Source: Algoriphagus lutimaris (GTDB taxonomy: Bacteria > Bacteroidota > Bacteroidia > Cytophagales > Cyclobacteriaceae). From it: DNA of 64,000 nt. The stretch is taken from positions 454,384-518,383 of the forward strand of contig NZ_JAFIDJ010000002.1 in NCBI RefSeq assembly GCF_017051705.1, given 5' to 3'. The position numbers and the translations under genes were made by a program. This document shows positions 1 through 64,000 of the stretch, in pieces (position 1 is the stretch's first letter; each line of letters starts with the position of its first letter). The notes under the pieces were generated by a model. The model searched no databases. It saw only the letters and a list, made by a program, of their open reading frames with translations, and was not told the origin of the DNA.

Positions 1-2
1 AT

Positions 3-2465
3 GGAGTTTCTTTTATCAATGAAAACACCCTCCTTATAATCGGGGAATCCGGCACCATTTATAAAAGTGAGGACTTGGGTAATTCTTGGCAAAAAACTTC
101 CTCAACTTCTGTCAAGCTGAATGACATTCATTTTATTAATGAGAATATTGGCTTTATCACCGGGGAAGAAGGAACTATACTCAAAACGATAGATGGAGGC
201 ACCACTTTCGAAAATTTGACTATTCCCGTGAACACCCAATTGAATGCAATCAATTTTTCGAGTGAAACAACCGGGTATGCAGTAGGGGATGAAGGATCTA
301 TTATAAAAACAGAGGATGGAGGTAATAGTTGGATAGTTTTAAACTCAGGTGTAAGTAATAACTTAAATGATATTGGATTCAGCCCTCTTAATTCTAATAT
401 TATTGTGGTAGTTGGGTCAGAAGCCACTGCTTTAAAATCTATCAATGCTGGAGTTACTTTTTCAAAAGCGAATCTAGGTTCAGGGAATTCAAGAAAGCTA
501 AATGCGCTCGAATTTATTCCTGATTCAAACGTACTTTTGGCTGTTGGAGAAAATGGTTATGTGATCAGTTCAGGAAATGCCGGAAGTAATTATAGTACTA
601 GATTAGCGGGGTACAGAAATGATTTTGGTTCTATTGACTTCAAATCTGAGCGGGTTGGGTATATAGCAGGACAGCAGGGAACAGTGTTTCTAACAACTAA
701 CGGAGCCACCTCAATTATTAATAGGTCACTACCTGAAGAAACAGACATCAATGCCATTTCGTTTTGGAATAATGGTTTTGGGTACGCCTCCAGTAACTCT
801 GGCAAAGTATTTAGAACAAGTAATTCAGGATCATCTTGGGTATCCGTACCTGCAACTACCTCTGAGGATATCACTGGCTTCTATTTATTTGCACCTTCGG
901 TACTGTATATAACTGGAACGAATGGGTATATCGCCAGATCCTTTAATTCAGGTGGAACCTGGGATTCTGAAATTGTCACAAATACGAACGAAAACCTGAA
1001 AGACGTTACTTACTTTGATTTCCAAGTCGGCTTTGCCATGGGAGAAAACGGGCAGATCAGTTGGACCAATGGAGGAAACACATGGGAAAATCTTCCTAAA
1101 CTCAGTGAGCAACATTTAAACGCTTTAGCCAAGGTTGATTCCAGTACTGCTATTATTGTAGGAGATGGAGGTATTATTTTAAAATCAGAGGATTTAGCCA
1201 AAACCTGGAGAATCATTCCCACAGATATCACCGAAAACCTGAACTCTGTAGATTTTTGGGATGAAAATATTGGAATTATAGCAGGAGACAACGGGTTAAC
1301 ACTTCAAACCAAAGATGGAGGAGAGAGCTGGCTTCAAATAGAAACCGGTACAACCAGAAATTTGAATGCGGTCAGCATGGGAACATCATTAGTTGCATTT
1401 GCCGCAGGTGACGATGGCACTATTTTAAACTATACCTGTAGCACACCACCTGGGATTAGTGAAATAACAGGAGAAACGAGTGTGTGTCTTGGTAGTTCTA
1501 CCTACCAAGTGAATGACCAAGCCATTTCAGGATCCCAAATAGTATGGAGAGTAGATGGAGGTGAAATTATTTCAGGACAAGGCACCTCCCAAGTGGAAGT
1601 AAACTGGAATAAGACAGGAAGACAAGGTCTATTTGTAAGCCGACAAAATTTCTGTGGTAATGGTGAAACCTCTGCATTAGAGGTAGAAGTGCTGTCCTCA
1701 CCTACTTTAAACCTAGAAATAGAAGGCCTTGGTACCGTTTGTACGAATCAATCAGAGCTCTATACTTTACCTTCTGAGCAAGGAGTAATCTACATTTGGA
1801 CAGCAGAAGGAGGAGAAATCCTTTCTGGACAAAACAGTTCTGAAATAGAGGTTCTTTGGCAAGATCAGGGTACACAAACACTTTCTGTGGTTTTGGAAAA
1901 TACTTGTGGAAGTACAGCTCCCATTAGTAAAACTATTATAGTTGGAGCACCTCCTGAGCAGCCTAGTCTTATAGAAGGAGATCGACTAGTGGGATTCGGA
2001 GAAGCCTATTATACTATAGAACTACAGGAAGGAGTAGATTATCATTGGGAAATATCGGAAAATGGAGGCAGCATTCTATCTGGACAAGGAAGTTCTTCTG
2101 TAGTAGTGGATTGGAAATTGGAAGGAGATTTTATTTTAACAGTCACTCCCCAAAACAATTGCAATGAGGGAGAAGCCAGAGAACTTGAAGTTACAGTTAA
2201 CATTATCACTGGGGTTGAACCCAAGCCAGATCTCTCCCTAATTTTTTATCCTAATCCTAGCCAAGGAAGTTTAACAATTACATCGGATAACTTATCCGAT
2301 TACCAAGAAGTATCTATAATGAATGCTCTTGGACAAGAATTTATTCATTCAGTAATCCACGAAGGTCAGAGGGAAATCTATTTTACTGATTTGCCAAGAG
2401 GGTTGGCATTGATTCGATTACGAAATCATTCCAAAACAGTCGTGAAAAAGATTATAGTCAAGTAA
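3..2465 (+). CDS. T9SS type A cargo protein, YCF48-like propeller plus PKD-like domains (5' end missing)
   Basis: The frame is open from base 3, so the gene starts upstream of the window and its signal peptide is not visible. The first ~450 visible residues are tandem ~40-residue units of the form GEEGTILKTxDGGxTW, typical of YCF48/BNR-like beta-propellers. Three PKD-like Ig modules follow, each with a Cys near its start and an ISGQGxS-type strand. The last ~75 residues begin with FYPNPSQGSLTI and end in a basic KKIIVK, a T9SS type A sorting domain. I infer export by the T9SS and attachment to or release from the cell surface; ligand unknown. The family is clear, the specific role is not. Confidence 0.88.
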   Translation, partial: GVSFINENTLLIIGESGTIYKSEDLGNSWQKTSSTSVKLNDIHFINENIGFITGEEGTILKTIDGGTTFENLTIPVNTQLNAINFSSETTGYAVGDEGSIIKTEDGGNSWIVLNSGVSNNLNDIGFSPLNSNIIVVVGSEATALKSINAGVTFSKANLGSGNSRKLNALEFIPDSNVLLAVGENGYVISSGNAGSNYSTRLAGYRNDFGSIDFKSERVGYIAGQQGTVFLTTNGATSIINRSLPEETDINAISFWNNGFGYASSNSGKVFRTSNSGSSWVSVPATTSEDITGFYLFAPSVLYITGTNGYIARSFNSGGTWDSEIVTNTNENLKDVTYFDFQVGFAMGENGQISWTNGGNTWENLPKLSEQHLNALAKVDSSTAIIVGDGGIILKSEDLAKTWRIIPTDITENLNSVDFWDENIGIIAGDNGLTLQTKDGGESWLQIETGTTRNLNAVSMGTSLVAFAAGDDGTILNYTCSTPPGISEITGETSVCLGSSTYQVNDQAISGSQIVWRVDGGEIISGQGTSQVEVNWNKTGRQGLFVSRQNFCGNGETSALEVEVLSSPTLNLEIEGLGTVCTNQSELYTLPSEQGVIYIWTAEGGEILSGQNSSEIEVLWQDQGTQTLSVVLENTCGSTAPISKTIIVGAPPEQPSLIEGDRLVGFGEAYYTIELQEGVDYHWEISENGGSILSGQGSSSVVVDWKLEGDFILTVTPQNNCNEGEARELEVTVNIITGVEPKPDLSLIFYPNPSQGSLTITSDNLSDYQEVSIMNALGQEFIHSVIHEGQREIYFTDLPRGLALIRLRNHSKTVVKKIIVK

Positions 2466-2478
2466 ATAATTGACAGGG

Positions 2479-3009
2479 CTAAATATTTTCTTCTCCCCTG
2501 ACGATAACATATTGAAATAAATCTCCTACCACTCCATTTTTAATGAATCCTTTCTTTAGGATCGCTTCAGGGACGTATCCTGCTTTCTCCAAGACATTCA
2601 TGGATTGCCCGTTGAAATCATAGATTTGAGCATACAATCGCTGAATATCAAATTTTTCAAAAATGTATTTGGTATACAGCTTTACCGCCTCATTGGCTAT
2701 TCCCTTACCCCAAAAAGGCTCTCCTACCCAGAAACCTAATTCCATATTGGTTCTGAGTTCATCCTTTCCTCGCTCGGCTCCAATAGCTCCAGCTAATTTT
2801 CCCTCAAACTCAATGGCAAAATTCTGGGGTGGATTAAATTTTTGATTATGTTCTATCCAATGCCTTGCATCGTGAATTGTATAGGGTTGCGGAAAGCTAT
2901 CCCTCAAATTCATCGCAATTTTCGGATTGTTGGCAAGAGGATAGAGTTGATGGAAATGAGATTCATTCCAAGTGACTAAGTTGATTCCTCTTTCTCCTGC
3001 GATGTTCAT
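2479..3009 (-). CDS. GNAT family N-acetyltransferase (RimJ/RimL-like)
   Basis: A 176-residue protein of single-domain GNAT size. It shows the ELGFWVGEPFWGKGIANEAV stretch (around residues 90-110), which matches the acetyl-CoA pyrophosphate-binding loop of RimJ/RimL-type enzymes, and a C-terminal NVLEKAGYVPE motif shared by this subfamily. It would transfer acetyl from acetyl-CoA to an amine, either a protein N-terminus or a small molecule; the substrate cannot be told from sequence. It converges with the upstream cargo gene, 13 bases apart, and no clear terminator lies between. Start is the ATG at 3009. Confidence 0.85.
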   Translation of the reverse strand: MNIAGERGINLVTWNESHFHQLYPLANNPKIAMNLRDSFPQPYTIHDARHWIEHNQKFNPPQNFAIEFEGKLAGAIGAERGKDELRTNMELGFWVGEPFWGKGIANEAVKLYTKYIFEKFDIQRLYAQIYDFNGQSMNVLEKAGYVPEAILKKGFIKNGVVGDLFQYVIVRGEENI

Positions 3010-3093
3010 AAAAGTCGTTTGATTAATCCTTTAAGATACTATGGTTATCTCAAAAACAATAAAATTGCCAAAATTTCTATTTAAACAGACTTC

Positions 3094-4170
3094 CTAATTT
3101 TCTAAACCGGTTGATTGCATTTTTTCGAGGTTTTCCGCCATTCGTAATGCAGAAATAAAGTCCTCAATATGCCCATCCATCACATCTGGAAGGTTATAAA
3201 CTGTTTTATTAATTCTATGATCTGTCACTCTTGATTGAGAATAATTGTAGGTCCTGATTTTATCAGATCTATCCCCACTTCCTACCATGGATTTTCTTTG
3301 AGCTCCTACTGTTTCATTATGTTTGGCCAGCTCAATCTCATAAATTCTGGATCTCAATACTTTCAAGGCCTTTTCAAAGTTTTTAATCTGGGACTTTTCA
3401 TCCTGGCAAGTTACCACCAAACCTGTTGGAGCATGAGTCAATCGAACTGCTGAATAAGTAGTATTCACTGACTGTCCACCTGGACCTGAGGAACAAAAAG
3501 TGTCTTTTCTTACATCATTCATATCAAGGTGTACTTCCACCTCATCCATTTCCGGTAGTACCGCTACAGATGCGGCTGAAGTATGGACTCTACCTTGAGA
3601 TTCGGTGGCAGGCACTCGTTGAACACGGTGTACTCCTGACTCATATTTAAGCATTCCGTAGACATCTGCCCCAGAAACTGTGGCGATAATTTCTTTATAT
3701 CCTCCTGCTGAACCAAAAGTCAAATCGAGCACTGTTAATTTCCATCCTTGCATTTCGCAGAATCGCTCATACATTCTAAATAAGTCCCCTGCAAAGATAG
3801 CAGCCTCATCTCCTCCAGTACCACCGCGGATTTCAAGGATACAATCTTTGGAGTCATTCGGGTCTTTTGGAATTAATAACTGCTTCAAGTCCGCTTCCAG
3901 AACTTCCTTTCTATCCTTTAATTCCTCTATTTCAGCCTTGGCCATTTCACGGAAGTCAGGATCTTTTTCTTTATCCAGAATTTCTTTTGAACTGGTGATA
4001 TTTTGAAGGACCAACTTGTACTCATCATAGACCTTCACAATTTTTTCCAAGTCTTTGTACTCCTTGGTCAGCTTGGCATATTTACTCATATCAGCCATGC
4101 TTTCCGGCAATACAATGAGCTGGCCAACTTCTTCAAATCGATCCTTTAGGGCTTGTAATTTATCTAGCAT
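3094..4170 (-). CDS. prfA: Peptide chain release factor 1
   Basis: Class I release factor that reads UAA and UAG in the ribosomal A site and triggers peptidyl-tRNA hydrolysis. The PAT tripeptide that selects RF1 codons is near residue 188 in RVPATESQGR, and the catalytic GGQ is near 231-233 in SSGPGGQSVNTT. At 358 residues it has the usual RF1 length. I chose the ATG at 4170 (MLDKLQ). An in-frame TTG at 4191 would add seven residues but sits inside a TACTTTTG promoter box, so it is unlikely to be translated. The next gene, glmS, lies upstream on the same strand behind its own terminator. Confidence 0.97.
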   Translation of the reverse strand: MLDKLQALKDRFEEVGQLIVLPESMADMSKYAKLTKEYKDLEKIVKVYDEYKLVLQNITSSKEILDKEKDPDFREMAKAEIEELKDRKEVLEADLKQLLIPKDPNDSKDCILEIRGGTGGDEAAIFAGDLFRMYERFCEMQGWKLTVLDLTFGSAGGYKEIIATVSGADVYGMLKYESGVHRVQRVPATESQGRVHTSAASVAVLPEMDEVEVHLDMNDVRKDTFCSSGPGGQSVNTTYSAVRLTHAPTGLVVTCQDEKSQIKNFEKALKVLRSRIYEIELAKHNETVGAQRKSMVGSGDRSDKIRTYNYSQSRVTDHRINKTVYNLPDVMDGHIEDFISALRMAENLEKMQSTGLEN

Positions 4171-4188
4171 AGTTATTCTTTCGCATAG

Positions 4189-4196
4189 CAAAAGTA
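4189..4196 (-). promoter_or_regulatory. Bacteroidota -7 box of prfA
   Basis: TACTTTTG on the minus strand, followed by C, fits the TAnnTTTG(C) box used by the Bacteroidota housekeeping sigma factor. It ends 18 bases before the prfA ATG. No clear -33 TTTG is seen. Confidence 0.5.
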
Positions 4197-4289
4197 GGGA
4201 ATTTTATCGGTTGCTAGAAAATACCAAAAAAGTATGACCTAAGAATTCTGTGGAATTTAGTAGTGCTCCCTTATTAAAATAAGTTTATA

Positions 4290-4317
4290 AAAAAGGCTGT
4301 CTGAACTAGACAGCCTT
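4290..4317 (-). terminator. Intrinsic terminator of glmS
   Basis: A perfect 10-bp stem, AAGGCTGTCT with AGACAGCCTT, and a 5-base loop. Read on the minus strand it is followed by a run of Ts. It lies just beyond the glmS stop and separates glmS from prfA. Confidence 0.88.
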
Positions 4318-4323
4318 AGATTT

Positions 4324-6165
4324 TTATTCAACAGTAACTGACTTGGCCAAATTCCTCGGCTGGTCTACGTTACATCCACGCATCACTGCGATATGGTAAG
4401 ATAGTAACTGAAGAGGTACCACAGCTACCAAAGGGACAAAGGCCTCATGGATAGCAGGAATCTCTATCACGTGATCTGCCATTCCTTTGACAGTCGTATC
4501 GCCTTCTGTAACTACTGCGATAACCTTGCCTTTTCTAGCTTTAACCTCCTGAATGTTGGATACAACTTTTTCATAGGAACTATCTTGCGTAGCAATAAAA
4601 ATTACCGGCATTTCTTCATCTATCAATGCGATCGGACCATGCTTCATTTCTGCTGCTGGGTAGCCTTCCGCATGTATATATGAGATCTCTTTGAGCTTCA
4701 ATGCACCTTCCAACGCCACAGGGAAATTATATCCTCTTCCCAGATATAAGGCATTTCTCACATCCTTATATTCCGAGGCAATGTATTGGATCACATCATT
4801 GGTCTTTAATGCAGTCTCCACTTTGGATGGAACAGATGCCAATTCATGCAATAATTGGATATATCTGCTTTCGGGTAATGTCCCTCTTTGGTAGCCCAAT
4901 TTTAAAGCCATCATAGCCAAAACAGATATCTGAGCTGTAAATGCTTTGGTAGAAGCCACTCCAATTTCGGGGCCTGCGTGGGTATAGGAACCAGCATGGG
5001 TAGCCCTAGGAATTGAAGAACCTACCACATTACAAACTCCAAAAATGGTTGCACCTTTGGACTTTGCCAATTCAATTGCTGCCAAGGTATCGGCTGTTTC
5101 TCCGGATTGTGAAATGGCAATCACAAAATCTTTTTCACTAATCACGGGATTTCTATACCTGAATTCGGAAGCATATTCCACCTCCACAGGTACTCGAGCA
5201 AATTCTTCAAATAGGTATTCTGCTACTAAACCGGCATGCCAAGAGGTGCCGCAAGCAGTAATGATGATCCGTTCTGCATTTTGGAATTTATTCATATAGT
5301 CCCTCAATCCACCTAGGACCAACCTACCAGATTTTGCATCCAATCTACCTCTTAGGCAGTCTGCAATGGATTTGGGCTGTTCGTATATTTCTTTGAGCAT
5401 AAAATGCTCATATCCACCTTTTTCGATAGCTTCCAGCTCCAATTCCAATTGATTGATATAAGGATTGGTTTCCACATTTTCAATCGTTTTGATTTGAAGC
5501 CTATTGTCTCGAATCACGGCGATTTCATAATCATCCAGATACACTACCTTGTTGGTATATTCAATAATTGGAGTAGCATCGGAGGCCAAAAAGTATTCAT
5601 CTTCACCTATCCCAATTACCAAAGGAGAACCTTTTCTAGCGGCAATCAAGGTATCAGGTTCATCTTTATTGATTAAGACTATAGCATATGCCCCAACTAC
5701 TTTATGAAGTGCCAACCTTAAGGCCTCTTCTAGGCTACAGTCGTTATTGGCATAGATATCTTCAATAAACTTGATGAATACTTCCGTATCGGTTTCACTT
5801 TGAAATTGATATCCTTTTTTCTCCAGATCCTTTTTTAGGACTTCATAATTTTCGATAATCCCATTATGAATAATCGCCAAATGCTCCGAAGAAGAATAGT
5901 GAGGATGTGCATTCACATCATTGGGCTCCCCATGAGTAGCCCAACGGGTATGCCCTATCCCTATCTTGGAACGGAGATTTCCATTATCCTGTAGGTGTTT
6001 TTCCAATTCGGAAACCTTCCCTTTCTTCTTATAGATCCCTAATCCTTGATCATCTAAAAGTGCGACTCCAGCACTATCATACCCCCTATATTCTAATCGA
6101 CGAAGTCCTTTGATGATAATAGGCAAAGCCTCTTGCTGGCCTACATATGCAACAATTCCACACAT
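4324..6165 (-). CDS. glmS: Glutamine-fructose-6-phosphate aminotransferase (isomerizing)
   Basis: Makes glucosamine-6-phosphate from fructose-6-phosphate and glutamine, the first step to UDP-GlcNAc for peptidoglycan and lipopolysaccharide. The N-terminal Ntn glutaminase domain starts MCGIVAYVG, with Cys exposed as nucleophile once Met is removed. Two SIS sugar-isomerase domains follow, marked by CGTSWHAG, by AGPEIGVASTKAF and by HAEGYPAAEMKHGP, and the end DQPRNLAKSVTVE is typical. I chose the ATG at 6165, because catalysis needs Cys at position 2; a longer reading would bury it behind 16 residues. Length 613 residues. No glmS ribozyme is evident upstream. Confidence 0.97.
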   Translation of the reverse strand: MCGIVAYVGQQEALPIIIKGLRRLEYRGYDSAGVALLDDQGLGIYKKKGKVSELEKHLQDNGNLRSKIGIGHTRWATHGEPNDVNAHPHYSSSEHLAIIHNGIIENYEVLKKDLEKKGYQFQSETDTEVFIKFIEDIYANNDCSLEEALRLALHKVVGAYAIVLINKDEPDTLIAARKGSPLVIGIGEDEYFLASDATPIIEYTNKVVYLDDYEIAVIRDNRLQIKTIENVETNPYINQLELELEAIEKGGYEHFMLKEIYEQPKSIADCLRGRLDAKSGRLVLGGLRDYMNKFQNAERIIITACGTSWHAGLVAEYLFEEFARVPVEVEYASEFRYRNPVISEKDFVIAISQSGETADTLAAIELAKSKGATIFGVCNVVGSSIPRATHAGSYTHAGPEIGVASTKAFTAQISVLAMMALKLGYQRGTLPESRYIQLLHELASVPSKVETALKTNDVIQYIASEYKDVRNALYLGRGYNFPVALEGALKLKEISYIHAEGYPAAEMKHGPIALIDEEMPVIFIATQDSSYEKVVSNIQEVKARKGKVIAVVTEGDTTVKGMADHVIEIPAIHEAFVPLVAVVPLQLLSYHIAVMRGCNVDQPRNLAKSVTVE

Positions 6166-6221
6166 ATTTAAAAATTCTTTAGTATTATTTGAACTTGCAC
6201 AAATAAACATCATTCATGTCA

Positions 6222-6259
6222 AAAAAAATAGCCGACTTCTTAAAAATAAAGAAGTCGGC
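6222..6259 (-). terminator. Intrinsic terminator after the DUF4270 gene
   Basis: Stem GCCGACTTCTT with AAGAAGTCGGC, an 8-base A/T-rich loop, and a T-run (eight A on the plus strand at about 6222-6229) on the minus strand. It ends the GT5-DUF4270 transcript before glmS. Confidence 0.85.
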
Positions 6260-6284
6260 CTTTAATATTTATTAAAATCTGGTG

Positions 6285-7655
6285 TTACCTAATTTTGGAA
6301 TAGATAACCCGGACTTTTACTTTATCACTACCCACTTTGAATTGTCTTAAAGACTCCCGGAATGGATCATTATTTATACCAATAGGGCTACTAATATAAC
6401 CTCCATAAATCAACCAATCTCTTCTTGTTAATTGACCTCTGAAAACAGCATTCACATGCGAGGTAATTAATTCAGAATAAGAATTTGATTCAGAATCAAA
6501 TTTTATTGAGGCAGGAGCAGTTACATTTGGAACAACATCTCCATCTTCATTTGTGTAAACTTGAGATTGCCCATCTGCTTGTACCGTAAAATAAACTGTG
6601 TTAGTACCTTGCAAGAAATTATTATTGGCATCCGTGAAATACATTGCAAGAGAAGATGGGGGTGTTTGACCTTCTGAAACTTCCTCGATCTCTCCAATAG
6701 TCAACAGCACTTGATTAAATGTAACGCCAGATAAGGTATCCAAAAAAGCATCTAAAGGACTCGTATCCAATCTAATCATCATACCAAGTCCAGACTTCAA
6801 ACCTACCGTAGATCCAGTAGAATAATTTTTTCCCGGTTCCGTAACCACACTAGTCGGCGTATTACTTCTGTCGCTATCCACATTATTGAAATATCTGGAA
6901 GAAGTGGTATTGATTTCATAAGAAGAAGAAACCGTATCCCCGGGATAATGAAAATAAGTAACTATCCTCGTTTTTTCATTCAAATCGATTCCAAAAGAAG
7001 TATTATCTCCCTCTCTTCCTTTGAAGGCCATTCCAGGCAAATATTCTCTGAACTTGAAAATATCTTCAAACTCTACCCCTCTTTTGATTTTACCAAATAA
7101 CTCTTCCTGAAATTCCTCATTGACAGTCATGGATACCACAGTATCCCTAACTTCTCCAAATACAAATTCACCGGTTGCGATTGGATTTTCTTCATAGGCC
7201 AGTTTATCAAAACTATAATAAACCGTATCTAGAATTGGCTCTGACAAACGGTGGATAGAAAGAAGTTTTGGCTCATCTAGATTTGATCCATTCACACTAA
7301 TAACGTCTACCTCAAACAACATAGAATCCAAAAACGCTTCAGATTCTGGTCGCTTTGCTGCAGTATTAAAATACATACGAGTATAACCTGTCCCCTCTGT
7401 TCTACCGAAATAGTCGTCCTCTTCCACCCCAACTATCAAGTTTCCTTTGTTGGTAGTATTAAACGAATCCAACAACACCACCTCTGCAGGGAATTCGAAC
7501 TCCTCGAAAAACACACCAATCTGGTCGTTTCCGGGACCGAGCTCGATACCTACAGAGGCGGGGTCGCTACAAGAATTTGTTAGAATAATGGACAAGAGGG
7601 CCAAAAAGGCCAATTTAACCGGCGAGACTTGTGTAGATGCCGTATAGCTCTTCAT
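6285..7655 (-). CDS. DUF4270 domain lipoprotein
   Basis: A 456-residue protein with a hydrophobic N-terminal segment and an LTNSC lipobox around residues 17-21, so probably a lipoprotein at the outer membrane or surface. The rest matches my recollection of DUF4270, an all-beta family of unknown function in Bacteroidota. The start chosen is the ATG at 7655, which puts the lipobox at a normal distance; an upstream Met at 7688 adds 11 residues. The start lies about 40 bases inside the end of the upstream GT5 gene, so the two are likely translationally coupled. This GT5-DUF4270 pair beside panC recurs in the phylum as far as I recall, but its function is not established. Confidence 0.85.
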   Translation of the reverse strand: MKSYTASTQVSPVKLAFLALLSIILTNSCSDPASVGIELGPGNDQIGVFFEEFEFPAEVVLLDSFNTTNKGNLIVGVEEDDYFGRTEGTGYTRMYFNTAAKRPESEAFLDSMLFEVDVISVNGSNLDEPKLLSIHRLSEPILDTVYYSFDKLAYEENPIATGEFVFGEVRDTVVSMTVNEEFQEELFGKIKRGVEFEDIFKFREYLPGMAFKGREGDNTSFGIDLNEKTRIVTYFHYPGDTVSSSYEINTTSSRYFNNVDSDRSNTPTSVVTEPGKNYSTGSTVGLKSGLGMMIRLDTSPLDAFLDTLSGVTFNQVLLTIGEIEEVSEGQTPPSSLAMYFTDANNNFLQGTNTVYFTVQADGQSQVYTNEDGDVVPNVTAPASIKFDSESNSYSELITSHVNAVFRGQLTRRDWLIYGGYISSPIGINNDPFRESLRQFKVGSDKVKVRVIYSKIR

Positions 7656-8427
7656 GAGCTTGTTCTTCTGCTTCGATGCTGATTTCAAACTTCTTGTCTT
7701 TTGAGAAATCCTCTATTAGTTGGTTCAATTTATCTGACACTTCGGCGCCTTTCACCACCATGTCTGCATATTGCATACCCATGCTGATAAAGCCTTCGAA
7801 GTCTTTGCTTTTCAAAGGTGCTAAAATAGTATCATCTATGTCTACCATCTTAACCTTGTTTAACAAATCATCGCCAAAGGTATGAGAAAATCCGTTGTTA
7901 TAAATAGCAAACACAGATTTCGTCTCCTTAAATAAAGGTTCGTTTTTATAGGTGGTTTTCAAATACATTGGAATCAAGCTGGTCATCCAGTCATTACAAT
8001 GTACGATATCAGGTGCCCAACCCAATTTTTTTACAGTTTCGATTACTCCTTTACAGAAGAAAATGGCTCTTTCATCATTATCTTCATAAAACTTCTGCTG
8101 CTTATCGTGGAATACACTCTTCCTTTGGAAGTAATCTTCATTATCGATAAAGTAAACCTGAAGTTTAGCGTTTGGAATAGACGCAACTTTAATTACTAAT
8201 GGCTTTTCCTCTTCTCCTACTGCGATGTTGATTCCTGAGAGTCGGACTACTTCATGTAGTCTGTTTTTTCTTTCATTGATCAAACCGAATCTTGGAACCA
8301 AAATACGAATCTCCATTCCGCGCTCTTGCATAGCTTGAGGAAGCGATCTTAGGAAATTGGCTACTTCGGAAGTTTCGAGAAAAGGGTTGATTTCACTGGC
8401 AACGTAGAGAATACGTAGTTTAGACAT
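7615..8427 (-). CDS. Glycogen/starch synthase N-terminal domain protein (GT5, half-length)
   Basis: Starts MSKLRILYVASEINPF, the classical N-terminus of GT5 glycogen synthases, and keeps IVHCNDWMTSLIP, the conserved HxxDW region. At 270 residues it lacks the whole C-terminal Rossmann domain of GlgA (usual total about 480). Where GlgA has the KxGGLADV ADP-glucose loop, this protein reads LETSEVANFL, so the Lys and both Gly are missing. The sequence then ends in a charged helix rather than a linker. I infer it is not an ordinary glycogen synthase; a binding or regulatory role is possible. It is divergent from panC and followed by the overlapping DUF4270 gene. Confidence 0.82.
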   Translation of the reverse strand: MSKLRILYVASEINPFLETSEVANFLRSLPQAMQERGMEIRILVPRFGLINERKNRLHEVVRLSGINIAVGEEEKPLVIKVASIPNAKLQVYFIDNEDYFQRKSVFHDKQQKFYEDNDERAIFFCKGVIETVKKLGWAPDIVHCNDWMTSLIPMYLKTTYKNEPLFKETKSVFAIYNNGFSHTFGDDLLNKVKMVDIDDTILAPLKSKDFEGFISMGMQYADMVVKGAEVSDKLNQLIEDFSKDKKFEISIEAEEQAHEELYGIYTSLAG

Positions 8428-8468
8428 GCTCTTTGGATTTTAGCGTTATTAGGTGATAAACAACGATA

Positions 8469-8476
8469 CAAAGATA
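8469..8476 (-). promoter_or_regulatory. Bacteroidota -7 box of the GT5-DUF4270 operon
   Basis: TATCTTTG on the minus strand, 41 bases before the GT5 ATG. It is back to back with the panC promoter within about 130 bases. Confidence 0.45.
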
Positions 8477-8497
8477 ATAAAAAAAGCCCAAAACGCA

Positions 8498-8526
8498 TTG
8501 TTTTTCTAAATATTAATCTACTTTTG
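8498..8526 (+). promoter_or_regulatory. Promoter of panC (-33 TTG, -7 TACTTTTG)
   Basis: TTG at 8498-8500, an 18-base spacer, then TACTTTTGC from 8519. This is the best full match to the Bacteroidota sigma consensus in the window. Confidence 0.6.
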
Positions 8527-8557
8527 CGGCTATTTACCTATCAAACACCCTTTTCCC

Positions 8558-9406
8558 TTGCAGGTATTCAATAATGAAGCCAAATGGCATACTTACTGGA
8601 TTAAAACCCTTCAAACGCATAAATCAATAGGATTTGTCCCAACCATGGGAGCTCTTCACGAAGGTCATTTAGAATTGATCAAAGCATCAAAAAAAACCTG
8701 TGACATCACTGTAGTTTCCATATTCGTCAATCCTATTCAGTTTAATAATGCGGAGGATTTCGAGAAATATCCCGTCTTGACCGACCAGGATTTATCTTTA
8801 TTGAGACAGGAAGAAGTAGATTATGTTTTTCTACCGTCCAAGGAAACCATTTATCCAGAATCCCCGGTTTTAAGCTTCAATTTTGGACATTTGGAAAACG
8901 TATTGGAAGGGGAATTTAGACCAGGTCATTTTAGTGGGGTAGGAATTATCGTATCCAAACTATTTAATATTATACGACCCACCATTGCATTTTTTGGGCA
9001 AAAAGACCTTCAACAAGTTGCCATCATCAAAAGATTGGTGTTAGACCTTTCTTTTCCATTAAAAATAAAGGTCGTTCCTACCAAAAGGGAACAAGATGGA
9101 TTGGCACTTTCATCTAGAAACATGAGGTTATCTTCTATTGAAAGAGAAAAGGCCCTGCTTCTAATAAACAGTTTAATTCAAGCAAAGAATGAACTATTGA
9201 CCGGCAAAAGTTGGTTGGAGGTTCGGAACAAAGTTCGGCAATCATTTGAGGAAGAGCCGCTGACGCAATTAGAGTACTTTGAACTGGTTCACCCTGAAAC
9301 ATTTGAGGTTTTCAGAGAATTTGATCCACATAAAAAGTCCGCCATTTGCGTGGCCTCGTTTGTAGGAATTGTCAGATTAATAGACAACCTATCAATTAAT
9401 CCTTAA
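8558..9406 (+). CDS. panC: Pantothenate synthetase
   Basis: Condenses pantoate and beta-alanine with ATP to make pantothenate, the coenzyme A precursor. Shows FVPTMGALHEGH (nucleotidyl-transferase HxGH), FVNPIQFNNAEDFEKYP, the FFGQKDLQQ block and the LSSRNMRLS block that replaces KMSKS. The start is a TTG at 8558. There is no in-frame ATG before Met30 of the HEGH motif, and with TTG the distance to that Met equals that in E. coli PanC (position 30), which supports it. Length 282 residues. It is followed by panD, 21 bases later, which supplies the beta-alanine. Confidence 0.96.
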   Translation: MQVFNNEAKWHTYWIKTLQTHKSIGFVPTMGALHEGHLELIKASKKTCDITVVSIFVNPIQFNNAEDFEKYPVLTDQDLSLLRQEEVDYVFLPSKETIYPESPVLSFNFGHLENVLEGEFRPGHFSGVGIIVSKLFNIIRPTIAFFGQKDLQQVAIIKRLVLDLSFPLKIKVVPTKREQDGLALSSRNMRLSSIEREKALLLINSLIQAKNELLTGKSWLEVRNKVRQSFEEEPLTQLEYFELVHPETFEVFREFDPHKKSAICVASFVGIVRLIDNLSINP

Positions 9407-9411
9407 TTTTG
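9404..9411 (+). promoter_or_regulatory. Possible internal -7 box before panD
   Basis: TAATTTTGC overlaps the panC stop codon, 16 bases before the panD ATG. It could add a promoter inside the pan operon. No -33 element is visible. Confidence 0.35.
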
Positions 9412-9427
9412 CGGCAAATTTCAAACA

Positions 9428-9775
9428 ATGCATATTCAGGTATTAAAGTCCAAGATACACCGAGTTAAAATTACTCAAGCGGAACTCAATTATGTAGGAT
9501 CAATCACCATCGATGAGGATTTGATGGATGCAGCAAATCTGATCGAAAACGAAAAAGTGCAGATTGTCAATGTGAACAATGGCGAGCGATTGGAAACTTA
9601 CGTAATTAAAGGAGAAAGAGGAAGCGGTCAAGTTTGTCTAAATGGACCCGCTGCAAGAAAAGCACAAGTAGGGGATGTAGTCATTATCATATCCTATGCA
9701 GGAATGGAACTAGAGGAAGCTAAACAACACAAACCAGTGTTAGTATTCCCTGACGATAGCAATAATATCATTTGA
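9428..9775 (+). CDS. panD: Aspartate 1-decarboxylase
   Basis: Decarboxylates aspartate to beta-alanine for PanC. The proenzyme self-cleaves between Gly24 and Ser25, seen here as NYVGSITID, leaving a pyruvoyl group on Ser25. Also present are the [11 protein letters not shown] and [18 protein letters not shown] motifs of the barrel. 115 residues, normal size. The stop TGA shares its last base with the ATG of the next gene, so translation is likely coupled. Confidence 0.97.
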
Positions 9776-10779
9776 TGATTAATCAAAAACTTAAACAATG
9801 GATCCAGATCGCAATTTCTTTGGGAATAGCTATCTGGATTTTTTGGTTCTTATACAAAGATATCGCGATCGAGAGTTTACTCGAGCAACTTCAATCCAGT
9901 AATTGGTTTTGGATTGGAACCTCCATTTTTGTTTCATTTTTTGGATACTTTCTGAGAGGCTGGAGATGGACGTTATTGATTCATCCCGAACAAGGAGAGA
10001 AAGTTACTCCTGCTCGTGCTTATCATGCGACCATGATAGGTTACTTGGTCAATCTTTTAATACCTCGAGCAGGTGAAGTTGCCAAATGCGGAGTACTGAA
10101 TAGAACAAATGGTATTTCTATGGGCCACTTACTGGGAACAGTCATTTTGGAAAGAAGTGTAGACCTATTGTGCCTCGTGGGCACCATCCTTTTGGCGTTC
10201 ATTTTACAAAACTCTTTGTTTCTTGAACTTGCAGGACAATTAGTCAACTTTGATGATCTTTTGGAAAGCCTGAGATCTAATCTACCGATCGTCATTGGAG
10301 GCATCCTAATTCTAATCCTGGTATTTCGGTTTATATTGAAGAGGTTCCGAGATCATGGACTCATCAATAAAATCCAACATTTCATCCGCGAAATGGGTGG
10401 TGGAATTAAGAGAATTAACCAACTAGAAAATCCACTTGGGTTTTGGCTAAGCTCAGTTGTACTCTGGGTGATCTATTTTCTTACTATGTATACGGTATCT
10501 CTTGGAATCGAAAGTACTGCCAATTTGTCCTCGGGAGAAGTTCTTTTAGTCATGGTTATGGGAAGTATTGGCATGGTAGCACCCGTTCAAGGTGGTATTG
10601 GAACCTTTCACGCACTTGTGGCCTTTATTTTGATCCAACTTGGAGTAACCGAGGTAGATGGTAAAATTTTCGCAGCCATCATCCATGGCACCCAATTAAT
10701 TCTTGTTTTGGTACTGGGAATTATTAGTTGGCTTTCTATGATGAAATTGCCAACTTGGAAACAACCCGAACAAACATAA
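9775..10779 (+). CDS. Lysylphosphatidylglycerol synthase TM-region / flippase-like protein (YbhN/UPF0104)
   Basis: A 334-residue polytopic membrane protein with about seven hydrophobic segments. It has the family marks RGWRWTLL (around residues 60-70), RAGEVAKCGVLNR (around 98-110) and APVQGGIGTFHALV (around 265-280), matching the membrane half of MprF and the AglD/YbhN group. No lysyl-transferase domain is attached. Related proteins have been implicated in lipid flipping or handling; the substrate here is unknown. ATG at 9775 overlaps the panD stop by one base. Confidence 0.87.
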   Translation: MINQKLKQWIQIAISLGIAIWIFWFLYKDIAIESLLEQLQSSNWFWIGTSIFVSFFGYFLRGWRWTLLIHPEQGEKVTPARAYHATMIGYLVNLLIPRAGEVAKCGVLNRTNGISMGHLLGTVILERSVDLLCLVGTILLAFILQNSLFLELAGQLVNFDDLLESLRSNLPIVIGGILILILVFRFILKRFRDHGLINKIQHFIREMGGGIKRINQLENPLGFWLSSVVLWVIYFLTMYTVSLGIESTANLSSGEVLLVMVMGSIGMVAPVQGGIGTFHALVAFILIQLGVTEVDGKIFAAIIHGTQLILVLVLGIISWLSMMKLPTWKQPEQT

Positions 10780-10807
10780 ATCGTTATCAATAGCAAACTA
10801 ATAAACT

Positions 10808-11494
10808 ATGATTTTCCTAATTGTAATTGTCTTTGCAATTGCCGGCTTTGCGGTCAGCAATCGATTAAAAAGCAAATTCAAAAAATACTCTCAAATCAGT
10901 CTGGAGGCAAATCTATCCGGAGCTGACATTGCTAAACTAATGCTTGCGGACAATAATATCCATGATGTACAAGTAGTCTGTGTAGAGGGTCAGTTAACTG
11001 ACCATTACAATCCTGCTAATAAAACAGTCAATCTTAGCCCAGATGTATATTATGGAAGAAATGCCGCCGCTGCTGCAGTTGCCTCCCATGAATGCGGTCA
11101 CGCAGTACAGCATGCCACTTCTTATGCCTGGCTCAACTTGCGATCTACTCTGGTCCCTATTCAAAATAGCGCTAGTAAGATTCTGAATATTGTATTGATT
11201 GCCTCTTTATTTGGAGGCTTTGCATTAGGGTTGCCTGTACCATTCATTGGATATATTGTAGTGGGATCCTATTCTGTGATTACTCTATTTACTATTGTCA
11301 CCCTACCTGTAGAGTTTGATGCTAGTAATCGGGCACTTGCTTGGGTGAAAAACAGAAACATTGTAACCCCATCAGAATATGAAATGTCCAAAGATGCCTT
11401 AAAATGGGCTGCAATGACCTACGTAGTGGCAGCTTTGGCCTCCATTACTACTCTTGCGTATTATATTATGGTGTTTTTTGGAAATAGAGATTGA
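10808..11494 (+). CDS. Zinc metallopeptidase, YugP/Zn_peptidase_2 family
   Basis: A 228-residue membrane peptidase. The zinc motif HECGH is at residues 94-98 in VASHECGHAVQHA, with the next ligand probably the Glu in LPVEFDASNRAL. One transmembrane helix precedes the catalytic part and two or three follow, the usual YugP layout. It probably acts at the inner membrane; substrates are not known. It lies 28 bases after the flippase-like gene, so it is likely the last gene of the panC operon, and a strong terminator follows it. Confidence 0.9.
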   Translation: MIFLIVIVFAIAGFAVSNRLKSKFKKYSQISLEANLSGADIAKLMLADNNIHDVQVVCVEGQLTDHYNPANKTVNLSPDVYYGRNAAAAAVASHECGHAVQHATSYAWLNLRSTLVPIQNSASKILNIVLIASLFGGFALGLPVPFIGYIVVGSYSVITLFTIVTLPVEFDASNRALAWVKNRNIVTPSEYEMSKDALKWAAMTYVVAALASITTLAYYIMVFFGNRD

Positions 11495-11515
11495 TCCAGA
11501 TCAAATAAGAATTTC

Positions 11516-11550
11516 GAAGAGGGGCAAGCTTTTGTCCCTCTTCTTTTTTT
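11516..11550 (+). terminator. Intrinsic terminator after the Zn peptidase
   Basis: Stem GAAGAGGG with CCCTCTTC, a 12-base loop, then seven Ts. It ends the panC operon. Confidence 0.88.
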
Positions 11551-11592
11551 GCTATATCTTCCTAAATAAGATCATAAACCCAATTATTGAAT

Positions 11593-12732
11593 ATGAATTT
11601 TCAATTAACAGAAGAACATTTAGCAGTTAAAGAAGCGGCAAAAGAATTTACCCAAACTGAGCTTTTACCTGGAGTCATTGAAAGAGACACCCATGCTATT
11701 TTTCCAAAAGAACAGGTTAAAAAGATGGGGGAACTGGGATTTTTAGGAATGATGGTAGATCCCAAATACCATGGCGGAGGAATGGACACACTTTCTTATG
11801 TAATAGCGATGGAGGAATTATCTAAAGTAGATGCTTCTGCCTCTGTTGCCATGTCCGTCAATAATTCTTTGGTATGCTGGGGTCTGGAAAAATATGGTAC
11901 CGAAGAGCAAAAGGAAAAATATCTAAAACCATTAGCAGCAGGTGAGGTTCTGGGGGCATTTTGCCTTTCCGAACCAGAGGCAGGATCAGATGCCACTTCC
12001 CAAAGAACAGAAGCTGTATTAAATGGAGATCATTACCTACTCAATGGAACAAAAAACTGGATCACCAATGGTTCCTCTGCAAGCATATATTTAGTCATTG
12101 CCCAAACCCATCCAGAATTAGGACATAAGGGCATTTCTGTATTTATAGTTGAAAAAAACTGGGAAGGGTTTGTGGTTGGTAAAAAAGAAGATAAATTGGG
12201 CATCAGAGGATCCGACACCCATAGCTTAATGTTTTCCGACGTTAAAGTTCCTTTAGAAAATAGAATTGGAGAAGAAGGATTTGGGTTTACGTTTGCAATG
12301 GAAACCTTAAACGGAGGTCGAATCGGAATTGCTGCTCAAGCGCTAGGGATCGCTGCAGGAGCCTATGAATTAGCCTTGGCCTATTCGAAAGAACGGAAAG
12401 CTTTTGGAAAACCGATCAGCCAACATCAAGCTATCCAGTTTAAACTGGCAGATATGGCTACCCAGATTGAAGCGGCAAGACTACTTGTTTACAAGGCAGC
12501 TTGGACCAAAGATCAGGGAGAAGATTACTCGCAAGCTTCAGCGATAGCAAAATTATATGCTTCCCAAGTAGCAATGGATGTGACAGTAGAGGCTATCCAA
12601 ATTCATGGAGGCTATGGTTACGTCAAAGAGTACCATGTAGAACGATTGATGAGAGATGCAAAAATCACTCAAATTTATGAGGGTACCTCCGAAATTCAAA
12701 AAATTGTAATATCCAGAGGGATATTGAGATAA
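11593..12732 (+). CDS. Acyl-CoA dehydrogenase (short/medium-chain type)
   Basis: FAD enzyme that introduces the trans-2 double bond into acyl-CoA in beta-oxidation or branched-chain amino acid breakdown. The family signatures are CLSEPEAGSDA (around residues 125-135) and IHGGYGYVKEYHVERLMRDAK near the C-terminus. The catalytic Glu is in IYEGTSEIQ, the position used by short- and medium-chain enzymes. 379 residues. Start is the ATG at 11593 (MNFQLTEEH); a TTG two codons upstream is less likely. It stands alone between two terminators. Confidence 0.95.
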   Translation: MNFQLTEEHLAVKEAAKEFTQTELLPGVIERDTHAIFPKEQVKKMGELGFLGMMVDPKYHGGGMDTLSYVIAMEELSKVDASASVAMSVNNSLVCWGLEKYGTEEQKEKYLKPLAAGEVLGAFCLSEPEAGSDATSQRTEAVLNGDHYLLNGTKNWITNGSSASIYLVIAQTHPELGHKGISVFIVEKNWEGFVVGKKEDKLGIRGSDTHSLMFSDVKVPLENRIGEEGFGFTFAMETLNGGRIGIAAQALGIAAGAYELALAYSKERKAFGKPISQHQAIQFKLADMATQIEAARLLVYKAAWTKDQGEDYSQASAIAKLYASQVAMDVTVEAIQIHGGYGYVKEYHVERLMRDAKITQIYEGTSEIQKIVISRGILR

Positions 12733-12755
12733 TCCAGTTTTTTCTAATTATCAGA

Positions 12756-12785
12756 GGGTATAATAACATAAAATTATACCCTACT
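12756..12785 (+). terminator. Terminator after acyl-CoA dehydrogenase
   Basis: Perfect 9-bp stem GGGTATAAT with ATTATACCC, 8-base loop, then a T-rich stretch. Rather A/T-rich, so moderate strength. Confidence 0.65.
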
Positions 12786-12839
12786 TTTATTTTTATATAC
12801 CTTTTATCAAATTTTTACGTTAATAAGTAAGAAAAATCA

Positions 12840-12847
12840 TATTTTTG
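12840..12847 (+). promoter_or_regulatory. Possible -7 box of the AraC gene
   Basis: TATTTTTG, 25 bases before the ATG at 12873, in a very A/T-rich leader. Confidence 0.4.
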
Positions 12848-12872
12848 TTTTCTGTTTTTCTACTAATAAATA

Positions 12873-13799
12873 ATGGAATATTACAACAAAGTAATTGAAT
12901 CAATAAATGTCCGCTTCTTAAGGGGTAATAATTATCGCGTGGAAAAGCCTGCGACAATTGTAAATTATGAAGAACCAGACAATACCCTAGTTTTATTACA
13001 CCATGGTACCCTGAAATTTGGGGAGGACCAGGAGTTGGTAAACGAAGGAGAGGTTTTGTTTTTACCAGGAGGTCAAAAGACCGTTCTTACCATAGGTGGA
13101 AGTGCTAAAAAAAGTGAAATTAATCTAGATCAGTTTACTGAATCGAAGAAAAAACACCTTCAAAGTTTAAGTTTTAGGGAGATCAAAAATACAGAAGACG
13201 ACTGTATCTCTATGGTCAGTTTTGAATCTAAGGTTTTTGACGTTGTCAATTTCTTCAACTCACTGGACATCCCTCCTTTTATTATCCGCTTTAATGATCG
13301 CTTGGCAACCATTATTGAGGACCTAATGAAGGAAATGGAGCAAACTCACGTGGGTAGAGAAAGAGCATTAAAGTCTCTTACCGAAATCCTTGTGATAGAA
13401 TTGCTTAGACACATCCTCAAAAACAGGTTGTTCTTGGAGGAGCTTTCTACCAACTCCACTTATTTTAAAGATCCAAGATTGATAGATCTTTTCAATTACA
13501 TCAAAACCAATTTGGGAGGAGATCTATCCAATAAAATTCTTGCCAAAGTAGCCAATGTTTCTGAAGACTATGTTGGTCAGTATTTCAAAATGTTGACAGG
13601 CATTAACCCGCAAGATTACATTGAATACCAGCGAATGGAGGCGGCTGTGGAATTACTCAGAACCACCAAGAAATCTATTCGGGATATTGGTAAAGAAGTG
13701 GGCTATAAAGACACCGCTTATTTCTGTAGAAGATTTAAGATGATGTATGGAGTACCTGCTGGAAAAATGCGAAGAAGAGAATCCTTAATTAACGTTTAA
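12873..13799 (+). CDS. AraC family transcriptional regulator
   Basis: A 308-residue regulator. The N-terminal half contains a cupin-like stretch (LVLLHHGTLKFGEDQELVNEGEVLFLPGG) suggesting a sensor domain. The C-terminal ~100 residues hold two helix-turn-helix motifs: ILAKVANVSEDYVGQYFKMLTG, then SIRDIGKEVGYKDTAYFCRRFK, the second a canonical AraC signature. Ligand and targets are unknown. The gene converges on GGGPS with a 15-base overlap of the coding ends, and its probable terminator lies within the GGGPS coding sequence. Confidence 0.93.
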   Translation: MEYYNKVIESINVRFLRGNNYRVEKPATIVNYEEPDNTLVLLHHGTLKFGEDQELVNEGEVLFLPGGQKTVLTIGGSAKKSEINLDQFTESKKKHLQSLSFREIKNTEDDCISMVSFESKVFDVVNFFNSLDIPPFIIRFNDRLATIIEDLMKEMEQTHVGRERALKSLTEILVIELLRHILKNRLFLEELSTNSTYFKDPRLIDLFNYIKTNLGGDLSNKILAKVANVSEDYVGQYFKMLTGINPQDYIEYQRMEAAVELLRTTKKSIRDIGKEVGYKDTAYFCRRFKMMYGVPAGKMRRRESLINV

Positions 13800-14567
13800 G
13801 GATAGATTATATAAAGATTTATAGTTTAAGACCTCGGCCAAAAAGCCGGGGTCTTTTTCTATGGAGTTTCCTACTACAATTAAGTCTGCACCAGCTTCAT
13901 AGCTTTTTTTAAGTTTATCTAAACTATCAATGCCTCCTCCTACAATGACTGGACAAGGAACTTCCTTCTTGACCAACTCAATAACTTGAGGAGACACTTG
14001 ACTTTTCGCCCCACTACCTGCGTCAAGAAACACATACTTCATCCCTAAAAAATGACCTGCCAAAGCAGTATCTTTCACTAAATTGGATTGAGAGTTTAGG
14101 ATAGGCAATGTTTGACTCACCGCATGAACACTTGTGATTTCACCGTCATTGACCAATAGATAGGCCGTTGGCAAAACCTCTATTCCCAATTTGGAAATCT
14201 TGGGAGCCGCAGCAATTTGTTGACCTATGAGGTAATCTGGATTTCTTCCAGAAATCAGAGAAAGAAACAAAATCGCATCTGCGTCTTTAGACACTTGTAA
14301 CTGGGATCCTGGAAAAATCACAACAGGAATTGTTCCCGCAATCTGGCTGACTGTACGTACCACCAGCGAAAAGTTTTTTTTATCGGTGCTACTCCCTCCG
14401 ACAAATATCAAATCCAATTCAGAATCTTTTACCCAAGAAAAATTCTCAGCCAACATTTCTGGATCATGACATTTGTCTGGATCAATCAACCAAGCCAGAC
14501 CTTTTTTGTTGGACTGTTTTATCCCAGCCAATAACTCACTGACTTTCTTTTTCTCCTTTTCCAGCAT
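13785..14567 (-). CDS. Geranylgeranylglyceryl/heptaprenylglyceryl phosphate synthase family (GGGPS/PcrB)
   Basis: TIM-barrel prenyltransferase family that joins a polyprenyl diphosphate to glycerol-1-phosphate through an ether bond, the committed step of archaeal membrane lipids; relatives also occur in Bacillus (PcrB) and in Bacteroidota. Family marks: AWLIDPDK near the N-terminus, FVGGSST, KYVFLDAGSGA, CPVIVGGGIDS and AGADLIVVGNSIEKDP. 260 residues from the ATG at 14567; a GTG at 14585 is the alternative. The start overlaps the end of the upstream membrane-protein gene, so translation is coupled. Chain length and product are not deducible from sequence. Confidence 0.93.
   Translation of the reverse strand: MLEKEKKKVSELLAGIKQSNKKGLAWLIDPDKCHDPEMLAENFSWVKDSELDLIFVGGSSTDKKNFSLVVRTVSQIAGTIPVVIFPGSQLQVSKDADAILFLSLISGRNPDYLIGQQIAAAPKISKLGIEVLPTAYLLVNDGEITSVHAVSQTLPILNSQSNLVKDTALAGHFLGMKYVFLDAGSGAKSQVSPQVIELVKKEVPCPVIVGGGIDSLDKLKKSYEAGADLIVVGNSIEKDPGFLAEVLNYKSLYNLSLNVN
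13830..13858 (+). terminator. AraC-gene terminator embedded in the opposing GGGPS coding sequence
   Basis: A 9-bp stem GACCTCGGC with GCCGGGGTC (one G-T wobble), 6-base loop, then five Ts on the plus strand, 31 bases past the AraC stop. The same bases encode DPGFLAEV of GGGPS on the other strand. Confidence 0.7.
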
Positions 14568-14955
14568 CTTCTGAAGCCTGATCACTAAACAAATTTGGAA
14601 GGTATTTTTCCTTGGCGTATGCCAATCCCAACACTAACAATCGCTGACTTAAGGAAGGCCAAAAGCCACCAGACTTGGCTTTGCTTTTAATTTTATCTTC
14701 CAACTCTTCGGTTAGCAACCCTTCTTTTTCTAACAAAGCCAAGACTTTCTCTGTATTCCTGTTTTTCTTCCTCTTTTTGGTTTTTAGGATTGCAAAGGCA
14801 ATCAGCCCACCCGCTAAAGCCAAACCCCCAATTTTCACCCATTCTTCAGAGTCCTTTTTAAGTAACTCTAATTGCTTCGCCAAAGTCTGCTCCAGCTCTT
14901 CAGCCTTTTTTTCAAGCTCCTGGTTCATCTTCTTTTCTTTTGACTTTTCTAGCAT
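14536..14955 (-). CDS. Small membrane protein with coiled coil, unknown function
   Basis: I do not recognise a named family. The 139-residue protein has a charged Glu/Lys-rich helix (residues ~5-40, probably coiled coil), one hydrophobic segment GGLALAGGLIAFAIL (around 43-58), a strongly basic patch KTKKRKKNR, then a second amphipathic region and a charged tail. This resembles YtxH-like envelope proteins only in general layout. It overlaps the holin-like gene upstream by 44 bases and GGGPS downstream by about 30, so the three are translationally coupled. An internal ATG at 14928 is an alternative start. Confidence 0.8.
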   Translation of the reverse strand: MLEKSKEKKMNQELEKKAEELEQTLAKQLELLKKDSEEWVKIGGLALAGGLIAFAILKTKKRKKNRNTEKVLALLEKEGLLTEELEDKIKSKAKSGGFWPSLSQRLLVLGLAYAKEKYLPNLFSDQASEDAGKGEKESQ

Positions 14956-15283
14956 TCAAAATAAATATCTTCAGCCCGTCCTGTACATTTCTCTGGATAG
15001 TTTTTGAATATCGAGTATAGTATAAAAAGCCCAGAAAAGCGAGATACATCAAACCAACCAGCAAAAATCCCATGTACGGAGATTGGGTATATTGACTTAA
15101 ATAAAAAGCCAAGGAGAAACTAAAGAACAACAAGACCAAAAGGAAAACTGCACACATAAAGAGGAGCAGGACCAATCTGGAAACTATCCCTAAAAATTCT
15201 TCTTGGACTTCTAGTTTTACGATGTCTATTTTAGTTTCTACAATTCCTTTTAAGGTTTGTATGATTTCTCCAATCTTTAGCAT
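14912..15283 (-). CDS. Phage-holin-superfamily-III-like membrane protein (YqjE-type)
   Basis: A 123-residue protein with an N-terminal amphipathic helix and two long hydrophobic segments (around residues 33-60 and 70-90), followed by a basic tail. The layout and EVQEEFLGI lead fit the chromosomal 'phage holin family' (PF07332/YqjE-like). These are common in bacterial chromosomes and there is no phage gene nearby, so I do not infer a lysis role. It is first of a coupled three-gene set ending in GGGPS, which suggests an envelope function. Confidence 0.78.
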   Translation of the reverse strand: MLKIGEIIQTLKGIVETKIDIVKLEVQEEFLGIVSRLVLLLFMCAVFLLVLLFFSFSLAFYLSQYTQSPYMGFLLVGLMYLAFLGFLYYTRYSKTIQRNVQDGLKIFILNARKVKRKEDEPGA

Positions 15284-15344
15284 AAAGGCAAAATTCGGTT
15301 CCGATTTATGTCACAATATACTTGAAATCGAAAGAGCAAAAAAA

Positions 15345-15953
15345 TCATGTAGTCTGGCCGACCTCTTGTTGGTAGTATTTAAACCTCAAAACCAGTTCCA
15401 GGGCAAAGGCTATTGCCTGATTTATCGGCAATTGTTTGCAAAGAGATTCGTCAATTTCTTCCAGGTACATATAAAATTTTGAAGCACTTGGAATGGGTAA
15501 ATCCTCGTTTATTCTCTTTGTAACAGCCAAAAAAGCTTCCTGCTTTTGTTCTTTTAAAGTTTTACAAATAATAATATCCTTTTGACCATACTTATTCTTT
15601 CTGGCAGAAGCAGCAAAAAGCCTACAGATCATACCTCGATTTACATAATTGGTACAATATCCCATTCTGCCTGAAATGGAATTGGTTCGGTATACGATAC
15701 AATTGCCTTGGTCATCTCCAGATTCAATGAGACTTAGGATGGTTTCTGCCAATCCCTTATTAAAAAAATCAAATGCTAATGGTAGAAACTCCAATGCTGA
15801 AGCTGGAATTTGGGGGTTAGCGCAGCAAGCGCCACATCCTGAAAGACAACTTAAGCCACTCCCGGAAGTAAATTGCTTTGCTTCCTCCTCTAGCTCTTTG
15901 AAAACTTTCAATACGGCCAGAGACTTTTCTTCGAGATTCAACGATATGTTCAA
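15345..15953 (-). CDS. YkgJ family cysteine-cluster protein
   Basis: A 202-residue protein with the CLSGCGACCANPQIPASALE motif (around residues 36-55), the CxxxCxxCC cluster of the YkgJ/UPF0153 family that probably binds a metal or Fe-S centre. Further conserved cysteines appear in YCTNYVNRGMICRLF. Function is unknown for the family. The start seems to be TTG at 15953; no ATG occurs near the N-terminus, and a second TTG at 15941 is possible. A TAGATTTG box is just upstream. It precedes the GGGPS operon on the same strand with a 61-base gap. Confidence 0.85.
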   Translation of the reverse strand: MNISLNLEEKSLAVLKVFKELEEEAKQFTSGSGLSCLSGCGACCANPQIPASALEFLPLAFDFFNKGLAETILSLIESGDDQGNCIVYRTNSISGRMGYCTNYVNRGMICRLFAASARKNKYGQKDIIICKTLKEQKQEAFLAVTKRINEDLPIPSASKFYMYLEEIDESLCKQLPINQAIAFALELVLRFKYYQQEVGQTT

Positions 15954-15961
15954 ATAGTGCG

Positions 15962-15969
15962 CAAATCTA
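15962..15969 (-). promoter_or_regulatory. Possible -7 box of the YkgJ gene
   Basis: TAGATTTGC on the minus strand, 8 bases before the TTG at 15953. The closeness implies a very short leader, or use of the downstream TTG. Confidence 0.4.
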
Positions 15970-16087
15970 CAGAAAGGAATGACACAAAGTTCAAATACAA
16001 GAACTTAATTTTTCAAACTGATTTACAGATATTTATCAAAATAATATTAGTAATAACTAGGCACTGACTGTCCTTTTTTGACTGGAG

Positions 16088-16109
16088 ATCGTTTTCTTTA
16101 ATAAACGAT
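16088..16109. repeat. 7-bp inverted repeat in front of the LOG gene
   Basis: ATCGTTT, 8 bases, AAACGAT, ending 7 bases before the ATG at 16117. It could be an operator or a leader hairpin that hides the start. Confidence 0.4.
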
Positions 16110-16116
16110 TTAAAAT

Positions 16117-16839
16117 ATGAGCAATACGGACGAACAAAACCATGAAGATAGAATCCGACAGGCTTTTAAAGAAAGGGATTGGAATGAAATCAAAAGTTCT
16201 GATTCTTGGGTGATTTTTAAAGTGATGTCAGAATTTGTGGAAGGATTTGAAAAGCTGGCTAAAATTGGACCCTGTGTTTCTGTTTTTGGTTCTGCTAGAA
16301 CTCCCCGCGATCATCACCACTACAAAATGGCCGAAGAAATTGCTGCCAAACTAGTACGACATGGATATGGGGTAATCACCGGTGGTGGCCCAGGAATCAT
16401 GGAAGCGGGGAACAGAGGAGCCCATTCTGAAGGAGGAAAATCAGTAGGATTAAATATTGAACTTCCTTTCGAACAATTCAACAACATCTACATAGACAGA
16501 GACAAGCTTTTAACCTTTGATTATTTCTTTGTCAGAAAAGTAATGTTTGTAAAATATTCTCAAGGGTTTGTGGTACTTCCTGGAGGATTCGGTACCATGG
16601 ACGAATTCTTTGAGGCCTTAACCCTAATACAGACCAATAAAATCGGAAGATTCCCCATTGTATTAGTAGGAAAGAACTATTGGACAGGATTGTTGGATTG
16701 GATCAAAAACACAATTTTGGAAAATAATTACATCAATGAAGAAGACCTAGAGCTTTTCAGCATAGTAGAAGATGCTACAGAAGCGGTTAAAGTAATTGAT
16801 GATTTCTACAGCAAATACCTTCTTAGTCCTAATTTCTAA
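16117..16839 (+). CDS. LOG family nucleotide hydrolase (TIGR00730)
   Basis: Rossmann-fold protein of the LOG/YvdD group, whose members release free bases from nucleoside 5'-monophosphates. GGGPGIMEAGNRGA (around residues 88-101) and PGGFGTMDEFFEAL (around 155-168) give the family PGGxGTxxE motif with its catalytic Arg and Glu. 240 residues, with a ~50-residue N-terminal extension over minimal LOG proteins. The substrate is uncertain. The TAA stop shares a base with the next ATG, so it is coupled to the lytic transglycosylase. Confidence 0.93.
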   Translation: MSNTDEQNHEDRIRQAFKERDWNEIKSSDSWVIFKVMSEFVEGFEKLAKIGPCVSVFGSARTPRDHHHYKMAEEIAAKLVRHGYGVITGGGPGIMEAGNRGAHSEGGKSVGLNIELPFEQFNNIYIDRDKLLTFDYFFVRKVMFVKYSQGFVVLPGGFGTMDEFFEALTLIQTNKIGRFPIVLVGKNYWTGLLDWIKNTILENNYINEEDLELFSIVEDATEAVKVIDDFYSKYLLSPNF

Positions 16840-17780
16840 TGTCCCAAAAAAATCTAATTCCAATTTATGCGTTAGTAGTCTTGTCTATTGGACTCGCTAC
16901 TTATGCAGTATTCAAAACTTCTTCTTCAACCACATCATTTTTTAATCCAGTTGCCAGTGAGGGAGTCCTTCAGTCTATGCCTCGCCCCTCTAGAGACTCT
17001 TTGATGTTGTTTGACATTCCGTCGCAACTTTCGTTTGCAGGCGAAGAGGTCCCTCTGAATATTCCGGATGTAAAAGAAAGATTGGAAAGAGAAATATATG
17101 TGAATGCATACTGGCAGTCTAACATGATTCTTTTAATGAAACGATCTTCTAAATTTTTACCGGAAATTGAAGCCATCTTAAAAGAAAATGGAGTTCCTGA
17201 TGATTTCAAATATTTGGCCATGGCTGAATCAGGATTGATGAATGTAGCTTCACCTGCCGGAGCCAAAGGCTTTTGGCAATTTCTTTCCTCCACAGGGAAA
17301 GAATATGGTTTAGAGATTTCCAAAGATGTAGATGAGAGATACCACCTACAAAAATCCACAGTGGCTGCAAGTAAATACCTCAAGAAAGCTCATCAAAAAT
17401 TCGGTGACTGGACTGCAGTGGCTGCAAGTTATAATATGGGACAGACGGGCTTTGCAAGACGACAATCAGAGCAGCTGCAACAAAACTACTATGACCTGTA
17501 CTTGAATGATGAAACCAGCAGGTATATGTTTAGAATTCTGGCCTTCAAAGTAATTTTTGAAAACCCAGGGGAATTTGGCTTCCACCTCCGAGAGTCTGAT
17601 TTCTACCAAAACCCTGTAATGAAGACTGTTTCAGTATCATCAGATATAAAAAACCTGGCCAATTGGGCTAAAAATGAAGGTAGCAGCTATAAAGAATTGA
17701 AATTGTACAACCCTTGGCTAAGGGATAAAAACTTAAATGTAAGAAGAGGAAAATCTTATGAGATCATCCTTCCTAAATAG
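16839..17780 (+). CDS. Lytic transglycosylase, MltD-like
   Basis: Cleaves peptidoglycan glycan strands to 1,6-anhydromuropeptides. An N-terminal hydrophobic anchor (residues 8-24) places it in the periplasm. The SLT domain spans about 115-240: the catalytic Glu is residue 130 in AMAESGL, followed by GFWQFLSSTGKEYGL and AVAASYNMGQTG, all canonical. The last ~50 residues, ending RRGKSYEIILPK, look like a LysM-type wall-binding module. 313 residues. Its start overlaps the LOG stop by one base. Confidence 0.93.
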   Translation: MSQKNLIPIYALVVLSIGLATYAVFKTSSSTTSFFNPVASEGVLQSMPRPSRDSLMLFDIPSQLSFAGEEVPLNIPDVKERLEREIYVNAYWQSNMILLMKRSSKFLPEIEAILKENGVPDDFKYLAMAESGLMNVASPAGAKGFWQFLSSTGKEYGLEISKDVDERYHLQKSTVAASKYLKKAHQKFGDWTAVAASYNMGQTGFARRQSEQLQQNYYDLYLNDETSRYMFRILAFKVIFENPGEFGFHLRESDFYQNPVMKTVSVSSDIKNLANWAKNEGSSYKELKLYNPWLRDKNLNVRRGKSYEIILPK

Positions 17781-17853
17781 AAGAACTGATTTCTCTCAAC
17801 TTCCTATTTTAATTAGTTAATTTGGTTAACCACACGACCTTAAACTACTAAGA

Positions 17854-19131
17854 ATGAAAAGAAGAGATTTTATTAACTTATCAGCCATGAGTGCTGGAGC
17901 CAGCATTATGGCAGGCGGCATCGCATGTGAATCTAAAGAAGTTAACCACCTTAATACATCTCCATTGGAACAACTCAGCTCAAGAACTACCGACATTCAA
18001 CTAATTACTGTAGAAGAAAGAAAGTCAAGAATAGCCAAGGCACAGGACCTAATGAATAGCATTGGAATGAAAGCCATTCTACTCGACGGCGGCACTTCTT
18101 TAGATTATTTTACTGGAATCAAATGGGGTGGGAGCGAACGGCCGATGGTTGCCCTGATTCCAGCATCTGGAGAAGTAAGCTATGTTTGCCCGGGCTTTGA
18201 AGAGGATCGATTAAAAGAACTCATCAAGATTGGCGACCGAGTTTACCCTTGGCAAGAAGATGAAAGTCCATACTTACAGATTAAACAGGCCCTTAGCGAT
18301 TTTGGAATTACCAGCGGAAATGTAGGAATGGAGGAGAGAGTCCGTTTTTTCATTGTGGATGGATTGAAGAAAGTAGCTCCATCCTTAAACCTGATCAGCG
18401 CGGACCCTGTTACAATTCCATGCCGCCTCATTAAATCTCCAGCAGAGATCGCCTTGATGCAAAGAGCCACTGAAATCACGATTGAGGCAATGACCCTAGG
18501 TTTAACCTTCCTAAAAGAAGGTGGCAGCCCGTCAGACTTTTCCTCTGCTGTAGCACAAGCCCACCAGAAAATGGGCGCTCAACATGCATTTGCCTTAGCC
18601 AATTTTGGAGAAGCATCTGCTTTCCCACACGGGAGTATACAACCCCAAATCCTTAAAAAGGGAGATGTAGTCCTAATAGATTGCGGGTGCGAAGTAGAAG
18701 GGTACAATTCTGATATCAGTAGGACTATCGTATTTGGAGCTGAACCTACCGCAAGGCAGCAGGAAATCTGGGATTTGGAAAAAGAAGCACAGGCAGCTGG
18801 ATTTGCGGCGGCCCAACTAGGAGCTACCCTAGGTGAGGTAGACGCTGCCGCGAGAAAAGTAATTACCGATGCAGGTTTTGGCCCCGGATATCAATTACCT
18901 GGATTGCCACATCGGACAGGACATGGAATTGGCATGGATGGCCATGAATGGGGAAATGCTGTAAAAGGAAATACTATGATCCTCAAACCTGGCATGTGCT
19001 TTAGCATAGAGCCTAATATCTCCATCGTAGGGGAGTTTGGGGTTAGACACGAAGATTGTGTTTATATGACAGAATCTGGTCCAAAATGGTTTTCTCAACC
19101 AAGTCCTTCTATCAGTCAACCTTTTGCTTAA
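17854..19131 (+). CDS. M24 family metallopeptidase (Xaa-Pro aminopeptidase-like), exported
   Basis: Pita-bread fold aminopeptidase. The two-metal ligands are visible in order: Asp in VLIDCGCE, Asp in NSDISRTIVFG, His in HRTGHGIG, Glu in SIEPNI and Glu in GVRHEDCVYM. A creatinase-type N-terminal domain fills residues ~45-180. The N-terminus starts MKRRDFINLSAMS, a twin-arginine-like signal, and is followed by GGIAC, a lipobox, so it is probably exported folded by Tat and lipidated. 425 residues. Peptides ending Xaa-Pro are the usual substrates in the family; actual specificity is unknown. Confidence 0.93.
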   Translation: MKRRDFINLSAMSAGASIMAGGIACESKEVNHLNTSPLEQLSSRTTDIQLITVEERKSRIAKAQDLMNSIGMKAILLDGGTSLDYFTGIKWGGSERPMVALIPASGEVSYVCPGFEEDRLKELIKIGDRVYPWQEDESPYLQIKQALSDFGITSGNVGMEERVRFFIVDGLKKVAPSLNLISADPVTIPCRLIKSPAEIALMQRATEITIEAMTLGLTFLKEGGSPSDFSSAVAQAHQKMGAQHAFALANFGEASAFPHGSIQPQILKKGDVVLIDCGCEVEGYNSDISRTIVFGAEPTARQQEIWDLEKEAQAAGFAAAQLGATLGEVDAAARKVITDAGFGPGYQLPGLPHRTGHGIGMDGHEWGNAVKGNTMILKPGMCFSIEPNISIVGEFGVRHEDCVYMTESGPKWFSQPSPSISQPFA

Positions 19132-19179
19132 GGACGATACCTTAGAGATAAGAACCTTCTTTTTGAAGGAAAATGTCTG

Positions 19180-19216
19180 AAAATGTAACAACCAAGCTAA
19201 AAGCCGGTTACATTTT
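19180..19216. repeat. 10-bp perfect inverted repeat between M24 gene and uvrA
   Basis: AAAATGTAAC, 17 bases, GTTACATTTT. It is 48 bases past the M24 stop and 33 bases before the uvrA -7 box. It may be a weak terminator (it ends in four Ts but has no T-run) or an operator for uvrA. Confidence 0.5.
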
Positions 19217-19249
19217 AGAATTCGACTACCTCTTACCCTCTAAATTTCG

Positions 19250-19257
19250 TACCTTTG
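19250..19257 (+). promoter_or_regulatory. Bacteroidota -7 box of uvrA
   Basis: TACCTTTGC, 24 bases before the ATG at 19282. It overlaps an upstream in-frame TTG and so argues against that TTG as a start. No LexA-type box is recognised. Confidence 0.55.
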
Positions 19258-19281
19258 CCGACTGTATTTGCCAAGCGATTT

Positions 19282-22113
19282 ATGAGTCAATCTACTTCTA
19301 ATCAAGAAGAATTTATTGAGATTTTTGGTGCCAGAGAGCATAATCTAAAAAACTTAGACCTAAAAATTCCACGAAATAAATTAGTGGTAGTAACAGGACT
19401 GAGCGGAAGTGGAAAAAGCTCCTTAGCTTTTGATACGATTTATGCGGAAGGTCAAAGAAGGTATATGGAGTCTTTCTCCGCCTACGCTAGATCTTTTTTG
19501 GGAGGCATGGAAAGGCCTGATGTAGATAAAATCAATGGGCTGTCACCGGTAATTGCTATTGAGCAAAAAACCACCTCTAAGAACCCAAGGTCTACCGTCG
19601 GTACCGTCACGGAAATTTATGATTTTATGCGTTTGCTCTACGCAAGAGCTGGAGAAGCATTCTCCTACTTGACCGGCGCAAAAATGATTCGACAAACCGA
19701 AGATCAAATCATAGAGCAATTATTTTCAAACTTTGCCAATAAGAAACTCTACTTATTGGCCCCAGTGGTCAAAGGACGAAAAGGCCATTACCGTGAGCTT
19801 TTTGAACAGATCCGAAAAATGGGTTTTTCCAAAGTTCGGGTAGATGGAGTAGTGTTGGATATGGTCCCCAAAATGCAGGTGGACCGATACAAAATACATG
19901 ATATTGAAATAGTCATCGACCGCATCGTTGCAGAAGAATCAGATAGATATCGTATTACCCAATCCTTGAAATCTGCTTTGCAACATGGGAAAGGTGTGAT
20001 GATGGTTCGGGATGAAGAAGGGGAAATCCATCATTTTTCCAAATACTTAATGGATCCAGAAACAGGCTTATCATACGATGAACCTGCCCCTAATAACTTT
20101 TCATTCAATAGCCCTTATGGAGCTTGCCCTACCTGTAATGGATTAGGCATCAAAGAAGAAATTACCCGGGAAAGCATTATTCCCGATCCTAACCTAAGTA
20201 TTACCAGAGGAGGAATAGCTCCTTTGGGAGAGTATCGCGATATCTGGATTTTCAAAAAAATTGAAGCGCTCCTCAAGCATTACAAGTGCTCTATGAGTTC
20301 CCCTATCAAAGATCTTCCTGAAGAAGTAGTGGAAATTTTACTTAATGGAGATAAAATGGAAGTAGCGGTAGATTCTGTGAAATATCCCGGGACCAAATGG
20401 CATACCACGTTTGAAGGAATTATCAATTTCCTCCAAAAATACCAGGAAGGTAGCTCAGACAAAATCCAGGAATGGGTCAGTGAGTTTACCACTACCCAAA
20501 TTTGCCCCGACTGTGATGGATATCGCTTAAAAAAAGAATCCCTTCATTTCAAGATCGACGACAAACACATTGGTCAACTTGCCGTTATGGACATCCGTGG
20601 ATTAGGTGAGTGGTTTGAGGGCTTGGAAGATCGACTTACTGATAAGCAAAATATTATCGCTAATGAAGTTTTAAAGGAAATCAGAAAACGTATCGGTTTT
20701 CTTTTGGATATCGGTCTGGATTACCTTTCCTTAAACAGACCTTTAAGAACCTTATCGGGAGGAGAGGCTCAAAGAATTCGACTGGCTACCCAAATAGGCA
20801 CCCAGCTCGTCGGTGTACTTTACATCTTGGATGAACCTAGCATAGGCCTGCACCAACGTGATAATGTCAAACTGATTAAAGCCCTTCAAAATTTACGGGA
20901 CCTTGGTAATTCTGTTTTGGTGGTGGAGCATGACAAAGACATGATGTTGGAGTCTGATTTTGTCCTAGACATGGGGCCTGGCGCGGGAAGACATGGAGGA
21001 CATGTAGTTGCTTCTGGCACTCCTAGAGAAGTGTTGAGTTCTTCTGGAAGTACAGCTAAATACCTACAAGGCAAGCTTGGGAATGCCATTCCAGAAGTAA
21101 GAAGACCGGGAAAAGGAAAAGAACTGGTACTTCAAGGTGCATCTGGAAACAACTTAAAAAATGTGGATTTAAGACTTCCTCTAGGTACGATGATCTGTAT
21201 TACTGGGGTTTCAGGGAGTGGTAAAAGTACGTTAATCCACGAAACTTTATATCCTTTATTAAGCCAGGAATTCTACCGCTCCAAGAAAGATCCCATGCCT
21301 TATAAAAGCATTGATGGGCTTAATGACCTGGATAAGGTAATTGAAGTGGATCAATCACCTATTGGTAGAACTCCAAGATCCAACCCTGCTACCTATACTG
21401 GAGTATTTTCAGATATTCGAAAATTGTTTACAGAGTTACCTGAAGCCAAAATCAGAGGCTACAAACCAGGTCGTTTCTCCTTCAATGTCAAAGGAGGAAG
21501 ATGTGAAGACTGCGAAGGCGCAGGGATGAAATTAATCGAAATGGACTTCCTACCGGATGTGCACATCCCATGTGAAACCTGCAAAGGGAAGAGATACAAT
21601 AGAGAAACCCTTGAAATCAGATTTAAAGGAAAATCAATTTCTGATGTCTTGGATATGACCGTGGAGCAAGCAGTAGAGTTTTTTGAAAACCAGCCAAAAA
21701 TATTGCGAAAAATCAGCACTCTCAATGATGTAGGCTTAGGCTATATAACCTTAGGCCAGCATGCTACCACACTTTCTGGAGGGGAGGCACAGCGGGTAAA
21801 ATTGGCAACAGAGTTATCCAAAAAAGATACTGGAAAAACCTTTTATATTTTGGATGAGCCAACTACAGGACTTCATTTTCAGGATATTGACCTGTTGATG
21901 CTGGTTTTAAACAGATTAGTAGACAAAGGCAATACAGTGTTGATCATTGAACATAATATGGACGTGATCAAAATGGCTGACTATATTGTAGACCTAGGTC
22001 CTGAGGGTGGAAATAAGGGGGGCACCATCGTAGATCAGGGAACTCCTGAACATGTTGCGAAAAATTCGAAAAGCCATACCGCTAAGTTTTTAAGATTGGA
22101 ATTAAATAACTGA
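19282..22113 (+). CDS. uvrA: Excinuclease ABC subunit A
   Basis: Damage-recognition ATPase of nucleotide excision repair that loads UvrB. Two ABC modules are present: Walker [10 protein letters not shown] and GVSGSGKST, and signatures [12 protein letters not shown] and [12 protein letters not shown]. Zinc modules show CPTC with CPDC in the first half and CEDC with CETC in the second. The UvrB-interaction segment ([15 protein letters not shown]) is intact. 943 residues, normal length. I chose the ATG at 19282; the TTG at 19255 lies in the promoter box. Confidence 0.98.
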
Positions 22114-22142
22114 TCTGGATAGAAATCAATGCTTTACTCCTT

Positions 22143-22177
22143 TTATCACATTAAAGGAAATCAATCTTATGTGATAA
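22143..22177. repeat. 9-bp perfect inverted repeat abutting the LytS-type kinase promoter
   Basis: TTATCACAT, 17 bases, ATGTGATAA, ending one base before the TATCTTTG box at 22179. It covers the -33 region, the expected place for an operator; no T-run follows, so it is not a typical terminator. Confidence 0.5.
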
Positions 22178-22178
22178 C

Positions 22179-22186
22179 TATCTTTG
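22179..22186 (+). promoter_or_regulatory. Bacteroidota -7 box of the LytS/LytTR operon
   Basis: TATCTTTG, 7 bases before the kinase ATG, implying a very short leader. Confidence 0.45.
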
Positions 22187-22193
22187 GAATCCA

Positions 22194-23249
22194 ATGAACA
22201 GATTAAGTTTATATTGGATTCTACAGATTATTGGCTGGGGATCCTTTGCCTCCGTACTTATATTCTTTGCCTCTTTATCTGGTGGGAGTCTTACACCTGC
22301 ACAAATTTGGGCGTTCATTACTTTATCCGCCTTTTACTTACTATCAAGCCATCTTTTAAGGTATATCGTAAAGACCTATGAATGGTTTAAACTGGAGTTA
22401 CCCCAACTACTCCTTCAGGTAATATTGGCATTACTTGCCCTGAGTTTGGTGACTACGATCGCACAAATATTTATCAATCTGGGCTTTGGATTATTAAATC
22501 CGAAAGAAGACTTCAGGTTCTTGATTATTTCGGCGAACCTATTCCTAAGTTTCCTTTTTTATGCGCTCTGGTTTTTATGTTACTTTCTGTTCCATTTCCT
22601 TGATAATTATAACAACTCATTAAAATATGAGGCAAAGATCAATGAAATACGACTGAACCATCTTAAAAGCCAGCTGAACCCTCATTTTATTTTCAATGCC
22701 TTAAACAGTGTTCGGGCTTTGGTGGATGAAGATCCGGTAAAGGCCAAATCTGCAATAACCCGAATTTCCAATATTCTTCGCTTTAGCCTTATGATGGATA
22801 AAAAGCAGGTGATTGAATTTGCAGATGAACTAGCTACTGTAAAAGATTATTTGGCATTGGAAAGCATTAGGTTTGAAGAGCGTTTGGAAGTAATCTATAA
22901 TATCGAGGACGATGCCTATAGCTATAAAATCCCTCCAATGATGCTACAAACCATTGTGGAAAATGCAATTAAACATGGCATATCCAATTTAGTAAAAGGA
23001 GGACTCATAGAAATAAAATGTAGAGAAGGAATCGATGACGATCTCTACATCCAAGTAAAAAATAGTGGTAGGTTAATCACCCCTCCTACCCTAAAAACCA
23101 AACGAGAAGGTGGACATGGGCTCAGTAACACCCTACAGAGACTCAAACTCATTTATGGAGAAAAGGGTACATTGCGTATCTTTAACTCAGGAACCCAGTT
23201 CGTTATCACTGAAATAAAAATCCCAAAACAAAGAGTTAACTTAGAGTAA
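22194..23249 (+). CDS. Sensor histidine kinase, LytS/YehU type (His_kinase family)
   Basis: Membrane kinase with four hydrophobic segments (about residues 5-27, 35-55, 70-95, 112-135), a short linker coil, then the His_kinase domain. The phosphoacceptor is His164 in SQLNPHFIFNALNSV, and the ATPase motif is IVENAIKHG with GHGLSNTLQRL at the G box. No periplasmic sensor domain is present, so the signal is probably sensed in the membrane. 351 residues. The response regulator follows 15 bases later. Confidence 0.94.
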   Translation: MNRLSLYWILQIIGWGSFASVLIFFASLSGGSLTPAQIWAFITLSAFYLLSSHLLRYIVKTYEWFKLELPQLLLQVILALLALSLVTTIAQIFINLGFGLLNPKEDFRFLIISANLFLSFLFYALWFLCYFLFHFLDNYNNSLKYEAKINEIRLNHLKSQLNPHFIFNALNSVRALVDEDPVKAKSAITRISNILRFSLMMDKKQVIEFADELATVKDYLALESIRFEERLEVIYNIEDDAYSYKIPPMMLQTIVENAIKHGISNLVKGGLIEIKCREGIDDDLYIQVKNSGRLITPPTLKTKREGGHGLSNTLQRLKLIYGEKGTLRIFNSGTQFVITEIKIPKQRVNLE

Positions 23250-23264
23250 TCAATAAAAAATAAC

Positions 23265-23999
23265 ATGCGAGCAATTGTAATAGATGATGAAAGACTAGCT
23301 CGAAAAGAGCTTATCACCCTTTTAAATCAATTGGAAAGTGTAGAAGTAGTCGGAGAAGCCGTGAACGTGGATGATGCCAAAGAAAAAATTGACCAACTTA
23401 ATCCAGATGTGATTTTTCTGGATATTCAAATGCCAGAAAAAACAGGCTTTGAATTACTAGAGGAATTGGACCAGGTACCCCATGTGATCTTCACTACCGC
23501 CTATGACGAATATGCCTTGAAGGCTTTTCAAGTGAATGCACTGGATTATTTATTGAAGCCAATTGAACCCAAAAGACTCGAAGAGGCAATTAATAAATTA
23601 TCTACCAAAATTGAAGGCGGCTCCAAAAAAGAAGAAGTTTCTTACTCCGATAATCAGAAAAAACTTACGTTGGACGATCAAGTATTTGTCAAAGATGGTG
23701 ACAGATGTTGGTTTGTTAGACTTTCCAACGTACGATTATTTGAATCAGATGGTAACTACATCAAAGTATATTTTGACAACTTCAAACCAATGATTCATAA
23801 ATCATTAAATGCTTTGGATGAACGCTTGGATGAAAAGTCCTTTTTCAGAGCTAGTAGAAAGCATATCATCAATTTAGGCTGGGTTGAAGGAATAGAACCT
23901 TGGTTTAATGGAGGCTTAGTGGTTACCTTAAAAGGAGGCGATAGAATTGAGGTAAGTAGAAGACAAGCAGCACGATTTAAGGAAATGATGAGTCTTTAA
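23265..23999 (+). CDS. LytTR family response regulator
   Basis: Partner of the kinase just upstream. The receiver domain (residues 1-~120) has acidic DDE at 7-9, the phosphoacceptor Asp53 in VIFLDIQMP, Thr in FTTAYDEYAL and Lys in YLLKPIE. The C-terminal ~100 residues form a LytTR DNA-binding domain with VRLFESDGNYIKVYF and FFRASRKHIINLGWVEGI. 244 residues. LytTR proteins bind direct repeats rather than palindromes; none was identified here. Targets unknown. Confidence 0.95.
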   Translation: MRAIVIDDERLARKELITLLNQLESVEVVGEAVNVDDAKEKIDQLNPDVIFLDIQMPEKTGFELLEELDQVPHVIFTTAYDEYALKAFQVNALDYLLKPIEPKRLEEAINKLSTKIEGGSKKEEVSYSDNQKKLTLDDQVFVKDGDRCWFVRLSNVRLFESDGNYIKVYFDNFKPMIHKSLNALDERLDEKSFFRASRKHIINLGWVEGIEPWFNGGLVVTLKGGDRIEVSRRQAARFKEMMSL

Positions 24000-24079
24000 T
24001 CTTTAGTCAAAATTTCATACGCAAAAAAAAGCATTTGATTTTATACATTAAATTCGGTAATTAGTGTAAATTATAGTTC

Positions 24080-24092
24080 GATGAATTTCATC
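24080..24092. repeat. Small palindrome before the second LytTR regulator
   Basis: GATGAA-T-TTCATC, 39 bases before the ATG at 24132. Short; may be chance. Confidence 0.25.
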
Positions 24093-24131
24093 CAAAACTA
24101 ATCATCACTAACTGAATACCTTAAGCGCCTT

Positions 24132-24887
24132 ATGAAAGAAGAGCGGATTTTAATAGTCGAAGATGAACTCAGTATTGCTGAAAATATCCAAGAGATCTTA
24201 GAACTTTTGGGATATGTCAATATTGATATCGCTAACTCGGCAAACCAATGTATTAAAGTCATCAAGAAATACCGACCAGATTTGATATTTATGGATATCA
24301 AACTCAAAGGTGACAAAGATGGAATTGAATTAGGTGAAATCGTAAAACAAATGGTCGATGCACCTTTGGTGTACGTCACCTCTTACAGTGACCCTACTAT
24401 CATCGAAAGGGCTAAAAGAATTAACCCTGCAGGCTTTATAGTGAAACCATTCAACACGAATGATATTCACGCCATCGTAGAAATAGTTCTTTATAATAAG
24501 CGTACTAAACCAAGCACAGAAGCGGCCGTATCAAAATCTACCAACGACAGCCCTTTCTTAGTGACAGATGCTGTGTTTATTAAAGCGGATAATGCTTTTG
24601 AAAGAGTTCCATATAATGACATCTATTATGTAGAAGCCAATGGGAACATGGTCACGATATTTACCAAAAATCGAGATTTCAGTATTCGTAAGTCCATGAA
24701 AGAAATTGAAGATATTCTTCCTTCTCAATATTTCTTACGAGTTCAAAAATCATACATTGTACATTTAGGACAAATTGAGTACTTCAACACCAAAGAAATC
24801 ACTCTTAAGCAAGGTGCCGTTGTACAAGTAGGTAGGCAATATTATAATAGTTTTCTTTCCAAATTGAACACTATTACGGAAAGTTAA
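24132..24887 (+). CDS. Response regulator with LytTR domain (no adjacent kinase of its own)
   Basis: A 251-residue regulator. The receiver has EDE at 10-12, Asp55 in LIFMDIKLKGDKDG, and Lys in FIVKPFNTND; the MDIKLKGDKDG form is typical of receivers in hybrid or phosphorelay systems in Bacteroidota. A Ser/Thr-rich linker (around 125-145) leads to a LytTR domain with DIYYVEANGNMVTIF and FLRVQKSYIVHLGQIEYF. It is 132 bases from the previous regulator, so it may have its own promoter. No kinase gene adjoins it; it may take phosphate from the LytS kinase or from elsewhere. Confidence 0.92.
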   Translation: MKEERILIVEDELSIAENIQEILELLGYVNIDIANSANQCIKVIKKYRPDLIFMDIKLKGDKDGIELGEIVKQMVDAPLVYVTSYSDPTIIERAKRINPAGFIVKPFNTNDIHAIVEIVLYNKRTKPSTEAAVSKSTNDSPFLVTDAVFIKADNAFERVPYNDIYYVEANGNMVTIFTKNRDFSIRKSMKEIEDILPSQYFLRVQKSYIVHLGQIEYFNTKEITLKQGAVVQVGRQYYNSFLSKLNTITES

Positions 24888-24894
24888 TAAACAA

Positions 24895-24921
24895 AAAAGG
24901 TGAGCAAAACTCACCTTTTTT
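24895..24921 (+). terminator. Intrinsic terminator after the second LytTR regulator
   Basis: AAAGGTGAG, a short A-rich loop, CTCACCTTTTTT. Strong on the plus strand; it can also act on the minus strand, where the 115-kDa-free tail of the small hypothetical gene at 24967 ends nearby. Confidence 0.88.
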
Positions 24922-24966
24922 GATAACCAAACAATCAACCAAATTAACCCTTACGAGTAATTATCT

Positions 24967-25212
24967 TTAAGATTTTAAAGGCCTGAGATCAATCAATTCC
25001 AATTGATTCTCAGGCTTTAATGTTTTTAAGTAGATGTGGTAAACATCCTCATTTTGTCCGATAGTATTCGTTGGTTTAGTATTTTCAAATCGGGCAGTAT
25101 GCTCTTGTGTGTAGGAACTTGCTTCTGTTTTAGCTTTCCAAACAATGGTGAAAGCCATTAGTAAGCCAAGTACAGCACAAATGTTTTTTTGGGATAAATA
25201 TGTAGCTATCAT
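24967..25212 (-). CDS. Small single-pass membrane protein, hypothetical
   Basis: Not recognised. From the ATG at 25212 the product is 81 residues: a hydrophobic helix (about 9-24, ICAVLGLLMAFTIVW) followed by a polar, charged ~55-residue tail ending LKPENQLELIDLRPLKS. The composition looks protein-like rather than random, and a terminator sits just past its stop. The frame stays open upstream to 25314, but that part lacks such character. No -7 box is convincing. It may be a small membrane protein or a chance reading frame. Confidence 0.45.
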   Translation of the reverse strand: MIATYLSQKNICAVLGLLMAFTIVWKAKTEASSYTQEHTARFENTKPTNTIGQNEDVYHIYLKTLKPENQLELIDLRPLKS

Positions 25213-25604
25213 GGCAGTAGTATTTATAGTTGGTTTAATTTCGATGATAGGTATATGCCAAAAAGTGACCCAAAGTGTAAAATCGGCCTTTAACAGCAAA
25301 TAGAGCTGGTTCACCTAATTTGGACTGTACAAAAACGTACACAACATCCCCATTGACGGACAAAAACTCAAACAAAATTTGGTTGTCCTTTTTAAAAGTA
25401 TTTTCAGGACTATTTCTAAAATTCTAAAAGCTGTCTATTTAGAACCTTAAAATCAAAAAATTCAACAAATAATACCTTCCAAATGCTCAGCAAAGCATTC
25501 ATCATTTGAGTAAAAAGCATTTGTAATTATATTACCCGGGTAAAGTTTACCTACAGCTACTTTACGATGAAATCTGCAAGTTTCTTAATTTAAGCGTTTT
25601 GGGC
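25213..25604. other. 392-base A/T-rich intergenic region with overlapping palindromes
   Basis: Divergent region between the small hypothetical gene and the DUF6090 gene. It holds TGTAC-N6-GTACA at 25326-25341, a GGACAA/TTGTCC pair at 25358-25388 followed by five Ts, and the overlapping palindromes at 25532-25551. No gene or RNA is recognised. Confidence 0.6.
25532..25551. repeat. Two overlapping palindromes before the DUF6090 gene
   Basis: TTACCCGGGTAA (25532-25543) is a perfect 12-base palindrome, and GGTAAA-G-TTTACC (25539-25551) overlaps it. They share the GGGTAA half-site, 54 bases before the ATG. A candidate operator for a dimeric repressor. Confidence 0.45.
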
Positions 25605-26369
25605 ATGATCAAATTCTTCAGGAAAATCAGACAGCAACTTCTTTCCAAAAATCAGGTGAGTAAATACCTGGTTTACGCTTTTGGAGAAATCATCTTGGTA
25701 GTAATAGGCATTTTGATAGCGTTGGGAATCAATAACCTGAATCAGCAGCGAATCAATAAAAACATCGAACAAATCTACCTTCAAGGATTGAAGGAAGAAT
25801 TCCAGACCAGTAAGATCAAACTAGAAGAATTAATTCAAGTCAATCAAGGAAATATTGACGGAGCAAAAAGTATCCTGACATTTGTCGCGGATCCAAACAA
25901 TAGCCCGGAAGAAAAGGAGTTTTCAGAATTACTATACCAATCATTTTCTTCTGACATCGCCTTTAACCCTAATAATTCTCTATTAAATGAAATGATCAAC
26001 TCAGGAAATCTAAAGATTTTAAGCAACTCTGAATTACGGCGTTTGTTAACCAACTGGATTTCCACACTAGAAGATATTAAAAGACAGGAAAATGAACTGG
26101 ATATTCAAAGGGAACATGTGTTAAATGAATTCAGAACCGAAGGCAACAGCCTTCAAACCATTTTAAAACAAGTCGGAGTATATCAACAACTAGGTATCCC
26201 CACTGTGAGAAAGGAACAAAGCAACTTAAAGCTTTTGTCCTCTACTGAATTTGAAAATAATATCCTGATGTTCATTTTAGCTAGCCATGCCACAGGAGAT
26301 GCCCATTACCTACCACTAATGAGGGAAATGGATCAAATTTTAAATTTGATCCAGAAAGAAATTGAATGA
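25605..26369 (+). CDS. DUF6090 family membrane-anchored protein
   Basis: A 254-residue protein. The N-terminal basic stretch MIKFFRKIRQQLL is followed by KYLVYAFGEIILVVIGILIALGINN, one transmembrane helix with the family's hallmark GEIxLVVIGILIALxINN sequence. The remainder (about 50-254) is helical and charged, probably periplasmic, with QRINKNIEQIYLQGLKEEF starting a coil. Function unknown; such proteins are frequent and often multicopy in Cytophagales as far as I recall. Start: ATG at 25605, with an in-frame TTG two codons before. Confidence 0.88.
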   Translation: MIKFFRKIRQQLLSKNQVSKYLVYAFGEIILVVIGILIALGINNLNQQRINKNIEQIYLQGLKEEFQTSKIKLEELIQVNQGNIDGAKSILTFVADPNNSPEEKEFSELLYQSFSSDIAFNPNNSLLNEMINSGNLKILSNSELRRLLTNWISTLEDIKRQENELDIQREHVLNEFRTEGNSLQTILKQVGVYQQLGIPTVRKEQSNLKLLSSTEFENNILMFILASHATGDAHYLPLMREMDQILNLIQKEIE

Positions 26370-26382
26370 TGTAGGATTCGAA

Positions 26383-26411
26383 TAAAAAAAGCTCCGAATT
26401 GATCGGAGCTT
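26383..26411 (-). terminator. Intrinsic terminator of phoH-like gene
   Basis: AAGCTCCGA, 5 bases, TCGGAGCTT; on the minus strand seven Ts follow. It lies between the converging DUF6090 and PhoH genes. Confidence 0.85.
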
Positions 26412-26433
26412 ATATCATTACTATGAAACCAAT

Positions 26434-27780
26434 TTACAATAATTCGTTGGCCAAGTTTGCCAACTCAGAACGCTCCCCTTTTTCCAGTTTTATATGAGCA
26501 TATAATGGATGGTCTTTCACTCGGTCGATGAGGTAAGACAGTCCATTCGATTGAGAATCCAAATAAGGAGTGTCAATCTGATGTACATCTCCGGTAAAAA
26601 CGATCTTCGTATTTTCACCAGCTCGGGAAATAATCGTTTTAATCTCATGTGGTGTCAGGTTTTGGGCTTCATCCACAATAAAGAAAATATTCGATAGAGA
26701 CCTTCCTCTGATATAAGCCAGAGGCTGAATAACCAGTTTTTCCTGATTGACTAATTCCGTGATCTTCTGAAATTCCTTATCAGTCTCTTTATATTGATTT
26801 TGAATAAATTTCAAGTTATCCCAAAGAGGCTCCATATATGGGTTCAACTTAGATTTGATATCACCTGGCAAATACCCTATATCTTTATTGCTCAAAGGAA
26901 CAATAGGCCTTGCCAAGAATATCTGTTTATAATCTCTTCGTTGTTCCAAAGCTCCAGCCAACGCTAGTAAGGTCTTTCCGGTACCTGCTACCCCTTGAAT
27001 AGATACCAAGCGTATTCTAGGATTGGTTATAGCATTGAGCGCAAAGGTCTGCTCGGCATTTTTCGGCTTAATATTATAAGCTAATTTCTTATCTACACGC
27101 TCCAAAATATTCTCTTCCGGATTGAAATAGGCTAAAACAGAATTCTTATCACTTTTTAGAATGTAATAGGCATTGGCTTTTCTCTTTCGAGTTCCTAAAA
27201 CCGACTTCGCTTCTATGTATCCAATTTCATACAGTTTGTTAATCGCATCCGGATCTACATTATCCAAGAAATATTTACCTGTATTTTCAAGCTCTGTAAT
27301 ATTCTTGATTTTACCGGTTTCATAATCTTCAGCAAGTAATTCCAGCGATTTCGCCTTGAGTCGAAGATTAATGTCTTTGGATACCAATATGACCTTCCTA
27401 TTCTTTTCATGCTGTTTGAGATAAAGTGCAGCATTCAGAATTTTATGATCATTCTTCTCTTCACCAAAAATTTCATTGGCATTCATCTGGTTCTCTGGAT
27501 TCATTAAGACTCGAAAGTTTCCTCTCGTCTTTCCATTCAGAGGAGTCCAATTGTGAATCATCTGATCTTTGGATAGTTTATCCAATAATCGGATGAATTC
27601 CCTTGCCTCAAAATTCTTGGTGTCATTGCCCTTTTTGAACTGATCCAGTTCCTCCAACACAGTGATCGGAATGACCACATCGTGTTCGGCAAAATTCATG
27701 ATGGAGTTGTGTGCATATAGGATTACTGAAGTATCCAGCACAAAGATTTTCCGATCTTTATCGGCTTTTGCTCTTGGCAT
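26434..27780 (-). CDS. PIN domain plus PhoH-like ATPase
   Basis: A two-domain 448-residue protein of the PhoH2/YlaK type. The N-terminal PIN RNase domain shows FVLDTSVILY (Asp16), VLEELDQFK and VLVSKDINLRLKA acidic positions. The C-terminal PhoH P-loop ATPase has Walker A GVAGTGKT (residues 263-270) and Walker B FFIVDEAQNLTP, and IRGRSLSN between them. PhoH2 proteins have been shown to be RNA helicases/RNases in other bacteria; activity here is inferred. Often linked elsewhere with toxin-antitoxin or phosphate stress, but no antitoxin-like gene adjoins it. Confidence 0.92.
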   Translation of the reverse strand: MPRAKADKDRKIFVLDTSVILYAHNSIMNFAEHDVVIPITVLEELDQFKKGNDTKNFEAREFIRLLDKLSKDQMIHNWTPLNGKTRGNFRVLMNPENQMNANEIFGEEKNDHKILNAALYLKQHEKNRKVILVSKDINLRLKAKSLELLAEDYETGKIKNITELENTGKYFLDNVDPDAINKLYEIGYIEAKSVLGTRKRKANAYYILKSDKNSVLAYFNPEENILERVDKKLAYNIKPKNAEQTFALNAITNPRIRLVSIQGVAGTGKTLLALAGALEQRRDYKQIFLARPIVPLSNKDIGYLPGDIKSKLNPYMEPLWDNLKFIQNQYKETDKEFQKITELVNQEKLVIQPLAYIRGRSLSNIFFIVDEAQNLTPHEIKTIISRAGENTKIVFTGDVHQIDTPYLDSQSNGLSYLIDRVKDHPLYAHIKLEKGERSELANLANELL

Positions 27781-27911
27781 GCGTGCGGTAGGTTCTAATG
27801 GTACTGACTTAGTATAATTTAGAAAAATATTGACTGTAATGCCTCTATTTCTTCAATAAATTATTACTAAAAAAAATAAAAAACACCCTATTTATTTGAC
27901 TATCAAGTGAA

Positions 27912-27946
27912 TAAAAAAGGGTGAAAATTATCTTCGCACCCTTTTA
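27912..27946 (-). terminator. Intrinsic terminator of the SNF2 gene
   Basis: AAAAGGGTG and CACCCTTTT with a 13-base loop; on the minus strand six Ts follow. It lies 19 bases past the SNF2 stop. Confidence 0.8.
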
Positions 27947-27964
27947 TTAAGCCTAATCTTCAGA

Positions 27965-30889
27965 TTATGCCAATAATGCAGCAATATCATCTTGATCCAA
28001 GCTCTTCATAAAGCTTTCTTCTGTTCCGATTAACTCTCCTGCAAGCGCCAGTTTTCTATTCTGTAAAGCCATAATTTTTTCCTCCACAGAATTACGACTG
28101 ATAAACTTGTAAATAATCACCTTATTTTCTTGGCCAATTCTATGAGCTCGATCGATGGCCTGAGCTTCTACTGCTGGGTTCCACCATGGGTCAAGTAAAA
28201 ATACATATTCTGCTTTCGTCAAGTTCAATCCTACACCACCTGCCTTCAAAGAGATTAAAAACACCTTAATATCTTCTTGCTCTTGAAAGGCCTCTACCTG
28301 AGCCTGCCGATCTTTGGTTGAACCATCCAAGTAAGAAAATGGAATGTGCTCTTTCTCGAGATATTCTTTCACGATCGCCAAATGCCTCACAAACTGACTA
28401 AATACCAATACTTTATGACCTTCCGAGATAGTAGACTGAAGCATATACGTAATATCTTCCAACTTACCGGATTCTCCTTCATAATCATCTCTAACCAATT
28501 TTGGGTGATTGGCAATTTGTCTTAATTGGGTAAGACCTCGTAGTAAGGTGAATTGCTGTGAATTTCTTCCTGTTGCTTTTATATCTGAAATAATCTTTTC
28601 TCTATAATAGCTCTTTACCTCCTCATAAACCGATTCCTGCTCTGCAGTCATAGCGGAATATTTCACGTTGGTGATCTTTTCAGGTAAATCCGTAGCCACT
28701 TGGGATTTTAGCCTTCTCATGATAAAAGGCTTAATCATTGAATGAAGCTTGGTAGCCTTATTTTTATCATTTTGCTTCTCAATAGGCAAAAGGAATTGCT
28801 TTTTGAAGGAATGCTGCGTTCCAAGCAGCCCAGGATTCACAAAATTCATTTGCGACCACAGGTCCATGGTACCATTCTCCACTGGAGTACCGGTAAGAAT
28901 CAATCGCTGTTTACTTTTCAGTTGATTTACCGCAGAAGCAATATTACTATTGGGATTCTTGATCGCTTGTGATTCGTCTAGTATGACATAGTTGAAAAAG
29001 AAGTCCTTGAGGATATCTATATCCAACCTGATGATTCCATACGATGTCAGCACAAGATCATATTCACTGAATCGATAGGGATCTTTAATACGATTTGTGC
29101 CGGTATAAACCAGAATCTTTAAATCTGGAGTGAATTTTCTTGCCTCTAATTCCCAGTTGTAAATCAAAGAAGTAGGCATTACCAATAACGAAGTTTGTCC
29201 TTCATTCACCTCTGCCTCATGAGCCAACAAGGCTAAAGTTTGGACCGTTTTACCTAAACCCATGTCATCCGCCAGACATCCACCAAACTTAAATTCATTA
29301 AGAAACCTAAGCCAATTATAGCCGGCATGCTGGTAAGGTCTTAAGGTTCCTGCAAACTTCTTAGGAACTTCATATTCCTCTATGGTCTCAAAATCACGAA
29401 GCTGCTCCAACTTCCTACTCAAGGTTAATTGAACAAGGTTTCCTGACTCCAAGGTCTTTGCTAAAGCCAAATGATGTTTCCTCATCATCATTTGGCCGGT
29501 CCCACCTTTATCTTCTAAAAATGAAAAGAGTTCCGAATAATTGACAAACCATGAAGCTGGAATCACCGCATATTCACCATTGGGAAGTTCAAATTCAGTT
29601 TTCCCTTGAACTAATAGTTTCCTCAATTTGGCAAATGGCACCAGATATATTCCAAACTTGATCTGGGCATTTACATCAAACCAATCGATGTTCTCGTTTA
29701 CTTCGATCGAGATTTGAGCTCGACCAATATGATACGTTTTCCCCTTTGGACTTTCCTTTTGCTCAAATTTAAACCCTTCTATTTCCAGCCTATCCAAATG
29801 CTCACTGATCCAGTCAAAAGCCAGGGACTTGTTCATAGCCCTTTTGCCATGGTCAAAGTCCAGCCCTCTTTCCTCCAAGTACTTTACAATCGCTCTTTCC
29901 TTTTCCTTACTTCTAATTACTTTATGGAAAATGTAATGCTCTCCATTTTCTTCTAATCGTACCGAATTATTGATGGATTCTGCGGAGTCAAACACATAGT
30001 CTCCATATTTATATTTCAGTGAAAACACCAATTGATCCTCTTGACTTTTTTCTACTTCTTCCCCAAAGAGGTCGATTCCAGAATTCCCTGGAAGGTCAGC
30101 AATACAAAGAATAGGCTGTGGATTGCCTCTTTCCACCTTGATATCAAACCCTTCCGCATAAACATCAAAAACTGAAAGTAACTGGGTAATAAATTTCCTG
30201 TAATATTCTCTTTCGAAGCGCTTATCAATGACAATAAACTTCTTATTTAAGAAAGGCTTAAGCTTTTTGCCGTCTATGCCCTTTTCAAAGCTGAACAGCA
30301 TTTGGTTCACTACCAACCAAGCAGGGTTGTGGCAAACTAAATAGCCATGTCTATACTGCCATTCCAGCTTTGCTCCTTTGTACTTAATCGTTGGAAAGTA
30401 ATGAGTATTTTCTTCGTTTTTTCTAAAGTGGAATAACACCGTCGCTTTCTGATCCGTCACCTCGATTTCCTTCCAAATCGGATTCCCGTCGTTCCCCATT
30501 TCAAAGAATCTCTTACCTTTCAACAAGGGAAATATCTTAGATCTAGTATGCTCTAAATTTTCCTCAATCAGCTTTTGAATCGTTTCATTCCCGGAATTCT
30601 CATCATAAATTTTACGTAGAAATTCCTTTGGTTTCAAGTTTCTTTTGTTGTGCTTTCTAACCACCACTTCTTGCTGCATGCTGTCCATTAATTTGATCAG
30701 CTCAAAATCTGCCTTATCCAATTTGGATGAAAACTCATGGGCATTGACAGAACTGATATTTTGATGCGCCAAAGAAAGCCTTCCTTGTTCATCAAGTTGG
30801 ATTACAAAAGAGTCAAGTAATAAGCCGAGGTATTCATGACTAAAAAGGGAATAAATAATCTCAAAGGGTTTCTCTGGATCAACTATCAT
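27965..30889 (-). CDS. SNF2/RapA-family DEAD-box helicase
   Basis: A 974-residue SWI/SNF-type ATPase. The C-terminal half carries LADDMGLGKTVQTLALL (Walker A, around residue 543), VILDESQAIKNP (DEAD-box variant DESQ), LTGTPVENGTMDLW, KVLVFSQFVRHLAIV and RAHRIGQENKV (motif VI). The ~530-residue N-terminal part has no recognised catalytic domain, and is typical of bacterial SNF2 proteins with an associated domain. It probably remodels nucleoprotein or RNA polymerase on DNA. I chose the ATG at 30889 (MIVDPEKPF), since the longer form has a poorly conserved Cys-rich extension that overlaps an inverted repeat. Confidence 0.94.
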   Translation of the reverse strand: MIVDPEKPFEIIYSLFSHEYLGLLLDSFVIQLDEQGRLSLAHQNISSVNAHEFSSKLDKADFELIKLMDSMQQEVVVRKHNKRNLKPKEFLRKIYDENSGNETIQKLIEENLEHTRSKIFPLLKGKRFFEMGNDGNPIWKEIEVTDQKATVLFHFRKNEENTHYFPTIKYKGAKLEWQYRHGYLVCHNPAWLVVNQMLFSFEKGIDGKKLKPFLNKKFIVIDKRFEREYYRKFITQLLSVFDVYAEGFDIKVERGNPQPILCIADLPGNSGIDLFGEEVEKSQEDQLVFSLKYKYGDYVFDSAESINNSVRLEENGEHYIFHKVIRSKEKERAIVKYLEERGLDFDHGKRAMNKSLAFDWISEHLDRLEIEGFKFEQKESPKGKTYHIGRAQISIEVNENIDWFDVNAQIKFGIYLVPFAKLRKLLVQGKTEFELPNGEYAVIPASWFVNYSELFSFLEDKGGTGQMMMRKHHLALAKTLESGNLVQLTLSRKLEQLRDFETIEEYEVPKKFAGTLRPYQHAGYNWLRFLNEFKFGGCLADDMGLGKTVQTLALLAHEAEVNEGQTSLLVMPTSLIYNWELEARKFTPDLKILVYTGTNRIKDPYRFSEYDLVLTSYGIIRLDIDILKDFFFNYVILDESQAIKNPNSNIASAVNQLKSKQRLILTGTPVENGTMDLWSQMNFVNPGLLGTQHSFKKQFLLPIEKQNDKNKATKLHSMIKPFIMRRLKSQVATDLPEKITNVKYSAMTAEQESVYEEVKSYYREKIISDIKATGRNSQQFTLLRGLTQLRQIANHPKLVRDDYEGESGKLEDITYMLQSTISEGHKVLVFSQFVRHLAIVKEYLEKEHIPFSYLDGSTKDRQAQVEAFQEQEDIKVFLISLKAGGVGLNLTKAEYVFLLDPWWNPAVEAQAIDRAHRIGQENKVIIYKFISRNSVEEKIMALQNRKLALAGELIGTEESFMKSLDQDDIAALLA

Positions 30890-30917
30890 AATCAGGGTCT
30901 TAGTATAACAGCACGGT

Positions 30918-30945
30918 CTTTTATTAAAGTAAGATTTAATAAAAG
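30918..30945. repeat. 11-bp perfect inverted repeat in the SNF2 leader
   Basis: CTTTTATTAAA, 6 bases, TTTAATAAAAG, about 30-56 bases before the chosen SNF2 ATG. A second 7-bp repeat, ATTCATC and GATGAAT, lies at 30962-30984. Either may be an operator or a leader hairpin. Confidence 0.55.
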
Positions 30946-31060
30946 CAACCAAAAATGTAGTATTCATCACTTTTTGCGATGAATGCAGCTTGAAAATTAC
31001 ATAAAAATTGATCAGAATGGAGCCTCAACAGCCCTTTTTTCCTAAAAAAGTGATAAAATA

Positions 31061-31100
31061 AAGAAAATGGGCTCCTTCTAAATTCAAAAGGAGCCCATTT
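31061..31100 (-). terminator. Intrinsic terminator of lspA
   Basis: AAATGGGCTCCTT and AAGGAGCCCATTT, a 13-bp stem with 10-base loop, T-rich on both sides. It lies directly at the lspA stop codon and ends the ileS-lspA transcript. Confidence 0.88.
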
Positions 31101-31102
31101 TT

Positions 31103-31744
31103 TTATTCACTTTCTACAGAAGAATTTATTTCTTCTATTTCTTCCTTTTTAGGTTCTTCTTCCTTGTGCTCTGGAAAAAATCTCCCTTGGAATATCAAGA
31201 TTATTGCCACTCCAATAAAAATAGAAGCGTCGGCAACATTAAATATAGGCCATAGAGCAGTATAATCGCCACCCCAGATGGGAACCCATTCTGGAATATA
31301 TCCTTCCCAAATGTCGAAATAGAACATATCTACTACCTGCCCATGAAACCAAGGTGAAGGAGCATTATAAGGCGCATTGTTTAACCAAACCCCATAAAAT
31401 ATGGAGTCTACCAAGTTTCCTATGGCTCCTCCCAATATCATGGCAATACATACAATAAATACTGGATGACTTTTTTGCTTGATAATATGGTATAGATAGT
31501 ATCCTATTCCAGCCATTGCTACCAAACGAAAGGAAGTCAAGATCAATTTACCATATTCAGATCCGATTTCCATCCCGAAAGCCATTCCAGGATTAGTGGT
31601 ATAATGAAGCTTAAACCAATCACCGAAAATCGGGATTTGACCCGGCGAACCAAAATCCATTTCGAAATGGACCAGCATTTTCACTGCCTGATCAATTAAG
31701 ATCACCAACAATGCAATGCCAAAATATTTAATGTATCTATTCAT
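31103..31744 (-). CDS. lspA: Lipoprotein signal peptidase (signal peptidase II)
   Basis: Inner-membrane aspartyl protease that cleaves the signal peptide of prolipoproteins before the lipidated Cys. Catalytic Asp residues are expected at 113 (GNLVDS) and 172 (FNVADASI); NPGMAFG is also conserved. Four transmembrane helices. At 213 residues it is longer than the usual ~160 because of a ~45-residue loop between the two Asp motifs, and a Glu/Lys-rich tail; both are usual in Bacteroidota homologues. The window holds several of its likely substrates (DUF4270, GH43, M14). It lies 16 bases after ileS, so one operon. Confidence 0.95.
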   Translation of the reverse strand: MNRYIKYFGIALLVILIDQAVKMLVHFEMDFGSPGQIPIFGDWFKLHYTTNPGMAFGMEIGSEYGKLILTSFRLVAMAGIGYYLYHIIKQKSHPVFIVCIAMILGGAIGNLVDSIFYGVWLNNAPYNAPSPWFHGQVVDMFYFDIWEGYIPEWVPIWGGDYTALWPIFNVADASIFIGVAIILIFQGRFFPEHKEEEPKKEEIEEINSSVESE

Positions 31745-31760
31745 TCTTAATCGATTGACC

Positions 31761-34700
31761 TCAGGCCTTTTCTACTTTTACTGCAATTTCAAAATCATCC
31801 ATCTCCAAGGTAATCGCTTCCTGAAGGTCCTTTTCCAGAGTAAGACCTAATGCCTGAGTTTCAGATTGAATATAATCCCCAAAATTCTCTGTAGAAGCCA
31901 TTATCAAATCAGAAGAAGGCTCAATGAAAATTTTGATTTTATCCTGAACTTCCAGTCCCATATCTTTTCTTAGGTTTTGGATTCTGTTCACCAAATCTCT
32001 CGCCACTCCTTCTTGCTTCAATTCTTCCGAGATGGTCACATCTAAGGCTACGGTAACTCCCATATCAGAGGCAACGGACCAGCCAGGAATATCTTGCGAA
32101 GTGATCAATACTTCTTCTAACAATAATTCCAAAGCTTCTCCATCCACATCTATTGAAATTTTTCCATCACGCTCGATGGTAGCAATTTCCCCTTGTCCCC
32201 ATGAATTGATGGCAGCCACAACAAATCTCATTTTAGGGCCTAGCTTTTTACCTAATACAGGAAGATTTGGCTTCACGCTTTTTACAAGTATGCCGGAAGC
32301 ATCGTCAATGAATTCAATTTCTTTGATATTCACTTCAGATTTAATCAACTCTTCTACATGTTGGATTTGTTCCTTTGTTTTCTCTTTAAGAATAGGAATC
32401 AATATTCGCTGTAAAGGCTGCCGCACTTTTACTTTTTCCTTCTTTCTCAAGGAATGAACCAAAGATGAGATGGTCTGTGCCAACTCCATGCTTTCTTCCA
32501 GATCCTTATTGATCAAATTGGAATCCGCATTATTCCAATCTGTTAAGTGAACGGATTCTTTACCTTCTTTGCTGGACTTAGTCAAATTCTGGTACATCCA
32601 ATCAGAATAGAATGGAGAGAAAGATGACATCAGCTGCGTAAGGGTAAGTAAACATTCATACAAGGTTTCATAAGCTGCTTGCTTATCTGTATTCATGTCT
32701 CCTCTCCAGAATCTCTTTCTTGCTAATCTTACATACCAATTGGATAATTGATCTACTGTAAAATTCATGATCGCTCGGGTAGCTTTGGTAGCATCGTAAT
32801 TATCCATAGCTTCTTCCACCTCAACAATCAAAGACTGTAGTTTGGAAACGATCCATTGATCTAGTTCGGCTCGTTCACTGACAGGAATAAGTTTGGATGG
32901 GTCATACACAAATGCATCCAAATTGGCATAGAGAGCAAAGAAATTATAAGTGTTTTGAAGGGTTCCAAAGAACCTTCTTTGTACCTCCCCAACCCCATCT
33001 AAGTTGAACTTCAGGTTGTCCCATGGGTTGGCGTTACTCAACATGTACCAGCGAACTGCATCTGGCCCATACTCTTTTAATGTCTTGAACGGGTCCACTG
33101 CATTGCCCAATCTCTTGGACATTTTGTTTCCGTTTTTGTCAAGAACCAAACCGTTTGCAATTACATTTTTAAATGCAACGCTATCAAACAACATCACCGC
33201 GATTGCATGCAAGGTAAAGAACCAACCTCTAGTCTGGTCAACTCCTTCAGCAATGTAATCAGCTGGATAATTCGCTTTAAACACATCTTGGTTCTCAAAT
33301 GGATAGTGCCACTGTGCATAAGGCATGGCTCCAGAGTCAAACCAAACATCGATCAAGTCTGGCTCTCTGAACATTTTTTCACCCTTTTCTGATACCAGTA
33401 CCACATCATCTACATAGGGTCTGTGTAGGTCTAGTTCTTTACCTTCATAAGGAGATTTCTCCATGAATCCTTTCGTCACAGACTTTTCTATTTCAGTCTG
33501 TAAATCGGCGATAGACCCAATGCATTTCTCTTCAGTTCCATCCTCTGTTCTCCAAATAGGCAATGGAGTTCCCCAGAATCTTGATCTACTCAAGTTCCAG
33601 TCTACCAAATTCTCTAACCAGTTACCAAAACGTCCAGTCCCTGTTGCTTCAGGCTTCCAATTGATGGTCTTGTTTAACTCAACCAATCGATCTTTATAAG
33701 CCGTGGTTTTAATAAACCAGCTTTCTAATGGGTAGTACAATACAGGCTTATCCGTTCTCCAGCAGTGAGGATAGCTATGTTCATACTTTTCTACTTTGAA
33801 GGCTTTATTTTCATTCTTCAAAATAATGGAAATGATGACATCCGTATTTTTAAAATCGGCAGCATTCTCATCATCTTCCGTATAATTTTTCACATAGAAA
33901 TCATTCACCCCATATTCTTTATGGGCTGTGATTCCATGCTCTTTCATTTTTGCAGATAGATATTCTCCTACCACAGAAATGAATTTTCCTTGGCGATCTA
34001 CAATCGGCAATTCATTTCCTTGCTCATCTTTCACAAAAACACCAGGCACATCATTTTGAACCAACGTCCTAAAGTCATCCGCACCAAAAGCCTTTGCCAA
34101 ATGGACAATACCTGTACCATCTTCAGTAGTCACATAGTCTCCTGAAACGACAGTAAATGCAGGTGCGGGAAGCGCTAAGGCTTCAATTGGAAAAAGTTGT
34201 TCATATTCCCAACCTAGCATATCCTTTCCTTTGAACTCAGCTACGATCTCAAAAGGAATTAATTTATCTCCTGCTTTGTAATCTTCAATTTTAAGTTCAG
34301 CGGCCTTTGGATTCAGGTATGCATTCATACGCGCCTTTGCCAGAATCACTTGACAATGTTCATGGGTGTATGGGTTGAAAGTTTTCACTTTCACATAATC
34401 CAAGTTCTCGCCAATGGCCAAGGCAGAGTTGGAAGGCAAAGTCCAAGGTGTAGTAGTCCAAGCAAGAATAAACGTGTTCTCCTCTCCCTTTAATTTAAAC
34501 TGTGCAGTAATGGAAGTATCCTTCACATCTTTATAGGTTCCTGGTTGGTTCAACTCGTGTGAACTCAATCCGGTCCCTGCAGCAGGAGAAAAAGGTTGAA
34601 TGGTATACCCTTTATACAACAATCCTTTATCATAAAACTTCTTCAGCAAGTGCCAAAGAGTTTCAATGTAATTGGAATCAAAAGTGATATAAGGATCATC

Positions 34701-35135
34701 CAAATCTACCCAGTAGCCAATTTTTTCAGTCAATTCATCCCATTCATTTTTGAATCGCATGACTGTCTCCTTACACTTCTTGTTGTATTCTTCGACAGAT
34801 ATTTTCTTACCGATATCTTCTTTTGTAATACCAAGCTCCTTTTCAACTTGAAGTTCTACCGGAAGACCATGGGTATCCCAGCCACCTTTTCTTTTTACCT
34901 GAAACCCTTTTAAGGTTTTGTATCGGCAAAAAATATCTTTTAGGGTTCTCGCCATGACATGGTGGATCCCAGGAGTACCATTGGCAGATGGTGGCCCTTC
35001 AAAAAAAGTAAAGGTTTCTGCACCTTCACGGTTTGAAATAGATTTTTCAAAAATCTTATGGTCTTTCCAGTACTGAAGTACGTCTTCTCCTATAGCAGGG
35101 TAATCGACTTGTTTGAACTCTTTATATGTTTTCAC
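31761..35135 (-). CDS. ileS: Isoleucyl-tRNA synthetase, type 2 (IleRS2), with GIHH signature
   Basis: Charges tRNA-Ile with isoleucine and edits valine. Domains: Rossmann catalytic core split by the CP1 editing domain (AWTTTPWTLPSNSALAIG), KMSKR at residues 671-675 in NGNKMSKRLGN, then an anticodon-binding domain and a long C-terminal domain without zinc cysteines, as in eukaryote-like type 2 enzymes. The class I signature HxGH reads GIHH (residues 56-59, bases 34959-34970). Length 1124 residues from the GTG at 35135, which has AAAGGA five bases upstream; a TTG at 35204 is the alternative. No second ileS is in the window. Confidence 0.96.
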   Translation of the reverse strand: MKTYKEFKQVDYPAIGEDVLQYWKDHKIFEKSISNREGAETFTFFEGPPSANGTPGIHHVMARTLKDIFCRYKTLKGFQVKRKGGWDTHGLPVELQVEKELGITKEDIGKKISVEEYNKKCKETVMRFKNEWDELTEKIGYWVDLDDPYITFDSNYIETLWHLLKKFYDKGLLYKGYTIQPFSPAAGTGLSSHELNQPGTYKDVKDTSITAQFKLKGEENTFILAWTTTPWTLPSNSALAIGENLDYVKVKTFNPYTHEHCQVILAKARMNAYLNPKAAELKIEDYKAGDKLIPFEIVAEFKGKDMLGWEYEQLFPIEALALPAPAFTVVSGDYVTTEDGTGIVHLAKAFGADDFRTLVQNDVPGVFVKDEQGNELPIVDRQGKFISVVGEYLSAKMKEHGITAHKEYGVNDFYVKNYTEDDENAADFKNTDVIISIILKNENKAFKVEKYEHSYPHCWRTDKPVLYYPLESWFIKTTAYKDRLVELNKTINWKPEATGTGRFGNWLENLVDWNLSRSRFWGTPLPIWRTEDGTEEKCIGSIADLQTEIEKSVTKGFMEKSPYEGKELDLHRPYVDDVVLVSEKGEKMFREPDLIDVWFDSGAMPYAQWHYPFENQDVFKANYPADYIAEGVDQTRGWFFTLHAIAVMLFDSVAFKNVIANGLVLDKNGNKMSKRLGNAVDPFKTLKEYGPDAVRWYMLSNANPWDNLKFNLDGVGEVQRRFFGTLQNTYNFFALYANLDAFVYDPSKLIPVSERAELDQWIVSKLQSLIVEVEEAMDNYDATKATRAIMNFTVDQLSNWYVRLARKRFWRGDMNTDKQAAYETLYECLLTLTQLMSSFSPFYSDWMYQNLTKSSKEGKESVHLTDWNNADSNLINKDLEESMELAQTISSLVHSLRKKEKVKVRQPLQRILIPILKEKTKEQIQHVEELIKSEVNIKEIEFIDDASGILVKSVKPNLPVLGKKLGPKMRFVVAAINSWGQGEIATIERDGKISIDVDGEALELLLEEVLITSQDIPGWSVASDMGVTVALDVTISEELKQEGVARDLVNRIQNLRKDMGLEVQDKIKIFIEPSSDLIMASTENFGDYIQSETQALGLTLEKDLQEAITLEMDDFEIAVKVEKA

Positions 35136-35232
35136 AATATCCTTTCTTGTAAGCAAGTAGGTGATTTGATTCCAATTATTGCTTTTTAAGCTCCTAACAG
35201 TCAAAATTGTTCGGACTCATTATTATTGGAAA

Positions 35233-35250
35233 GAAAACCAAAAGGTTTTC
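35233..35250 (-). ncRNA. Leader hairpin before ileS
   Basis: GAAAACC, AAAA, GGTTTTC on the plus strand; on the minus strand it is a 7-bp hairpin with a UUUU loop in the presumed ileS leader. A short reading frame (MSPNNFDC) follows it. No T-box features are seen, so an attenuator role is only a guess. Confidence 0.3.
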
Positions 35251-35270
35251 ATGCTCCTCAAAAGCAGGCA

Positions 35271-35278
35271 CAAAGATA
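35271..35278 (-). promoter_or_regulatory. Bacteroidota -7 box of ileS
   Basis: TATCTTTG on the minus strand. It would give a leader of about 130 bases to the GTG at 35135, or about 60 to the TTG at 35204. Confidence 0.45.
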
Positions 35279-35534
35279 AGAGAATTACCCCTTTTTATGT
35301 GAGTTGAAGGGAAAAAATGGCGGGATTGGGTAACTACTGGCAAATTTTTGAAAACAAATGAGCAAGAGTAAAGGTCCTCAGGAAATTAAAAGCCTTTTTA
35401 GCGCCTTTCCAATTTGGATTATTTTCTAGGCCATTTACTATAAGCAGGCATTTTTATCCAGAAATTTACACAAGAGACTATATGCTCTGAAATGGAGTTT
35501 GTAAATTTCAAGAAATTTCAACCCCCTATTGTTA

Positions 35535-36560
35535 ATGAAAACCAAAATCCCTCTTTATATCTTTTTGGCAATCTTGGCTTTTTCATGTGCCAGCCCAAAA
35601 GAAGAGACTACAGAAATTTTTTCAGGCAACCCTATCTCTACCGGTTGGTATGCTGATCCTGAAGGAATTGTTTTTGGGGACGAATATTGGATTTACCCTA
35701 CCTTTTCGGCGGGCTATACAGACCAGCTTCACTTTGATGCGTTTTCTTCCAAGGATTTAATAACCTGGGTAAAACATGAAAATATCTTAGATACCTCAGC
35801 CATAAAATGGGCAAAACAAGCCATGTGGGCCCCGGCTGCCATAGAAAAGGATGGCAAATACTACTTATTCTTTTCTGCCAATGATGTTCAAAGACCGAGC
35901 AGGGCAGGGTGGGATCCTGACAATGACATCAACCATTATGGTGGCATCGGGATAGCAGTGGCTGATTCACCTGCTGGACCATTCAAAGATTATCTAGGAA
36001 AACCCTTAATAGATGATTTTTACAATGATGCTCAACCGATTGATCAATTTGTTTTTAAAGATACTGACGGACAATACTACATGTTTTACGGAGGCTGGAG
36101 TCATTGTAATATTGGTAAATTAAATGATGACTTTACCGGATTTGAGCCTTGGGAAGATGGAGAGTTGTTTCACGAGATCACTCCTGAAGGGTATGTAGAA
36201 GGACCTTTCATGTTTATCCGAAATGGTAAATATTATTTTATGTGGTCAGAAGGTGGCTGGACCAACGACAGTTATAAAGTTGCTTATGCCATGTCAGACA
36301 AGGTAACTGGACCCTATGAACGAATTGGAACCATTTTGGAATCTGATACTACCGTAGCCACGGGTGCTGGTCACAATTCTGTTATTCAAAAACCAAATTC
36401 AGATGACTGGTATATGGTATACCATAGAAGACCAATCCCTAATCAGGGTAGAGATCACCGAGTAACCTGTGTGGATGTGATGGAATTCAATCAAGATGGT
36501 ACCATTAAGCCCATTAAAATGACATTTGAAGGAGTAGCTGCCAACCCTATTATTGAATAA
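35535..36560 (+). CDS. Glycoside hydrolase family 43-like lipoprotein
   Basis: Five-bladed propeller glycosidase, exported as a lipoprotein: signal peptide with lipobox LAFSC (residues ~15-19). The catalytic triad is visible: Asp general base in GWYADPEG, an Asp in QPIDQFVF, and Glu general acid in GYVEGPFMF. Other GH43 marks are MWAPAAIEKDGKYYLFFSA and GPY/VYHRR blade ends. 341 residues. GH43 enzymes mostly cut arabinan, xylan or galactan side chains; the subfamily cannot be fixed here. It stands alone, with no SusC/SusD pair beside it. Confidence 0.9.
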   Translation: MKTKIPLYIFLAILAFSCASPKEETTEIFSGNPISTGWYADPEGIVFGDEYWIYPTFSAGYTDQLHFDAFSSKDLITWVKHENILDTSAIKWAKQAMWAPAAIEKDGKYYLFFSANDVQRPSRAGWDPDNDINHYGGIGIAVADSPAGPFKDYLGKPLIDDFYNDAQPIDQFVFKDTDGQYYMFYGGWSHCNIGKLNDDFTGFEPWEDGELFHEITPEGYVEGPFMFIRNGKYYFMWSEGGWTNDSYKVAYAMSDKVTGPYERIGTILESDTTVATGAGHNSVIQKPNSDDWYMVYHRRPIPNQGRDHRVTCVDVMEFNQDGTIKPIKMTFEGVAANPIIE

Positions 36561-36990
36561 GAGAAAAGTTTCTTTATTTAAAATTAAGCCTTTTGTAATT
36601 GAAAGAAACAAGAAAGGATAAGATGAAAACGAACCGCTATCAGGTAGCGGTTTTTTTATGATATATTAGATTCTTTACTCTCAGAATCTTATGAAACTTA
36701 ATTCTTCTTACTTCGGGGACATATTTGATGATGTCGTATTGAAATAAAAGAGGAATGAAAAAAGTATAGGATCAAGTAGTAGAGAAAAAAATAGCCATGT
36801 CATCTTAAAAAGACTTGATTCCCTGAATTTTACCATTACATTCTTTCTATAAATAATCAACTGGAAGCTTTACCAAACTTGTCTTTCTAAGGCTATTTGT
36901 CTAATTTCCAGCCTTATACCGCCCAAAATCACCTTTTTAAATGGTTGGAGTTACCAACCAGTTCAAGCTTCATTCTTTAACCTTTAGCAT
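36561..36990. other. 430-base intergenic region between GH43 and mscS
   Basis: Contains the GH43 terminator and, at 36942-36960, an inverted repeat TGGTTGG-N5-CCAACCA 30 bases before the MscS ATG. The 280 bases between are A/T-rich without a recognised gene. Confidence 0.6.
36632..36657 (+). terminator. Intrinsic terminator after GH43
   Basis: AACCGCTA, 5 bases, TAGCGGTT followed by five more Ts, 72 bases past the GH43 stop. Confidence 0.88.
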
Positions 36991-37908
36991 ATGAAAATTT
37001 ATTCTCGCCTAGTTATCCCATTGTTGGTAACGATCATTCTTGCATTATTGAAACTTTATTTGGGGGGATTATCTAAAGATTGGGAGGGATGGATGGCTTA
37101 TTTACCCTCCATCAATACCATATTGATTATTAGTGGATTTACCTGGTGCTTATTGGTAGGGATGCAAATAGTAAAGTCCATGTTTTTAAAACAATATGAC
37201 ATCTCTCAAGAGGACAACCTCCGGGCAAGAAAAGTCTATACACAGATCAATATCCTTGTGAAAATTGCCAATTTTATCATCATTCTGTTCTCCATTGGTT
37301 TAGTTCTATTATCTTTTGAATCTGTCAGAAAAGTAGGGGTTGGATTTTTTGCTTCAGCCGGGGTAGCTGGAATCATCATCGGTTTTTCTGCACAAAAAGC
37401 TATTGGAACCTTGATTGCCGGAATTCAAATTGCCTTTACTCAACCGTTTAGATTGGAAGATGCAGTGGTAGTAGAAGGTGAATGGGGATGGATCGAAGAA
37501 ATCAATTTGAATTACATCGTCGTGAGAATATGGGACCTAAGAAGACTGGTACTTCCTACAACCTATTTCTTGGAAACCCCTTTCCAAAACTGGACAAGAA
37601 CTTCAGGTGATTTATTAGGCTCTGTTTTTCTTTATACGGATTATACGATTCCTTTTAACGAACTCAGAAAAGAATTGGACCGCATTCTGGAAACAACAGA
37701 TCTTTGGGATAAGAAAGTAAAAGTATTACAAGTCAGCGATACGAAAGAACATACCGTAGAAACAAGGATTTTGGTAAGCGCTAAAAATTCACCGATTGCC
37801 TGGGATTTAAGAGTATATGTTCGGGAAAAAATGATTGAATTCATTCAGAAAAATTATCCTGAATGCCTACCAAAAACTCGTGTCTTAATGGAAAAGGAAA
37901 AGAGCTAA
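36991..37908 (+). CDS. Mechanosensitive ion channel, MscS family
   Basis: Opens on membrane tension to release osmolytes in hypo-osmotic shock. Hydrophobic helices at about residues 7-25, 43-62 and 87-108, then the pore helix TM3 around 115-140 with VGVGFFASAGVAGIIIGFSAQKAIG split in Gly/Ala-rich style. The cytoplasmic beta domain follows with PFRLEDAVVVEGEWGWIEEINLNYIVVR and the VLPTTYFLETPFQNWTR loop. 305 residues. Two or three N-terminal helices are present. No partner gene. Confidence 0.92.
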   Translation: MKIYSRLVIPLLVTIILALLKLYLGGLSKDWEGWMAYLPSINTILIISGFTWCLLVGMQIVKSMFLKQYDISQEDNLRARKVYTQINILVKIANFIIILFSIGLVLLSFESVRKVGVGFFASAGVAGIIIGFSAQKAIGTLIAGIQIAFTQPFRLEDAVVVEGEWGWIEEINLNYIVVRIWDLRRLVLPTTYFLETPFQNWTRTSGDLLGSVFLYTDYTIPFNELRKELDRILETTDLWDKKVKVLQVSDTKEHTVETRILVSAKNSPIAWDLRVYVREKMIEFIQKNYPECLPKTRVLMEKEKS

Positions 37909-38365
37909 TCTCTTTAGACTAGACTTCTTTGTACTATCTATTGGAGCCATATTATTGGTGAGCATAAAAGTAATGGTCGGTTATATCAGGCATTTGGTAA
38001 TGGTAAGCCAAGTTAATTTTGAAAGACCTGTTGCTGATATACAGGAACAACTTTTGAACCTTAAACTATCTTTGATAAACAGTACAAGACTTGTGGTTTT
38101 ACAAATTCCATTTTACACTACCTGGCATTTGAGTAGTTCTTGGTTTCCAAATCAGGCGAATCCAAGTTGGGTAATTTTCAATATGAAATAACTGGCCTTT
38201 TACCTGTTTCACGCTGTTCTTATTTTTGAATGTAGAACCAAAAAATACCGGAAAAAATGGGTAAAATGGGTGATTTCAATCGCCGGCATAAGTCACATTG
38301 AAAAATCATTAATCCAATTACAAGAATCAAAAGATTTAAAAGCTGATTCTTAAACAGCTAAAATC
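37909..38365. other. 457-base region with no supported gene
   Basis: Lies between mscS and porP. A 78-codon frame at 37955-38191 has no recognisable character and starts with GTG or ATG without context. A TATCTTTG match at 38067-38074 is on the plus strand. No terminator hairpin is evident. It could hold a degraded gene or small RNA, which I cannot identify. Confidence 0.5.
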
Positions 38366-39391
38366 TTAATATTTAAAGCAAGGCATAGAGGACTTTCTGC
38401 CAGCTCCGGAAGCTTTCCCCCAAAGGAAACTATATCGCAGGGAAATTTCATGTGCTCCTCCCGTATTGGCATTCCCAAGGGAAGAGATAGTAAAATCATG
38501 GCTATATCCCACATCTAAACCTCCGCCTAATGACATTCCTACCAGAGCAATGATGGATTCATGATTAGGCTGTTCGGAATTAGAAACCGGAATTCCTCTA
38601 TACCAAACCCCCAAAACCAAAGGTTGAATATTGAGCTGGGCTCCCATATCCAATTGGGTGAAAGGTTTTTGGTTTTTGTAATTAAAAGCCAATGTCAACT
38701 CCTTAGTTCCAGACTTTTGATTGTAAAATTCGGTAGAAGAACCACCAGAAAGATCAAATTTCACCCCGCCATGAGCTGAAACCTTAAGTGGTAACTTACT
38801 ATTTTGGCCATCAACAAAGGATAAATTAGGTTGGGTAACATGCGCAGTCGATACACCAAACCAAACCTTCTCATTGTTATAAAGGAAACCAAAACTGTAA
38901 TCCATAAATTGTCTGCGAACATCTTGGCCTAGGTTTTCTCCACTAAAATCCCCAATTGATCCAGTTTGATCATCAATTTGACTCCCGAAGATCAGATCTC
39001 CAAAATAAGCATCTCTATCCATGAAGCTAACTTGCCCCCCAATCCTCAAAAAAGAACGGAATCCTAGCCTCATCCTATAAGAGTAAACGGCTCCAATTTC
39101 AGACACACTGAGGTTGGCCATACTTTGCTGGGATTTATTAAAAATTAACCCAATCCCACTATTAATATTAAACATGTAATGATCCACATAAGCAGAATAG
39201 GAAGTGAAGGATTGATCTAATCCAGGCCATTGATTCCTATAGTTTACCCCAATTCTAGTCATTTCGGAGGATCCGGCCATCGCTGGATTTAAGTAGAGAG
39301 GAGCTGCATAAAATTGGGAATACTGTACATCCTGAGCTTGAGAAGTCAGACTCAGCATTCCTAAAATAATTAATGTAAAAATTCTTTTCAT
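38366..39391 (-). CDS. PorP/SprF family type IX secretion protein
   Basis: Outer-membrane beta-barrel of the PorP/SprF family, partner of T9SS cargo. Signal peptide MKRIFTLIILGMLSLTSQAQ, then the conserved start DVQYSQFYAAPLYLNPAMAGS, the block RIGVNYRNQWPGLDQSFTSYSAY, and a barrel with alternating polar and aromatic strands. It ends SSMPCFKY. 341 residues. It is 3 bases after the SprB-repeat gene, so the two are one operon; PorP/SprF proteins act in secretion or attachment of such adhesins. The paralogue at 41838 is closely similar. Confidence 0.93.
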   Translation of the reverse strand: MKRIFTLIILGMLSLTSQAQDVQYSQFYAAPLYLNPAMAGSSEMTRIGVNYRNQWPGLDQSFTSYSAYVDHYMFNINSGIGLIFNKSQQSMANLSVSEIGAVYSYRMRLGFRSFLRIGGQVSFMDRDAYFGDLIFGSQIDDQTGSIGDFSGENLGQDVRRQFMDYSFGFLYNNEKVWFGVSTAHVTQPNLSFVDGQNSKLPLKVSAHGGVKFDLSGGSSTEFYNQKSGTKELTLAFNYKNQKPFTQLDMGAQLNIQPLVLGVWYRGIPVSNSEQPNHESIIALVGMSLGGGLDVGYSHDFTISSLGNANTGGAHEISLRYSFLWGKASGAGRKSSMPCFKY

Positions 39392-39394
39392 AAC

Positions 39395-41461
39395 CTATCT
39401 AATAAGGGTGATTCCGCCGCTGCGACTTTGATTTTCGCCAGCAGTATTGGTGTAGGTAATTTTATACAAGTAGTTACCGGCAGGTAAAGCCTGCCCCTTA
39501 TATGTACCATCCCAACCTTGAGATTCCTGGTTGGTGGTCATAAACATTCTTTCTCCCCAGGTATTAAATACCTCCATAGAGAAATTTGATACGGCCTTCA
39601 TTTTGGGGATAAACACGTCATTAAGACCGTCTCCATTTGGAGTAAATGCATTTGGAATGACAATCATTTCCTCAGGCACATTTACTTGAACAGTATTCTT
39701 TTCAATGCTTGAACAGCCATAGATATCGAAGGCCGTAAGCGTTACTTCAAATGATCCAGCTTTTTCAAATATGTGTATAGGATCTTTTTCAGATGATTTA
39801 TTTCCATCTCCGAAATGCCATTCCCAAGCAATGAATTCCTCAGAGATTTCACTTTCAAAAATTATTTCCTCATCTACTTGCACTTCTGGCTCACTGGAAA
39901 TTTCCAGCTTTCTAAACTGGAAATTCAATCTGCTGCCCTGAGTATTCAAATTAGGGTAATCTACTTTGGCTTCAGTAATCACTGAACAACCTGTAGCATC
40001 AATTACTTTAACTTTTAGGGTTCCAGTTTTGAAATAATTGATCTCCCTGGCATTGGTATTTCCATTATTCCATTCGATGGTGTAAGGTTCTACTCCACCC
40101 TCTATTGAGACCCAAGCGACTCCTGTGAAAGATCCCTCTTCACAATCCACATCAAGCATACTTTCAATTCTCGCGTTGATATTCCCAGAACCCTTTACCT
40201 CGAAAGATTTAGTGATTTCACAGCCTGAAGCATCTTTAACAGAAATTGAATAGGTTCCTGGAGCCAAATCTTCTCTTTTGGAAAGGCCTTTGACACCATC
40301 TGACCACTCTATAGAATAATCCCCAGAAGCCCCGATAACTTCTAGCTCTACTAAGCCATCTTCACCTCCAGCACAAGAAGTAGGTTGATTATTCGCAATA
40401 ACCAGATCCAGATTAGAGGAATTAGAGAGATTGAACTGCTTCTCAATAATACATCCAGAGGCATCAGAGACAAGCACAGAATAATTACCGGAAGAAAGGT
40501 TGGTGGCTTTTGCAGAATTTTGTCCATTACTCCACTGGTAAGTATATGGGGCTTGTCCTCCAATTACCCCCAATTCAATTTCTCCATTTGCATTTCCATC
40601 GCAATAAGGGGAAAGGATCGACTCAGTTAAAGTCATCACTGCCGGGCTTTTCACTTCGTAATTCGCTGTAAATGAACAGCCGGTTTGATCTTTGATAGTT
40701 ACTGCGTAATTACCCGCAGAGAGATTATCGACATTTTGGGTAGTAGCTCCGTTGCTCCAGCTATATATATAAGGAGCTTGCCCTCCACTGATGGTAAGCT
40801 TGATTGCCCCATCATCAATTCCACTGCAAGACAAATCCTTAGTGGTTTCTTGTACTGAAATACCTTCTGATTCAGATTTTACTTCAAAAGAAACGGTTAC
40901 ATCACAATTATATATATCAGCAACTTTCACTGAATAAGTACCAGGCTTTAGACCATTCACTTCCCATTGGTCCTCCACCCCATTGCTCCAAGTAACCTTG
41001 TAAGGCTCCCCTCTTCCTACCTTAACACTAAGCTTAGCCGAACCATCAGCTCCCGACCCACAAGAAGCTGGAATAATTTCAATAGGATTTAAAATCAATG
41101 GGTAAGGAGGCTGAACCACTATATTCTCTTTATGGACAGCACCTTTTGAATCAGTAATTTCAACAGTATAGGTTCCTGCGTATAAATTGGTACGGTCTTT
41201 GGTTGTTTCAAGTGTATTCCACTTATAGGTATAAGGAGCCTGGCCCCCTGTGACCGTTAAAATAATGTGGCCTTTCTCTGAATGAGAGCAAAGTGCAAGT
41301 TTTCCTGAAACAGCAACCTGTATATCAGAAGCACCCATTGTTCGGGCTTGAACCAAATCAGGGTCTTTCAAAGATGATTGCGCATAAATGGAATTGATAT
41401 ATCCCATCATCATTAGAGGGAGTAATATCATTAAGCCATATGTAGAAAATGCCTTCTTCAT
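39395..41461 (-). CDS. SprB-repeat protein with PKD domain and T9SS type B sorting domain
   Basis: A 688-residue exported protein. After the signal peptide come six ~75-residue SprB repeats (about residues 45-500) with the pattern DGxIxLxVxGGxAPYTYxWSNG..NLxxGxYxVxVxDxxGC. A PKD domain with WEWHFGDGNKSSEKDP follows, and the last ~90 residues, from IPNAFTPNGDGLNDVF to GGITLIR, are the gliding-motility-associated type B C-terminal domain. This is an adhesin-like T9SS cargo. Start is the ATG at 41461, because the upstream TTG adds an Arg-rich leader before the signal peptide. Operon with the PorP/SprF gene that follows. Confidence 0.93.
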   Translation of the reverse strand: MKKAFSTYGLMILLPLMMMGYINSIYAQSSLKDPDLVQARTMGASDIQVAVSGKLALCSHSEKGHIILTVTGGQAPYTYKWNTLETTKDRTNLYAGTYTVEITDSKGAVHKENIVVQPPYPLILNPIEIIPASCGSGADGSAKLSVKVGRGEPYKVTWSNGVEDQWEVNGLKPGTYSVKVADIYNCDVTVSFEVKSESEGISVQETTKDLSCSGIDDGAIKLTISGGQAPYIYSWSNGATTQNVDNLSAGNYAVTIKDQTGCSFTANYEVKSPAVMTLTESILSPYCDGNANGEIELGVIGGQAPYTYQWSNGQNSAKATNLSSGNYSVLVSDASGCIIEKQFNLSNSSNLDLVIANNQPTSCAGGEDGLVELEVIGASGDYSIEWSDGVKGLSKREDLAPGTYSISVKDASGCEITKSFEVKGSGNINARIESMLDVDCEEGSFTGVAWVSIEGGVEPYTIEWNNGNTNAREINYFKTGTLKVKVIDATGCSVITEAKVDYPNLNTQGSRLNFQFRKLEISSEPEVQVDEEIIFESEISEEFIAWEWHFGDGNKSSEKDPIHIFEKAGSFEVTLTAFDIYGCSSIEKNTVQVNVPEEMIVIPNAFTPNGDGLNDVFIPKMKAVSNFSMEVFNTWGERMFMTTNQESQGWDGTYKGQALPAGNYLYKITYTNTAGENQSRSGGITLIR

Positions 41462-41750
41462 CTTTTTTCGCCTGGTCCTCAAGCGCCTGATTTTCAATTG
41501 GGTAAAATTGCCTTATATAATAGGGTTTTTGTATTTTGTTTTTAAGAATAATATTTTTTGCAAATCGTATACAACAAAATGATATTCTTTCTTTTAGTGT
41601 TTATCTTAAAATAAGTGCAGAAAAATTCTAATATCCAAAGATTGGATGCACGTCAAAAGGGAATAGTTCAAACTTGAAAAAGTATCATTTTTATTAAAAA
41701 ATTACCATAATCAAAAAAAGTATGAAATGATGCTTTTTTTTGATCATAAA

Positions 41751-41776
41751 AGACAAAAGCCTGAAAATCAGGCTTT
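41751..41776 (-). terminator. Intrinsic terminator downstream of porP2
   Basis: AAAGCCTGA, 3 bases, TCAGGCTTT; on the minus strand TGTCTTTT follows. It separates the porP2 transcript from the SprB-repeat operon. Confidence 0.75.
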
Positions 41777-41784
41777 GAATATTA

Positions 41785-41815
41785 TTTTTAAAAAAAATCG
41801 ATTTTTTTTTAAAAA
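41785..41815. repeat. 31-base A/T palindrome after porP2
   Basis: A perfect 20-base palindrome centred on TCGA (41790-41809) flanked by T5 and A5 with one extra T. Located 22 bases past the porP2 stop. Confidence 0.45.
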
Positions 41816-41837
41816 GCTTATGAAATGTTGCTCAATG

Positions 41838-42890
41838 CTAGTATTTAAAGCAAGGAATGACTCTTCCTCTTTGGTTTCTGGATTTTGGATCCCCCCACAA
41901 AAAAGTATACCTGATGGATACTTCATGCGCACCTCCACTATTTTTTTGTCCTAATTTTGACACAGTCACATCATAGGAATATCCAATATCCAACCCGGAA
42001 GGAAGCGACACGCCAACTAACCCAATGACGGCCTCATTATTAGGCAAAGAATTTTTGGTTGGAAGTCCTCTATACCAAAGCCCCAACACCAAAGGTTCAA
42101 GAAAAACTTGGGCACCTAAATCAAGTTGATTAAAAGGATCTTGTTGTTTATAGTTGAAGGCAAAGGAAATAGATCTTTCGGAATAAGCATGAGTAAAATA
42201 ATCTCGCCCCCCATGTCCTAAATCAAACTTCACACCTCCTTGAGCAGAAATCTTCATTGGGAGTTTGGAAATTTGCCCTTCCATAAAAGACCTATTAGGT
42301 TCTGACAAGTGATGTGCTGAAACTCCTAACCAATACTTATTGGTATAAAATAACCCTCCGACTGCATAGTCCATAAAACTATACTTGGAATCCAGCGGTA
42401 CTCCATCCAATTCATCTGTAATTCCACCTATGGTTCCATTTATGATATCAATTTGACTTCCAAATACCAAGTCTGAGAAAAAAGCATTCCGCTGCATAAA
42501 GCTGACTTGCCCTCCAACTCGGAAGAATAAATCCTGACTTATTTGTAAACGGTAGGCATAGGATAAACCAATTTCATTGGTTGAAAGCTGCGCCATACTT
42601 TCTTGGCTTCCATTAAAAATCAATCCTATACCCGAATTGTAATCCATAATATAGTGATCAATGTATGCAGAATAGGAATTAAAGCTCTGGTCTAATCCAG
42701 GCCATTGATTTCTGTAATTGACACCGATCCGTGTGAGCTCACTTGCTCCGGTAAGGGCAGGATTTAAATAAATAGGGGCTGCGTAAAACTGGGAGTACTG
42801 GGTATCTTGGGCATAGATATCCAACTGTACAAAAAATTGTACCATCAAAAACATACATACGCCTAAGATCTTCCTCAACATAATCTTCAT
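41838..42890 (-). CDS. PorP/SprF family type IX secretion protein (paralogue)
   Basis: Second PorP/SprF barrel, 350 residues. It has a signal peptide to about residue 25, then DTQYSQFYAAPIYLNPALTGAS, the block TRIGVNYRNQWPGLDQSFNSYSAY, and the same order of motifs as the first copy, with MQRNAFFSDLVFGSQIDI against MDRDAYFGDLIFGSQID. It ends GRVIPCFKY, nearly the same as the first. The ATG at 42890 is preferred over a GTG one codon upstream. It has its own promoter box and terminator, so it is a separate unit from the SprB-repeat operon. Confidence 0.93.
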   Translation of the reverse strand: MKIMLRKILGVCMFLMVQFFVQLDIYAQDTQYSQFYAAPIYLNPALTGASELTRIGVNYRNQWPGLDQSFNSYSAYIDHYIMDYNSGIGLIFNGSQESMAQLSTNEIGLSYAYRLQISQDLFFRVGGQVSFMQRNAFFSDLVFGSQIDIINGTIGGITDELDGVPLDSKYSFMDYAVGGLFYTNKYWLGVSAHHLSEPNRSFMEGQISKLPMKISAQGGVKFDLGHGGRDYFTHAYSERSISFAFNYKQQDPFNQLDLGAQVFLEPLVLGLWYRGLPTKNSLPNNEAVIGLVGVSLPSGLDIGYSYDVTVSKLGQKNSGGAHEVSIRYTFLWGDPKSRNQRGRVIPCFKY

Positions 42891-42906
42891 CACGATCCCT
42901 ATACGG

Positions 42907-42914
42907 CAAAGGTA
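42907..42914 (-). promoter_or_regulatory. Bacteroidota -7 box of porP2
   Basis: TACCTTTGC on the minus strand, 16 bases before the ATG at 42890. Confidence 0.5.
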
Positions 42915-43112
42915 TTATAACCGCAACGGAAAACCGTGAATTTAAAATGAAATGTAGGTTGTGAAACTACTAGGGCTTATGATTGAGAAATACAATCTTA
43001 TTGGGTTTCAAACCATTATGATTAAACGCATTTTTAATTTGCGATTAAATCAATTAATGGCTTTGAAAATCAATAATTATACCAAAGAGATTTTATTTGG
43101 AAATATTCCTGA

Positions 43113-44345
43113 TTAAATATCAAGAATTACCTGATTACGAATAAGATCTTGAAATTCTTCTCTTTTTCGAATCAATTGTGCTTTACCTTCCCATACCAGG
43201 ACTTCTGCTGGCCTTAACCTTGAGTTATAATTAGAGGCCATACTTATCCCATATGCTCCAGCATTTTTAATAGCCAATATATCTCCCCTTCTAACTTCCT
43301 CAATTGCTCTCCCTGCAGCTATAGTATCTGTTTCACAGATGTATCCCACCACATTGTAAGTAGCAGGTTTTCCTTCTGGATTACTTACATTATAAATTCC
43401 GTGGTAAGCATCATACATCATGGGTCTAATCAAGTGATTCAACCCAGAATTCACTCCTACAAAGGTAATTTGCGGAGTCTTTTTTACAACATTGGCTTCA
43501 ACCAATAAATACCCCGATTCGCTTACGACAAATTTTCCAGGTTCCAACCATAATTCCAGATCTCGCCCATACTTTTTACAAAATTCCAGAAAAGCCTCAG
43601 AAACTCGTTTTCCTACCGCCATGATATCTGTAACCACGTCACCATCCTTATACCCTACTTTAAACCCTCCTCCAAAATCAAGAAAATTCAAGTCCGGAAA
43701 ATTCATAGCAGCATCAAAAAGAACATTCCCTCCCTTCAAAAACACTTCTGCATCCAGAATATCCGAACCAGTATGCAAATGGAGGCCTGTCACTTTCATC
43801 CGATAGCGTGAAACTACCTCTAGGATTTCATCCAATTGTTGAATTGAAATACCGAACTTACTGGTAATATGACCTACGGAAATTTTCGCATTTCCTCCAG
43901 CCATGATATGTGGGTTAATTCGGATACAAACAGGCACCGAGCCTCCAAAGGTCTGCCCGAATTGCTCCAATATAGAAATGCTGTCTAAATTGATCATGGA
44001 ACCCAACTCTACTACTTCTTTGATCTCCTCCAGGCTCACTCCGCTGGGCGTGTACATGACGTCTTTCCCTTCATAGCCTGCTTCAAGACATATTTTCACC
44101 TCCTCCAAAGAGACCGCGTCTACCTCTCCGCCAGCTCTTTTCACCAATTTCAAAATAGAGATATTGGTCAATGCCTTCGTAGCATATTTTATCTTCAAAG
44201 GAACTTTTTCAAATGCCTTCTTCAGAGTATGTATCTGCGTAGTGATTTTCTCACCATCATACACATACACTGGAGTGCCAAATTCTTTTGCAATAGTTTC
44301 CAAGGAAACTCCTTGGATTGAAATAGGGTTATGAGATGCTGACAT
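43113..44345 (-). CDS. lysA: Diaminopimelate decarboxylase
   Basis: PLP enzyme that makes lysine from meso-diaminopimelate, the last step of the lysine pathway. The Schiff-base Lys is around residue 57 in KYATKALTN. HLHTGSDI, FLDFGGGF, WLEPGKFVV and the active-site VGYICETDTIAAGR complete the fold III barrel and dimer interface. Length 410 residues from the ATG at 44345. A TTG 30 bases upstream lies inside a TATCTTTG box and is rejected. It stands alone; the divergent neighbour is a histidine kinase. Confidence 0.95.
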   Translation of the reverse strand: MSASHNPISIQGVSLETIAKEFGTPVYVYDGEKITTQIHTLKKAFEKVPLKIKYATKALTNISILKLVKRAGGEVDAVSLEEVKICLEAGYEGKDVMYTPSGVSLEEIKEVVELGSMINLDSISILEQFGQTFGGSVPVCIRINPHIMAGGNAKISVGHITSKFGISIQQLDEILEVVSRYRMKVTGLHLHTGSDILDAEVFLKGGNVLFDAAMNFPDLNFLDFGGGFKVGYKDGDVVTDIMAVGKRVSEAFLEFCKKYGRDLELWLEPGKFVVSESGYLLVEANVVKKTPQITFVGVNSGLNHLIRPMMYDAYHGIYNVSNPEGKPATYNVVGYICETDTIAAGRAIEEVRRGDILAIKNAGAYGISMASNYNSRLRPAEVLVWEGKAQLIRKREEFQDLIRNQVILDI

Positions 44346-44362
44346 GATCTGAAATTTGCGCC

Positions 44363-44370
44363 CAAAGATA
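44363..44370 (-). promoter_or_regulatory. Bacteroidota -7 box of lysA
   Basis: TATCTTTG on the minus strand, 17 bases before the lysA ATG. Confidence 0.5.
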
Positions 44371-44380
44371 GCCAAATAAC

Positions 44381-44404
44381 AAAAAAAGGAGGCATAAGCC
44401 TCCT
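44381..44404 (-). terminator. Terminator-like hairpin upstream of lysA, with no gene before it
   Basis: AGGAGGC, 4 bases, GCCTCCT with a seven-base T-run on the minus strand. It lies upstream of the lysA box; the only gene on that side is a divergent kinase, so what it would stop is unknown. Plus-strand reading lacks a full T-run. Confidence 0.5.
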
Positions 44405-44560
44405 CTTTTCCTTTATCGTAAATGTAATTAAGAAATCATAATTTAAAGAACGGAATCAATTCTGAGATTGTTCCTATAAAACTCAAGCTATTGTGAGTCA
44501 ATGGCAGTTAAATATTGTTAAGCCCTATTTCACCCCTAAGAATCAGGCTAAATTTGTAAA

Positions 44561-46276
44561 ATGTCCAAAGGAAACATAATTCTTATCATTGTTTTGATGT
44601 CCCTGGCCAGTTTTGGCTTAATGGGTTTCCAATACTATTGGGTAAGAAATGCGGTAAGGATAAACCGTGAACGGTTCGATCAAAACGTGTATATGGCGCT
44701 CTCGGGGACGGTAGAGCAATTGGAAAAAGGAGAGACTTCAGACGTCTTACTCAGCTATTTAATGAAAGACTCCCTTTTCCAGGAATCCTTATTTGAAAAA
44801 ATTGAACCAATCACTTTCCAGATCCAACAACGCCCCGTCTATAGAAGCAGACCCTCTATTGTGGACACTCTACTCAATGAAACTGCACCGGAAGTTAGCC
44901 CTACTTTCAGGAGAATCCTCGAATCCAGAGGGTTTGATATGAATGCACTGAAAGAATTGGAAATGTTTTTTGCCTATATGACCCCTGAATTGGCTTCCAG
45001 CATGTTTACTCCGGATGAAATGGCTATTCTTTTGGAAGAAAAGGAACGCCAACTCAACTACCTAAGTAAGGCAGAAAGTACAAGAGTAAGGCCTAATGTA
45101 GAAGTGATCCCAAGTCCAGAAGTATTGACAGAAATAAATATTTCGGATGATATTCTGGACAAAATCCGTCGAGCCAATTTCAAAATTGACATGGTGGAAC
45201 GTACCTGGAATGAATTAGCAGCAGGGCAAAAGGAAATTCTGGACAGACTTGACACGCTCCAAGTAAGGGAGCTTTTGAGTAACCACCTTTTGGAAAGAGG
45301 GATTACCGAATCTTTTGAACTGGGACTTTTAAAAGACAATGGTGAAGTACTCCCATTAGGTCCAGTCACCCAACAAAGTACCTTACTCCAAAACGGAATC
45401 AAGGCCAAACTCTTTCCAAATGACATTCTAGGTAAAGAAAATTTCCTTTATATATTCTTTCCAGAAAAGAACTATCATGTCATCCGTCAAGTTTGGATTC
45501 CAATTTCGAGTTCCATCTTATTTATAGGAGTAATTATTTTCTGTTTCATTTACGCGATCAAAGTCATCATCCGACAAAAAGCACTTTCGGACACCAAAAA
45601 TGATTTTATCAATAATATGACCCATGAGTTCAAAACTCCGTTAGCTACAGTAAGTCTTGCCGTAGAAGCTTTACAAGACCCTGAATTATCGACCCAGGAT
45701 AAATTCAGAAAGAGATACCTAGGGATCATCAAAGATGAAAACAAAAGGCTGACAGCTCAAGTAGAGAAAGTTTTACAGGCGGCTGCGCTGGATAAGCAGG
45801 ACTTCAAATTAAAAATAGAGGAGTTGAATCTCAGTGAATTATTAGAATCTACAATGCAACATATCAGCCTTCAGGTGGAGAAAAGAGGTGGAACACTCTC
45901 ATTTACAGATCGGCTAAAAGAACCATCAGTTGAAGGTGATGCTTTTCATTTAACTCACATCTTTAATAATTTACTGGACAATGCATTGAAATATACTCCA
46001 CATACCCCAACCATAAAAATGGAAGCGACGGAGGGAAAAGATCAGTTTATTGTTAAGATTACAGATAATGGGATAGGAATGTCTAAGGATGCCCAAAAGA
46101 AAATTTTTGATAAGTTTTATAGAGTTCCTACCGGAAACGTTCACGATGTGAAAGGTTTTGGTCTAGGATTATCTTATGTAAAAACCATGCTTGAAGCACA
46201 TCAGGGAGGCATTCAAGTAGAAAGTGAAGTAGGAAGAGGGACAACGTTCACTATAACTTTACCCAAAAAGCAATGA
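44561..46276 (+). CDS. Sensor histidine kinase with large extracytoplasmic region
   Basis: Two-TM class: TM1 about residues 7-27, a ~285-residue periplasmic region without recognised fold (rich in Glu, Leu and Gln), TM2 about 314-334, and no HAMP domain. His355 is in NNMTHEFKTPLATVSLA, followed by FNNLLDNALKYTP (N box), DNGIGM and GFGLGLSYVK. 571 residues. The stop overlaps the start of its response regulator, ATGA. The large sensor without HAMP is typical of Bacteroidota two-component kinases; ligand unknown. Confidence 0.94.
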   Translation: MSKGNIILIIVLMSLASFGLMGFQYYWVRNAVRINRERFDQNVYMALSGTVEQLEKGETSDVLLSYLMKDSLFQESLFEKIEPITFQIQQRPVYRSRPSIVDTLLNETAPEVSPTFRRILESRGFDMNALKELEMFFAYMTPELASSMFTPDEMAILLEEKERQLNYLSKAESTRVRPNVEVIPSPEVLTEINISDDILDKIRRANFKIDMVERTWNELAAGQKEILDRLDTLQVRELLSNHLLERGITESFELGLLKDNGEVLPLGPVTQQSTLLQNGIKAKLFPNDILGKENFLYIFFPEKNYHVIRQVWIPISSSILFIGVIIFCFIYAIKVIIRQKALSDTKNDFINNMTHEFKTPLATVSLAVEALQDPELSTQDKFRKRYLGIIKDENKRLTAQVEKVLQAAALDKQDFKLKIEELNLSELLESTMQHISLQVEKRGGTLSFTDRLKEPSVEGDAFHLTHIFNNLLDNALKYTPHTPTIKMEATEGKDQFIVKITDNGIGMSKDAQKKIFDKFYRVPTGNVHDVKGFGLGLSYVKTMLEAHQGGIQVESEVGRGTTFTITLPKKQ

Positions 46277-46968
46277 GCAAAGCTAAACTATTGGTCGTAG
46301 AAGACGACCCAAACCTAGGGGATATTCTTCAGGAATATCTTGAAATGAAAGGCTATGAACCAACCCTATGCAGAGATGGGGAAGAAGGCTGGAATAAATT
46401 CAAAAAGGGCAAATACGATTTATGCCTTTTAGATATCATGATGCCCAAAAAGGATGGCTTTACCCTTGCCAAAGAAATCAAAAAAGTACAAGAGGATCTT
46501 CCAGTGCTATTTTTGACCGCTAAAAATCAAAAAGACGATATTATTGAAGGACTAAAAATAGGAGCAGATGATTACATCACCAAGCCATTTAGTATGGAAG
46601 AATTGCTGCTTCGGGTCACAGCAATCCTAAGGAGGACCCAAAAAAGCACAGAAGTTACTCCTTTAAAAATTTATAAGTTTGGTGGATTTGTACTTCATTA
46701 CGATGAGCAATACCTCGAGGGCCCTAAAGGTAAACACAAACTTACTTCCAAGGAGAATGAGCTCATACGACTATTGGCCTCGGAAATCAATAAACTGGTC
46801 AATAGAAGTCATGCCTTAAAGCAAATCTGGGGAGATGACAGCTACTTCAATGCACGTAGTATGGATGTGTACCTAAGCAAGATTCGAAAACTGCTCAAGG
46901 ACGATCCCAAGGTTCAAATCATCACCGTGCACGGAGAAGGTTTTAAATTGATCGTCTCAGAAGACTAA
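46273..46968 (+). CDS. OmpR-family response regulator
   Basis: Receiver with EDD at 10-12, Asp54 in LCLLDIMMPKKDGF, Thr in FLTAKNQ and Lys in YITKPFSMEE, then a winged-helix DNA-binding domain from ~135 with LTSKENELIRLLASEIN and ARSMDVYLSKIRKLLKDDP. 231 residues. The start overlaps the kinase stop by four bases, so a coupled two-component system. Regulon unknown. Confidence 0.95.
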   Translation: MSKAKLLVVEDDPNLGDILQEYLEMKGYEPTLCRDGEEGWNKFKKGKYDLCLLDIMMPKKDGFTLAKEIKKVQEDLPVLFLTAKNQKDDIIEGLKIGADDYITKPFSMEELLLRVTAILRRTQKSTEVTPLKIYKFGGFVLHYDEQYLEGPKGKHKLTSKENELIRLLASEINKLVNRSHALKQIWGDDSYFNARSMDVYLSKIRKLLKDDPKVQIITVHGEGFKLIVSED

Positions 46969-46996
46969 AAAAAGGCAGTGATTTCACTGCCTTTTT
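46967..46996. terminator. Bidirectional terminator between regulator and epimerase
   Basis: GGCAGTG, ATTT, CACTGCC with A-run before and five Ts after. It serves the converging response-regulator and epimerase genes. Confidence 0.85.
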
Positions 46997-47015
46997 CCTA
47001 TTCTAGAAGTAAGCT

Positions 47016-48026
47016 TTATACTAAACTTGCTCCAATTCCATTTCCCTCAGGAAAGGTTATTTTTTCTGGCGTTATCTTCACTCCTGTAGCAGGGTCTTTT
47101 GCCAACAACATGGCCCCATCCATATCCACATAATCCAGTAATGGCGCGATATGGGCAATGGCAGTAATCCCAATAGAAGATTCTGTCATGCATCCTACCA
47201 TGGTTTTCATCCCTAAAGATTTTGCTTCATGGATCATTCGAAGCCCCGGAGTAATTCCCCCAGCCTTTACCAACTTCACATTAATACCATGGAATAGCCC
47301 ATGGCATTTTTTCACATCACTTTCCACCATGCAACTCTCATCTGCAATTACCGGTAGTTTGGAATATTTGAATACTTCCTTCATCCCATCCAAATCATCT
47401 TTACCCAGAGGTTGTTCCATAAATTCCACTCCTAGTTTTTGGAGCTCTACCGAATATTCAATGGCCTGATCCGCAGTCCAGGCACAATTAGCGTCTATTC
47501 TAAATATAGCATCGGTATGCTTTCTTAACTCCCTCACGATTTCCAAATCATCCGATGTTCCCAATTTTATTTTATAGATAGGCCAGTGGACCTCTTTCAT
47601 TTTAGAGACCATTTTTGGAACAGTATCTATCCCAATGGTAAAATTGGTAGTTGGGATATCCGTAGGGTTTAGCCCTAAAAATTCATACAGTTTTTTGCCC
47701 TTTTTCTTGGTATACAAATCCCAAGCAGCCATATCTAAAGCGCATTGAGCAAATGGATTATCCTTAAAATGGGTTTTCCCTAGCTCCCACAATTCTTCTG
47801 GGCTTTCCCAACTTCCACCCTCCACTATATCACGGAACTTATCCAGGGCCATACTCATATTTTCTACAGTCATCCCATAAAAAGGATTGGTCGTGGACTC
47901 ACCTAAGCCCACCAAATCACCCTCTTCCAGTTTGACTATCAAGGTATCTTGAATATCCCTACTTTGGTGAGCAATGGTAAAAGTATGTTTAAGCGGAAGA
48001 TCTTCAACAAAATACGATAGCTTCAT
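47016..48026 (-). CDS. Dipeptide (L-Ala-D/L-Glu) epimerase
   Basis: Enolase-superfamily enzyme that epimerises L-Ala-D-Glu from peptidoglycan breakdown so that it can be used as L-Ala-L-Glu. The acid/base Lys is in YKIKLG (residues 152/154), metal ligands Asp178 (RIDANCAW), Glu204 (EFMEQP) and Asp229 (VIADES), and the second catalytic Lys in NVKLVKAGG. The C-terminal DMDGAMLL is the DxD dipeptide-binding element of this subfamily. 336 residues, normal. It is divergent from an M14 peptidase that could supply or use such peptides. Confidence 0.92.
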   Translation of the reverse strand: MKLSYFVEDLPLKHTFTIAHQSRDIQDTLIVKLEEGDLVGLGESTTNPFYGMTVENMSMALDKFRDIVEGGSWESPEELWELGKTHFKDNPFAQCALDMAAWDLYTKKKGKKLYEFLGLNPTDIPTTNFTIGIDTVPKMVSKMKEVHWPIYKIKLGTSDDLEIVRELRKHTDAIFRIDANCAWTADQAIEYSVELQKLGVEFMEQPLGKDDLDGMKEVFKYSKLPVIADESCMVESDVKKCHGLFHGINVKLVKAGGITPGLRMIHEAKSLGMKTMVGCMTESSIGITAIAHIAPLLDYVDMDGAMLLAKDPATGVKITPEKITFPEGNGIGASLV

Positions 48027-48104
48027 TTACAATTTGAGCTTTATACATATACTATTTAAATCACAATGGCTAGTTTTACTTTTCACTTTAAAGAAAATCC
48101 AACC

Positions 48105-49589
48105 ATGATGAGCTTTTCAAAGGGCATTTATACACGCATTTTTTTGCTGTTTTTAATTTCCTTAATTGGGTGTAAAACTGCAAATAAAAATACTGCCGAA
48201 CCACTTTCTATCGAAACTTTAGAGTCAGCTTTCGACAATTTTAAGGAATCGGCTATCACCCATCGGAGATTTAAACACGAAGACCTGCAGCCTCTGATTC
48301 AAAAACATGCAAGTCAGTTTGAAACACAGGTTCTAGGAAACTCCATAGATGGCAGAAGTATTTCCAGTTTAGACTGGGGAAATGGCGAAACGAAAGTCAT
48401 GCTATGGTCACAAATGCACGGAAATGAAAGCACTGCTACCATGGCGCTTTTTGATCTATTTAACTTTTTGGAGGGTAGTGGAGATGAATATGAAGATATC
48501 AGAAACACACTGAGAAGCAATTTGAATATCAAATTCATTCCAATGATTAATCCAGATGGTGCTGAAGCATTCAAAAGAAGAAATAGTCTGGACATTGATT
48601 TGAACAGGGATGCCATTTCTCAAATCTCCCCTGAAGCCATTATTTTAAAGAAAGCGAGGGATGATTTCGAACCAGAATTCGGTTTTAACCTTCACGATCA
48701 GCAGGTGTATTACAATGTAGAGGGTACTCCCAAACAAGCAACCATTTCCGTTTTGGCTCCAGCCTACAATGTCGCCACCGATGTGAATGAGATTAGAAAA
48801 AGGGCCATGCAGACTATTGTGGGAATGAATAAAGTTCTTCAACAAGTTGTTCCTGGCCAAGTGGGAAAGTATGATGATGCCTTTGAACCTAGAGCTTTTG
48901 GAGATAACATTCAAAAATGGGGAACAAGCACAATTCTGATCGAATCAGGAGGATACTGGGGAGACCCTGATAAGCAGTATATCCGCCAACTCAATTTTAT
49001 GATCATTTTAGATGCCTTGCATCAGATTGCAACCAAAGGGTACGAACAGTACACTACAGAGGAGTATTTTTCAATCCCAGATAACGATTCCAAACTGGCA
49101 GATTTGATGATCAATGAAATGTTGGTTGAGGTAGAAGGAAAGAAATATCCAATTGACCTTATCATCAGAAGGAGAGAATCTGAAGTACCAGGCGGCTATT
49201 ATGTTTCTGGCTCCATTGAAGATCTAGGCGACATGCAAGTATATTATGCTCCGGAGGTTTTTGATGCTAGTGGATTTGAGTTTGAAGAAGGCAAGGTATA
49301 TGAATCAACTTTTGAAGACATTGGCTCATTAGATTTTAACCAAGCAATAGACTTATTAAAACAAGGATATTTGGCAGTGAAAGTAAACAATGGAGCGTCT
49401 AAAGATCTTCATTCCTTACCCATTCTGGTATTAAAAAGCGTGGATTCTTTTCCAAGTGTATGGACTACCGGTTCTGCCCCAAACTTTTATTTAGCTAAAG
49501 ATGGAGAATTGAAATATGCTATCGTCAATGGTTATCTGATCGACTTGGAAAACCCTACACAGCAAGACTTTAAACAAAGAATCTATTAA
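48105..49589 (+). CDS. M14 family zinc carboxypeptidase-like lipoprotein
   Basis: Metallopeptidase of the carboxypeptidase A fold, exported: lipobox SLIGC at residues ~18-22. Zinc ligands are in QMHGNEST (HxxE) and FNLHDQQVYY (His). The catalytic Glu is in TILIESGGYW. NPDGAEAFKRRNS gives substrate-binding Arg and Asn. A C-terminal ~150-residue beta region follows. 494 residues from the ATG at 48105; an ATG at 48066 would add 13 residues. Divergent from the dipeptide epimerase. Confidence 0.9.
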   Translation: MMSFSKGIYTRIFLLFLISLIGCKTANKNTAEPLSIETLESAFDNFKESAITHRRFKHEDLQPLIQKHASQFETQVLGNSIDGRSISSLDWGNGETKVMLWSQMHGNESTATMALFDLFNFLEGSGDEYEDIRNTLRSNLNIKFIPMINPDGAEAFKRRNSLDIDLNRDAISQISPEAIILKKARDDFEPEFGFNLHDQQVYYNVEGTPKQATISVLAPAYNVATDVNEIRKRAMQTIVGMNKVLQQVVPGQVGKYDDAFEPRAFGDNIQKWGTSTILIESGGYWGDPDKQYIRQLNFMIILDALHQIATKGYEQYTTEEYFSIPDNDSKLADLMINEMLVEVEGKKYPIDLIIRRRESEVPGGYYVSGSIEDLGDMQVYYAPEVFDASGFEFEEGKVYESTFEDIGSLDFNQAIDLLKQGYLAVKVNNGASKDLHSLPILVLKSVDSFPSVWTTGSAPNFYLAKDGELKYAIVNGYLIDLENPTQQDFKQRIY

Positions 49590-49615
49590 TTGTTAATAAA
49601 TGTTTCCAGAGTACT

Positions 49616-49641
49616 AAAACCCGCTAAATGGCGGGTTTTTT
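49616..49641 (+). terminator. Intrinsic terminator after the M14 gene
   Basis: AAAACCCGC, 6 bases, GCGGGTTTTTT. Confidence 0.88.
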
Positions 49642-49689
49642 GATGATTGGACTTATTATTCTTTATATTCAAAAGTAACTTTTAGCCCT

Positions 49690-50421
49690 ATGAATAAGAA
49701 CCTATCCTCCATATTATTTGCTTTGGCAATCGTCCTTGCCTCGATCGTTTTAGGAAATGCAATCATCAATAGAAACAGGCCTCAAGGCACCATCAACGTG
49801 ACCGGTTTGGGTGAAAGTAACTTCACTTCAGACCTAGTGGTTTGGGAAGGGAATTTTTCCAGAGAAAGTTTTGACTTAAAATCTGCTTACGAGGATTTGG
49901 AAAAAGACAAGAAATTAGTGTCAGATTATTTGGTTTCCAAAGGGATCCCAGCAGACAAGTTGATCTTCAATGCTGTTCAGACCAACCCAAAATACCAGCA
50001 AAATTATTCCGAAACTGGAAGATACCTAGGACAGACATTTGATGGTTATTCTTTGAATCAATCGCTGAAAATAGAATCTACAGAAGTAGAGAAAGTAGAA
50101 AAGATCAGCCGTGAAATCACAGAGTTATTAAATCAGGGGATTGCATTCTATTCACAAGCTCCACGGTATTATTATACCGGACTGGAATCTTTGAAACTGG
50201 AAATGATTGCCAAAGCGACAGAAGATGCACGGGTACGGGCTGAGCGCATCGCAGAAAACTCCAAAGGGGATCTTGGAGACCTAATTTCGGCGAATATGGG
50301 TATTTTTCAGATTACTGGCCGAAATTCTGGGGAGGACTATTCCTGGGGTGGTACTTTCAATACCGCAGACAAAAACAAAACCGCTTCCATTACCATGAAA
50401 CTGGTTTTTGAAGTGGATTAA
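49690..50421 (+). CDS. SIMPL domain (DUF541) protein
   Basis: A 243-residue protein with an N-terminal hydrophobic anchor or signal (residues 7-25), then the SIMPL fold starting INVTGLGESNFTSDLVVW, with DYLVSKGIPADKLIFN and the long tail repeat ATEDARVRAERIAENSKGDLGD. Periplasmic. SIMPL proteins have been linked to oxidative stress or to IRAK-interacting mimicry in the name-giving mouse protein; the bacterial role is unclear. Followed 48 bases later by a CIA30 gene, likely the same operon. Confidence 0.88.
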   Translation: MNKNLSSILFALAIVLASIVLGNAIINRNRPQGTINVTGLGESNFTSDLVVWEGNFSRESFDLKSAYEDLEKDKKLVSDYLVSKGIPADKLIFNAVQTNPKYQQNYSETGRYLGQTFDGYSLNQSLKIESTEVEKVEKISREITELLNQGIAFYSQAPRYYYTGLESLKLEMIAKATEDARVRAERIAENSKGDLGDLISANMGIFQITGRNSGEDYSWGGTFNTADKNKTASITMKLVFEVD

Positions 50422-50469
50422 GAAAAGGTTGGCTTTAAACAATTAGGACCTATAAGGCCTTATTAGTAT

Positions 50470-50988
50470 GTGAAAGCTTTAATCATTTTAATACTAATGT
50501 CCTCGACCATTATCCTTTATCAGTTTGACAAAAATTCACCTACAAGAGATTGGAGGGTAGTAGATGATGGCGTGATGGGAGGAAGATCATCAGGCAATTT
50601 CTATGTCAATCAATCTGGGAATGGTGTATTTGAAGGTTTCGTGTCCTTGGAAAATAATGGAGGCTTTTCTTCGGTGAGATACAGGAAGACTTTTCAAATT
50701 CAATCTCAAAAAACTATTAGAATCCAATTAAAGGGAGATGGAAGCACGTATCAATTTCGAGTAAAGGCAAATTCTAATGATCTCCATTCCTACATAGGAG
50801 AATTTAAAACAAGCGGGGAATGGGAAATTGTGGAAATTGAGCTCACAAAGATGTACCCAGCTTTTAGAGGTCGAACACTTTCAATTCCAAACTTCGACAA
50901 AGATCATATTGAGGAATTAGCCTTTTTGATAGGTAATAAAAAAGAACAAAAATTCCATTTGGAAATAAAGTCTATCCAACTAATCTGA
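50470..50988 (+). CDS. CIA30 family protein
   Basis: A 172-residue protein with a short hydrophobic N-terminus and the CIA30/NDUFAF1-like beta-sandwich: DDGVMGGRSSGNFYV, FEGFVSLENNGGFSSVR and IRIQLKGDGSTYQFRVKA. In mitochondria CIA30 assembles respiratory complex I; bacterial relatives are uncharacterised. It starts with GTG at 50470; an ATG two bases earlier is out of frame. Confidence 0.85.
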   Translation: MKALIILILMSSTIILYQFDKNSPTRDWRVVDDGVMGGRSSGNFYVNQSGNGVFEGFVSLENNGGFSSVRYRKTFQIQSQKTIRIQLKGDGSTYQFRVKANSNDLHSYIGEFKTSGEWEIVEIELTKMYPAFRGRTLSIPNFDKDHIEELAFLIGNKKEQKFHLEIKSIQLI

Positions 50989-51128
50989 TTCTTCCGATCG
51001 CTTTTGAATGTAAAAAAAGATGGACCTAAACTTGAATCTCAAGACTTAGGTGGAGATTACTTGTTAGATACCTACTAAAACCCGTCGATTAACACTAATT
51101 TGCCTTGATACTCATGAAGTAGATTGAA

Positions 51129-52082
51129 TTGAAAAAACAAGAAAAGACCAAATCCGGACTTCACCCACGAAATGCCCATCGGGAACGCTACGATTTCCCT
51201 GCATTGATTCATTCCCACTCTTCCTTAATGCAATATGTTTCGGAAAATAAATACGGAGATCTCAGTATTGATTTTGCCAACCCTAAAGCAGTAAAGGAAC
51301 TCAACAGAGCTTTACTCAAGCATTTCTACCAGATTTCAAATTGGGATGTCCCGGAGGGATACCTTTGCCCTCCTATCCCAGGAAGGGCAGACTATATTCA
51401 TTATGTAGCCGATTTATTAACACAGTGTAATGCCGGTACTATTCCAAAAAAAGTTCATATGCTAGATATTGGAACTGGAGCAAACTGTATTTATCCCATT
51501 TTAGGCAATGCCATTTATGTCTGGTCCTTTATAGGAACTGACATTGACACCAAGGCTCTGCAGGCAGCTCAAAAAAACCTGGATTCAAACCCGAAACTTG
51601 AGCAACAAATCACGCTTCGCTATCAGGAAAATTCTGCACAGGTTTTAAAAGGAATTATCCGATCAGATGATGTATTCGATGTCTCCATCTGCAACCCTCC
51701 CTTCCATGAATCCCAAGCCGCAGCCGAAGCGGGAAGTAGAAGAAAAGTAAAAAACTTAAAAGGCAAGGTAGCAAAAAAAGTACCCCTCAATTTCGGAGGA
51801 CAAAGCAATGAATTATGGTGTGAAGGAGGAGAGCTTTCCTTTATCAAAACCATGATCAAGGAAAGTGTAGAATACAAATACAATTGCTTTTGGTTTACCA
51901 GCTTGGTCAGCAAAGAAGAACATCTCAAAGAACTGATCCTTGCCTTGAAAAAAGCCAGAGTATCGGAAAGAAAAATCATTGATATGGCCCAGGGAAATAA
52001 AAAGAGTCGACTACTTGCCTGGACATTTTTATCTCCTGAAAAGCAAGAAAACTGGAGTAGGATGAAATGGAACAAAGGCTAG
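51129..52082 (+). CDS. rlmF: 23S rRNA (adenine-N6)-methyltransferase RlmF
   Basis: Methylates A1618 of 23S rRNA with SAM. The catalytic NPPF is in VSICNPPFHES, the SAM-binding loop in MLDIGTGANCIYP, and the family start is GLHPRNAHRERYD with DFANPKAVKELNRALL and CPPIPGRADYIHY. 317 residues. The start is the TTG at 51129; the only upstream ATG runs into a stop. Ends in front of a strong terminator. Confidence 0.95.
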   Translation: MKKQEKTKSGLHPRNAHRERYDFPALIHSHSSLMQYVSENKYGDLSIDFANPKAVKELNRALLKHFYQISNWDVPEGYLCPPIPGRADYIHYVADLLTQCNAGTIPKKVHMLDIGTGANCIYPILGNAIYVWSFIGTDIDTKALQAAQKNLDSNPKLEQQITLRYQENSAQVLKGIIRSDDVFDVSICNPPFHESQAAAEAGSRRKVKNLKGKVAKKVPLNFGGQSNELWCEGGELSFIKTMIKESVEYKYNCFWFTSLVSKEEHLKELILALKKARVSERKIIDMAQGNKKSRLLAWTFLSPEKQENWSRMKWNKG

Positions 52083-52084
52083 AC

Positions 52085-52124
52085 TCAAAAAAAAGCGACT
52101 TGATAACTCAAGTCGCTTTTTTTT
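52085..52124. terminator. Bidirectional terminator between rlmF and osmC
   Basis: AAAGCGACTT, 8 bases, AAGTCGCTTT with A-run and T-run on each side. Confidence 0.9.
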
Positions 52125-52156
52125 GGTTGAAAATTAATCTCTCGACTTAATCCTTA

Positions 52157-52570
52157 TCAAGCGTTTAAAGTACTCTCAACAGAGATTTCCATATTCAACG
52201 CTCTGGAAATTGGACAATTTGCTTCAGCATCTTTTACCAATTCATCAAACTTTTCTTGTGTCACACCATCCACTGTTGCCTTCAGCACCAGATGAGATTT
52301 CTTAAGTGTACCTTCCTCAAAAGTGATATTGGAAGTAACATCCAGCTCAGTTGCAGTAAAGCCTGCTTCCTGTAGATTAAAGCTTAATTTCATGGCAAAA
52401 CAACCAGCGTGAGCGGCAGCCACCAACTCTTCCGGGTTGGTACCTACCCCATCTTCAAAACGTGATTTAAAAGAATATTGTGTTTTGTCTAAAACTGTAC
52501 TTGCCGTAGTCAAATGACCTTTTCCATCTTTTCCGGATCCTTGCCAAACGGCTGTTGCTTTTCTAATCAT
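52157..52570 (-). CDS. OsmC family peroxiredoxin-like protein
   Basis: Thiol peroxidase of the OsmC/Ohr group that reduces organic hydroperoxides. The two catalytic Cys are at residue 57 (AAAHAGCFAM) and 119 (EANCPISRAL). With FEDGVGTNPEELVAAAHAGCF it matches the OsmC branch. 137 residues from the ATG at 52570; a longer frame to 52624 contains the promoter box region and is rejected. Confidence 0.93.
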   Translation of the reverse strand: MIRKATAVWQGSGKDGKGHLTTASTVLDKTQYSFKSRFEDGVGTNPEELVAAAHAGCFAMKLSFNLQEAGFTATELDVTSNITFEEGTLKKSHLVLKATVDGVTQEKFDELVKDAEANCPISRALNMEISVESTLNA

Positions 52571-52608
52571 GGTAATATTTTTAGGGTTAAAAGTATGCTT
52601 ATATAAAC

Positions 52609-52616
52609 CAAAGTTA
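52609..52616 (-). promoter_or_regulatory. Bacteroidota -7 box of the OsmC gene
   Basis: TAACTTTGG on the minus strand, 38 bases before the ATG at 52570. Confidence 0.5.
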
Positions 52617-52657
52617 GAGATCAAAGTTCAGAATTAATCCATTCTCTTCGATCCAAA

Positions 52658-53833
52658 TTAATTATCCACCCTTTCCAATTTTCTTTTTTCAGTGGAAACT
52701 TTTTCAGTTTTAAAACCAGCCAATTCTTCAAATACTTCCAAGTATTGATCTGTGACATGATCCCAATTGTATTTTTTCACCAATCCCTCACGAGCGGTCT
52801 TCCGAAAATAATCCATACGTTCTTGGCTATTTTCTGCAGCCTCGACAATATCCTTCACAGAGTCCACCGATTTTTTGAAATACCATCCATGCTTACCTTC
52901 TTGAAGCATTTCTTGGTTGAAAGGAGTATCTAATGCTAAGATCGCACATCCATACCCTAAGGCTTTCAGCATCGCAGGATTGGTACCGCCATACTCATGG
53001 CCATGGAAATAAGCATAACAATGGGTATACCAAGCAGCCAAATCAATAGGGTCTGTTACATAACCCAAAAACAACAATCGATCATCTTCAATGTTTTTCA
53101 ACACCTGAGCATAATCATCTAAGTAAGGAACATCGCCTACAATCACCAGTTTTCTTTTTGAATCAGAATTCAAAAATCCTTGAATGATTAAATCGGCATT
53201 ATTATCAGGAACCAGTCTACCCACAATCAGGAAGTAATCCTGAGGCTCTACTCCCCATTTCATTACCGGTGAAGGTTCCACCTCCTCTTTTGGATTAGCA
53301 CCATAGGCAATCACTTTAGATTCGGCATTAAACAATTCCTTATATACCCGTTGCATTTCATCCGAATCATTGATGATTTGATCGTAATATTTGGTTGCCA
53401 TTTTGGAGGCCCAGAAAAAATATCTAGATCCTAGCCCCCTCCATTTTGGCCGTAGCCATTCCAATCCATCTACATTAATCAAGGTAGCTTTTCTGAAAAA
53501 TCTAGAAATCAACCCAAAGGGGCCATTCCCACTATTAACCACAAAAATCACATCCACATCCGATAGACATGCATGAATCATAGAGAAAAAAGTATGGGAT
53601 AACTGAGTCAAATACTTTGACTCAATTGCTGGAGTATAGATGCATTCAATTCCATTGACATACCTAGGTTTCTCCACAAACAAGGCCTTATGGTTGTACA
53701 CTCGTACGTGCACACCTTTTAAAACTAATCTCTCTCCCAGCTCTTTCACCATGGTATCATATCCCCCGTAAACGTAAGGATATCCTTTGGCACCCATGAT
53801 TGCTACTTTTAGTTTTCGTTGAGATGCCTCCAT
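52658..53833 (-). CDS. GT4-type glycosyltransferase with DUF1972 N-terminal domain
   Basis: A 391-residue retaining glycosyltransferase. The N-terminal domain shows IMGAKGYPYVYGGYDTMVKELG, the DUF1972 start seen in rhamnosyltransferases of capsule loci (Cps2T/RgpA-like), and the C-terminal GT4 Rossmann domain has FLGYVTDP and HGHEYGGTNPAMLKALGYG, the EX7E-type loop. It probably adds a sugar to the polysaccharide repeat unit. It overlaps the next gene upstream by 25 bases and is last in the polysaccharide operon. Confidence 0.9.
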   Translation of the reverse strand: MEASQRKLKVAIMGAKGYPYVYGGYDTMVKELGERLVLKGVHVRVYNHKALFVEKPRYVNGIECIYTPAIESKYLTQLSHTFFSMIHACLSDVDVIFVVNSGNGPFGLISRFFRKATLINVDGLEWLRPKWRGLGSRYFFWASKMATKYYDQIINDSDEMQRVYKELFNAESKVIAYGANPKEEVEPSPVMKWGVEPQDYFLIVGRLVPDNNADLIIQGFLNSDSKRKLVIVGDVPYLDDYAQVLKNIEDDRLLFLGYVTDPIDLAAWYTHCYAYFHGHEYGGTNPAMLKALGYGCAILALDTPFNQEMLQEGKHGWYFKKSVDSVKDIVEAAENSQERMDYFRKTAREGLVKKYNWDHVTDQYLEVFEELAGFKTEKVSTEKRKLERVDN

Positions 53834-54969
53834 AGGTGTTTTTGCATTTTTTCCTTAAATGTATTCAAATTATATTCTATCAGCACTTTACTTCTTCCAG
53901 CTTCACCAAAGCTTTTAATTTTTTCTTTATCTAGTATCAGCGTTTTTAAAGCCTCCACTCCCTTTTCCACATCCCCAATCGGAATCAAATATCCGGTTTT
54001 ACCAGGTTCCACCATTTCCTCTGCTCCACCAGATTGCGTAGCGATTACGGGCTTGCCAGAAGCCATGGCCTCCAAGATTACTGTGGGAAAAGAATCAGGT
54101 AAAATAGATGGCAACATAAAAATATCTGTTGCTGCTAAAACTTCCGGAATATCCTTCCGAAACCCTAAATCACTAACGGATTCTTGCAATCCATTGTCCC
54201 TAATTACGGATTTTATTTCTTCTTGGATTGATTCATATCCAGGAAAAGGATCACCCACTAAAACAAAATGACATTGTGGATAAGTCTGCAATATACGCTT
54301 TGCAATTTCTAAAAAGAAAAGTTGGCCCTTTCCAGGATTAATCCTCCCCACCATGGTGATCACCAATTTATCCTCTGGCAAGCCTAAATCTGCTTTGGGA
54401 TCTGAATAGGAAACCATGTATTCCTCATAGGGAATCCCATTGTGAATTACTTCCGGTTTGGCCACTTTTAACTTGGTCTCCCAATGCTTTTTAACTGCCT
54501 CTGAAACCACAATCGGATTTGGGGTACTGGAATCTAACACCTTTGCCAACAACTTCACCAGTGGACTTGGACCCAAAACTATTTCATGTATATGCCAAAT
54601 GTGAGCAAGTTTATTTTTCTTGGCCCAATAGGCTCCAACAATCACTGCCAGGGTATTGGAATACACTAATTCAAATTGAAACTCCTGATGCAGTTGATCC
54701 AAAAATCGATAGGCTTTGTAATTTTTGGAAAATCGGTTGACCAAGCCTTTCGCATTCACATACTTCCTTCGTAAAATCCCAAGATTTTGAACTTTTACGA
54801 TAAAGCCTTCAGACTCCATTAATTCACCAAGAGGACCTTCTCCAGTCATAACCACTACCGGATTCAATCCTTGATCTCTGTAAATCCTCAATACCTGAAG
54901 CAAGATTTTGCCAGAACCATACAACTCTGAACTACTTTGAAGAAAAAGTACGTTACTGCTCTTACCCAT
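53809..54969 (-). CDS. Glycosyltransferase family 4
   Basis: A 386-residue GT-B enzyme. It shows SSELYGSGKILLQVLRIY near the N-terminus and MVGRINPGKGQLFFLEI, DLGFRKDIPEVLAATDIFMLPS and LEAMASGKPVIATQSGGAEE in the C-terminal half, the EX7E loop. No membrane segment. Overlaps the genes on both sides, so it is inside the polysaccharide operon. Sugar donor unknown. Confidence 0.92.
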   Translation of the reverse strand: MGKSSNVLFLQSSSELYGSGKILLQVLRIYRDQGLNPVVVMTGEGPLGELMESEGFIVKVQNLGILRRKYVNAKGLVNRFSKNYKAYRFLDQLHQEFQFELVYSNTLAVIVGAYWAKKNKLAHIWHIHEIVLGPSPLVKLLAKVLDSSTPNPIVVSEAVKKHWETKLKVAKPEVIHNGIPYEEYMVSYSDPKADLGLPEDKLVITMVGRINPGKGQLFFLEIAKRILQTYPQCHFVLVGDPFPGYESIQEEIKSVIRDNGLQESVSDLGFRKDIPEVLAATDIFMLPSILPDSFPTVILEAMASGKPVIATQSGGAEEMVEPGKTGYLIPIGDVEKGVEALKTLILDKEKIKSFGEAGRSKVLIEYNLNTFKEKMQKHLWRHLNEN

Positions 54970-55861
54970 TCTTCTTAAAATAAACTCCCACTATACCCGA
55001 TTTCCCAAAAGCGGAAGCAAGAGACTCCAACAAAAAAGCAACAGGTGTCAACAAGGCAACACCCAGCATTAATCCTACTGACTTCTTCTTTTTTAATGCC
55101 AAAATCAAATGGTCATTATATCCAAATAAGCTGAATAAAGCTTGAAGCATTCCCAATACTCCCAAATGAATGGAAAAGGATTTTCCTCCTACTTTCTTGT
55201 ATCCAACATCCTCAAACTGTTTCACCAATCCCGATTCCTTCCAGTGGTTTAAATGTTTGGGAATATCCCAATGTAACCACTTGGTTCCTGCAATGTTTGC
55301 CTGCCAGGAATCAGTCCTTGGAACTTCAATATACAATAGACCCGTTTCAGCCAAATTCGATTCAATTAACTCCTTTACCATTGAAATAGGTGCTGGGAGA
55401 TGCTCTAGTACATGGTTAAGCGTAATCAAATCAAATGGTTGATCAGTAACTTTTCCATGAGAATAAAACTCTTGTATCACTTCCACTTGATACTTATCCA
55501 CAGCGAAAACTGCTCTATCTCTGGCAGTTTCAATACCAATACCATTCCAACCTAACTTTTTGGCCTCTGCTAAAAATTGCCCTTTTCCACATCCAAAGTC
55601 CAACAGCCTTTTTTTAGACGGACCAAGTAAATAATTGCCTTTATTTAAGATTATTCGAGCTTCACGAAAGATCAGCTTTTCAAATACAGATTGCCTATTA
55701 TCCACTACTGCATACACTTCATCTTCATAAAGTGCATCTGAATCCAATTCGGCAGAAATAAAAGTCCACTTTACCTGACAGGTAGGGCAGTCAATAATTG
55801 AAAATTCCTCTGGTGATGAGTTAGGTTCTTGGTTGCAGACTGGACATGCAATTTGCCTCAT
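54962..55861 (-). CDS. SAM-dependent methyltransferase with N-terminal zinc ribbon
   Basis: A 299-residue class I methyltransferase. Two CxxC pairs (Cys6/Cys9 and Cys25/Cys28) form a zinc ribbon at the N-terminus. RLLDFGCGKGQFLAEAKKLGW is the SAM motif I and FDLITLNHVLEHLPAP is motif II. A hydrophobic region (residues ~240-285) near the C-terminus suggests membrane contact. It sits among glycosyltransferases, so methylation of a sugar of the surface polysaccharide is the likely role. Confidence 0.88.
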   Translation of the reverse strand: MRQIACPVCNQEPNSSPEEFSIIDCPTCQVKWTFISAELDSDALYEDEVYAVVDNRQSVFEKLIFREARIILNKGNYLLGPSKKRLLDFGCGKGQFLAEAKKLGWNGIGIETARDRAVFAVDKYQVEVIQEFYSHGKVTDQPFDLITLNHVLEHLPAPISMVKELIESNLAETGLLYIEVPRTDSWQANIAGTKWLHWDIPKHLNHWKESGLVKQFEDVGYKKVGGKSFSIHLGVLGMLQALFSLFGYNDHLILALKKKKSVGLMLGVALLTPVAFLLESLASAFGKSGIVGVYFKKNG

Positions 55862-56988
55862 ATTCTAGGGGCAGCATTCAAAATCAAATGCTGAAAAGCT
55901 TCTATAAAATGTTGAGGGGAAAACTCTTTGCTTCGTTGAAGACCTTTTTTGATCAGTTCTTCTCGAAATGCCTTTTCCCGGCCCAAAAGTATCATTTTTT
56001 CTGCCAAATCTGATAAATCACCGGTCTTGAATGCTATTCCCGCTGATCCACTTACTTCTACTAAGGCTTCTTGATCTGAATGAATGACAGGAATCCCTTC
56101 TCGCATCGCTTCTAAAATCGGTATTCCAAAACCCTCATTTTCAGAGGGAAAAACATAGGCAAAAGCATGTTGATACAAACTCCTGATCTGGGCATCTGAA
56201 ATATATCCGGGCAGAATCACACGATCTTCCAACCCTTTTTCAAGAATTAGTCTTTCTATCAAAGGAAAATCATTCATTTGGACACTTTGCCCAGGTCCTC
56301 CAGCTAGCACCAATTTGAAATCTTCTTCCTGACTTTTCAAAAATACCTCAAATGCTTCTACCAAAAGCGGTAAATTCTTTCGCTTATCAAAAGTCCCAAC
56401 ATGCAGAAAATAAGGAGTTCGGTCCAATGCGAATTTTTCAATCAGAAGCTGATCTACTTCCTTACTCAGACTTTTGGGGCTTTGATAAATTACATGGATC
56501 GGAAGACTAATTTCCAAATGCTTGCTCAAAGCCTGTTTAGAGTATTCTGTGGTCGTGATAATGTTTGTATCCTCTTTTAGTCCCTTTCGGATTAAGCTTA
56601 GAAAATACTTCCTCCACCAAAGCGGGTAATTTTGGGGCATCTGCCAAAAAAAAGCATCATGAATGACAGTAATTCGCTTGCAAGGTAAACTTGCAGCAGG
56701 GGAAACAAAATCAGGACAAATTAAGATATCCGGTTGAACCTTCTTGACTAAATCAGGAAGTTGAAACTCTTTCCATCGAAAGTAATCCAAATGATAATTC
56801 AGGCGCTGAAATTTGGATTCAGGATTTTTAAAAGTCTGATCAGCAGCCTGGGATTTTGGATCATGGGAAAATATCCATTCTATTTCAGGATGCGGATAGT
56901 CTACTGCAGCTTGGGCCAATTCCATCATGTAGGTCTTGATGCCTGTAGTAGCTACATTAAGATATTGTAAGTCTAAAAGTACTTTCAA
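55858..56988 (-). CDS. Glycosyltransferase family 4 (GT1/GT4 group)
   Basis: A 376-residue GT-B enzyme with VGTFDKRKNLPLLVEAFEVFL, the GYISDAQIRSLYQHAFAYVFPSENEGFG loop and the E-x7-E region EGFGIPILEAMREGIPVIH. Its last base overlap with the methyltransferase start couples them. A 157-base gap separates it from the polymerase gene upstream. Confidence 0.91.
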   Translation of the reverse strand: MKVLLDLQYLNVATTGIKTYMMELAQAAVDYPHPEIEWIFSHDPKSQAADQTFKNPESKFQRLNYHLDYFRWKEFQLPDLVKKVQPDILICPDFVSPAASLPCKRITVIHDAFFWQMPQNYPLWWRKYFLSLIRKGLKEDTNIITTTEYSKQALSKHLEISLPIHVIYQSPKSLSKEVDQLLIEKFALDRTPYFLHVGTFDKRKNLPLLVEAFEVFLKSQEEDFKLVLAGGPGQSVQMNDFPLIERLILEKGLEDRVILPGYISDAQIRSLYQHAFAYVFPSENEGFGIPILEAMREGIPVIHSDQEALVEVSGSAGIAFKTGDLSDLAEKMILLGREKAFREELIKKGLQRSKEFSPQHFIEAFQHLILNAAPRI

Positions 56989-57145
56989 AGGATTGATTTT
57001 GACTCGAATTTAGAGATTTTGGAGGAAAAAATAGTTGGGGATAACTTGATCATTTACTAAGCAGTCTCGTTACCATTCTGAATAAAGCAATAAATCGACC
57101 AAGGAGTGTCCTAGCTTTTGCTTTCAAATCCAGTAATTAACTATT

Positions 57146-58549
57146 TTAAATCAGCTCAAGTCTCTCCTCCAATTTCAGCCTACTATAGGCATGAACTGAA
57201 TACCCTGCCATCCACCAAGTAGTCCAGGCCACATAGGTATACATTTCAGCATTGGCGGTAAACAGTGGTAACAAAAGCCCCACTTTAACCGCAGCTGCTA
57301 CAAATGCTATCCGGGCATCCATCGTATTATCAGATCGATAGAAAACACGTAAACTCAAAATAACTGAGGAAGCTAGCGTCAGGATATATAACATCATGCC
57401 CAACCATCCTAATTGCACTCCATATATCAAAAACTGATTTTCTCCTCCTACACGCAGTTCATCAGATACACTCCCAGCATTCCCACTCATCGCCAATCCT
57501 ATCCCAAATGGATTCCCTACCATAGAATCCAATGCCAATAACCATTCTACCACGTGACCAATACTAGAAGTATTTTCAAAAGTAAGTGTATCCACTACAA
57601 AAAAGTAGAAGTCGTCAGAAGCGAAGAAGATCACATAAATTCCGAAGGCCAACAAGCTTAAAAATCCAGCTGCAATCAACTTATACAAACCAAACACCAA
57701 AGCTAGGAAGAAGATCATCACGAAGAAGGCTCCAAATGCAGCTCGAGAAGCTGAAAACACCAAACTTCCCAAAGAGCAAATCATTACTATGATGTACAAC
57801 CAGTTATATTCCTTTTTACTGGTCAAAAACCAAATTAAGCCAGCAGCAAACCCCATCAACACAGAGCTGGCCATTTCCAATGGATCTGAAAAAAAACTTG
57901 CCAATCGCTTGGTCACGGCCTGAGTTTCGAATGTCCAGGTCAATCCAAAATTTCCGGTTGGATCAATATCGTTGATGGCATGATTGTATAAAGCATATCC
58001 CGTGTATTGTTGTAGGTGTGCATTCAGCACATAATTTTCAAACAAATTGACTAGGAAAGCCCCGATGGCAATGGCAAAAATCATCTGAAATAAACCTCGA
58101 ATCTCATCCTGGTTGAAGGTGGTATTCCTCCCCAAAAAGTAGACAATTCCGGGAATCAGCATCCCCTTAAAATAAAGGGCTTTATTAATAAAAGAGGCTT
58201 GTCCCAAAGGAAGAACTAAATAAATACTCCCCAAGGCCAAAAACGCCATCATAAACCAATCTACCGATTGCAATCGAAAAGAATATTCGAAGATATTCTT
58301 CCGAAAAAATATAAAGGAGAATAAAGCTAAAAGTACGATTGCTTCTTTCAACACCTGAAAAACTCCCACCAATGAGCTGGAACCAGTAGTCAGATACACC
58401 AAACTCAAGGTGGTAATATAAAAAGGAAGCAATCCGATTAGGAAATAGATAAAGTACTGCCAGTTTCCTTTAAACGCAATTTCCTGAACCACCCAGAATA
58501 GACCTGCAGCGACTATAAAGACAATTAAAATAAATAGTATCAAGGCCAT
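57146..58549 (-). CDS. O-antigen ligase/polymerase-like membrane protein (Wzy-like)
   Basis: A 467-residue protein with about 11 hydrophobic segments, and a larger polar loop around residues 330-380 containing GNPFGIGLAMSGNAG. This is the layout of Wzy polymerases and WaaL ligases, and the position beside Wzx favours a polymerase. The sequence itself is too divergent to choose. It overlaps the GT2 gene end by 10 bases. Confidence 0.82.
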   Translation of the reverse strand: MALILFILIVFIVAAGLFWVVQEIAFKGNWQYFIYFLIGLLPFYITTLSLVYLTTGSSSLVGVFQVLKEAIVLLALFSFIFFRKNIFEYSFRLQSVDWFMMAFLALGSIYLVLPLGQASFINKALYFKGMLIPGIVYFLGRNTTFNQDEIRGLFQMIFAIAIGAFLVNLFENYVLNAHLQQYTGYALYNHAINDIDPTGNFGLTWTFETQAVTKRLASFFSDPLEMASSVLMGFAAGLIWFLTSKKEYNWLYIIVMICSLGSLVFSASRAAFGAFFVMIFFLALVFGLYKLIAAGFLSLLAFGIYVIFFASDDFYFFVVDTLTFENTSSIGHVVEWLLALDSMVGNPFGIGLAMSGNAGSVSDELRVGGENQFLIYGVQLGWLGMMLYILTLASSVILSLRVFYRSDNTMDARIAFVAAAVKVGLLLPLFTANAEMYTYVAWTTWWMAGYSVHAYSRLKLEERLELI

Positions 58550-59475
58550 TGCATTGGATTTTGTAATGGAAAATTGAAGCCATCTTTGATCCCTCTTGCC
58601 ACAGATTTAAATTTCTGAAACCTACCCCGAATAAAAAAATATCCCATCCACAAGGAGAATCTAGTGATATGATAGGCAAAAGAAAAAGGTTTCTCCCATC
58701 CTGAGCAGACACTTCTTAATAGGAATAATTGATTTCTAACATGCAGATAAAATACTCGAGCACTCAACGTACCTTCTGTATGTTTTTTTTTGGAGGAAGC
58801 CCCAGCTTCATGATAAATTTTTGCTTTGGAGGTCAGCGCTATCCCATATCCATTTTCCCGAAATCTTAAGGACCATTCTACATCTTCAAAATACGCAAAA
58901 TACCCCTCATTCAGTAACCCGACTTTCAGTAATGCTTCTCTTGTCACCAGCATACAGCATCCTGTGGCCCAATCCAGAGGACGATCGGCAACATGGATAT
59001 TCGATAGAAATTTCCGGTCTTCTAAGGTAATTGCCCTACCCAGAAAGGAATTCCATTTTCCTCCTGCGCTCCAAACCTGGTCCTTTTCATGAAGAAAACA
59101 GATCAAGGGCTGAACCATTCCCAACTTGGAATCAGCCTGTAACTTTCGGATCATCTCTCCTAAAAAATCGGCTTCTACCTCTGTATCATTATTCAACAAC
59201 ATGATATGAGAATATCCATCTTCCAAAGCTTTGCTGATTCCTACATTATTACCTCCTGTAAATCCCAAGTTCTGCTCATTTTGTATCAAAAGGATATCCG
59301 GAAATGCTGCTTTCAAACGGCTTCCTTCCTGATTTCCGGATGCGTTATCTACTACAATGATTTTGTAATCAGGAAATTCAAGACATTGAAGCGATTGCAA
59401 ACAGGCTTCGGTAAACTCAAACCCATTCCAGTTTACTAATACAATAGCTACCGAAGGTTCAGGTATAAAAGCCAT
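58540..59475 (-). CDS. Glycosyltransferase family 2
   Basis: A 311-residue GT-A enzyme: VAIVLVNWNGFEFTEACLQSL start, DNASGNQEGSRL, MLLNNDTEVEADFL (DxD-like NDT), and GYFAYFEDVEWSLRFRENGYG with the catalytic Asp. The C-terminal part with one hydrophobic region resembles rhamnosyltransferases of the RfbF type. The start overlaps the flippase gene end by 17 bases. Confidence 0.93.
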   Translation of the reverse strand: MAFIPEPSVAIVLVNWNGFEFTEACLQSLQCLEFPDYKIIVVDNASGNQEGSRLKAAFPDILLIQNEQNLGFTGGNNVGISKALEDGYSHIMLLNNDTEVEADFLGEMIRKLQADSKLGMVQPLICFLHEKDQVWSAGGKWNSFLGRAITLEDRKFLSNIHVADRPLDWATGCCMLVTREALLKVGLLNEGYFAYFEDVEWSLRFRENGYGIALTSKAKIYHEAGASSKKKHTEGTLSARVFYLHVRNQLFLLRSVCSGWEKPFSFAYHITRFSLWMGYFFIRGRFQKFKSVARGIKDGFNFPLQNPMQWP

Positions 59476-60748
59476 GGATCAGTTTTCTATTATTTTGATA
59501 CAACAACACCATGCAAATTAAAAAGACAATCACCTCGGTTGAAATAATGGCGATACACACCCCTACTCCCCCCATCATGGAGGTCAAAATAGTAGCCACT
59601 ACGATCATATACAAACACATCATCCAAGAGGCTTTAAACAGAAGGTTTTTGAGATCTGCCACCAGCATCATAATGACGTTGGCAATGTTAAGGCAAGCCA
59701 GGAATGGGACTAAAGCTAACAATTGAAGATAAGTAACTGATTCAATCAACTCAGATCTTGAAAGTACCTGAATAGTCCAAGGTGCTGTCAAGTAGGTAGC
59801 GCCTGCCAAAAATGCTCCAAAGGCGAGCACTCTGAAATAGACACTTCTCAGAAACTTATAAAATCCGGCTTCATCACTTTTGTACAATTTGGCAGCATTC
59901 GGGTAAATCGCCTGAATGATCAATGCCGGAAACATTCTCAAAACCATCACCACGCGCTCTGCCAAAGAATACATTCCCAAGGTTTCAGCCACAGAGAAGA
60001 AACTAAGGATAATCAATCCTCCGTTGATTGAAATATGGCTGGCAAGATTACTAAAGAATAATAGAATATTATCTTTTAAGCTTTTTCGAATCGCTGAGAA
60101 CTCAGGTCTATACACTCTAATCCCCATAAAAGTGTGGATATAAAAGAGCAGTAGAATATTGATGGATAACCCAAAGAATCCCATCATAAAATTCACCCAC
60201 CTGCTTTGCCCTGGATTGTGAATAAATAACACGATCCCCATCAAGAAAAGCAGCTTACTAAAAATATTGGCTATACTGATCAGCTTCATTTTCTCCATTC
60301 CTTGGAAAAACCAAAGGGGGAGGGTGGCCTCTGAAAACAGCATTAAAGAGGAAAAAACCAAAATCATCTGGTATTCCTTGAATAGGTTCAGTCCAAATAC
60401 TAAAATCAAAATGATTAAAGTGGCAGTGGTTGCCAACAGGATTTTGGCAGAAAACACATTGGACACCAAATGAGATAAAGCCGTCTTATCACCTTGATTG
60501 ATTGCTACTTCTCTTGGAGCACTTAGATTGTACCCAAAGCCTACCAAAATATTCAACAAGATAATTACCGCAAGTGAAAGGTTTACCAACCCAAATTGAT
60601 CGACCCCAATACTTTGTATAAGTAAAGGCATGCTAATAATGGAAATCAGCACATTGGAAGATTGAATAATCGCCAAAAACAAAAAATTTTGAATGGATTT
60701 GTTCCTGATAATATTGCCGATCGGAAGGAGTAATAATTTTTCAAACAT
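59459..60748 (-). CDS. Oligosaccharide flippase, Wzx/MATE-like
   Basis: A 429-residue protein with about 12 transmembrane segments, starting NIIRNKSIQNFLFLAIIQSSNVLISIISMPLL, the polysaccharide biosynthesis (RfbX/Wzx) N-terminus. It flips lipid-linked repeat units across the inner membrane. It lies between GT2 and Wzz-like genes, 13 bases after the latter. Confidence 0.92.
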   Translation of the reverse strand: MFEKLLLLPIGNIIRNKSIQNFLFLAIIQSSNVLISIISMPLLIQSIGVDQFGLVNLSLAVIILLNILVGFGYNLSAPREVAINQGDKTALSHLVSNVFSAKILLATTATLIILILVFGLNLFKEYQMILVFSSLMLFSEATLPLWFFQGMEKMKLISIANIFSKLLFLMGIVLFIHNPGQSRWVNFMMGFFGLSINILLLFYIHTFMGIRVYRPEFSAIRKSLKDNILLFFSNLASHISINGGLIILSFFSVAETLGMYSLAERVVMVLRMFPALIIQAIYPNAAKLYKSDEAGFYKFLRSVYFRVLAFGAFLAGATYLTAPWTIQVLSRSELIESVTYLQLLALVPFLACLNIANVIMMLVADLKNLLFKASWMMCLYMIVVATILTSMMGGVGVCIAIISTEVIVFLICMVLLYQNNRKLIHGFYT

Positions 60749-60761
60749 GCCAGCTTTTCAT

Positions 60762-61829
60762 TTAGCTTTCCTGCACATGCTTCTGATACAATCGGCGGAA
60801 ATACACCACCAATAGGGTCAACATCCCAACAATTGCACATCCAAAAAACATTCCTTTAACCAATCGTATCTCCGTTCGCTCCAAAGGCAATCTTGGTGAA
60901 TCAATAATCTGTATTAAGGGAGAGTTATTACGATGATTTACTTTTGCAATCTCCAAATTCTTTACGATTTCCTCATAAACAGCCCCAGTTGCCTGGACAT
61001 CAATTTGCCTCTTTTTGCTTTCTATCGTGGCAGAACTCAACAATGGGTTCGCATTGGGGACTTTATCAGTGGCAGTGGCATAAGCACCAATACTTTCATC
61101 CAAAATAGCTCTCACGGAATCTGCCTGAGATTGTAAAATGGCTAAGTTTTCACTGGTCTTCTTTGTCTTTGTCTCCTTGTAAAACTCATTGACATTTTCT
61201 ACCAAGCGCTCATTGAATACTTTGGCATACAATTCATCCTTAGAAGATACTGTTACCTGGATGATGCTCAACTTCCGATCGGGCTTGGTCACACTGAGTT
61301 GATTTTCCCGAATCAGTTTCGCTACTTCTTTGACTACCGAATCCTGAGACACCGTAAAATCTTCCCGATCAATAGAAAAATCCATGGAAGGGATATCAAC
61401 TTTGGAGGCCCACTTTTTATCAATCTTTTCAAATGCTATAAAACGATCAATCAAGAGCTCATCTTCATTGAATGGACTGAGCAATGCTTCATCGAGCATT
61501 CTATCCGACCGGTACAGTTCCATGATATTATCTCCTTGAAATAAACCACTGGTACTTCCCAAAGAGCCTAAATTCACTCCTACCAAGGATGCCAATCCCG
61601 ACATTTGTCCCATCCCTGCTGCATCCCCTTCTTCTAATACAAACGAGGTACTGGCATTAAAAATCGGTTTTTTAAAAATGGAAACCAGTGCTCCCAGCAC
61701 CATTCCAATAATCCCCGCTAAAATCAATATTTTCCATTGCGAAAGGAAATAAGCAATCCAACTGGAAAAGTTTTGAAAAACTTCCTTTAGTGTAAATTGA
61801 TTTTCCGAAAAATGCTTTCCTCCTGCCAT
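60762..61829 (-). CDS. Chain-length determinant (Wzz-like) protein
   Basis: A 355-residue protein with two transmembrane helices, residues ~33-52 and ~325-345, flanking a large helical periplasmic region, the Wzz/co-polymerase layout. KPIFNASTSFVLEEGD and the PLERTEIRLVKGM segment before TM2 are characteristic. No kinase domain is attached. The ATG overlaps the stop of the Wza-like gene by one base. Confidence 0.91.
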   Translation of the reverse strand: MAGGKHFSENQFTLKEVFQNFSSWIAYFLSQWKILILAGIIGMVLGALVSIFKKPIFNASTSFVLEEGDAAGMGQMSGLASLVGVNLGSLGSTSGLFQGDNIMELYRSDRMLDEALLSPFNEDELLIDRFIAFEKIDKKWASKVDIPSMDFSIDREDFTVSQDSVVKEVAKLIRENQLSVTKPDRKLSIIQVTVSSKDELYAKVFNERLVENVNEFYKETKTKKTSENLAILQSQADSVRAILDESIGAYATATDKVPNANPLLSSATIESKKRQIDVQATGAVYEEIVKNLEIAKVNHRNNSPLIQIIDSPRLPLERTEIRLVKGMFFGCAIVGMLTLLVVYFRRLYQKHVQES

Positions 61830-64000
61830 TACCAGTTAATTTGGGATACGACCAATGCCAAGGTAGCCAAGCCAGTGGTGATTCCTACAATCTCACCCAA
61901 ACGTAATGGAACCTTAGGACCTTTGGTAGGTACAATTACTTCAGCTCCTGGCTCTACTGGAGGATAATTTCTGATTCCGAAGAACCCTTTAGTTCTTTTT
62001 ACAGCTCCATTGGCATATACCACATAGGTTTGCTTTTTATTGGCTCTCCGTTCAAATCCTCCTGCACCATTGATGTAATGCTTCAAACTTTTATTGGATT
62101 CATGTCTTAGAGTTGTTGGATATACCACATCCCCACGCATTCTAACGGTTTGCAAAAGCTTGGGCACCGATAAAATATCTCCTTCTTCCAGTAACAGGTC
62201 ATCTTCCGAACCTGGATTCTTTACGATCGCCTCTAAATCAATAGCGACCGCTTCCGTTTCTTTGATTTTAACAGCAAACCCAGGAGTTTCCGAAGCAATT
62301 TGATCCAAAGATTCCTTTTTGTTTTGAGCCAATTGGGTATCGACTGGAGAATCCTTCTCTTTGGGAAGGTCCTTAAATAGTCTTTCCAATAATTGTTCCT
62401 GCGCTTCGGAATTATTCGGGTCAGCCAACAGTTGAAGTTTCAAATTCTCCAAATTTCTCTGTCTTCTCAGTTGTTCCGATTCAGTATTGAAAAATTCAGT
62501 TCTTCGGATCAAGGTAGCTCCTTTAGAATATGCAAATTGGTTGAGTCCTCCGGCCCGTTTCACCAAATCGGAAATTCGTTCTTCACTTGTCTGGATGGCG
62601 AAGATGCCTGGAGAATTGACCTGACCTTCTACTGCCACCAGCTTTTGCATGTTAAAATTTGCCCTCTTTCTTACAATCACCTGATCATAGGGTTGAAGTA
62701 CTTCTCCATCTAGATTAAAAGACAAGTCAGCATTAACCTGGACAGGAATAATTTCAGACAAAGTCCCTAAATCCGCATCTTCTAGCCTTCTGGCTATTTC
62801 AATATCATCGGTATTGGCGGATTCTTGGAGGCCTCCTGCCATGATAATCAATTCCTCCACTTTCATCTTAGAGGAATATGGGAAAATTCCTGGCCGCTTT
62901 ACTTCCCCAAGAATCTGAACATATTTTTCATTATTGATATCATAAATACTGGCAATTCTAACCACATCTTCCCGTTTCAAAGTAATATCCGTAGCTGTTC
63001 CATCCAAAATGGATTGGAGGTTTACCTGTACCATTTCCGTACTGAGATCTTCTTTGGTTCGAAGGATACTTGCCTGCTGTGTATAGGCATCTCCTCTGAG
63101 CCCTTCGGCATTCTTTATCAATTGAGAAAGGGTTAACCCATCGGTCAAAGCAAAAGTACCTTCTCTATAAACTGCCCCTTTGATTTGAACTCGATTGGAA
63201 TACCTGTTTAATATTCGCTGAACGGTGATCTCATCTCCACCTTTCAATGGAAACATATTAAACTGGCTTTGGTATAAGTCAGAAACCGAACGTTGATTCC
63301 CGGTAATTCTAGAAATGGCCACCCGATCTTTAAATGCTTCATCTGTAAATCCACCTGCATATTGAAGTAAATCCTCAAAGGTATCCTCATTGGCGATTTC
63401 AAAGGTCATGGGACGCTTTACCTCTCCTTTGATTTTTGCTCTTGAAATAAATGGGGAAACCAATATCACGTCTTGATCTTGCAATTGTCTATCCAAGTCA
63501 GCCGTCCCTTTGATCAACAAATCGTAGACATCGATCTCCGCAATTTGCTTATTGTTTCTCACCAATTTGATGGCACGCATGGTACCATTGACATTAGGCC
63601 CACCTGCTGCATATAATGCATTGAAAACTGTAGAAAATGCACTTAAAGTGAAAGTACCTGGAAGTCTTACCTCTCCCAAAATATGTACTTTGATCGTACG
63701 AACATCACCCAAGGTGACTTTCAAAAAAGTAGAAGGGTTACTTCCTGTTAACCCAGTATAATACCTGGAAACTCTATTTTTAATGATTCCAGTGGCCTCA
63801 TCAATACTTTTTCCAGAAACGGATACCGGCCCAATATTATCCAATAACACAAACCCATCAGGGTTTACTGTTGCTTCATAATACTGCTCAGATTCGCCGT
63901 AAATATCTACATACAACAAATCCCCTGGCCCCAAAATATAACTGCTTGGCGTAGCTTGATTCAAACTTGGCTCAAAACTCAAGTTTCTCTTTTTGTTATA
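61829..64000 (-). CDS. Polysaccharide export protein, Wza-like with multiple SLBB domains (N-terminus missing)
   Basis: The frame is still open at 64000, so the signal peptide and start lie outside. The polysaccharide-export domain starts at SYILGPGDLLYVDIYGE. Then come five or more SLBB units, each with a VxIxGEVxxPGTF-like core (HILGEVRLPG, KIKGEVKRPM, QIKGAVYREG, ILGEVKRPGIF, VEGQVNSPGIF, RMRGDVVYPT). The C-terminal ~35 residues have a hydrophobic helix, as in outer-membrane Wza. It is much longer than Wza (~360), a form common in Bacteroidota. First visible gene of the locus. Confidence 0.92.
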   Translation of the reverse strand, partial: YNKKRNLSFEPSLNQATPSSYILGPGDLLYVDIYGESEQYYEATVNPDGFVLLDNIGPVSVSGKSIDEATGIIKNRVSRYYTGLTGSNPSTFLKVTLGDVRTIKVHILGEVRLPGTFTLSAFSTVFNALYAAGGPNVNGTMRAIKLVRNNKQIAEIDVYDLLIKGTADLDRQLQDQDVILVSPFISRAKIKGEVKRPMTFEIANEDTFEDLLQYAGGFTDEAFKDRVAISRITGNQRSVSDLYQSQFNMFPLKGGDEITVQRILNRYSNRVQIKGAVYREGTFALTDGLTLSQLIKNAEGLRGDAYTQQASILRTKEDLSTEMVQVNLQSILDGTATDITLKREDVVRIASIYDINNEKYVQILGEVKRPGIFPYSSKMKVEELIIMAGGLQESANTDDIEIARRLEDADLGTLSEIIPVQVNADLSFNLDGEVLQPYDQVIVRKRANFNMQKLVAVEGQVNSPGIFAIQTSEERISDLVKRAGGLNQFAYSKGATLIRRTEFFNTESEQLRRQRNLENLKLQLLADPNNSEAQEQLLERLFKDLPKEKDSPVDTQLAQNKKESLDQIASETPGFAVKIKETEAVAIDLEAIVKNPGSEDDLLLEEGDILSVPKLLQTVRMRGDVVYPTTLRHESNKSLKHYINGAGGFERRANKKQTYVVYANGAVKRTKGFFGIRNYPPVEPGAEVIVPTKGPKVPLRLGEIVGITTGLATLALVVSQINW

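Follow-up and report, generated by a model that had tools for sequence, protein, structure and literature searches.

The ileS2 Locus

The window, that is, the whole stretch of 64,000 nucleotides of Algoriphagus lutimaris DNA analysed here, carries on its minus strand (31761..35135) the gene ileS2, which encodes a type 2 isoleucyl-tRNA synthetase (IleRS2) of 1124 aa and which was recognised from its open reading frame and from matches to TIGR00392, PF00133, PF08264, and PF19302 (DUF5915). The likely start is the GTG at 35135, ahead of which GAAAGGA, read by eye, is a possible ribosome-binding sequence; the first TTG in the open frame is at 35204, and the stop codon ends at 31761. Residue 1 in the numbering used below is the ATT that precedes the likely GTG start, and subtracting 1 gives the numbering from the GTG.

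The next gene downstream, lspA (31103..31744, minus strand; PF01252, 125.3 bits), encodes signal peptidase II and is separated from ileS by 16 bp on the same strand. An lspA match was found in at least 45 of the 58 ileS loci of relatives; the true number may be higher, since one or more of these loci (L031 among them) came without flanks. Divergent from ileS is a gene for a family 43 glycoside hydrolase (35529-36560), for which tblastn gave no match in the same 58 loci, most of them with around 1.5 kb of flank. A search of positions 30000-37000 against Rfam at the gathering threshold gave 0 matches and thus showed neither a T-box nor any other leader RNA that Rfam lists. Further along (38366-42893), two PorP/SprF genes lie on either side of a gene whose 700-aa product contains SprB repeats, PKD domains, and the type IX secretion signal domain CHU_C; the cluster is of the type IX secretion or gliding type. 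PorP/SprF, SprB, and CHU_C domains are typical of Bacteroidota.

The product of ileS2 is a full-length IleRS2, as the first-pass annotation of this DNA had proposed. Its TIGR00392 (ileS) score of 970.4 bits exceeds the cut-off of 621.4, and it has the catalytic domain PF00133, the anticodon-binding domain PF08264, and, at residues 929-1124, the C-terminal domain PF19302/DUF5915 (192.8 bits), which we take to be a mark of type 2 IleRS. There are no cysteines in the last 200 residues and no CxxC in the whole protein, which bears out the earlier description of a C-terminal part without zinc cysteines. The best phmmer matches among solved structures are the type 2 entries of P. megaterium (8C8W, 843.5 bits; 8C8U, 839.3 bits), the wild type and its GVHH variant together spanning 837.5-843.5 bits, versus 283.3 and 295.6 bits for IleRS1, the higher value being that of the wild-type IleRS1 8C9E; the window protein is thus closer to type 2, and a 752-residue stretch of the wild-type P. 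megaterium IleRS2 is 46% identical to it. IleRS1, as represented by 1ffy/1qu2 of S. aureus and 8C9E of P. megaterium, has its function and the class I catalytic fold in common with the window enzyme but, unlike it, has the canonical HXGH and a C-terminal zinc site (PMC10485003). An excerpt of PMC4861432 gives HYPFE as a mark of eukaryotic and eukaryote-like IleRS; the window protein contains it within AQWHYPFEN, and it is not universal, since it occurs in 154 of the 179 loci compared below.

The second class I signature, to be expected in some form in a G/AXHH IleRS2, is present as KMSKR at residues 672-676 (33111..33125, minus strand; to obtain a coordinate, three times (residue - 1) is subtracted from 35138). 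The first-pass annotation had regarded KMSKR as a type 2 sequence. It is not a type 2 marker because the Arg is nearly confined to the window's class, where it was found in 56/58 loci, compared with 1/41 in the other classes of the phylum and 0/80 in the contig scan described below; the last residue in the 121 loci outside the window's class (Arg in 1/121) is mostly Ser or His.

The Exchanged Class I Signature

At the position of the class I signature HXGH, the window enzyme has GIHH. The minus-strand codons GGG ATC CAC CAT at 34970..34959 translate as G-I-H-H, exactly as first read, and correspond to residues G57-I58-H59-H60 (34959..34970). The phmmer alignments place these residues opposite the HVGH of the wild-type P. 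megaterium IleRS2 (8C8U and 8C8V) and opposite the H-V-G-H of 1ile, which we take to be the IleRS2 of T. thermophilus. The P. megaterium IleRS2 alignments are gap-free from residue 20 to past the motif, and the 1ile alignment already from residue 5, so the proposal that GIHH occupies the HxGH position holds. These canonical enzymes are of the same type as the window enzyme but have HVGH; in 8C8W, GVHH stands in the columns of the window GIHH, but this variant is engineered and its wild type has HVGH. The alignments cover five PDB matches, among which a natural GXHH enzyme is absent, and the P. megaterium entries (8C8U, 8C8V, 8C8W, 8C9E) are labelled according to the data statement of PMC10485003. 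The same paper locates the HXGH signature at the tip of helix alpha1.

An alignment that put a normal HxGH elsewhere would have spoken against this reading, and the 1125-residue frame is throughout free of HxGH in which x is I, L, V, M, Y, or F. With Gly in first place, His in third, and the fourth His retained (G57, H59, and H60), the motif is of the G/AXHH form. The exchange of the first and third signature residues in the window IleRS is real; chance and sequencing error are excluded because every one of the 99 phylum loci that were read, the window's own included, has GXHH in these columns.

Distribution of GXHH

The window IleRS had matches in 59 of the 60 genomes of the family sample, with a best match per genome of at least 832 bits, and in 118 of the 118 genomes of the phylum sample, with at least 639 bits (E up to 1e-50 in both); the window's own genome is included in both samples, and the single family genome lacking a match (G002) is 94% complete and in 540 contigs. 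Solved wild-type IleRS1 scores around 280-300 bits against the window enzyme, and all of the best matches per genome are well above this. The motif was read in 99 phylum loci from distinct genomes, comprising the window's own, 29 from the family sample, 29 from the phylum sample, and 40 fetched in addition, a count that leaves out 77 further matched genomes (29 of the family sample and 48 of the phylum sample). GXHH was found in 99/99, as GIHH in 89 and as GVHH in 10, with no reversion to HXGH inside the phylum among the loci read.

A contig scan confirmed at least 591 stretches, using as its query a seven-row alignment whose first row, the canonical P. megaterium IleRS2, makes the scan lean to canonical relatives; among the best 80, which were kept and which by their titles are mostly from Bacillota, 74 have HXGH and 6 have GXHH. 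The phylum and scan loci together make up the comparison set of 179, with GXHH in 105 and HXGH in 74. In a tree built from 83 of them (47 GXHH and 36 HXGH) after removal of the motif columns, a single branch with a support of 97 parts GXHH from HXGH, which amounts to one motif change; the sampling covers the window's phylum and the scan loci, but neither Actinomycetota nor Deinococcota, two other phyla with G/AXHH. The presence of GXHH throughout the phylum loci, against 6/80 in the scan, makes the motif look both old and fixed in the window's lineage.

Other Lineage-Specific Positions

Residue counts over the 179 loci set further positions apart. Residue 51 (34986..34988, minus strand) is Ser in 58/58 loci of the window's class and Thr in the 121/121 others; it presumably corresponds to the Tyr59 position of E. 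coli. At the latter position, eukaryotic and eukaryote-like enzymes have Phe or Thr, according to an excerpt of PMC4861432. Residue 664 (33147-33149, minus strand), at the position of P. megaterium His582 as counted on the phmmer alignment, is Leu in 98/105 GXHH loci and in 12/74 HXGH loci, a difference that is confounded by clade. Residue 349 (34092-34094, minus strand), in the editing-domain motif HLAKAFGADD, is usually Pro (143/146 loci outside the family); residue counts gave Lys in 27/33 family loci, and the Asp pair 354/355 is retained in 33/33 of these.

Residues 51, 664, and 349 distinguish the class or the family of the window and are leads only. When the residues that differ with the motif are ranked, the 30 best-ranked sites span residue 7 to residue 1089; motif-linked sites are inseparable from shared ancestry because they are spread over the whole protein and because there is one motif change on the tree.

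Past the editing motif, the stretch at 33834-33980 (residues 387-435) is a lineage-specific insertion, which comprises 49 residues in 19/33 family loci and 30-33 in the other 14, and only 16-20 in 80/80 scan loci.

Published G/AXHH Enzymes and Mupirocin

The swapped motif has been in print since 2023, and the window IleRS is an ordinary member of the published kind. Brkic et al. (PMC10485003) found natural G/AXHH in 86 of 379 IleRS sequences, all 86 being of type 2, and tied it to a millimolar Ki for mupirocin, which confirms the association of GxHH with very high mupirocin resistance put forward in the first-pass annotation. They showed that the natural ALHH IleRS2 of D. radiodurans (DrIleRS2) has a mupirocin Ki of 6.6 mM, that this falls 823-fold when its motif is made canonical, and that the reverse change, made in a further two IleRS2, raises the Ki by around 200-fold, a figure that their discussion puts at around 430-fold for one of the two enzymes. 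They also class the S. griseus enzyme (SgIleRS2) as G/AXHH, and an excerpt of PMC4861432 gives its mupirocin Ki as about 10 mM. IleRS is entered as a mupirocin target in a table row of PMC10835994. The D. radiodurans and S. griseus enzymes are, like that of the window, type 2 enzymes with the first and third signature residues exchanged, but they come from other lineages, and the window's class instead has Ser51 and mostly KMSKR. The authors of PMC10485003 report that the motif was gained at least twice, and they found no natural GXHH in IleRS1. The main text of their paper contains no words beginning with Bacteroid, Flavobacter, or Cytophag, though its tree may include such sequences, and the papers listed by literature searches on mupirocin and the IleRS of Bacteroidetes include, judged by title, no dedicated study. 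The only addition made here to published knowledge is the spread of GIHH/GVHH through the window's phylum.

A mechanism for the window enzyme can be proposed by homology. In the published GVHH structure, the nitrogen of the third His occupies the place of the first-His nitrogen of HXGH (PMC10485003), and H59, the third residue of GIHH, would likewise replace the missing first His in the stabilisation of the transition state. Such a takeover would be possible because, in IleRS2, the tip of helix alpha1 is displaced from the adenine. Modelling in the same paper has the third His of GXHH clash with mupirocin, and the cell is predicted to be very highly and intrinsically resistant to mupirocin at the level of the target because the bulky H59 should clash with the drug. 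The size of the effect in the window enzyme could differ, in that the natural examples for which it has been measured are from Deinococcus and Streptomyces and in that Ser51, Leu664, and Arg676 are unlike the corresponding residues of the P. megaterium IleRS2.

Alternative Explanations

As the cause of GXHH, the authors of PMC10485003 favour selection by natural mupirocin. Another explanation is that the GXHH of this lineage is a neutral alternative to the usual catalytic geometry, ancient and fixed along with other changes in the active site, with resistance as a by-product rather than as the selective cause. Its occurrence in every phylum locus read, the single well-supported motif change, and nearby parallel differences such as Leu664 are consistent with this explanation; however, the best-ranked parallel differences extend over almost the whole protein and cannot be told apart from shared ancestry, and the published argument is for selection. 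Neutrality is possible but somewhat doubtful, and it would alter the evolutionary cause while leaving the mechanism unchanged.

A bolder idea, which we think unlikely, is that GXHH in the phylum is not a resistance add-on but one element of an alternative active site that has become fixed. In combination with the Ser of the class at what is presumably the E. coli Tyr59 position (synthetic-site editing control), the Leu at the His582 position, the mostly KMSKR second signature, and the replacement in the family of a conserved Pro by mostly Lys in the editing-domain motif HxAPAxGxDD, it could result in an enzyme that balances catalysis, proofreading, and drug resistance in its own distinct way.

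The window ileS might also be a secondary copy acquired for resistance, in addition to a normal ileS at another site of the genome. There are precedents for this in plasmid-borne ileS2 and in those Bacillaceae that carry both ileS genes (PMC10485003), and the A. lutimaris genome (4.72 Mb) is in 61 contigs, so that a small gap is possible. However, it is 99.98% complete, and the search for a second ileS that the first-pass annotation had proposed found none: a PF00133 search together with a protein search gave no second IleRS in the 61 contigs, the PF00133 matches being the window ileS and three other genes. From their sequences, we take these three to encode ValRS, MetRS, and LeuRS, and they retain HXGH (as HMGH, HIGH, and HVGH, respectively). 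The adjacent lspA, matched in most of the relatives' loci, and the strong matches throughout the family and phylum genomes, far above the scores of IleRS1, also argue against an acquired copy, which is very improbable. The window ileS is most likely the housekeeping copy, as had been suggested from its position next to lspA, because it is the sole IleRS found in the genome and because lspA lies directly downstream. Finally, a sequencing or assembly error, or a misalignment with a normal HXGH elsewhere, is practically inconceivable and was rejected, given the absence of a canonical motif elsewhere in the frame and the fact that 98 loci from genomes other than the window's own also have GXHH.

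Significance

The window gene is almost certainly a housekeeping ileS2 of the published non-canonical G/AXHH form, with the role proposed for H59 and the mupirocin hyper-resistance predicted from it. Among enzyme signatures, HXGH is one of the most conserved, and the window gene is a further instance of an exception to it that is already in print; a GXHH IleRS2 met with in genome scans is consequently not to be flagged as new. Within the window's phylum, this exception appears to be the rule in the loci read, and a phylum-wide GXHH would predict intrinsic, target-level resistance to mupirocin throughout the phylum.
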